Positions 1 through 29,530 of a stretch of DNA of 29,530 nt are shown piece after piece. This stretch comes from a virus. Both the position numbers and the translations under genes were made by a program. The stretch lies in IMG/VR virus record IMGVR_UViG_3300017742_000072, positions 1 to 29,530 of that record; one strand, written 5' to 3'. The notes under the pieces are model-generated. The model saw nothing but the letters and a program-made list of their open reading frames with translations. It was not told the DNA's origin and did no database searches. Position 1 is the stretch's first letter; each line of letters opens with the position of its first letter.

Positions 1-248
1 ACTGCCATTGGAAGGTACTCGGAGCGTGGCATCTGCTCAAGGTTAAGGTCAGTCACCTCAGCACCGTTAGCAAGGCGCTCTGCCCACTCGTTACGTGCTG
101 TGAGTGCTGTGACGGTGCTGTAGGACTTGAGACCGTTAGCATTGAAGGTGACACGCTTCTGGAAACGCTTGACGACAGTGCCAGACTCTTCAGCGATGAA
201 TGCCTCAGGGAAGAAATCAACGGTGGTGACGAGTGTGGTGAGTTGCAT
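1..248 (-). CDS. Hypothetical protein, C-terminus cut by window edge
   Basis: The reading frame opens with ATG at 248 and stays open to the window edge, giving 82 complete residues starting MQLTTLVTTVDFFPEAF. I do not recognise the family. The visible part is soluble, without signal peptide or membrane segment, and mixes short beta-like stretches (VVKRFQKRVTF) with a polar alpha-like part (TARNEWAERL). Codon use favours C and G in the third position, unlike the AT-rich oxygenase genes nearby; the 60-base row from 121 has 30 G or C by hand count. No clear Shine-Dalgarno precedes the ATG. A hairpin and a TATACT hexamer lie just upstream, so it may start its own transcript. The stop codon is outside the window. 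Confidence 0.7.
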   Translation of the reverse strand, partial: MQLTTLVTTVDFFPEAFIAEESGTVVKRFQKRVTFNANGLKSYSTVTALTARNEWAERLANGAEVTDLNLEQMPRSEYLPMA

Positions 249-267
249 GTCTGGTTCGTTTGGTATG

Positions 268-278
268 AATATAGTATA
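268..278 (-). promoter_or_regulatory. Candidate sigma70-type -10 box before the 1-248 gene
   Basis: Read on the minus strand, TATACT occupies 278-273 directly after the hairpin at 279-305, and an overlapping TATATT follows at 273-268. It is about 25-30 bases upstream of the ATG at 248, a suitable distance for a short leader. No -35 consensus is visible because that position falls inside the hairpin. The same terminator-then-minus-10 order recurs at 6178-6209, which raises confidence slightly. Confidence 0.35.
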
Positions 279-305
279 ACCCCTCCAGGGGCATCCTGAA
301 GGGGT
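279..305 (-). terminator. Hairpin, probable terminator after the 333-461 gene
   Basis: An 11-bp stem joins 279-289 to 295-305 around a 5-base loop. One internal pair is C-A if read on the plus strand but G-U on the minus strand, so the structure is better as minus-strand RNA. That matches the direction of the genes. It lies 28 bases past the stop at 333. The following T-run is only two bases, so termination may be weak or the hairpin may instead protect RNA ends. Confidence 0.5.
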
Positions 306-332
306 CGTGTGACACTATGTAAGGTGGTTACC

Positions 333-461
333 TCAGAAGTCTGCTAGAAGGTCTTCTGGTAGGGTCTCAGGTGTCTCCCACAATTCTTGTTCACTCATCT
401 CACGGATGATACTTTCACGGAGCTCGTAGTCATTGAAAATGTCGCCTTCAAATTCATTCAT
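333..461 (-). CDS. Small acidic hypothetical protein (42 aa)
   Basis: This ORF encodes 42 residues starting MNEFEGDIFNDYELRES and ending LLADF. It is strongly acidic and probably mostly helical, with no recognisable domain. Its ATG overlaps the stop of the upstream gene as ATGA (458-461), which suggests translational coupling, and there is no separate Shine-Dalgarno. The tight overlap and the hairpin soon after its stop support a real gene. Small acidic proteins of this kind are common among T4-like phage early genes, but I cannot assign a target or function. Confidence 0.6.
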   Translation of the reverse strand: MNEFEGDIFNDYELRESIIREMSEQELWETPETLPEDLLADF

Positions 462-613
462 GATTCAAATACTGGGATGATTTCGGTTTTAAGGTGTTGT
501 GTCTTGTTGATGTGTTGCTCCCACTTGGAAGCATCATCAAGATTGTAGAATACTGCTTGTTCCATAACAAGTTTCTTCTTCTTGGGCGTCATGTACACTA
601 CAGCGTACTTCAT
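458..613 (-). CDS. Small basic hypothetical protein (51 aa)
   Basis: This ORF encodes 51 residues, MKYAVVYMTPKKKKLVMEQA and onward, ending PVFES. The pattern is a short beta strand, a lysine cluster at residues 11-14, a second strand (QAVFYNL) and a helix beginning DDASKWEQH. It could be a tiny beta-alpha domain, but I do not recognise a family. It starts 2 bases after the stop of the 616-858 gene and its own stop overlaps the next ATG (ATGA). It therefore belongs to the same packed transcript. Confidence 0.6.
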   Translation of the reverse strand: MKYAVVYMTPKKKKLVMEQAVFYNLDDASKWEQHINKTQHLKTEIIPVFES

Positions 614-615
614 AA

Positions 616-858
616 TTAACTTCGGGAGTGATTACCTACAACGGGAACAACATGTTGCATGTCATTCTTGGATACAATCATACACACATTACGTGCTGGA
701 TCGTGTTCAAATACTTTGATACAAATACTACATGTACCTGTCTCTGGATCACAAAATTTGACCCATCCATGAAAATTTTTAAATGTTACTTCAGTTCCTA
801 CTGGGAACATGTCTACTTCCTCTACTGTGTTCTCTTGACCAGGCATCGGAGCAACCAT
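616..858 (-). CDS. Hypothetical cysteine-containing small protein (80 aa)
   Basis: The ORF can be extended to a TTG at 888, but the ATG at 858 is preferred: a GAG lies 8 bases upstream, and the extension would run to within 3 bases of the preceding gene's stop. The protein is 80 residues and starts MVAPMPGQENTVEEVDMF. It has a likely all-beta core (PVGTEVTFKNF, GWVKFCD) and four cysteines, three of them in CDPETGTCSIC and the fourth in ARNVC. The layout could suit a small beta-barrel or metal site, but the cysteine spacing fits no zinc motif I can name. Function unknown. Confidence 0.55.
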   Translation of the reverse strand: MVAPMPGQENTVEEVDMFPVGTEVTFKNFHGWVKFCDPETGTCSICIKVFEHDPARNVCMIVSKNDMQHVVPVVGNHSRS

Positions 859-881
859 AATAATTCTCAGGTGGGGTTGGT

Positions 882-1025
882 TTAACAATCATACTCTTTA
901 TTTACCATGTCGCTCATCTGCTGTTGCAACTCTTCAATGTAACCATCTTGAATACAAATCAGTTCATTTTGATCTTTGATGAGAGATTTCATCTCATCAA
1001 CCATTGCAGTTTCTGCTTGAGTCAT
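882..1025 (-). CDS. Small coiled-coil-like hypothetical protein (47 aa)
   Basis: This ORF encodes 47 residues, starting MTQAETAMVDEMKSLIKDQ and ending NKEYDC. Spaced hydrophobic residues (M, L, I, L, I) along a glutamine- and glutamate-rich chain suggest one long amphipathic helix or coiled coil. There is no clear Shine-Dalgarno. It lies in line with the neighbouring minus-strand genes, with a 33-base gap upstream. It may mediate a protein-protein contact, but nothing more specific can be read from the sequence. Confidence 0.5.
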   Translation of the reverse strand: MTQAETAMVDEMKSLIKDQNELICIQDGYIEELQQQMSDMVNKEYDC

Positions 1026-1058
1026 GTTGTGATGTGGTATACAACCATAGTACTTATA

Positions 1059-1238
1059 TCAATATGGTCTGTCACCCTCTGGCAGACAGTTCCACAACTG
1101 GTCGTAAACAGCAGCGTCATTAACATCATGTAGTACCATGGATTTTCTAACGTTATCGAGATGACATACAATCACCATATCCATTAGGAAACGAATCTGT
1201 GAAGTTGTCAGTGGTACATTAATAGTTTGATTTGTCAT
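1059..1238 (-). CDS. Hypothetical protein (59 aa)
   Basis: This ORF encodes 59 residues, starting MTNQTINVPLTTSQIRFLMD and ending PEGDRPY. The body is probably helical (TSQIRFLMDMVIVCHL, then AAVYDQLWNCL). The start ATG is embedded in the last codons of the 1219-1422 gene in another frame, a 20-bp overlap suggesting coupled translation. No known domain is recognised. The 33 bases after its stop hold no gene. Confidence 0.55.
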   Translation of the reverse strand: MTNQTINVPLTTSQIRFLMDMVIVCHLDNVRKSMVLHDVNDAAVYDQLWNCLPEGDRPY

Positions 1239-1422
1239 AATTCAGTCTAGAGTGTGGTCCTCGGTCAAATCCTACCATCTGATATCCTTCACGAAGGGCC
1301 TGTATAATAATATTATCGTATGAGTGTGAATGAAGAGGAATATTACGATGAAGCAGATAGTCCTCACAATCTTCTGATAGTGCTTCCTTCATTTCATGTG
1401 ATAGTGACTCAAGATCAAGCAT
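1219..1422 (-). CDS. Hypothetical protein (67 aa)
   Basis: This ORF encodes 67 residues from an ATG at 1422, starting MLDLESLSHEMKEALSEDCE and ending YDKSNY. The first half is acidic and helical. The second half contains a histidine-rich stretch (RNIPLHSHSYDN) and a short helix (IIIQALREGYQ). It begins 5 bases after the stop of the upstream 79-residue gene and overlaps the next gene by 20 bp. Family unknown; the packing supports a real gene. Confidence 0.6.
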   Translation of the reverse strand: MLDLESLSHEMKEALSEDCEDYLLHRNIPLHSHSYDNIIIQALREGYQMVGFDRGPHSRLNYDKSNY

Positions 1423-1427
1423 GGTAG

Positions 1428-1667
1428 TTAGTATCTCTCTGGAAGATTTAGGTCTATGTCTCGGTATCCTAACATCAATTGCTTCAAATTTACTGCTTTC
1501 TCTAGATTTTCTTTATGATGCTTAATAGTATCATCGATACATGATAGCATTTCTTCGTAAGTACGTCTGGCATCTACCTTAGAATCATGTAGATAGTCTT
1601 CGATAGCATCTTGCATTCTGTCCTTACGTTGTCTAGAATACTCAGCACTCCAATCAATTTCACTCAT
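1428..1667 (-). CDS. Helical hypothetical protein (79 aa)
   Basis: This ORF encodes 79 residues starting MSEIDWSAEYSRQRKDRMQD. It is highly charged and almost certainly all-helical, with a heptad-like stretch around TIKHHKENLEKAVNLKQLM. The ATG at 1667 has an excellent Shine-Dalgarno (GGAG, 6 bases upstream), and an extended -10 promoter lies just above it. This is therefore probably the first gene of a short-protein transcript running to 333. Function unknown; no catalytic motif seen. Confidence 0.7.
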   Translation of the reverse strand: MSEIDWSAEYSRQRKDRMQDAIEDYLHDSKVDARRTYEEMLSCIDDTIKHHKENLEKAVNLKQLMLGYRDIDLNLPERY

Positions 1668-1687
1668 AGTGTTCTCCGTGTCATAGT

Positions 1688-1696
1688 ATTATACCA
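1688..1696 (-). promoter_or_regulatory. Extended -10 promoter of the small-gene cluster
   Basis: On the minus strand the sequence reads TGGTATAAT, an exact TG-n-TATAAT extended -10 for a bacterial sigma70-type holoenzyme. It lies in the 34-base gap between the stop of the oxygenase gene (1702) and the ATG at 1667. No -35 consensus is visible, which is normal for extended -10 promoters. The implied start near 1681 gives a short leader containing the GGAG ribosome site. Confidence 0.6.
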
Positions 1697-1701
1697 CATT
1701 T

Positions 1702-2247
1702 TCACCACGACCACATCACCCATGAGTATCGTGTACCTTTCGTAACAGGTTTAACTTCATGTGGATAGAGAAATACAGACGGGAATACAATACAATCTCC
1801 CTGCTTCAGTTTAATCTCTTCATTACATAACATGAACTCTCCACCCTCATAGTCATCATTAAATACTCCAACAAAACTAAGCACAGGAATACCACGCTTC
1901 TTTCCATCAAATAAACTATGAATGTGATCTATATGTAGTTTTATACTTTCTCCCTCATTATATCTGTTAAATCGAATCCCAGAATAATATGCTGATGTAT
2001 CACCAGGCTCTCTATGATCATCATAGTATTTGTAAACAAATTTTAAAATAGGATCCTTCATTGTATTTTGTAATTCAGAATCATATGTTGTATCGAAATC
2101 TTTCCTATAAACATATTCAGATGTATCATTCTGAAACCATCTATGAGGTTGCCATTTATGTTGATTCAATTTCTCAATGTACCATTGACATTGCTCTGGC
2201 GTAAAAACATTACCAACCATCACATAATCTGATAATTTATCACTCAT
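1702..2247 (-). CDS. 2-oxoglutarate/Fe(II)-dependent oxygenase (prolyl hydroxylase-like)
   Basis: This 181-residue protein has the double-stranded beta-helix signature of the 2OG-Fe(II) oxygenase superfamily. The iron ligands are H105-x-D107 (KLHIDH) and distal H163 (PHEVKPV), and R173 (GTRYSW), ten residues later, should bind the 2-oxoglutarate carboxylate. Such enzymes couple decarboxylation of 2-oxoglutarate to substrate hydroxylation; here the substrate is unknown. The ATG at 2247 is chosen over a TTG at 2259; it overlaps the upstream membrane-protein gene by 8 bp. Enzymes of this type recur in cyanophages, often in more than one copy. The DNA is very AT-rich compared with the methyltransferase gene upstream. 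The family is certain enough; the substrate is not. Confidence 0.88.
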   Translation of the reverse strand: MSDKLSDYVMVGNVFTPEQCQWYIEKLNQHKWQPHRWFQNDTSEYVYRKDFDTTYDSELQNTMKDPILKFVYKYYDDHREPGDTSAYYSGIRFNRYNEGESIKLHIDHIHSLFDGKKRGIPVLSFVGVFNDDYEGGEFMLCNEEIKLKQGDCIVFPSVFLYPHEVKPVTKGTRYSWVMWSW

Positions 2248-2473
2248 TAGTTTCACCAAGATCTTTTTGTATTTTTTTGAATCTTTGCTTAAGTTTCCAA
2301 TTTTGATATTTGATTACTGTACCAAAAGTTATAATATAATAGTATCTCTTGAGTTCTAGCATTGATTGTCGAAATTTTAAATCTAAATACATGCCAACAT
2401 TTGGATCAACAACAATCAACAACATCACAATAGCAAATATTGACAGTAATACACCGTAGTATATACTTACCAT
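2240..2473 (-). CDS. Small single-pass membrane protein between two oxygenases
   Basis: This 77-residue protein has one strongly hydrophobic segment at about residues 5-23 (GVLLSIFAIVMLLIVV). A basic, aromatic-rich cytoplasmic-type tail follows (LKRYYYIITF, then KLKQRFKKIQK). The ATG at 2473 is preferred to the GTG at 2479 because AAGG sits 5 bases before it. It overlaps the upstream oxygenase gene by 7 bp and the downstream one by 8 bp, so all three are probably translated together. I recognise no family. It could place the oxygenases or their substrate at the host membrane, but that is only inferred from gene order. Confidence 0.65.
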   Translation of the reverse strand: MVSIYYGVLLSIFAIVMLLIVVDPNVGMYLDLKFRQSMLELKRYYYIITFGTVIKYQNWKLKQRFKKIQKDLGETNE

Positions 2474-3117
2474 ATACACCTTTTAGAAGATCTTGGAACA
2501 TTTATGGCAACAAGATATGGTTCTTTATTAACCATGTTTATTTCATGACGATAAAGACAGTTCCACAGAATTTTTTTATGTCCTCCTGATACTTTCACTC
2601 CTTTATGAATATGATAGTGATCAACAGGAAAACATAATACTGTTCCTTTCTTCGGTGTTACTGTCAACTTATCATTCAGGAATCGTGTTTCGCCACCATC
2701 AAAATCATCATTTAAATAGATTATGTAAGAAAACTCAGCATGATCATTTGGTGATTGATCTCCATGCCATTCATATGAATCACTCTCATTATACATACGA
2801 ATTATATTTTTTCCTTTCCAAACTTGAGTTTTGGAATTACCCACGGAAAGCAATTGATGTTTGTCCCATTTATAAAAAATTACTGGATTTTCTCTTATGT
2901 AATATTCATTGGCAGCGTTAATCCATTTCCACCCCATAGAATCTAGATCAGGGTGATTATCAATCACATATGTATCATTATCCCTTCCTTTACTTCGGAA
3001 AGTTTCTATAAGTGAAGGATCATAAAACTGAAACATACCAAGAAAGTGATCAATTTCATCATCTGGTATAAAATTTTCCAGTTCCCATATGTATTTTGTA
3101 TGTTTTACTACATTCAT
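2467..3117 (-). CDS. 2-oxoglutarate/Fe(II)-dependent oxygenase, second copy
   Basis: This 216-residue protein shows the same fold signature as the 1702-2247 product: H118-x-D120 (EWHGDQ), a central FDGGETRF turn and distal H171 in HIHKGVKV. At the usual 2OG-binding arginine position, ten residues after the histidine, there is K181 (GGHKKIL). Lysine fills this role in some family members, so activity remains plausible. The N-terminal 100 residues and the C-terminal tail after residue 190 differ from the first copy, so the two probably act on different substrates. Its ATG overlaps the methyltransferase stop as ATGA. Base composition changes sharply at this junction, from about half GC to about a quarter. 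Confidence 0.85.
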   Translation of the reverse strand: MNVVKHTKYIWELENFIPDDEIDHFLGMFQFYDPSLIETFRSKGRDNDTYVIDNHPDLDSMGWKWINAANEYYIRENPVIFYKWDKHQLLSVGNSKTQVWKGKNIIRMYNESDSYEWHGDQSPNDHAEFSYIIYLNDDFDGGETRFLNDKLTVTPKKGTVLCFPVDHYHIHKGVKVSGGHKKILWNCLYRHEINMVNKEPYLVAINVPRSSKRCIW

Positions 3118-3956
3118 ACCAGAAATGCCTCCAAAGCACCGACGTAAGGTTTCGCCTTCTCAGGGTATTTAACAATAACCAATTCAGTCTTATCGTAACG
3201 CTTGGTGCCAGACATTTGGTAAGGGAATGTAAGATACCTGAACTCAGTCCATCCCTCATAAAGATTACGTACACTGTCACTATTATCATAGGACATCACA
3301 AACCCACCCTTGTGTTGCTTCAGTGTCTCACAGAACTGTTCATGGTTAAATGATTTGTGAAGAGCACCATCTTTACCATAGTAATGACTCACAGTCTCAT
3401 AATATGGTGGGTCCAGGTACAAGAAGTCATTTTCATGTGCTGGGATGGTGTCGAAGCAACTGCCATAGGCAAACGACACGTTGGGAGCATGGAAATTCCT
3501 AAGTTTATTCACACCCACTAATCTGAACTCTGCTCTACTACGAACAGTAGAACATCCGATCTTACCTGAGTACGAACCCTTGATTGTAAGGTAGAATGAG
3601 AGTGCTCGCTCCCACTTGTCCTCACTATCTAATCCTGGAAGGAATGATTTGTAGTGATCACTGTCAACTAGTGGAAAATGCTCCTCTGCCATGTCGGCAA
3701 GGATAGCAGCACCACCATTGCCCACCACAATTTCCCAGAAGTCTGCTAGTGGGCGAAACACGTCATAACCTTGGACCTTGACGCCCTCACTGGCGATCAG
3801 CATTTCAGTGCTGCCGCCACCCCAGAAGGGTGACACAAGATATTCAATGCCAGGATTGACATCACGAATGATCTTGATCAGATCTTTCTTCATTCGATTC
3901 TTACCACCAGCATAGCGGTAGAGAGAATGATTAGTTACTTTTTGAGATGGGGCCAT
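3114..3956 (-). CDS. dam: DNA adenine-N6 methyltransferase, D12 (Dam-like) class
   Basis: This 280-residue protein transfers a methyl group from S-adenosylmethionine to adenine N6 in DNA. The motifs are in the order of the D12/alpha class: motif X RYAGGKN at residues 14-20, motif I PFWGGGST at 43-50 (SAM binding) and catalytic motif IV DPPYY at 182-186. The length is typical, so it looks intact. The recognition site cannot be read from the sequence. The start overlaps the HNH nuclease gene by 22 bp, and its stop overlaps the next oxygenase (ATGA). A TATAAT at 3998-4003 inside the upstream gene could give it an extra promoter. It may protect DNA from the adjacent nuclease module or from host enzymes. 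Orphan methyltransferases are also common in phages. Confidence 0.9.
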   Translation of the reverse strand: MAPSQKVTNHSLYRYAGGKNRMKKDLIKIIRDVNPGIEYLVSPFWGGGSTEMLIASEGVKVQGYDVFRPLADFWEIVVGNGGAAILADMAEEHFPLVDSDHYKSFLPGLDSEDKWERALSFYLTIKGSYSGKIGCSTVRSRAEFRLVGVNKLRNFHAPNVSFAYGSCFDTIPAHENDFLYLDPPYYETVSHYYGKDGALHKSFNHEQFCETLKQHKGGFVMSYDNSDSVRNLYEGWTEFRYLTFPYQMSGTKRYDKTELVIVKYPEKAKPYVGALEAFLV

Positions 3957-4906
3957 GAATAGGTGCTACGAAGAACTTTGGCAGTAAACTTATCTCTATT
4001 ATATCCTACAGGTTGGTGATTTGACAAGTCTAGACAGTCACACATAATAGATACGTATGTGTCGTTGTTGATTCTTCCGTTGACATAACTAGAAGCGGCA
4101 ACACGTATAGCACTGAACATCTGTTGTGCTAATTCCTTGTCACCATACAAGTGTTCGTGTAGAATAGTATTGAGAACTGGTTTGTAGTTGCCTTGACTAC
4201 CACCAGAACGTACTTCTCCCTTCTTAGTTAAACGAAATGGTTGTAGTGATGACATACCAACATTACGCCACATGTATTTCTCATAACGTTTAGCACACAT
4301 AGGAGCAAACTTTGCCAGATCTTCCTCATCCATAGCGAGGATCTTGACCTTCTCTTTCTGTCCTTTAGCAGATGCTTTGAGAGTATCAGCATACCAACTG
4401 TTAAACTCTGTCTCTCCTTTGTCAGCACGTTTCTGCCAACGATCAACAAACACCTCCATGGTGGATTGTTTACGATTCTCGTTGACATTGTACAGAGTCA
4501 AGATCATATTATCTGGATGATCTCCACCGTTAGGTGAGATATGCTCAACTTGTAAGTCAAGAATATGATGTGGTCCACTCAAAGTATAAGCACACTTACG
4601 ATCTTGCTTCAGATACATTTGACACAGAAGAATGCCACGCTGTTGTGTAGGATTATCTGTCAATGATTCACTGACTGGATCCCACCAACCAAGGTGACCC
4701 TGCTGACCAGACTTACGAATCATGGCACGATCAGCTGTAGACTGAGAATTATAAAAGATAGATGCTTCTTCCCATGATACTTCAACAGTATTTACTTTGG
4801 ATCGAATAGCATCACCACCAGATAGTAGAGTCTCTTTGTTATCCAAGAGACCCATAGTTTGATGCCAATCGAGAATTTGGTGACCAGGGATACGAGTTGA
4901 GATCAT
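3935..4906 (-). CDS. HNH-family endonuclease
   Basis: This 323-residue protein has an HNH nuclease core in the middle. The segment KCAYTLSG (residues 104-111) resembles the entry strand of HNH folds. VEHISPNGG (120-128) carries the general-base H122 and a GG turn. N133, N140, N142 and N144 lie in the following helix, where the N and final H/N of the motif belong. I do not see paired CxxC zinc motifs. Long flanking regions (1-95 and 150-323) may recognise DNA or bind partners and are unfamiliar. The frame continues upstream to 5026, but the ATG at 4906 forms a TGATG junction with the helicase stop and is much more likely. HNH enzymes include homing and restriction nucleases; the context favours a helicase partner. 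Confidence 0.72.
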   Translation of the reverse strand: MISTRIPGHQILDWHQTMGLLDNKETLLSGGDAIRSKVNTVEVSWEEASIFYNSQSTADRAMIRKSGQQGHLGWWDPVSESLTDNPTQQRGILLCQMYLKQDRKCAYTLSGPHHILDLQVEHISPNGGDHPDNMILTLYNVNENRKQSTMEVFVDRWQKRADKGETEFNSWYADTLKASAKGQKEKVKILAMDEEDLAKFAPMCAKRYEKYMWRNVGMSSLQPFRLTKKGEVRSGGSQGNYKPVLNTILHEHLYGDKELAQQMFSAIRVAASSYVNGRINNDTYVSIMCDCLDLSNHQPVGYNRDKFTAKVLRSTYSWPHLKK

Positions 4907-6153
4907 CAGACAGTGACGGAAACAGCAGGAAGACCCTTGACGAAGATAGTCTCGACAAGGTTTTGGAGACGTTTGATAGTGTGAGCACCGTAGTTCTTGA
5001 AGACAGGTACGATGACCTTGCCACAAGACTTACGGTACATGTCGAATTTGCCTGGGATAATCTTACCACAAGCAATGTCAGCAGCGTCGTCTTTGTTAAG
5101 ACGTATGACACGACCAACAGTTTGTGCCATTTGGATGACATCGAGTTGACGAAGGAACACACAGTGTGTTAGACCATGAACGTTGATGCCTTCAGACAGG
5201 ATGCTATAGTGGAAGATCACAAACTTACGGTTTGGATCCTTACCCCAAGCATTGAACGTGTCGAAGAACTGCTCACGGTTGACCTTAGTCTTGTTCACAT
5301 AAGCACCATACTTGCTGGTGATGTGGAGCACATCATAACCCTTCTCATGGAAGAAGTCAAGAACAGTTGTCTTGGAAAGCAGATTAAACATGATCTTGCT
5401 GCTAGGAGCAGCGATCAGGATCTTGTTGCCATCAGCATCAATGTCTTCAATTAGATTGGTGAGTGTGTCTTTGTCAGACTCATAGGAGAACTGACCCTTG
5501 ACTCGCTCGAAGTCAACCTCATAGGATATAACCTCAGGAGCAAGAATGCTGCCGTTGTTGAGCAGTTCAGGAGCAGGCACATTCTCAAGCACAGGACCAT
5601 ATACTGTGCTATTGTTCATGCCACGTCCGTAAGCATTACGAGTGTGCTTAGGTGTGGCGGTAAAGAAATAGTAGGACTTAGACTCAACATTGAGTACAGA
5701 CTCAAAGAAATCACGACGGACAGCATTGTGTGCCTCATCGTAATAGATACAGTCAATATCAATGTCAGACTCTACAATACGACGGAGACTGTTGTATGTG
5801 GTGAATATAATCTCATGAATACCAGCAGTCTTACAGACAGCATGATGGCACTGAATCTGTTGAACTTTAGTGCTGCTAGCGAAAGAAGTCTCACCACTAT
5901 GAACGTGAAACATCTCAGCATTTACAGTACCGTTGAGAGCAGTCCAGAACTCATCACACAGTTGGTTTGCCAGCAGAATACGTGGGGCGACCACTACAAT
6001 AGTCTGTGGCGTGGTGGCAGCGAGCAAACGACGCTCAGTGTCTTTGATCATGACAAGAGTCTTGCCACCACCTGTGGGGACAATGACCTGACCAAAGGAA
6101 TTGTTCTCAAGAGCAGCAAGTGCTCGCTGCTGGTGAGGACGAAGGGTGAGCAT
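4906..6153 (-). CDS. Superfamily 2 DEAH-box helicase (ResIII/UvsW-like)
   Basis: This 415-residue protein carries a complete SF2 motif set: LRPHQQRAL near residue 4 (Q-motif-like), Walker A PTGGGKT at 26-32, DEAH at 139-142, TATP at 165-168, SEGIN at 320-324 and QTVGRVIR at 344-351. It should use ATP to translocate on or unwind DNA. Related proteins are annotated as type III restriction Res subunits or as the T4 recombination helicase UvsW. At 415 residues it is essentially the two RecA domains, with no nuclease domain of its own; an HNH nuclease follows directly, joined by TGATG. The ATG at 6153 has an AGG 6 bases upstream. A terminator and a TATAAT precede it, so it probably leads its own operon. 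UvsW identity is possible but not shown. Confidence 0.85.
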   Translation of the reverse strand: MLTLRPHQQRALAALENNSFGQVIVPTGGGKTLVMIKDTERRLLAATTPQTIVVVAPRILLANQLCDEFWTALNGTVNAEMFHVHSGETSFASSTKVQQIQCHHAVCKTAGIHEIIFTTYNSLRRIVESDIDIDCIYYDEAHNAVRRDFFESVLNVESKSYYFFTATPKHTRNAYGRGMNNSTVYGPVLENVPAPELLNNGSILAPEVISYEVDFERVKGQFSYESDKDTLTNLIEDIDADGNKILIAAPSSKIMFNLLSKTTVLDFFHEKGYDVLHITSKYGAYVNKTKVNREQFFDTFNAWGKDPNRKFVIFHYSILSEGINVHGLTHCVFLRQLDVIQMAQTVGRVIRLNKDDAADIACGKIIPGKFDMYRKSCGKVIVPVFKNYGAHTIKRLQNLVETIFVKGLPAVSVTV

Positions 6154-6177
6154 GAATGCCTTGCTGACTACCCTATT

Positions 6178-6183
6178 ATTATA
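6178..6183 (-). promoter_or_regulatory. Consensus -10 box upstream of the helicase operon
   Basis: The minus strand reads a perfect TATAAT here, 25 bases above the helicase ATG, giving a leader of roughly 18-20 bases with an AGG ribosome site. No -35 match exists because that region is the terminator hairpin at 6191-6209. This suggests a phage promoter read by host sigma70-type polymerase with a phage helper, or a weak constitutive one. It would allow the module to be expressed separately from the structural genes. Confidence 0.55.
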
Positions 6184-6186
6184 GCA

Positions 6187-6209
6187 GAAAACCGCCCTTG
6201 TGGGGCGGT
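6187..6209 (-). terminator. Intrinsic terminator ending the structural block
   Basis: A perfect 7-bp GC-rich stem (ACCGCCC pairing with GGGCGGT) closes a 5-base loop. On the minus strand it is followed by T residues (GGTTTTC), which the plus strand lacks. It begins 9 bases after the stop of the 6219-6602 gene. It is the clearest terminator in the window and marks the boundary between the tail genes and the helicase module. Confidence 0.75.
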
Positions 6210-6218
6210 CTAGTCCAG

Positions 6219-6602
6219 TTATGGAAGTGGTTCTGGTGTTGGTTCTCGGAGTCCAGTCATCCCATCATTTCCTCTAACATACAATCCATTACTAAAAATA
6301 ACATATTGAATAAAATAGTCAGTATCATCTGGTTTACTATTGGGAAAATTCTCTCTACAGAAGTCATCTGCTGACTCTTCAGTAGTAAATTCTACAAATG
6401 TAAACTCATTGTACAATAGTTTGTCAAATATTGCTGGATTCTCAGACTGCATATTCAAATAATATGCTGAATAGATAGAATTTGCTTTAGTAGCATCATC
6501 AACACCATCTGGTCCAATAGTTCTCAATAACACAATAGAAGATTGAGTTACTTCACTATAGTGCTGAATCCACTCCATAAAGTTTCTTGTAGTTAAGTAC
6601 AT
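6219..6602 (-). CDS. Hypothetical protein at end of tail-fibre block (127 aa)
   Basis: This 127-residue acidic protein starts MYLTTRNFMEWIQHYSEVTQ and ends in a proline-rich tail (REPTPEPLP). The middle has an FTFVEFTTEESADDF segment reminiscent of a ferredoxin-like or small alpha/beta fold, but I cannot name the family. GGAG lies 7 bases before the ATG, within the stop of the upstream chaperone-like gene 4 bases away. It is therefore co-transcribed with tail proteins and may be an assembly factor or minor structural protein. The terminator follows immediately. Confidence 0.65.
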   Translation of the reverse strand: MYLTTRNFMEWIQHYSEVTQSSIVLLRTIGPDGVDDATKANSIYSAYYLNMQSENPAIFDKLLYNEFTFVEFTTEESADDFCRENFPNSKPDDTDYFIQYVIFSNGLYVRGNDGMTGLREPTPEPLP

Positions 6603-6606
6603 AATA

Positions 6607-7539
6607 TTACTCCGTGATATTCAAGTTTTCAATAACAGCACCAGATAGACCTTCGTTAAGACTATACTGGTTAATTTTATCCCAAATTTGCTTATTTAAT
6701 GGCAATCCACCTTCATCTTGGCGTTTTTTGGCAAGAATAGCAGACTGTTTAATACTGCCAACGATCTCAGCGGTAGCATACGATCCAGTTTCATATACAT
6801 TAAATTTAAAATGCTGTGGAACAGATAGATAAGGTGTTTCGTGATCTGGATCCAATGCATGATAAGCATAAGGATCAATAGGCCAATTGTATTCTTCATC
6901 CCAGATGAGATAGTCTAGCAGATCATCAAAATCTTCTGGTGCTTTAATATTTTCTCTCAAATATGTTCTGTAAGCAGACCACATTTCTAGTTCGTCACTA
7001 AACTTTTCCGTAGCATCTGATAGTTGTGACCAATCAGAACTACGAAGCAATTTTGTTTGAAGTTCGTTCTTTTCTTCGGATGTTGTTACTATATATTCTG
7101 TTCTAGTAGCAACATCAATAATTGCTTTAGACTTTACTATTTCAGTATCAATTTGTTGTACGGCAAGTGCTGCTTTCAAAATGTCAAATAGTTCTTTAAC
7201 CTGTCCAGCAGTGAGATCATTTTTCTCATATCTCAACCATTTTGATTGTTTTGTAGAAAAATCAAATTTCAATTTTTCCTTTTCAAAAATATGATCGCCG
7301 TCTTCAAAAACCGAAAAACTTACAATTCTATCATTTTCATTAGACCACTCATCTGGAAGATTACTATGTAAATTAGTATTAATCTGAGAGTCCAATTTAG
7401 TAGCGAGATAAGTCCACTCTCCATTTTGCTTCACCCGAATAACCATTAGGCGATGTAAAGCATCCCATTCTATAATAGGTTTTCTTTCTTCGGGTGGTAA
7501 TATTTTTTCAAATTGAAAATCGTCTGGATTGAACGCCAT
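6607..7539 (-). CDS. Tail-fibre assembly chaperone-like protein
   Basis: This 310-residue protein contains a segment at residues 163-198 (KLLRSSDWSQLSDA, then MWSAYRTYLREN) that matches the hallmark of phage tail assembly chaperones of the Phage_tail_APC type: a LL-x-x-SDW-x-Q motif followed by W-x-x-YR-x-x-LR. Proteins with this motif usually sit directly after a tail-fibre gene and help it fold or trimerise, which is exactly the position here, behind the 2,103-residue fibre gene. The N-terminal part (1-160) is mostly beta with a helix around 110-145. The C-terminal part after 200 is unfamiliar and could bind the client. No strong Shine-Dalgarno is visible. Confidence 0.65.
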   Translation of the reverse strand: MAFNPDDFQFEKILPPEERKPIIEWDALHRLMVIRVKQNGEWTYLATKLDSQINTNLHSNLPDEWSNENDRIVSFSVFEDGDHIFEKEKLKFDFSTKQSKWLRYEKNDLTAGQVKELFDILKAALAVQQIDTEIVKSKAIIDVATRTEYIVTTSEEKNELQTKLLRSSDWSQLSDATEKFSDELEMWSAYRTYLRENIKAPEDFDDLLDYLIWDEEYNWPIDPYAYHALDPDHETPYLSVPQHFKFNVYETGSYATAEIVGSIKQSAILAKKRQDEGGLPLNKQIWDKINQYSLNEGLSGAVIENLNITE

Positions 7540-7566
7540 TTCTACTAAGGTCGCTTTATTTACTAT

Positions 7567-10500
7567 TTAGAATGCTTTAATCATCCACTTTGTCCAAACA
7601 TATGGAGTAACCATAGGAACTTGGTCTTGTGGAGAAAATTCAGGAACAGGAATTAACTGTTTGGTTTGCTGTAATGTAAATGTGCCAGGTAAAACTTGAA
7701 TACCAATATCAAGAGCAGAGAATTCAAGATCAACTGAACTATTCATGCCACCAGAGAAACTATTCAGTTCTGTACTGCCAGTACCACCAGTTTCATTATT
7801 ACCATAACCGTAAATAGCGTCGTCATCAATAGCTGTTAATGACACATAGTGATTATGCTTTAGTTTGTTAACGGGACTGTAAGAACCAACAGTAACTACT
7901 TTTTCTGGGATATCTACAGTAGAAACAAACTTCTTAGCAGTAGAAGAACCAACAGCACTTGTTGTTCCTGGGAATGGTTGACTACTCAAATCAATATAGT
8001 CATTAATTTCATTATAGTTACTTGATCCTGAAGTGATTCCAGACTGTACAATTGTAACATTTCCAAATGAACCGGCATTTTTTGTACCTTCATAACCTGG
8101 GTTTACGTCATTAGTCCATTCTTCGATACTTCCATCCCACCAACCACTCTCATTACAACCAGTAGAATCAGGAACATTAGCAGAAGTAAGATCATAATCA
8201 TCAGTAGCATATCCCCATAAGTTAAAGGAGAATTGACCTGCAGATGTCGGCGTGTTTACTGAACCTGATCCTAAGTCACCATTAGCAACAGTAGGGGACG
8301 TAACAGCAACACTATATCCGCCATTGCCACCCCAATTAACTCTACCTTTAAATCTACCTGGGTCAGGAACACCAGAAACTAAGTCATGGAAGTGTAAAGG
8401 AACATCATAAATCTTTTCTGGTTTCAATCCAACAGGACATGTTGCTTTACCAGTACTAATAAACTCAATAAGACCAGAAACATTAGAATAACCAGCAGTT
8501 GATACTTGAGCAATACCAAAATATTCAGATTCTTGTGCTGGTTGACCAGTAGCAGGTGTAATAACTTGTTCTAGTTCATCTACACCAGGGTCACCAAGAG
8601 TATCAACATACCACATACCACCAAATGCTCCCGGTTCTTGATTACCAGAAGATCCGGATTGTTTTGTTTTAGTATATTCTGGAGCTAAACCAGGAGATGC
8701 AGAAGCTGTACCATCAATAACACCTGTACCTTTGACATATTTGTTTCTATAGTCAGGCGTTCTAAAGAATGTAACGCTGCCAACTACTTTAGCACCATAA
8801 TCATATCCAAGAACCGAATATAACAACGGATAGTCTTCCGGAGAATAATATCCACCATCACACCACACCCAACTCGGGAATCTAGAATCTAATTTACCAT
8901 CAAGTTTACCCCAAAAATCACTCTCAAGAGCATCTTGGAATACAGGCATAATTGTTCCAACAGGTAAACCATCAAATTTAGTATTGAATCTAATCTGAGT
9001 ACCACTGAATGTATTGCCAACATACTTACATGGAGTAATAGAACTGTACCACTGACTGCTAATAGGATCTTGTACATTAGCAGGAGATTGTACGCTATAT
9101 CCAGTAGAATATGATCCAGCATAAACAAATGCTGTTCTAGTAAATCCAGGAATTTCTGAAGATAATAGTTGTACATTAAAGAAATCACCATTAGATACAC
9201 TTGCTGGTGAATCTACAGTATAAAGATTATATCCAGTATCGTTAACATTAATTTGTAAACCATTTGTGCCATACAATCCTACGGAGACGCCATTTGATAA
9301 TCCAGAAATAACAGGTTGTTCCGTTGCTTCAGTAAAACTGCTTAGTCCTATAGCAATTTGAGTAGCAAATGAGAAAGCAGCTGGCGTTGTTCCAAATTGT
9401 CCAGCAGTAATAACACCCCATAGAGTTTCATAGAATCCAGTTGTAGCAGACGCTAAACCCAATTTAGTATTGAAAATTCTAGACTGACCAATAATATCAG
9501 TAGTTGTATATACCAATGCTAGAGTATCAAAATTATTAACTGGAGTAGTAGTTACACCGGCACCCAAAAGAACTCCATTTTTCTTTATCCTAGGAAGAAG
9601 ACCGCTAGGATCAGCGTCTCCAGGACCACTTTCCACAATAAAATCAGCAGTAGTTTCAAGTCCATCAATTAAATTAGTATTACTTTCATATGTTTCTAAT
9701 AGATTACCACCAACTACATAAATCCATGTATAACTATCTGGTAGTGAGTCCAATTCTGCTGCTGTGGTAACATTCCACTCAACAGCAGGAAGATTTCCAA
9801 CAGTAATCTGTGTAGTTTCAGTATCTTCAAAATCAGAAGATGATGTCAATCTAATAGTAAAAGTTTCGCCATTTTCAATAGTAGTACCAATAGCACCATC
9901 AACATATGTGCCGCCTTCTACACTAATATCAGCACCATTAGTAGCAGTAATTGATACTGGTACAGTAATACCAGAAATAGTAATCTCTTCACTAAATATT
10001 GGCGTACTAATAGGAACATCAACAGCATCTTCCAGAAAAAATACATTTGGAGTAGAATCTGGTGGTGGACCAACATTAATATCCCAATAACTAGTTGTAT
10101 CACCAACTGTTACTCCGACAGTATATGTAGTAAAATATAGATTACCGGTCGTTGCTCTAATTTGAAGATATTGATTGTTACCAATTTGAGCACCAGTCGT
10201 AAATGCTCCACATGATGATGCTGTATTAGAAGTACATATTCTTAAGTCTGACGTAAATCCAGGAGAAGATAACGACACAGGAACAGTTCCGGTAATACCA
10301 GTAATTTGTACAATATTTGATAATACTGTTGTCTGAATATCTATACCATCAAGAGTAATGAATGAGAAAGGATCTGGTGTGGTGTCTTGCTGACTAAATT
10401 CTATATAAACAGCACCTTCCTCATTAGGAGCAGCACCCTGACCAGATAGAAGAGTGCCATCTAACGGCGTGACATATGATGTGTTGTAAAAAGCGCCACC

Positions 10501-13500
10501 ACCATTACCACCAGTAGAATCTAAATCATTAGTTTGTAAGGTAACACCATCTTCAGTATAAGAAGCAATTAATTCACCAGCAGATCCATTATATCCGCCG
10601 CCACCACCGCCAGCGCCGCCACCTTGACCAGATCCATTAGGACCATCATCACCAGGAAGATTTAAATTTACAGTCGTAGTTTGAGTAGATCCATTTGTAA
10701 TATGGTTTCCATATTGTGTTGATAGTGGCGTGGCAGTATCATTACCAGCGCCACCACCACCGCCGCCGCCACCGGCCATAGCGAGCAAAGTATTATCAGT
10801 AAATGTAATGGCAGAAGCACCACCGCCGCCGCCTCCTCCTCCAGAAGCGTCATTAGGACCAGCATTTCCTCCATCGCCGCCATTACAATATCCAAAACCA
10901 CCGGCACCACCACCTGATGAGCTAGAGTAATCATCTCCATCTTCCCCAGCATCACCAGGATAAACTCTTAATTTAAAGTCCGGATTTCCGCCACTATCAG
11001 TTGGCCAAACGCTCGGGGGAATTTCTACTAGAGCTCTAAATATGTTGCCAGCTCCAGCAGGTCCACCAGTACTGTTAGGAACATCCCCACCACCATCTCC
11101 ACCGCCAGCACCAACTAAAGAAACATAAAATTGTGATCCAGCAAAAGCAGGAAGTGTATACTCAATATAATTAGTAAAACCAACACCAAAATATTTTTGA
11201 GTAATAAAATCACCTAATACATTATATTGTCTAGTATAAACCTTAAACGTATCAAATAGAGCATCACCAGCAGAAATATCTTGGTTATTACCAATTCTAT
11301 ATGTCACTTCAGCAAGACCCCCAGATGCTGCAGAAGAATTTTGTCTAACAAATAAAGTATATGTAGTTGTTAAAATAGTGACTGCCGAACCCCAATTTAC
11401 CTGATCAACACTTAAACTACCAATACCACTAGTAATTGACGCTGTAGTAGCAGCATCTAAACCTCTAATATCAACTTCAGCAACCTGTTCTACTGATGGG
11501 TCAGCAAGATATACCGGAGTAGCATGAAATGGATATGGCACAGTTCTCTCATCTCTTGTGATAAGAGTCATTAACACAGATTTATTTGGATATGTTGGGG
11601 TTGGACCTCCAGTAGGATTTCCAATTGTAGGATTACCATTAGGAGGACCTTGAATTGTAACTTTAGATGTCTGCTGAGCTTCATAAGTAATAGATGCTTT
11701 TAACTTTAAGTTAATAACATCATTCTGCTGAACCGTAAGTTGTTGTACCCAAGATCCCGTATTATTTTTTCTAATAAAACCACCAGTACCATCAATGATG
11801 GCATTCATTTTAACGCCAATACCATTCAATAATGCTACCGTATTTTGAGCAGTTGCTGGACTACTATTTGATAAATTTTGATAAGGTGTTTCTAAATTAT
11901 TATATGCCCCAGAAGTGTACTCTGTTCCCAATCCGGTGACATTAAAGTCAGCAAAATACATGAACCCAGGTTCAGCTCTATTATGTACATCATCAGCAGA
12001 AACTAGTACTTTTTCATACTCAATAATTTGTAACTGAGCTGTTTGTCCACCAGCACTAATAGTAACATTATCACCAATAGAGTATCCATAACCAGGATCT
12101 ACAATAATCAAATTATTGAAACCATCATTAGTTAATCCGACAACCATACTGTTACCAGAACCACCACTTACATTATAATTATTGCCAGCAACAAATCCAC
12201 CTGTGGGTTGTGGTCCAGTTAATGTAAGTTTGGCACCATAGGTAAAAATTGGTTCGGCATAAACTAATTCTGGATATCTATCTACCTCCGTCCATGATTG
12301 CCAATTATCAGTAACCGAACCAAGAGTTTGAGTTACTTGATAAGTACCAGATCCATATGTACCACCAGCTGTATTTTCATATCCACCAGATAAAGTATCG
12401 CCAGCAACAGCAAATACATTTAATGTTCCAGAACGTTTTTGAGTATTATTAGGACCAACTCTTAGTCTAGTGTAAAGAGTATCACCAAGAACTAATTGAG
12501 CACCAATAGATTGAGTCCATGTATATTGATCAGCAGAAATATAAAGTTGACTGGTAGAAGTAGCTCGTAATACAACATCACTATCAATACCAGTAATATT
12601 AACCGTGTCATATATCCAACTTGGTCCACCATCACCAGCAGCCCAAATAGTATCAATTAATGTAGATCCTTGATAAATTTTAACATATCTAAAAGCATAA
12701 GCATCGTTGGCATTTAGATTAGCATTTTTTATGCTATTAGGAACACTACCCTGAAATTCTGGACTTCCACCACTCGATCTAAGTTGTATTTCTAAATCTG
12801 ATATTTTTTCATTACTATTCAGATTTACTGTTACATCATGCCAAGATCCCTCAATAAGATCATAGTCACCAGAGTAACCAACAACAGTTGGGATTAATTC
12901 AGCATCTCTAGTCGTAGATCCATCATTTAATCTAACGAAAAATGTCTCAGTTGAGTTATTAGGTCTTTCACCACCATTGCTATCACTACCAGAAATAACA
13001 TTAAATACTAATTTAGTTGCTTTTGAAGTATCAATATCAAGTTCAGCAATTCTAGAAGCAACGTTTGGTGATGAAAATGATCCCATCATCAAATAATCAG
13101 AACCATCTGGTGTTACAAATCCACCAAGTTCGCCAGTTCCGGGTCCTCCATAAACACCATCACCAGATCCTATTATTGATGTGCCAGTAAATGACCAAGG
13201 TATGGTATATGTAGCTTTTTGATCTACAGCATCTGTAAATGAATACTGTTGAATATCTTGATCTTGTGCTCTAGTTGTAATACCCCATGTTCTAGAGAAT
13301 GATGTAGATGGTTGACCAATACCAGTACCAAATGTCTCATCACCTACATTAAAAGTAACTAAAGTAGCGGTAACATACCAGTTAGGAACTGTTACTCTAA
13401 GTTGAATTTTATCTCCTGGTTGTAACCCACCTGTACCATTAGCAACATTGGCACTAATTGATGTTCTCCACGAATCAAAAGCACCAGCTCTGTAAATTCT

Positions 13501-13878
13501 AAACTGTGCTGTAGTATTGTTTGTATTGCTATTCTTAGGACCGTTAGATACAGCAGAAACGCTAGCAGGAATTGGAATTTCAATGCTAGAAATATCAATT
13601 ACTTGAGAATAATATGTGGTATTTCTCTCGAATGTTGATGTACCACCACTACTACTAGTACCATTAAAAGCACCAGAAAATCCAGATTGATTGATAAAAG
13701 AAAATGATGCTGGTAAAGCATCAGGAATCTTAGTTCCAAATGTAATACCATCTGGATCTGTTCCAGTACCAATTTGCACATTAACTGTAACTTGGGTATT
13801 CCAAGTAGATGGCGTTGGATACCTTACTTGAACAAACTGTCCAGGTGATACATTGACAGGGGTACTGCTAAATGGCAT
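7567..13878 (-). CDS. Giant tail-fibre/adhesin with glycine-rich and collar domains
   Basis: This 2,103-residue protein is a modular virion protein, probably host-binding. Residues 1 to about 900 and 1150-1650 are rich in Ser, Thr, Gly and Asn and look like repeated beta-sandwich units (GDKIQLRVTVP; GETFTIRLTSSSDF followed by VEWNVTT). Residues about 920-1140 are glycine-rich with runs of eight glycines, framed by LVGAGGG and FYNTSYV, as in phage adhesin tips. From about 1665 a tail-collar domain begins (VWCDGGYY, YPLLYSVLG, FRTPDYRNKY). It is followed by two His-x-His motifs (HFHD, HNHY) and the end YVWTKWMIKAF, as in T4 short tail fibres. A chaperone-like gene follows. The gene starts after a 27-base gap with only a weak ribosome site. 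The receptor is unknown. Confidence 0.8.
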   Translation of the reverse strand: MPFSSTPVNVSPGQFVQVRYPTPSTWNTQVTVNVQIGTGTDPDGITFGTKIPDALPASFSFINQSGFSGAFNGTSSSGGTSTFERNTTYYSQVIDISSIEIPIPASVSAVSNGPKNSNTNNTTAQFRIYRAGAFDSWRTSISANVANGTGGLQPGDKIQLRVTVPNWYVTATLVTFNVGDETFGTGIGQPSTSFSRTWGITTRAQDQDIQQYSFTDAVDQKATYTIPWSFTGTSIIGSGDGVYGGPGTGELGGFVTPDGSDYLMMGSFSSPNVASRIAELDIDTSKATKLVFNVISGSDSNGGERPNNSTETFFVRLNDGSTTRDAELIPTVVGYSGDYDLIEGSWHDVTVNLNSNEKISDLEIQLRSSGGSPEFQGSVPNSIKNANLNANDAYAFRYVKIYQGSTLIDTIWAAGDGGPSWIYDTVNITGIDSDVVLRATSTSQLYISADQYTWTQSIGAQLVLGDTLYTRLRVGPNNTQKRSGTLNVFAVAGDTLSGGYENTAGGTYGSGTYQVTQTLGSVTDNWQSWTEVDRYPELVYAEPIFTYGAKLTLTGPQPTGGFVAGNNYNVSGGSGNSMVVGLTNDGFNNLIIVDPGYGYSIGDNVTISAGGQTAQLQIIEYEKVLVSADDVHNRAEPGFMYFADFNVTGLGTEYTSGAYNNLETPYQNLSNSSPATAQNTVALLNGIGVKMNAIIDGTGGFIRKNNTGSWVQQLTVQQNDVINLKLKASITYEAQQTSKVTIQGPPNGNPTIGNPTGGPTPTYPNKSVLMTLITRDERTVPYPFHATPVYLADPSVEQVAEVDIRGLDAATTASITSGIGSLSVDQVNWGSAVTILTTTYTLFVRQNSSAASGGLAEVTYRIGNNQDISAGDALFDTFKVYTRQYNVLGDFITQKYFGVGFTNYIEYTLPAFAGSQFYVSLVGAGGGDGGGDVPNSTGGPAGAGNIFRALVEIPPSVWPTDSGGNPDFKLRVYPGDAGEDGDDYSSSSGGGAGGFGYCNGGDGGNAGPNDASGGGGGGGGASAITFTDNTLLAMAGGGGGGGGAGNDTATPLSTQYGNHITNGSTQTTTVNLNLPGDDGPNGSGQGGGAGGGGGGYNGSAGELIASYTEDGVTLQTNDLDSTGGNGGGAFYNTSYVTPLDGTLLSGQGAAPNEEGAVYIEFSQQDTTPDPFSFITLDGIDIQTTVLSNIVQITGITGTVPVSLSSPGFTSDLRICTSNTASSCGAFTTGAQIGNNQYLQIRATTGNLYFTTYTVGVTVGDTTSYWDINVGPPPDSTPNVFFLEDAVDVPISTPIFSEEITISGITVPVSITATNGADISVEGGTYVDGAIGTTIENGETFTIRLTSSSDFEDTETTQITVGNLPAVEWNVTTAAELDSLPDSYTWIYVVGGNLLETYESNTNLIDGLETTADFIVESGPGDADPSGLLPRIKKNGVLLGAGVTTTPVNNFDTLALVYTTTDIIGQSRIFNTKLGLASATTGFYETLWGVITAGQFGTTPAAFSFATQIAIGLSSFTEATEQPVISGLSNGVSVGLYGTNGLQINVNDTGYNLYTVDSPASVSNGDFFNVQLLSSEIPGFTRTAFVYAGSYSTGYSVQSPANVQDPISSQWYSSITPCKYVGNTFSGTQIRFNTKFDGLPVGTIMPVFQDALESDFWGKLDGKLDSRFPSWVWCDGGYYSPEDYPLLYSVLGYDYGAKVVGSVTFFRTPDYRNKYVKGTGVIDGTASASPGLAPEYTKTKQSGSSGNQEPGAFGGMWYVDTLGDPGVDELEQVITPATGQPAQESEYFGIAQVSTAGYSNVSGLIEFISTGKATCPVGLKPEKIYDVPLHFHDLVSGVPDPGRFKGRVNWGGNGGYSVAVTSPTVANGDLGSGSVNTPTSAGQFSFNLWGYATDDYDLTSANVPDSTGCNESGWWDGSIEEWTNDVNPGYEGTKNAGSFGNVTIVQSGITSGSSNYNEINDYIDLSSQPFPGTTSAVGSSTAKKFVSTVDIPEKVVTVGSYSPVNKLKHNHYVSLTAIDDDAIYGYGNNETGGTGSTELNSFSGGMNSSVDLEFSALDIGIQVLPGTFTLQQTKQLIPVPEFSPQDQVPMVTPYVWTKWMIKAF
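10471..11121 (-). repeat. Glycine-codon-rich tract in the giant fibre gene
   Basis: On the plus strand this stretch is full of CC-n triplets, most densely at 10590-10625 and 10745-10870. They read as GG-n glycine codons on the coding strand. It encodes the poly-glycine domain of the fibre. The codons are mixed (GGC, GGT, GGA), so this is a compositional tract and not a perfect microsatellite. It stands out as a GC-rich island inside an otherwise AT-rich gene. Confidence 0.8.
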
Positions 13879-13905
13879 TGATTACTACTCGATCACGTGC
13901 TATTC

Positions 13906-14082
13906 CTATTGGTTATTTAGGTCAGACTGCCTGACATTAATCCAAGGACCATTATCAATTCTAACTTGGATTGGTTTATCTGAGGTAATTTCTTGAGTTG
14001 CATTACCATCAACTTTAAAAATTTTTGATTTATAATGAGGATTTTCAGGATTTAAATTATATACCACAGGAAATTTACTCAT
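13906..14082 (-). CDS. 58-aa protein resembling the end of the shared C-terminal module
   Basis: The ATG at 14082 is chosen over an upstream TTG at 14094 because GGAG lies 6 bases before it and it overlaps the previous stop (ATGA). The protein starts MSKFPVVYNLNPENPHYKSK. Residues 33-52 (ATQEITSDKPIQVRI, then NGPWINVR) resemble the last 30 residues of the three upstream proteins (for example EIKVDKPGAQVSINGGGWQN). It could be a stand-alone copy of that terminal beta unit, perhaps an attachment or capping piece for the adhesins. The similarity is short and judged by eye. No other family is recognised. Confidence 0.65.
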   Translation of the reverse strand: MSKFPVVYNLNPENPHYKSKIFKVDGNATQEITSDKPIQVRIDNGPWINVRQSDLNNQ

Positions 14083-14288
14083 AACGTACTCCAATAATGA
14101 TTTGCCATGTTTTGAAACAACGAATTTTCCCCAGAAATATCATCTCCCTGAGAAAAATATAGAGACATTGTATTAGAAGAAACTTCTTCGCCATCCACAA
14201 TATTTTTGATTATTTTTCTAACCCCTACTTGCTTTAGCAAAGGTCTAATTTCAATAGCATCTACAACTTCAGTTCTTTCTAATGCCAT
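14079..14288 (-). CDS. Small hypothetical protein in adhesin cluster (69 aa)
   Basis: This ORF encodes 69 residues starting MALERTEVVDAIEIRPLLKQ and ending NHYWSTL. The N-terminal half is an alternating strand/helix segment rich in I, V and K, and the middle (SNTMSLYFSQGDD) looks beta. It starts one base after the stop of the 1,184-residue gene and overlaps the 58-aa gene by 4 bp, so it is part of the adhesin operon. It may be a minor tail component or assembly factor; no family is recognised. A CATAAATA sequence 34 bases upstream resembles a T4-type late promoter but lies in coding sequence. Confidence 0.6.
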   Translation of the reverse strand: MALERTEVVDAIEIRPLLKQVGVRKIIKNIVDGEEVSSNTMSLYFSQGDDISGENSLFQNMANHYWSTL

Positions 14289-14289
14289 T

Positions 14290-17200
14290 TTAAATTTCTC
14301 TTACATTTTGCCATTCGCCATTATTTATGCTGATCTGGGCATCAGGATCATCGACTTTTATTTCTTGATCTATTTCAATTTGATCCATTGGAATTTGACC
14401 AGTTGTCGTAAATTCGGTAGGAAGATTAGCTATCAAATCAATATCTTCATAAGGATATTTATTAATAGTACTACTAAGATCAAATCCTTCTTTAATTGTT
14501 GGTGCTTTAGTTGTAAATGTAACATTTATAGATCCATTTTCTGTTTCTACTACTACTGTTTTAGTATTTGTCTTACCAAATTCAGATCCAGCAGGTAAAC
14601 CAGAAGTATCTGTATTAAATGGCATTGTAACTGTCTTTAACTGAACTGCTTGTCCATTAGAAAAACTTCTAGTAGAAGAAAATGCTCCAGAAAAACCAAT
14701 AAAACTAACAGACTCCGAAGTTGATACCTCAGTAATCATATCTACACCACTTATAGTACCAATAACAACAGTAACTGTTGTACTAGGCTCTAAATTCAAA
14801 AAAGATGTGTTCCAAGTATTTGTTGGGGTATTATCATTTCGAGAAGAAACAGTAATATTATCAGTATCACTTCCGCCGGAGTTAGAAAGAGTTAAAAAAT
14901 ATGATCTCGTTGCCGGTGATGTGGATGGAGCATCTGATTGAGGTAAATTAGTAATATCTAAAGTGCCGAAAGCATCAACATCAAACGATTCTCCAGCATC
15001 ACTCGTTATCGTGCCAGTAATATCCCCATATCCATCACTATCCCAATTCAACTCAGTAGAATATAATGGAGTTCCTCCTAAACTATTTTGTGGATTCGGA
15101 TCAGCAAAAAATTCAGTAATTTCTGGCGGTGGTGGTATAACAGTTATTGTCACACATTGTTCATCACCAATTCCACCAAGTCCGGAAGGAATGCCACAAT
15201 ATGTTTCTGTAGGTACTGAAGCTGGTAATGGTGTTACTGTTTCATTTCCAGCACCAGCGGTACTAGTAATTGCCGGACTACCAGAAGTCCAAGTTACAGT
15301 GCCACCATCTCCAACTGTAGACCAAATTATGTTAACCGAATCAAACAAATCAATAGTTGATACTCCCTCAGCGTCTTCGACACTAGTTGATACTGTGAGA
15401 ACTGGTGGGTAATAAACAATAATAGTTATAGAAGTAGTATCTGTTCCCGAAGCATTTGTCGCTGAATATACATATTCTGTTTCTATAGTTGGAGAAAATG
15501 TTTCCGTTCCACTGACTCCAGGAATTGCACTATAATTACTTAAATCAGTAGAAACAATATCAAAACCATCTGTATTCCATCTTAAAAATAAAGACTCACC
15601 CTCAATAATAGTATTATCAGTTAAAACATTACCATTACTATCTACTATATCGAGAGTTACTACAGGAGGAGGGAGAATAACAGTAATTGGTCTATTAGCA
15701 TTGGTTGTTCCAGAAGGATTTGTTGCTGAATAAGTATATGTCGTATCATAATCTGGAGTTACCACAACATTACCTGATGTACCTGGGTTTGTAACAATAA
15801 CATTACCATTATTGTCCACAAGAGAAGTACTGGTGATATCATTACCAGTTGCAGATGCAGACCATGTTAGTTGAACTGATCCTGGTCTAGTAATAGTATC
15901 ACTAGAGGCATTTGACGTTAAAGATACTACTGGAGGTATGATTTGAACAGTAATTGTTTCAGTATCACTAGTAGTACCAGCATAATTTGTTGCCGTGTAA
16001 GTATATGGCGTTGTTACACCAGGAGTTACTGTTGTAGTGCCGGATAATCCCGGAGTAGTAACACCAGTCATACTAGTATCGGTAATATTATAACCAGAAG
16101 GGTTGGAAGAAATGGCAGACCATGTAAGATCTACAGATTGACCTTTAATTATTGTATTGTCAGCATCATTTGAAGTAAGAGATACTACTGGCAATTGAAT
16201 AACAGTAATTTCTCTATTAGCACTCGTAGTTCCGGAAGGATTCGTTGCTGAGTATGTGTATGTTGTTGTATTAGATGGAGATACTGTAGTAGTTCCAGAA
16301 TTTCCAGGACTACTAACACCAGTCATTGTAGTGTTAGTAATATCATTACCAGTAGCAGATGCTGACCATGTAAGATTTACAGGGTCTCCTATAGCAATAG
16401 TATCATCAGTAGCATTTGAAGTTAAAGATACTACTGGAGGTATGATTTGAACAGTAATTACTTGTGAAGCACTAGAAGTTCCATATGGATTTGTTGCTGA
16501 ATAAGTATAAGTTCTTGTAGTTGAGGCAGCTGGAAAATATAAACCACTACCTCCTGGACTAGCAACAGCAGTAGATACAACTCCACCAATATCTTGTACA
16601 AAACTATATCCAGTTATACCAAAACCACTACCAGAATAAGTAAGAGTTAATGACTGACCTTTAATTGGTGTATTATCACTGGTAGTTAAGGATACTGTTG
16701 GTGGTACTGGAGGAGCATATCCAGTCCAATCCATTGCTACACCATATGGACCACCATTATTAACATGTTCAATCCGTATAGTATGTTCACCAGCACTAAT
16801 AATGTCTGCTGTGGTTAAAGAAGTATTGGTGGTATAAGTGTTAAGTGAAAATTGAAATACATTGTCAATGTATACGTCAGCAGCATTATCTACAGCTGTC
16901 TTGAATATTTGTCTCCCTTCATTGTTAATATTAATTTTCCATTCAATTGATCTAGTAACGCTAGTGCCTTCAGGTTCTTGACCACCTACGTTAGTATTAG
17001 TTAAAAAAGTAGTCCAGGCATTATTTGGATCAGATCCCTGAGCTCCTACAAAATTATCAAGTTGAGGAGATCTAGTGGTCCAATTACTATCTGATGTAAC
17101 AATTTGAGCCTCATAAGAAATTGTAATAAAAGCACTATCAGAACTAGAAGTTTCAAGAGTAGAAGTACTACGATGATATGAAGTGTTATAAAATCCAGCA

Positions 17201-17844
17201 CCACCAGCACCGCCATGACCACTACCATCATTACCAGCGTTGTAGGCATATCCAGGAGCAAACGTTCCTGTAGTGCCACCAGGAAATCCCCCGCCAGCGC
17301 CTCCACCGCCGCCATTCCATGCAGCACCAGAATTCTGTCCAGCAGCACCATTAGATCCGCCACTAGTGTTAATATCAGAAGATGTTAGTCCAGGAGCATC
17401 AGTAGCACCACTATAACAAATACACGCTCCGCCGCCACCACCGCCAGCACCAGCTAATACAGTATTACCAATACGAATAGCAGTAGCTCCGCCACCGCCG
17501 CCACCGCCGCCAGCATTCCATCCACTTTCACTATCGTAGGAACCATTATTACCACCACGTCCACCATTCCAATATCCACCACCACCATTTCCACCAGTAT
17601 CTCTATTTCCGCCAACACCAGATCCATTGTTACCCATCTTTAAGGTGAGTGTTGAACCTGCAACTCCAATTAAAGATCCAGATATTTTTTGTCCTCTAGC
17701 ACCGGCACCACCAGAAGATCGGTTAACACGAGTATTACATGGACCACCAGCGGCACCTTTACCGCCATGAATAATATATGTAACATTAGCAGCATCCGAA
17801 GGGATAGCATATGAAGTGTTAGATGTAAATGTTTGAGATGGCAT
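14290..17844 (-). CDS. Multidomain adhesin: glycine-rich head, Ig-like repeats, shared C-terminal module
   Basis: The 1,184-residue product is strongly modular. Residues 1-245 form a glycine-rich domain (GGGGGGGGATAIRIGN, AGAGGGGGG) of the kind found in phage receptor-binding tips. Residues about 250-376 form a beta domain with a PA14-like feel (ADVYIDNVFQFSL, EHTIRIEH). Residues about 381-1000 hold some seven Ig-like repeats of 80-95 residues, recognisable by PPVVSLTSN, LTWSA and TTYTYSATNPSGT. Residues 1001-1184 are the module shared with the next two upstream genes, with the signature NKYPYEDIDLI. The start codon forms TAATG with the upstream stop, with AGGAG 6 bases before it. No signal peptide or transmembrane segment is present. 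It most likely decorates the tail or baseplate and binds host surface glycans or proteins; that role is inferred. Confidence 0.75.
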   Translation of the reverse strand: MPSQTFTSNTSYAIPSDAANVTYIIHGGKGAAGGPCNTRVNRSSGGAGARGQKISGSLIGVAGSTLTLKMGNNGSGVGGNRDTGGNGGGGYWNGGRGGNNGSYDSESGWNAGGGGGGGGATAIRIGNTVLAGAGGGGGGACICYSGATDAPGLTSSDINTSGGSNGAAGQNSGAAWNGGGGGAGGGFPGGTTGTFAPGYAYNAGNDGSGHGGAGGAGFYNTSYHRSTSTLETSSSDSAFITISYEAQIVTSDSNWTTRSPQLDNFVGAQGSDPNNAWTTFLTNTNVGGQEPEGTSVTRSIEWKININNEGRQIFKTAVDNAADVYIDNVFQFSLNTYTTNTSLTTADIISAGEHTIRIEHVNNGGPYGVAMDWTGYAPPVPPTVSLTTSDNTPIKGQSLTLTYSGSGFGITGYSFVQDIGGVVSTAVASPGGSGLYFPAASTTRTYTYSATNPYGTSSASQVITVQIIPPVVSLTSNATDDTIAIGDPVNLTWSASATGNDITNTTMTGVSSPGNSGTTTVSPSNTTTYTYSATNPSGTTSANREITVIQLPVVSLTSNDADNTIIKGQSVDLTWSAISSNPSGYNITDTSMTGVTTPGLSGTTTVTPGVTTPYTYTATNYAGTTSDTETITVQIIPPVVSLTSNASSDTITRPGSVQLTWSASATGNDITSTSLVDNNGNVIVTNPGTSGNVVVTPDYDTTYTYSATNPSGTTNANRPITVILPPPVVTLDIVDSNGNVLTDNTIIEGESLFLRWNTDGFDIVSTDLSNYSAIPGVSGTETFSPTIETEYVYSATNASGTDTTSITIIVYYPPVLTVSTSVEDAEGVSTIDLFDSVNIIWSTVGDGGTVTWTSGSPAITSTAGAGNETVTPLPASVPTETYCGIPSGLGGIGDEQCVTITVIPPPPEITEFFADPNPQNSLGGTPLYSTELNWDSDGYGDITGTITSDAGESFDVDAFGTLDITNLPQSDAPSTSPATRSYFLTLSNSGGSDTDNITVSSRNDNTPTNTWNTSFLNLEPSTTVTVVIGTISGVDMITEVSTSESVSFIGFSGAFSSTRSFSNGQAVQLKTVTMPFNTDTSGLPAGSEFGKTNTKTVVVETENGSINVTFTTKAPTIKEGFDLSSTINKYPYEDIDLIANLPTEFTTTGQIPMDQIEIDQEIKVDDPDAQISINNGEWQNVREI
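14293..14844 (-). repeat. Shared C-terminal module, copy 1 (1,184-aa protein)
   Basis: This encodes residues 1001-1184. Landmarks common to the three copies are NDNTPTN, WNTSFLNLEPST, the PFNTD segment, KAPTI, NKYPYEDIDLI and a terminal GEWQNVREI. The sister copies are at 17847-18392 and 19387-19920. Confidence 0.8.
15917..15955 (-). repeat. 39-bp exact direct repeat, copy A
   Basis: This 39-base stretch is identical to 16421-16459. It encodes the linker ITVQIIPPVVSLT between Ig-like units. The copies are 504 bases (168 codons) apart, equal to two Ig units. Confidence 0.85.
16421..16459 (-). repeat. 39-bp exact direct repeat, copy B
   Basis: This is the partner of 15917-15955. Identity at all bases, including synonymous positions, indicates a recent duplication or gene conversion within the Ig array, since flanking unit sequences have diverged. 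Confidence 0.85.
17124..17775 (-). repeat. Glycine-codon-rich tract in the 1,184-aa adhesin gene
   Basis: This CC-n rich stretch on the plus strand encodes the poly-glycine head (about residues 24-240). The densest islands are at 17280-17320, 17425-17455 and 17485-17515. Confidence 0.75.
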
Positions 17845-19382
17845 TATATACTCCTAGCGTTTTGCCAACCACCACCATTAATACTCACCTGAGCGCCTGG
17901 TTTGTCAACTTTTATTTCCATATCAATCTCAATATCATTAGCATTAACTTGAGCCGACGTAAGGAATTCGGTCGGAGTGTTTGTTACAAAATCAATATCT
18001 TCATAAGGATATTTATTGATATTATTAGCATAGTCAAAATCCTCGTTAATTCTAGGCGCTCTAGTTCCTACTGTTACATTAAATGATCCACTAGGAGTGG
18101 TCACAGTAATTGTCTTAATATTCTCTTTCCCGTAAATCCCGGTTTCTCCAGAAATATCGGTATTAAATGGTAATGTAGTAGTTCTTAATTGTATTGTATC
18201 GCCATTATTAAAAAGTTTAGTCCCAGCAAAAGATCCTGAATTACCAATAAAGTTACCAGACCCAGACGTTGATATCGAAGTGGGCATATCAACACCACTA
18301 AGTGTTCCTAATCCAAGCGTAACTAAATTAGATGGATCTAAATTAGTGAATGAAGTTGTCCAAGAATTACTAGGTGTATTATCATTACGAGCATTGACAG
18401 TTTTTGTCTGAGTGACAGTACCACCATCATTAGATGCTGATACAGTGTAAGATCTAGATGATGGACTTGTGCCATTAGCATTTGATTGTGGTAAATTTGT
18501 TATATTTACAGGCGAACTACTCCACGATTCCCCAGCAGAACTAGTAAGAGTTGAACTACTAGCAAAAGAAGTAGTCCAAGATATAGATGTAGTATACTTT
18601 GGAGTGCCACCACTACTATTTTGTGGATTTGGACTAATATTAAAAGTATTAATTTGAGGAGCTGCTTCTGACCAACTAACACTAACACTACCATCACTCG
18701 CTGTTTGACCAGGCGAATAAGATATGGCAGTAATTAAACTACTTTTATAACTAGATCCCCCAGCGGCACCGCCGCCGCCACCATTCGAGTTATCTTGTCC
18801 GGGACCACCACCGCCACCACCATTATCTCCGCCGCCGCCACCGCCGCCACCGCCACCATCGGTTCCACCAGGATCTCCTCCAGTACCTCCATTACTAGGA
18901 GTGACTGAACCTACACTAGCAGCATTTAGTGATTGATTTCCTGCACTACCGCCATTTTTGTTGTCAGAAGCACCGCCGCCGCCGCCAGATCCAGCCATAC
19001 AAATAGCATTGACGCCATTAATCCGAAGACCTGAGGCACCTCCACCACCTCCACCACCTCCAGAGTAAGGAGGATCTCCGGCATTACCACCACTTCCACC
19101 ACTAGCCATACCACTTCCGCCGCCGCCACCAGCAGCATTTGGTTGACTATCTACACCATTTCCCCCATTATTGCCAACAAAAATTGTGAGTGTTCTAGCA
19201 ACATAATTTTGATCAATACGAAAACCTTGTGTTGTAGTAGTTCCTCCTTGACCACCTTGGGCATCTGCATCAGTTCCTCCTCTGCCGCCTCTTGCACCAC
19301 GAGCTTGAACAGTAATATTGTAAGCATTGTTAGGAATACTAAGAGTATATGTGCCAGGACTGTTGTAACTAGATGTAGGCAT
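17844..19382 (-). CDS. Adhesin with glycine-rich head and shared C-terminal module
   Basis: This 512-residue protein starts MPTSSYNSPGTYTLSIPNNA. The N-terminal strands (YNITVQARGARGG) lead into a glycine-rich domain at about residues 28-212 containing runs of eight or nine glycines. A single beta-sandwich unit (about 240-330, including NISPNPQNSSGGTP) is nearly the same as the seventh unit of the 1,184-aa protein (FADPNPQNSLGGTP). The last roughly 180 residues are the shared module (NKYPYEDIDFV). It looks like a short version of the 1,184-aa neighbour lacking the Ig array. AGGAG lies 8 bases before the ATG, and the gene starts 1 base after the upstream stop. It is probably a surface-exposed tail adhesin; receptor unknown. 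Confidence 0.75.
   Translation of the reverse strand: MPTSSYNSPGTYTLSIPNNAYNITVQARGARGGRGGTDADAQGGQGGTTTTQGFRIDQNYVARTLTIFVGNNGGNGVDSQPNAAGGGGGSGMASGGSGGNAGDPPYSGGGGGGGGASGLRINGVNAICMAGSGGGGGASDNKNGGSAGNQSLNAASVGSVTPSNGGTGGDPGGTDGGGGGGGGGGDNGGGGGGPGQDNSNGGGGGAAGGSSYKSSLITAISYSPGQTASDGSVSVSWSEAAPQINTFNISPNPQNSSGGTPKYTTSISWTTSFASSSTLTSSAGESWSSSPVNITNLPQSNANGTSPSSRSYTVSASNDGGTVTQTKTVNARNDNTPSNSWTTSFTNLDPSNLVTLGLGTLSGVDMPTSISTSGSGNFIGNSGSFAGTKLFNNGDTIQLRTTTLPFNTDISGETGIYGKENIKTITVTTPSGSFNVTVGTRAPRINEDFDYANNINKYPYEDIDFVTNTPTEFLTSAQVNANDIEIDMEIKVDKPGAQVSINGGGWQNARSI
17847..18392 (-). repeat. Shared C-terminal module, copy 2 (512-aa protein)
   Basis: Landmarks are RNDNTPSN, WTTSFTNLDPSN, GSGNFIGNSGSFAGTKLF, LPFNTDIS, NKYPYEDIDFV and GGGWQNARS. 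It corresponds to 14293-14844 and 19387-19920. Confidence 0.8.
18747..19301 (-). repeat. Glycine-codon-rich tract in the 512-aa adhesin gene
   Basis: The plus strand shows dense CCG/CCA triplets, the longest at 18826-18858. They encode the poly-glycine head. This is the most CCG-dense stretch in the window and the one most likely to slip in replication. Confidence 0.78.
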
Positions 19383-19383
19383 A

Positions 19384-20571
19384 TCAGGTACTCCTCACAT
19401 CGACCCATCCGGTGCCGTTAATATTAATTTGAGTATTACCATCACTTGCTTTAAATTCAACAGGAATGTCGATATCATTCATCTCCAATTGAGCAGTCGT
19501 GATATTTTCAGTAGGAGTATTTGATATCAAGTCAATATCTTCATATGGATACTTGTTAATATTATCAGGATAATCAAAAATTTCTTCAATTATAGGAGCT
19601 TTTGTTGTTATAGTTACTATTATATCATAATTAGGAAAACTTATCGTTACTGTTTTACTATTTGTTGCTCCAGATGTTCCAGAAGTATCTAGATTAAATG
19701 GCAATGTAGTAGTCCTTAATTCAAGTGTTTCTCCGTTATTAAAACTTTTAGTTCCGCTAAAAGATCCACCGTTACCAACAAAATTACCACTACCAGCAGC
19801 AGAAACGGTAGAAGGGGCATCGATACACGCCATTGTACCCAAGTTGAGAGTAACTAGAGTAGATGGTTCTAAATTTATGAATGAAGTTGTCCAACTATTT
19901 GTAGGTTTATCATCATTATAAATGTTAGTGCTTTTTGTTTCGGATATGGTACAACCATTAGGACTTGTTGTTGTCATCGTCCATGTTCTAGATACCGGAG
20001 ATCCACTTCCACCACAAGGATTTGAATTACCTCCACATATAGTGGCACTACCACCTGAAGCTGAAGAATTGGTTCCAGGACCTGTTTTACTATACGTAGT
20101 TCCTCCTGGTCCAGATCCAGACCAATTTGTAGATACACAATTAGTTCCAATAACCTCGGTCGGAGCAGACATACTAGCAGTTACTGTTTCAGAAAAACTA
20201 TTATTGGAGACAACAGTAATTTCAAATTCAGCATTGGCATCATTACCATCATTATCGAGCATTTGAATTTTTGAATTACTGACTGATTTAAAATCATTCA
20301 ATAATCCACCAAAAGACAATCCATATGTTCCGGGCCCGACATTATTTAAAGTCTTAGTAACAGATCCATCTTCACCAGGAGAGTTCCACGTTTGTCCTAA
20401 TAAGCCAATAGTATCAATAGCATCACCATAGTCATCTGGGTTATCTCTCCACCCTAATTTTAGGGTTACATTGGCATTTCCCGTACCACTAACCACAAGG
20501 TTAGCTGATGATCCACTACCGCTAAACTCGGCGCTGATACTAGAAGATTGATTACACGTTTTGGAAGCCAT
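19384..20571 (-). CDS. Virion protein with beta-rich head and shared C-terminal module
   Basis: This 395-residue protein is the third member of the family. Residues 1-125 form a beta domain unlike the glycine-rich heads (LVVSGTGNANVTLKLGW, then an aspartate-rich LDNDGNDANAEFEI). Residues about 130-217 form an Ig-like unit with several cysteines (C145, C179, C186, C207), and residues 218-395 are the shared module (NINKYPYEDIDLI). The start is 1 base after the stop of the collar protein (TGA-T-ATG), with no strong Shine-Dalgarno. The head may bind calcium through the acidic loop, or serve as the connector between the tail and the other adhesins; both are guesses. Confidence 0.7.
   Translation of the reverse strand: MASKTCNQSSSISAEFSGSGSSANLVVSGTGNANVTLKLGWRDNPDDYGDAIDTIGLLGQTWNSPGEDGSVTKTLNNVGPGTYGLSFGGLLNDFKSVSNSKIQMLDNDGNDANAEFEITVVSNNSFSETVTASMSAPTEVIGTNCVSTNWSGSGPGGTTYSKTGPGTNSSASGGSATICGGNSNPCGGSGSPVSRTWTMTTTSPNGCTISETKSTNIYNDDKPTNSWTTSFINLEPSTLVTLNLGTMACIDAPSTVSAAGSGNFVGNGGSFSGTKSFNNGETLELRTTTLPFNLDTSGTSGATNSKTVTISFPNYDIIVTITTKAPIIEEIFDYPDNINKYPYEDIDLISNTPTENITTAQLEMNDIDIPVEFKASDGNTQININGTGWVDVRST
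19387..19920 (-). repeat. Shared C-terminal module, copy 3 (395-aa protein)
   Basis: Landmarks are NDDKPTN, WTTSFINLEPST, GSGNFVGNGGSFSGTKSF, LPFNLDTS, NKYPYEDIDLI and a terminal GTGWVDVRST. Similarity to copy 2 is particularly clear in the central glycine/phenylalanine segment. Confidence 0.8.
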
Positions 20572-20572
20572 A

Positions 20573-21472
20573 TCAGATCTTGATTATGTATTCTACTAAA
20601 ATATATGGAGGTGTAGCCTCATCAAGTTTTTTAATATTATTTGTAGTTAAATTTACTGTTGATTCTAAACCAAAAGCAGGAATATTTGTATTAACAAAAG
20701 TATATTTTAAGTCATTATTAGCAGCAACTTCTGTTGAAGATGGAAAATCAATAAGGTGAGCATGAGAAACAATAGCACTAGCTCCTGTTGGTGATTGAAT
20801 AGTAATTAGTTCGTTAGATCCTTCATTTTGTCCATCATTACCACCTTGAGAAGCTCCAGTGCTAGCTCCCACAAAAATAGAGTCAGACCAATTTCCTAGA
20901 TAATTAAAAATACCAACACCAGAATCATGACCATGAGATTGGAAATTTAGATCTGATAAAAAAGCATTTAAAGTTCTGCCTGTTGTTGTCGTTGTTCCAA
21001 AAGAAGGATTTCCAATAAATTCTATGTTTCCGGGTGAGATAATTTCAAATTCTCCTGAATATGTAATTTTTGTAGTTGTACCAATAAGAGATACTACATC
21101 AACTTCAGCACCAACTCTATAAGGTTTGGTGGAGTCTTCATTCGTAACTCGGTCATTTAAGTAAGCACCTGAAGCATTGCCACCTTGAATATATTTAGAT
21201 CCAATATCAGGTAATACAAATTGATTATTAGTTACTTCTTGTTCTGCTTTTTTAAATTTAGAATTATTACCTACTCCCAACACTTGAGCAAGAATTGGAA
21301 ATTCAACAGCAGATCTAATAGAACCATCACATCTCAAATATCCAGCAGGAAGTTTATTCCCCCAGTCTCCTTGATCAGGAACATTAACATCAGGCAACTT
21401 AATTGGATAAGGTAAGATGGTTCCTGTTACTCCACCGTACCTCGCTCTTTCGTTAGTGTAATATACGGGCAT
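20573..21472 (-). CDS. Tail-collar fibre protein with paired His-x-His motifs (299 aa)
   Basis: This 299-residue protein has a phage tail-collar domain near its N-terminus: LPAGYLRCDG at residues 41-50, then FPILAQVLG at 58-66 and FVLPDIGSKYIQGG at 85-98. This is the usual collar order of a W/Y-L-x-C-D-G strand, a helix and an LPD turn. Two His-x-His motifs follow (H180/H182 and H237/H239). In T4 gp12 such motifs bind a metal ion along the trimer axis. The C-terminus PPYILVEYIIKI resembles other collar proteins. The fibre probably trimerises and binds the host surface. It lies between another collar protein and the module-bearing adhesins. Confidence 0.78.
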   Translation of the reverse strand: MPVYYTNERARYGGVTGTILPYPIKLPDVNVPDQGDWGNKLPAGYLRCDGSIRSAVEFPILAQVLGVGNNSKFKKAEQEVTNNQFVLPDIGSKYIQGGNASGAYLNDRVTNEDSTKPYRVGAEVDVVSLIGTTTKITYSGEFEIISPGNIEFIGNPSFGTTTTTGRTLNAFLSDLNFQSHGHDSGVGIFNYLGNWSDSIFVGASTGASQGGNDGQNEGSNELITIQSPTGASAIVSHAHLIDFPSSTEVAANNDLKYTFVNTNIPAFGLESTVNLTTNNIKKLDEATPPYILVEYIIKI

Positions 21473-21473
21473 T

Positions 21474-23168
21474 TTAATAAGCTCTAATTAAATTAGTAAT
21501 AGTAACAGAAGCAACTCTAGTCGTAAAAGTAATTTGTAAAGCACCAGCAATAGAATTAGGCGTTACATTAGGTTGTGCTAAGACACTCAATTGTTCTAGA
21601 ACGTTAATATTTGAACCATCATATACAATATTGAATGTTCCATCATGATCGTGTGTTTCAATAACATCTTGAACCCCTCCCCCTGCCAAACTATCATTTA
21701 AAAATGAGATACCAGCGTGATTAAATAGTGTTTTTGTAATTCCATGCTCATTATCTGATCCAGCATTTCCTGGATCAAAGTTAGGACACTTCACTGATTG
21801 AGTGCTATCAGAAAAAGGAATTCTATATCCAGGAGCAAATTTACCATCAACTATCAAAGCAGCCATATCAGCATCACCACTAGCAGATGTAGCGCCAGTA
21901 CCATCTCTCAAGTTTTTCTGGCTAGTAAACCACGATTTACCTACACCATGTCCAGTAGCGTTAGTCAGAAAAGGAATATGTTCATTAACAGGCAAACTAC
22001 CACCAACCGAAGCAATAGCATACCTACCAACACCTTGTTGAAATGGGCAGTTATCTAAAGCAGTAATATTTTGTACTGGATTATCAGTGCTGCCAATATA
22101 AAATCCAGTTTCAACCTCAGAACTACCAGCACAATCAAGGCTTGTACCTTTGGGGCAAGGGGGTAATCCAAAGTATCCATTTGGACATGGATCTACTCTA
22201 TTAAAAAATTCAGTGAACTTTACTTGAGGTGTAGCAAACACACCAACACCCCTACCAGGATTTTCTCCAGCATCACCAGTATTAGTAGTTGTGTATGTAC
22301 CTTCGTGAAAATGTTGTGGAAAATGTTCTCTTCCCAATTTTCTAGGAATAACAAAAACTTCCTTAATAGAGAAACCAGGAATAATAGATTGACCTGTAAT
22401 TACACCCTCAAAATAAGAATTACCAACTTTAGTAACAGTAACTGATATATCATTAGCAGTAGAACTTCCTCCATTAGCAGAAAAAGTAGATCCAGGGACA
22501 GTTAATTGGTCTCCAACTTCATATCCAGATCCTTTTATCTTAGGAATAATATCATATGTATTGTCAGTATTAATAACTACAGTAAATGTAGCCCCACTAC
22601 CAGTTACAGCAGAACCATCATCGGCGTTCGTGCCATTATTAGCAGTAACATTTTGAAAAATTTGTGCTGTTAAAACTGTAGGAGCTGTACCAGAAGTAAT
22701 AATACTAGTAATAGTACCAGCCGGATCCGGTGTATAAGTAAAGTTTAAATCTGTTTTAGCATTAATAACATTTGGTGGACCTAAATCTCCAGGTTCAAAT
22801 CCAGGTACAGAATCTCCTAAAAAATCTTGTACAACTGTTAAAGCATCTGAATTGTCGAGAGGAGAAGGAATTATTCCATTAGTAGAATCATATACCCCAA
22901 AATATGAAGTAGAAATATCTGCTAGTGATTTATTATTTGTTTGTGGTAACCTAAAAGTACCACTATAATTTGGAAAATTTCCAGTAAAATTTGTTCCACC
23001 ATAGGTATCTCGTAAGATACGTGCTAATAGTGGGTAATCTGATGCGTTGAGCTCGGCACCATTACATAATAACCATCCATTCGGAATCTCCGATACGTTT
23101 CCTCCCCATGGTTGTGAAGAACCAATAGGGAGGGCTCTTTGGGTTTTAATTACGTTATATCCTGCCAT
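21474..23168 (-). CDS. Tail-collar fibre protein with paired His-x-His motifs (564 aa)
   Basis: A TTG at 23189 is possible, but the ATG at 23168 forms TAATG with the upstream stop and GGAAA precedes it, so I take 564 residues. The collar domain is N-terminal: IPNGWLLCNGAELN at residues 28-41, YPLLARILRDTYGG at 45-58 and FRLPQTNNK at 72-80. The middle contains beta-sandwich sequence. His-x-His motifs lie near residues 286 (HFHE) and 505 (HDHD), and the C-terminus is beta-rich (SVTITNLIRAY). It is likely a trimeric short tail fibre or fibre tip comparable in layout to T4 gp12, though not necessarily its orthologue. A cysteine-rich patch (CPNGYFGLPPCPKG) in the middle is unusual. Confidence 0.78.
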   Translation of the reverse strand: MAGYNVIKTQRALPIGSSQPWGGNVSEIPNGWLLCNGAELNASDYPLLARILRDTYGGTNFTGNFPNYSGTFRLPQTNNKSLADISTSYFGVYDSTNGIIPSPLDNSDALTVVQDFLGDSVPGFEPGDLGPPNVINAKTDLNFTYTPDPAGTITSIITSGTAPTVLTAQIFQNVTANNGTNADDGSAVTGSGATFTVVINTDNTYDIIPKIKGSGYEVGDQLTVPGSTFSANGGSSTANDISVTVTKVGNSYFEGVITGQSIIPGFSIKEVFVIPRKLGREHFPQHFHEGTYTTTNTGDAGENPGRGVGVFATPQVKFTEFFNRVDPCPNGYFGLPPCPKGTSLDCAGSSEVETGFYIGSTDNPVQNITALDNCPFQQGVGRYAIASVGGSLPVNEHIPFLTNATGHGVGKSWFTSQKNLRDGTGATSASGDADMAALIVDGKFAPGYRIPFSDSTQSVKCPNFDPGNAGSDNEHGITKTLFNHAGISFLNDSLAGGGVQDVIETHDHDGTFNIVYDGSNINVLEQLSVLAQPNVTPNSIAGALQITFTTRVASVTITNLIRAY

Positions 23169-26100
23169 TAGATTTCCATTAACCACCAACCTTGTGCTGT
23201 CGATGGGGCTCCAGTTGTTGTGTTATCATAATTTGTGCTACCTAGGTAAATAAGACCTAAAGCAGCATGAGCAGTTTGAACAACCAATTCACCACCATCG
23301 TAGTTAATACTACTTAGGTCAGGAGTATTACCATTTGTGATATCTCCTTGAACAGCAACATTATCCTTAGCTCGTATTCTTAAAGTTACGTTATAAGTTA
23401 GATTTCCACCAACATCAACGATTCTAATCATATCTCCAGTAACTGGATTTTCGGGTAGTTTAAGAGTGACATCAGAAGAAGGAGCAACAAAGTAGTTAAC
23501 GTTTCCTTCCATATCAAATACTTCTTCGCCAGCACCAACAAATTCCCACTTTCTAGCACCATTTGGAGTGAAGAATCCTTCCTGTCCAGCGAAGTTCATA
23601 GAACCATCAATTTCAACTTCAAATAGTTCTTCAGGAACTTTTGCTTTCAAGAAGGTTAGATTTACTCCACCATTAGTAATAGTTCCTGTGGTATGTGTTG
23701 GAGGGACAGTACCAAGATTACCATTACCAACAGCGACGTAAATGTTGCCGCTATAGAAAATAGTATCTCCATCTTCAATAGCGCCTCCAATTGTCCATTC
23801 AGGAGATTGATCAATTTTATTAAGTTGTAAGTTACCACCATCAATCTGTAAAGGACCAGCGATATTGGATTCAGTAGTACCTTGAACAGTAAGATTACCA
23901 GAAATCGTCAAGTTACCTGTACTATTTTGTAAGATAAGTTTTTGATCGCTAGTAGAAGCACCTGTGACTAGGAAGTCACCACTCCTCACTGTCGTCAATC
24001 CAGTTTCAGCATCAACTGTAAATAGATCACAATTCGGTCCACTAGCACCAAAGTCTCCCTTAAGGCAAGTATCTCCAGTAGCAGAATCAACCATAAATGT
24101 AGTTACTGGTGAAGAACCACCCGTAGTAATGCTCAATACCTGAGAATTAGCAGTTGTAGATCCAATAAGAGTGAAATTAGCATTCACTGTCATATCACCA
24201 GCAACATTAACCTCGCCAGTTGTAGAATCTACACTAAACTGTTCAACAGGGTCCTGATCAGAACCATCAGTAACAACAAGTCTTTGGGGAGATGTTGTAT
24301 TGATATCGGTAATGATTGCTAATTCAGAATCAGTGAATCTTAAGATATCTCCTGCTCCAACTGTGCCAGAGAATTCTCCAGTATTGACATCTGCTAGAGT
24401 TCCTCCATTAGCAGAAGGAAGTCCACCAACATCATCAACGAAGCTAACATTATTTGCTAGATCATATCTAATTAATAAAGCGTTATCCGGGTGATCTGTT
24501 CTCAAGAACTTATAAGAAGAAGATTCAGCGCCAGATGGTAAGTTTGCTGGAGTACCAGTAACCATTCCCCCGGTGTTAGCATCACGTTGGTTCATCGCTC
24601 TTTTGACCATCACACGTAGTGAATCGCCAGAAACGTTATTGAGGTTTGTAAGTTCAGTAATTTCAACAAGTTCACTATACTGTTCACCAACAGGAGAATC
24701 ACCTTGAGTTGAATCACCTCCACTAAATTTAACACTGCCAGCAGAAACACCGTTAGCAAAACTCTTACTTAGTGTTAAAGTTGTACCAGCAATAGTCGTA
24801 ATCTTAGCATATTGTGTACCATCAGCAAAAGTAGCAGAAGAAAGAGGATCAATACGTACCCAACTATTAACTGTATCAAAGTTAGATACGTCACTAGCAC
24901 TAGTAATTACGTTACTACCAGAAGTTACATTAGCAGTAAAATCTGTTGGATCAAAAATTGCTAAAATAGAACGATCAATGAGAAGGAAAGCACCAACAGT
25001 AAAGACGGTCGTTGTACTAGGAGTAGCAAATGGTAGATAGTATTCATCAATTGCTGCCGTTCCTCCTACAGCATCTGTTGATCCTCCATAGAAACTAGAC
25101 TGAGTGTCAATAAACTGAGAAATTTCTGTCTTACTAAAGAGGTCAATATTAGGAACATCAGCACTACCCTGAACATGTGAAGGAGAATCAGTAGAGAATG
25201 AACCTCTACGTACTTCAAACTCACCAGAATTAAGTCCGCCCGACAGTGTTACATCACCTTCAAGTGTAGAAGCAGATTTAACAACAAGACTATTACTAAT
25301 CTGAGTAAATCCACCCTGAGCACCAATGAAAGTTCTTGAAGCAGCACTACCAATATACAACTTAGAAGTTGTAACAGTGAATAGATTAACTTGCTGAGCA
25401 GGTGAACTTAATGTAGCAATTCCAGTGCCAGAAACTAATGCTGTTCCGATACTTAAATCACCATCAACTTGAGTAAATCTAGTTTGTAATTTAGTAACAG
25501 AACCATTTACTAAAGAGTTAGACTGTTTAGAATAAGCACCACCAATTCTGATAACCGAAACAGAAGTTGTGCTCGTTAAGTCAGAAGTACCAAGAGAAAT
25601 AATAGATGATGTACCTCCACTATGGACTCTCAGTATACCGTCATCAGTAAATGTACCAATGTTAATTTCTTGATGTTGAGCAGAAGGAGAAACAGTAATA
25701 ATTTGAGGAGAAGCTTCTGTGGTATCACTACCAGAGACAGAGTTACCTATAAACAAATTCTTCGCTTCAGAAGCAAAGTATACCGTTGTGGCACCGCCAT
25801 CAATCAAACTAAACGATGTTGATGTGGTAGATAGAGATCCACCATTAACTGCTAAGTTTTCATCTAAAGTAACATTTTCAGTAATTTTAGCATCGCCAAC
25901 AACAGTTAACGTATGATTTGTGTTGCCTTCAGTAACATTGATGCCAACTCTGCCGCCAGGAACAGTTCTAGCATTACCATTTGACTGAAGACCATTAGTT
26001 GTAGAAACTCTAAACGTGGATGTATCATTAGGTAAGGCAGAATTTCCACCAACTAATAGAGCATTATTTTCTTCTAAGAAAGTTCTATTAGCAAGTAATG

Positions 26101-29100
26101 GTTGAGTATCGTATCCATTAGAAGCAAGTGTTTTGCCACTAATAAATGCCGTACCTACAACATCTAAGTTTGCTCTTGGTTCTACAGCAATAGATACAAA
26201 TCCTTTCTGATAATCAGAATGAGCAGATCTAGCAAGAGTATTAATACCTAGTTTGTAATCACCATTAGTATCAGTGTCAGTTCTTAAAGTTTCGGCACCC
26301 AATACACCAGTTTCAGTCCACTTACTCAAGGAAACAGAAACTACAGCTGCTACTGCTAAAGTCGAAGGATCATCAACAGAACTAGTCTCAATAATTACTG
26401 GCGCTTGTACTTGGAAATAAGATCCAGTTACTGCTGTAACAGTTCTAATACCGTTAACATTAATAAATCTGCCATCTAGATCAGAAATCTTAACAATAGA
26501 TCCGAGAACAATATCAAGATCAGCAGGAGCAGTTCCAGTTACAGTATTAAATTGTACTAAAGATCCTCCCATAGCAGTATGAGAAGCAAGACCAGCAGTT
26601 ACTGGGTTGTAGAAGTTAGCATAAATCCAACCCAATGATCCAGTTCTACCAACTTCTTCGCCTTTAAGTAAAATATCTCCAGAAATAGGTTGAGCAGTTC
26701 CAAATTGAACGGCAAATCCTAAATCTGAATTAGTTTGATTCGGCGTAGCATTACTGGGAGTATTACCAGATCCTTGATTAACATGTGTTCTGATGCTGTA
26801 ATCTTGACCAGAAAGTAAAGTGCTACCACGTGGATTAAGTCTGTAGATAGCAGAGAAGATCTGATTCTGATGAATAACTACATTACCTTCAGAAGCAATC
26901 GTAGATCTACTAAAAGCACTAGAGTCTAAAGTTAAATCTCCACCAGCGTTAGAGTCAACATTAGCAATAACAGTAAAAGCATTTGGTTCGTCATCGTCAA
27001 CATTAATTGTTACTGGATTGTTGAATAAAGCATTACCATCAACGGTAATTTCTTGCTCAAAAGCAACAGGAAGTTCAAATGTTGTGACCAAACCACCGAT
27101 ATCTCCACCATCATCATCAGATGATAGTAGTTCTGCTTTCTCAAGGAACGTCTCTTCGCCTGTAATAGCGTTGATCTTACGATTACCAATATAGAGGTCA
27201 CCGTTAGAGTTTAGACCCGTGTAGAAGACGATACCGCCATTTTCACGTTTTGCCTGAGCGTAGAAATCTTGAATGTCTGATAGAACAACTTCCTGACGAA
27301 GTGGGAAACCAGTTGAGTAGTTACCAGGACCAAATCCAAGATACTCAAATGTGTGGTTACCAGATCTAGCAATCGAAGGACGACGTAGTTCGACGTATAG
27401 TTTGTTCTCTGTTGGATATACAGAATCACCAGAAATAGGAATCAAACGATCTTCAGAACCGGAAGCAGCGTTACCACTTTGTGCTTCAATAGCATTAGTG
27501 GTATACTCATATCTGCTTAAAGCAGGGTTCTCGATGAAGTCAAGAACAACTTCTTTAGTTTCACTATTCTTGAAGTCGTTAGTAGTGACGAGACCATGAA
27601 CAAAGTTATCAGCAGCACAGACCGTTGGGTCAGTATCAAGAATTGTTGTATCTCTAGTATTATCGGGACGAATTTGGAACCACAAGGGATCATTCTTGTA
27701 ATCCAATGGATATAGTTGACCGATAGGTTGAGAGAACTTAAATCCACGGAAGTTAGTACCAACTCCAGGACCTGTTGGGAATAGAGAAATATTACCTTTA
27801 ATACAAGTTAGATAGTAAATACCTTCTTGCTGATTAGGAATACGACGCTTGATCTCTTCGATATCAAAGATATAGAAGGTATCTTCAATCTGACCAGCAT
27901 CTTCTACAACAGAAATTTCATAGTCATTACCATCATCATCAGTAATAATATCGCCGGGTGTCATGGTAAGAACATTCGAGTTCTTATCGCTGTAAAGATA
28001 GTCTTTTCTATCAGACTTACTTAACGAATCATCAGGTGAACCAACACTGTTGGGTTTTGCCTGTAGAGTAGCATAAATTAGAACTTGATTGCCATTACCA
28101 TCTAATACAGGATCGTTGTCAGCATCTAAGACTGGTTGCGAGAAGGTAGTAGCAGAATTTTTATCATAACGAACAACATCGCCATCTAGTCCCTTAAGAA
28201 CTAGATAATGCTCATCTGTACCATCTGGGTTAAAGTAACCTTGTACAAAAGCAAACCCTGAAGAGAATCCATTCCAAGTAATTTTATTAAGTTCAGTAGA
28301 AACCGAAGTGTTAATTCGGAAAGATCCACTTCCACCTTGAGGAGCATTAATTCGTACAGTTACAAACTGTTCATTTCTTACAGAATCATCCGTAATAGTA
28401 AGATCAAATACGGTTAGTTCTAGATAATTAGTACCACTTAAATTAACTTGTCTAGCAGATTGAATACTAAAAGAAGTTTTAGAAGCAACTCTATCAGAAG
28501 TAATTTTCTTAACTTGAGTATTTAAATATGGATCATATTCAAAATTAGGATCAAGTGAAGAAGCAGGAAGACCTAATTGCTGAGCAAGTGTGCCACCAGC
28601 AGTTAGTTGAATTTGAGTTTCAAACAGAGCAACATTAGCAAGACCAGAAGCAGTGGGTTTTAGAAGAATTCTTTGTGGTAAAAGTTTTCTAGTTTCATCA
28701 GTTCTTGCCTTGATAACAAATCCATTTAAAGGATCACGTACACCATCAGCATACTTAGGAATTACGTAACGTAGACGATAGATTCTATCTAAAGCAGTTC
28801 TTTCATCATCAAGACGCTTAAATGAGGTGTTCTTAGAACGAGCATCTTTGAGATCTTGACCGATCTCATTCATTCTTGCTTGAATATTTACAGCAGGATC
28901 ATAAGCATCTGTAGTTTGAATGTACCACTGACCAGTAGTAGTCTCTTGCTGATCCACGGGCAAAGCACTATCATCTCTGGTTGGATCAAACTTAACAGGA
29001 GAGACACGCTTATTAGCAAAGACGTAGAAATTTGAACCAAAACTAGGAGCAAAAGTAATTCTAGGAGAACCAGCTACTGCCTCTGCTTTAGTGTTGAATA

Positions 29101-29530
29101 CAGCAAATGTTTTGGGTGTTACAAATCTAACGTAGTAGTACTTGTTAGTATCTACTTCAGAAGTTACACCAGAATCAGTAATCTGAGGAAGAGTAGATCC
29201 AACTCCAAATGTTCTAAAGAAAATTTCCTGGACAACATTTTCATTTCCAGGAACATCAAAGACATGAGGAACATCTGTCTCAATAACGTCGGTCAATCCA
29301 GTCGGGAAGTTACCAACATACTGATAAAGATTATAAGATTCATCAAGAACAAATTGGTTTACAGCAATTTCTACATCAAAGTCAACAGATTCAGTCTCTG
29401 GAGAATACATGTAAATGCCAGCGGCAGCATTTTCTTTAGTAGTCGCTAGAAGTAACTTGGTTGTATTGGTCTTTTCAAAAACATTAGGATATGTAGTTCC
29501 ATCAGAATAATCTTCTGGTTCAGTAGATCT
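23168..29530 (-). CDS. Giant virion structural/tail-fibre protein, N-terminus outside window
   Basis: The frame is open from the window edge to TAA at 23168-23170, giving 2,120 visible residues. The methionine at 29410 is internal, because the frame continues above it without a stop. The first 600 or so visible residues are mixed alpha/beta with a charged helical part (ARMNEIGQDLKDARSK). The middle, from about residue 800, has many fibre-like beta repeats (VVGDAKITENVTLDENLAV; LTISGNLTVQGTTESNIAG). The C-terminal 150 residues form a distinct domain ending GWWLMEI. This is the build of a long fibrous tail or baseplate protein of cyanomyoviruses. No catalytic motif was seen. TAATG couples it to the collar gene downstream. 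Confidence 0.72.
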   Translation of the reverse strand, partial: RSTEPEDYSDGTTYPNVFEKTNTTKLLLATTKENAAAGIYMYSPETESVDFDVEIAVNQFVLDESYNLYQYVGNFPTGLTDVIETDVPHVFDVPGNENVVQEIFFRTFGVGSTLPQITDSGVTSEVDTNKYYYVRFVTPKTFAVFNTKAEAVAGSPRITFAPSFGSNFYVFANKRVSPVKFDPTRDDSALPVDQQETTTGQWYIQTTDAYDPAVNIQARMNEIGQDLKDARSKNTSFKRLDDERTALDRIYRLRYVIPKYADGVRDPLNGFVIKARTDETRKLLPQRILLKPTASGLANVALFETQIQLTAGGTLAQQLGLPASSLDPNFEYDPYLNTQVKKITSDRVASKTSFSIQSARQVNLSGTNYLELTVFDLTITDDSVRNEQFVTVRINAPQGGSGSFRINTSVSTELNKITWNGFSSGFAFVQGYFNPDGTDEHYLVLKGLDGDVVRYDKNSATTFSQPVLDADNDPVLDGNGNQVLIYATLQAKPNSVGSPDDSLSKSDRKDYLYSDKNSNVLTMTPGDIITDDDGNDYEISVVEDAGQIEDTFYIFDIEEIKRRIPNQQEGIYYLTCIKGNISLFPTGPGVGTNFRGFKFSQPIGQLYPLDYKNDPLWFQIRPDNTRDTTILDTDPTVCAADNFVHGLVTTNDFKNSETKEVVLDFIENPALSRYEYTTNAIEAQSGNAASGSEDRLIPISGDSVYPTENKLYVELRRPSIARSGNHTFEYLGFGPGNYSTGFPLRQEVVLSDIQDFYAQAKRENGGIVFYTGLNSNGDLYIGNRKINAITGEETFLEKAELLSSDDDGGDIGGLVTTFELPVAFEQEITVDGNALFNNPVTINVDDDEPNAFTVIANVDSNAGGDLTLDSSAFSRSTIASEGNVVIHQNQIFSAIYRLNPRGSTLLSGQDYSIRTHVNQGSGNTPSNATPNQTNSDLGFAVQFGTAQPISGDILLKGEEVGRTGSLGWIYANFYNPVTAGLASHTAMGGSLVQFNTVTGTAPADLDIVLGSIVKISDLDGRFINVNGIRTVTAVTGSYFQVQAPVIIETSSVDDPSTLAVAAVVSVSLSKWTETGVLGAETLRTDTDTNGDYKLGINTLARSAHSDYQKGFVSIAVEPRANLDVVGTAFISGKTLASNGYDTQPLLANRTFLEENNALLVGGNSALPNDTSTFRVSTTNGLQSNGNARTVPGGRVGINVTEGNTNHTLTVVGDAKITENVTLDENLAVNGGSLSTTSTSFSLIDGGATTVYFASEAKNLFIGNSVSGSDTTEASPQIITVSPSAQHQEINIGTFTDDGILRVHSGGTSSIISLGTSDLTSTTSVSVIRIGGAYSKQSNSLVNGSVTKLQTRFTQVDGDLSIGTALVSGTGIATLSSPAQQVNLFTVTTSKLYIGSAASRTFIGAQGGFTQISNSLVVKSASTLEGDVTLSGGLNSGEFEVRRGSFSTDSPSHVQGSADVPNIDLFSKTEISQFIDTQSSFYGGSTDAVGGTAAIDEYYLPFATPSTTTVFTVGAFLLIDRSILAIFDPTDFTANVTSGSNVITSASDVSNFDTVNSWVRIDPLSSATFADGTQYAKITTIAGTTLTLSKSFANGVSAGSVKFSGGDSTQGDSPVGEQYSELVEITELTNLNNVSGDSLRVMVKRAMNQRDANTGGMVTGTPANLPSGAESSSYKFLRTDHPDNALLIRYDLANNVSFVDDVGGLPSANGGTLADVNTGEFSGTVGAGDILRFTDSELAIITDINTTSPQRLVVTDGSDQDPVEQFSVDSTTGEVNVAGDMTVNANFTLIGSTTANSQVLSITTGGSSPVTTFMVDSATGDTCLKGDFGASGPNCDLFTVDAETGLTTVRSGDFLVTGASTSDQKLILQNSTGNLTISGNLTVQGTTESNIAGPLQIDGGNLQLNKIDQSPEWTIGGAIEDGDTIFYSGNIYVAVGNGNLGTVPPTHTTGTITNGGVNLTFLKAKVPEELFEVEIDGSMNFAGQEGFFTPNGARKWEFVGAGEEVFDMEGNVNYFVAPSSDVTLKLPENPVTGDMIRIVDVGGNLTYNVTLRIRAKDNVAVQGDITNGNTPDLSSINYDGGELVVQTAHAALGLIYLGSTNYDNTTTGAPSTAQGWWLMEI

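Follow-up and report, generated by a model that had tools for sequence, protein, structure and literature searches.

Cyanophages degrade host DNA and compete with one another within one cell, and the enzymes by which phages without modified cytosine distinguish host from phage DNA are, to our knowledge, poorly known. The DNA analysed here, a 29.5-kb IMG/VR sequence referred to as the window, has T4-like Synechococcus myoviruses as its nearest isolates and carries overlapping genes for a helicase, a predicted HNH nuclease and a predicted D12 adenine methyltransferase. Do these genes make up a restriction or exclusion system of the phage, as a preliminary description of the locus had proposed, and does the helicase belong to it? 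Two new observations, the swapping of the HNH gene as a block and a depletion of the motif YGCR that tracks the trio, suggest a virus-borne cut-and-protect system.

Organization of the locus

The coordinates confirm the three overlapping minus-strand genes of the preliminary description (Table 1). The ATG of the HNH gene (4906-4904) lies within a TGATG at the helicase/HNH junction, and the HNH and methyltransferase genes overlap by 22 bp in the window. Across loci, the helicase/HNH spacing was -1, -4 or +2 nt and the HNH/methyltransferase overlap was mostly 19-22 nt; the helicase, HNH and methyltransferase genes form one translationally coupled run. The terminator and TATAAT box that had been described as the trio's own are present in the sequence (a consensus terminator scan gave no report of the hairpin), but they belong to the helicase gene, because a similar hairpin and -10 box stand 5' of the helicase in several phages, both with and without the HNH–methyltransferase pair. 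The trio is flanked upstream by a tail chaperone gene and very long genes, and downstream by 2OG-Fe(II) oxygenase genes. There are two of the latter, at 1702-2259 and 2467-3117 (-), and the second begins within the last 4 bp of the methyltransferase gene. G001, a 190-kb relative with the trio, carries psbA.

Table 1. Features of the helicase–HNH–methyltransferase locus in the window
Feature	Position	Strand	Description
Helicase	4906..6153	-	415 aa, SF2 DEAH; Kyanoviridae core gene (S-PM2 'T4-like GC 36'), not UvsW
HNH nuclease (predicted)	3935..4906	-	323 aa; Cas9/HNH_4-like core at about residues 74-145, helical flanks; allele-swapped
D12 (Dam-like) N6-adenine methyltransferase (predicted)	3114..3956	-	280 aa; central and catalytic regions nearly invariant
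Terminator-like hairpin ACCGCCC-CACAA-GGGCGGT, TTTT tail	6188..6209 (hairpin 6209-6191)	-	Read from sequence
TATAAT -10-like box, upstream of helicase	6178..6183	-	Read from sequence

A core helicase gene precedes the pair

The helicase consists of two RecA domains only. It matched the Pfam families ResIII (2.4e-18) and Helicase_C (3.4e-7), and, as an SF2 DEAH helicase, carries Walker A GGGKT, DEAH and QTVGR motifs. The gene is present in 418 isolate phage records, from T4-like cyanophages. In the four isolates that we inspected (S-PM2, S-RIM44, S-CAM3 and Sf-FP1), it has tail and 2OG genes nearby, small genes of no assigned function come after it, and nothing similar to the HNH–methyltransferase pair was found behind it in any of the four. 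Its distribution indicates that the helicase is an ordinary Kyanoviridae core gene and, by descent, not part of a special system; the real unit is the HNH–methyltransferase pair, set behind a core helicase gene that was already there. The helicase probably has the role that it plays in phages without the pair, and it may also contact the HNH protein physically. The preliminary description had also raised a UvsW-like repair helicase as an alternative. We ruled this out: the match to T4 UvsW is confined to a 41-residue stretch (E 0.002), without full-length or N-terminal-domain homology, and two relatives with the trio (G001 and G003) each encode a separate protein that aligns with T4 UvsW at 33-34% identity along most of its length.

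The HNH and methyltransferase genes stay together

Scanning IMG/VR with the methyltransferase alone returned 37 loci. The HNH gene lay directly before the methyltransferase gene in all of those with enough upstream sequence (34/34), and the order helicase–HNH–methyltransferase was kept in all 33 that were long enough to show all three genes. The trio therefore does stay adjacent, and the arrangement is not due to chance. An HNH-profile scan agreed, in that every HNH locus whose contig continues has the methyltransferase next. As in Type II restriction–modification systems, nuclease and methyltransferase genes are thus adjacent and kept together.

On the helicase tree, pair-bearing phages fall into three groups with pair-less phages between them. 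The presence of the pair requires three changes on this tree, at least two of them on supported branches, and the two genes have therefore been acquired or lost as a pair on more than one occasion. One variant of the helicase locus (L134:5184-6029) carries a 2OG-type gene and a different D12 methyltransferase, and has no HNH gene. We found no isolate phage with the same HNH–methyltransferase pair in a collection from which near-identical records may have been withheld, and our literature searches found no paper describing the trio.

Conserved residues of the predicted nuclease and methyltransferase

Pfam HNH models gave no match to the window HNH protein alone; its assignment is backed by HNH_4, which was matched by 4 of 18 aligned homologues (best 6.7e-6). 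Among these 18, H122, N133 and N142 were invariant and E121 was nearly so. The catalytic residues therefore appear intact, as expected of a Type II nuclease, rather than those of an inactive core. With the PHROG 3561 profile, 17 of the 18 homologues matched at E values no higher than 0.1, the lowest being 1.5e-12; the window protein itself matched at 1.2e-5. The AlphaFold2 model of the protein was fairly confident (pLDDT 87, pTM 0.62), and its best structural matches were predicted proteins of the cyanophages S-TIM5, ACG-2014f, S-CBWM1 and S-N03 (best E 2.7e-9). In Foldseek, the model matched no PDB entry at an E value under 0.001, and the VIA structure comparison gave weak HNH matches only, the best having Z scores of 5.5 (an HNH nicking enzyme) and 5.0 (NmeCas9); HNH_4/Cas9-like cores are weak matches to this protein. 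PADLOC gave no match for it, and a scan of genome contigs that used only two peptide patterns found no bacterial homologues.

Several members of the HNH family lie near methyltransferase genes: that of S-N03 adjoins a D12 methyltransferase, that of ACG-2014f is one small gene away from one, and that of S-TIM61 adjoins a C5-type methyltransferase. The large proteins of this family (L069:3110-5689, L068:5326-6984 and L072:3209-4891) have an N-terminal part that is common to proteins differing in the nuclease part. Residues 1-151 of the RN05-S protein recur at 65% in RB11-B, S-H68 and S-B05, and the S-TIM54 and S-TIM61 proteins share their first 46 residues. By analogy, a shared N terminus with a varying nuclease end would resemble polymorphic toxins with exchangeable nuclease ends.

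The methyltransferase matched Pfam MethyltransfD12 (2.3e-15). DPPY is invariant and the SAM-binding motif is conserved in 16 homologues, so that the catalytic motifs are intact here as well, and the central and catalytic parts are almost invariant. PADLOC returned generic Type II and orphan methyltransferase matches.

Block exchange of the HNH gene between conserved neighbours

In closely related loci, the HNH protein can differ strongly although the helicase and the methyltransferase remain similar. Between L032 and L033, the helicases are 90% and the methyltransferases 95% identical, whereas the HNH proteins are 23% identical; between L038 and L039, the corresponding values are 93%, 99% and 47%. 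Identity drops where the helicase gene stops and is regained at the start of the methyltransferase gene. The synonymous difference between L018 and L015 is 0.14 at the end of the helicase gene, about 0.6 across the HNH gene and 0.04-0.12 over the first three quarters of the methyltransferase gene, and a synonymous step at both gene borders would not be produced by rapid protein evolution alone. Near-identical HNH alleles occur in divergent backgrounds (L018 and L026, L015 and L038). For L018 and L026, the synonymous difference in the HNH gene is 0.15, versus 0.33 and 0.34 for the background. Between close HNH alleles, omega is 0.04-0.26, which indicates purifying selection, and in the swaps that we observed the alternative was always another HNH allele, never loss.

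These comparisons show clearly that the whole HNH gene has repeatedly been exchanged while its neighbours stayed almost the same and its catalytic core was kept, a finding that is new for this locus. They also weaken the argument, made in the preliminary description, that the gene overlaps exclude a homing nuclease. A parallel is seen in S-TIM61 and S-TIM54, in which a neighbouring C5-type methyltransferase is 98% identical and the HNH-type protein is 28% identical, its first 46 residues being 85% identical.

Depletion of YGCR tracks the pair

In a survey of 4-mers, TGCA, CGCA/TGCG and CGCG (together YGCR) were depleted in trio phages, and among all 4-mers only TGCA and CGCA separated the trio and non-trio groups fully with a large effect. 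YGCR was picked from a scan of many motifs, and its confirmation needs an independent set. Locus by locus, the observed/expected ratio (O/E) of YGCR was 0.00-0.26 in 27 of 27 trio loci, compared with 0.50-0.85 in 27 of 27 helicase-only loci. In samples of 9-190 kb, it was 0.04-0.20 in 12 trio contigs drawn from all three groups versus 0.48-1.06 in 13 others. Depletion and presence of the pair agreed without mismatch among 52 tree rows, which represent only two to three independent changes (sign test p 0.5), and the association could be a host-group effect. The window retains 22 YGCR sites, 20 of which are TGCA. Its density of 0.7 per kb (0.5 in G001) compares with mostly 16-24 per kb in samples of picocyanobacterial genomes, which are not depleted.

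Phages without the pair varied. L134, which has the helicase and a different D12 methyltransferase but no HNH gene, is not depleted. L139 (G010), a sister phage without the pair, has an intermediate YGCR O/E of 0.48 and no CGCG. We did not see YGCR depletion in T7-like, siphovirus or myovirus phages of the estuarine Synechococcus strains CB0101, CB0204 and CBW1002. Two simpler candidates were rejected: CGCG alone as the trio signature, since two helicase-only contigs also lack CGCG and YGCR as a whole separates the groups, and GATC as a recognition site, since it is not depleted in trio phages.

Many marine cyanomyoviruses (for example, L192-L204 and L227-L236), whether or not they carry the trio, show strong avoidance of another degenerate motif, RGCY (AGCT, AGCC/GGCT and GGCC; O/E about 0.16-0.4), but S-CRM01, S-N03 and S-CBWM1 do not. 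Because marine cyanophages without the pair avoid RGCY too, host pressure can create such depletion. The S-RIM44 samples (L192-L196) contain no GTAC and no CCGG; CCGG occurs at the expected rate in the window (34 versus 32 expected), and most trio relatives have none.

A candidate cut-and-protect module and its alternatives

The best explanation, to which we give about an even chance, is that the HNH protein and the D12 methyltransferase form a two-gene, restriction–modification-like conflict module of T4-like cyanophages, set behind the core helicase and translationally coupled to it. In the infected cell, the HNH protein would cut DNA foreign to the phage, namely the host chromosome and/or a competing phage, and the phage would be spared by the near-absence of the cut motif together with m6A on those sites that remain. 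YGCR is the leading candidate for this motif, and may be the site of the nuclease itself or that of a host enzyme. The gene order, the coupling, the catalytic residues, the HNH–methyltransferase linkage, the block replacement of HNH under purifying selection and the association of the module with YGCR depletion are observed; methylation-sensitive cutting by the HNH protein, YGCR as its site and the host or a rival as its target are what we infer. As for a site shared by nuclease and methyltransferase, YGCR depletion tracks the pair, yet an m6A enzyme cannot protect every YGCR, CGCG having no adenine. A constant methyltransferase beside a swapped nuclease is also odd for a cognate pair unless the alleles share one specificity; either the alleles would be isoschizomers, or nuclease and methyltransferase would be linked more loosely. 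The HNH-family gene of S-CRM01, in whose genome we found no D12 methyltransferase match, and the intermediate YGCR value of the pair-less L139 likewise count against the module. Of the proposal made in the preliminary description, the restriction or exclusion role itself is favoured by the strict HNH–methyltransferase linkage, by the exchange of nuclease alleles and by the low YGCR content that accompanies the trio, whereas the helicase as a dedicated third component is not supported, being a core gene of hundreds of phages that lacks the pair behind it in the four isolates inspected. It is possible, although we hold this only tentatively, that self and non-self are told apart by purging of the motif: the exchangeable HNH protein would cut YGCR, which is nearly erased in the phage and about 25 times denser in GC-rich Synechococcus/Cyanobium, so that the host is shredded and the phage is spared. 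The methyltransferase would cover the remaining adenine-containing sites, and conflict with inhibitors or with rival phages would drive the turnover of nuclease alleles.

Other explanations account for parts of these data. In phages, HNH nucleases often act in homing, and a free-standing homing or marker-exclusion nuclease could cut the allelic position in rivals and be copied in through helicase and methyltransferase homology, the methyltransferase being a passenger or serving another purpose. Replacement bordered at the gene ends and alleles common to different backgrounds are consistent with this. We nevertheless consider it unlikely, as there is no empty site among 22 clade-A rows of the helicase tree, every HNH copy on a continuing contig keeps the methyltransferase and the tight coupling on both sides, none of the observed swaps resulted in loss, and homing does not predict genome-wide YGCR depletion. 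We are similarly doubtful that a host restriction–modification system targets YGCR, with the phages avoiding the motif, the methyltransferase guarding the remaining sites and the HNH protein having an independent role. That many pair-less marine cyanophages avoid RGCY, that L139 and L137, likewise pair-less, share the CGCG portion of the signature and that solitary D12 methyltransferases are common in cyanophages all speak for such anti-restriction. It is at odds with the undepleted phages of CB0101, CB0204 and CBW1002, with the undepleted picocyanobacterial genomes and with L134, and it leaves the strict HNH–methyltransferase linkage unexplained. Least plausible, and in our view improbable, is a single ATP-dependent restriction complex of all three proteins, a split system like Type I or Type III with the helicase as translocase. 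This would fit with the helicase and HNH genes being translationally coupled at every locus, and with a helicase that resembles ResIII and bears a weak likeness to PbeA-type defence proteins, but the helicase is a core gene in pair-less phages and is not swapped while HNH is, with alleles down to 23% identity.

A coupled nuclease–methyltransferase pair in three phage lineages, with an allele-exchanged nuclease and a concrete candidate motif, allows a direct test, by means of two small proteins, of which enzyme cuts which DNA.

Comparison with known systems

The locus does not match Type III restriction–modification, in which Res has fused helicase and nuclease and Mod is of the beta class; here the HNH protein is separate, the methyltransferase is of the D12/Dam type and the helicase has two RecA domains. 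The HNH domain of Cas9 and IscB (Pfam HNH_4) resembles the core weakly, and here it would be part of a small stand-alone protein without the rest of Cas9/IscB. The PHROG 3561/HNH proteins of S-TIM5, ACG-2014f, S-N03, S-CBWM1, S-CRM01 and RN05-S are homologous in the HNH region by profile and predicted structure, and several lie near a methyltransferase gene. They differ in their size (about 530-970 aa), their long N-terminal parts and their location elsewhere in the genome.

Marseilleviridae carry a GATC methyltransferase with an adjacent cognate nuclease that is proposed to act in co-infection, and host DNA is not degraded (PMC7253447). The window likewise has a predicted virus-borne methyltransferase with an adjacent nuclease, but GATC is not depleted here, and the likeness is one of gene arrangement. 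The closest precedent for adjacent viral nuclease and methyltransferase genes with short sites is that of the chloroviruses, in which a virus-encoded nuclease gene lies beside a methyltransferase gene, sites are short and degenerate (for example, CviJI, RGCY) and the nucleases packaged in virions are believed to break down the DNA of the host (PMC7019647). As in chlorovirus restriction–modification, the predicted nuclease gene adjoins the methyltransferase gene, and large cyanophage relatives of the HNH protein (in S-TIM5 and S-CBWM1) bear the annotation label of virion proteins. Unlike the chlorovirus systems, the pair described here belongs to cyanophages, has a predicted HNH nuclease, is coupled to a helicase gene, and combines swapping of the nuclease beside a constant methyltransferase with a viral genome in which a motif is depleted.
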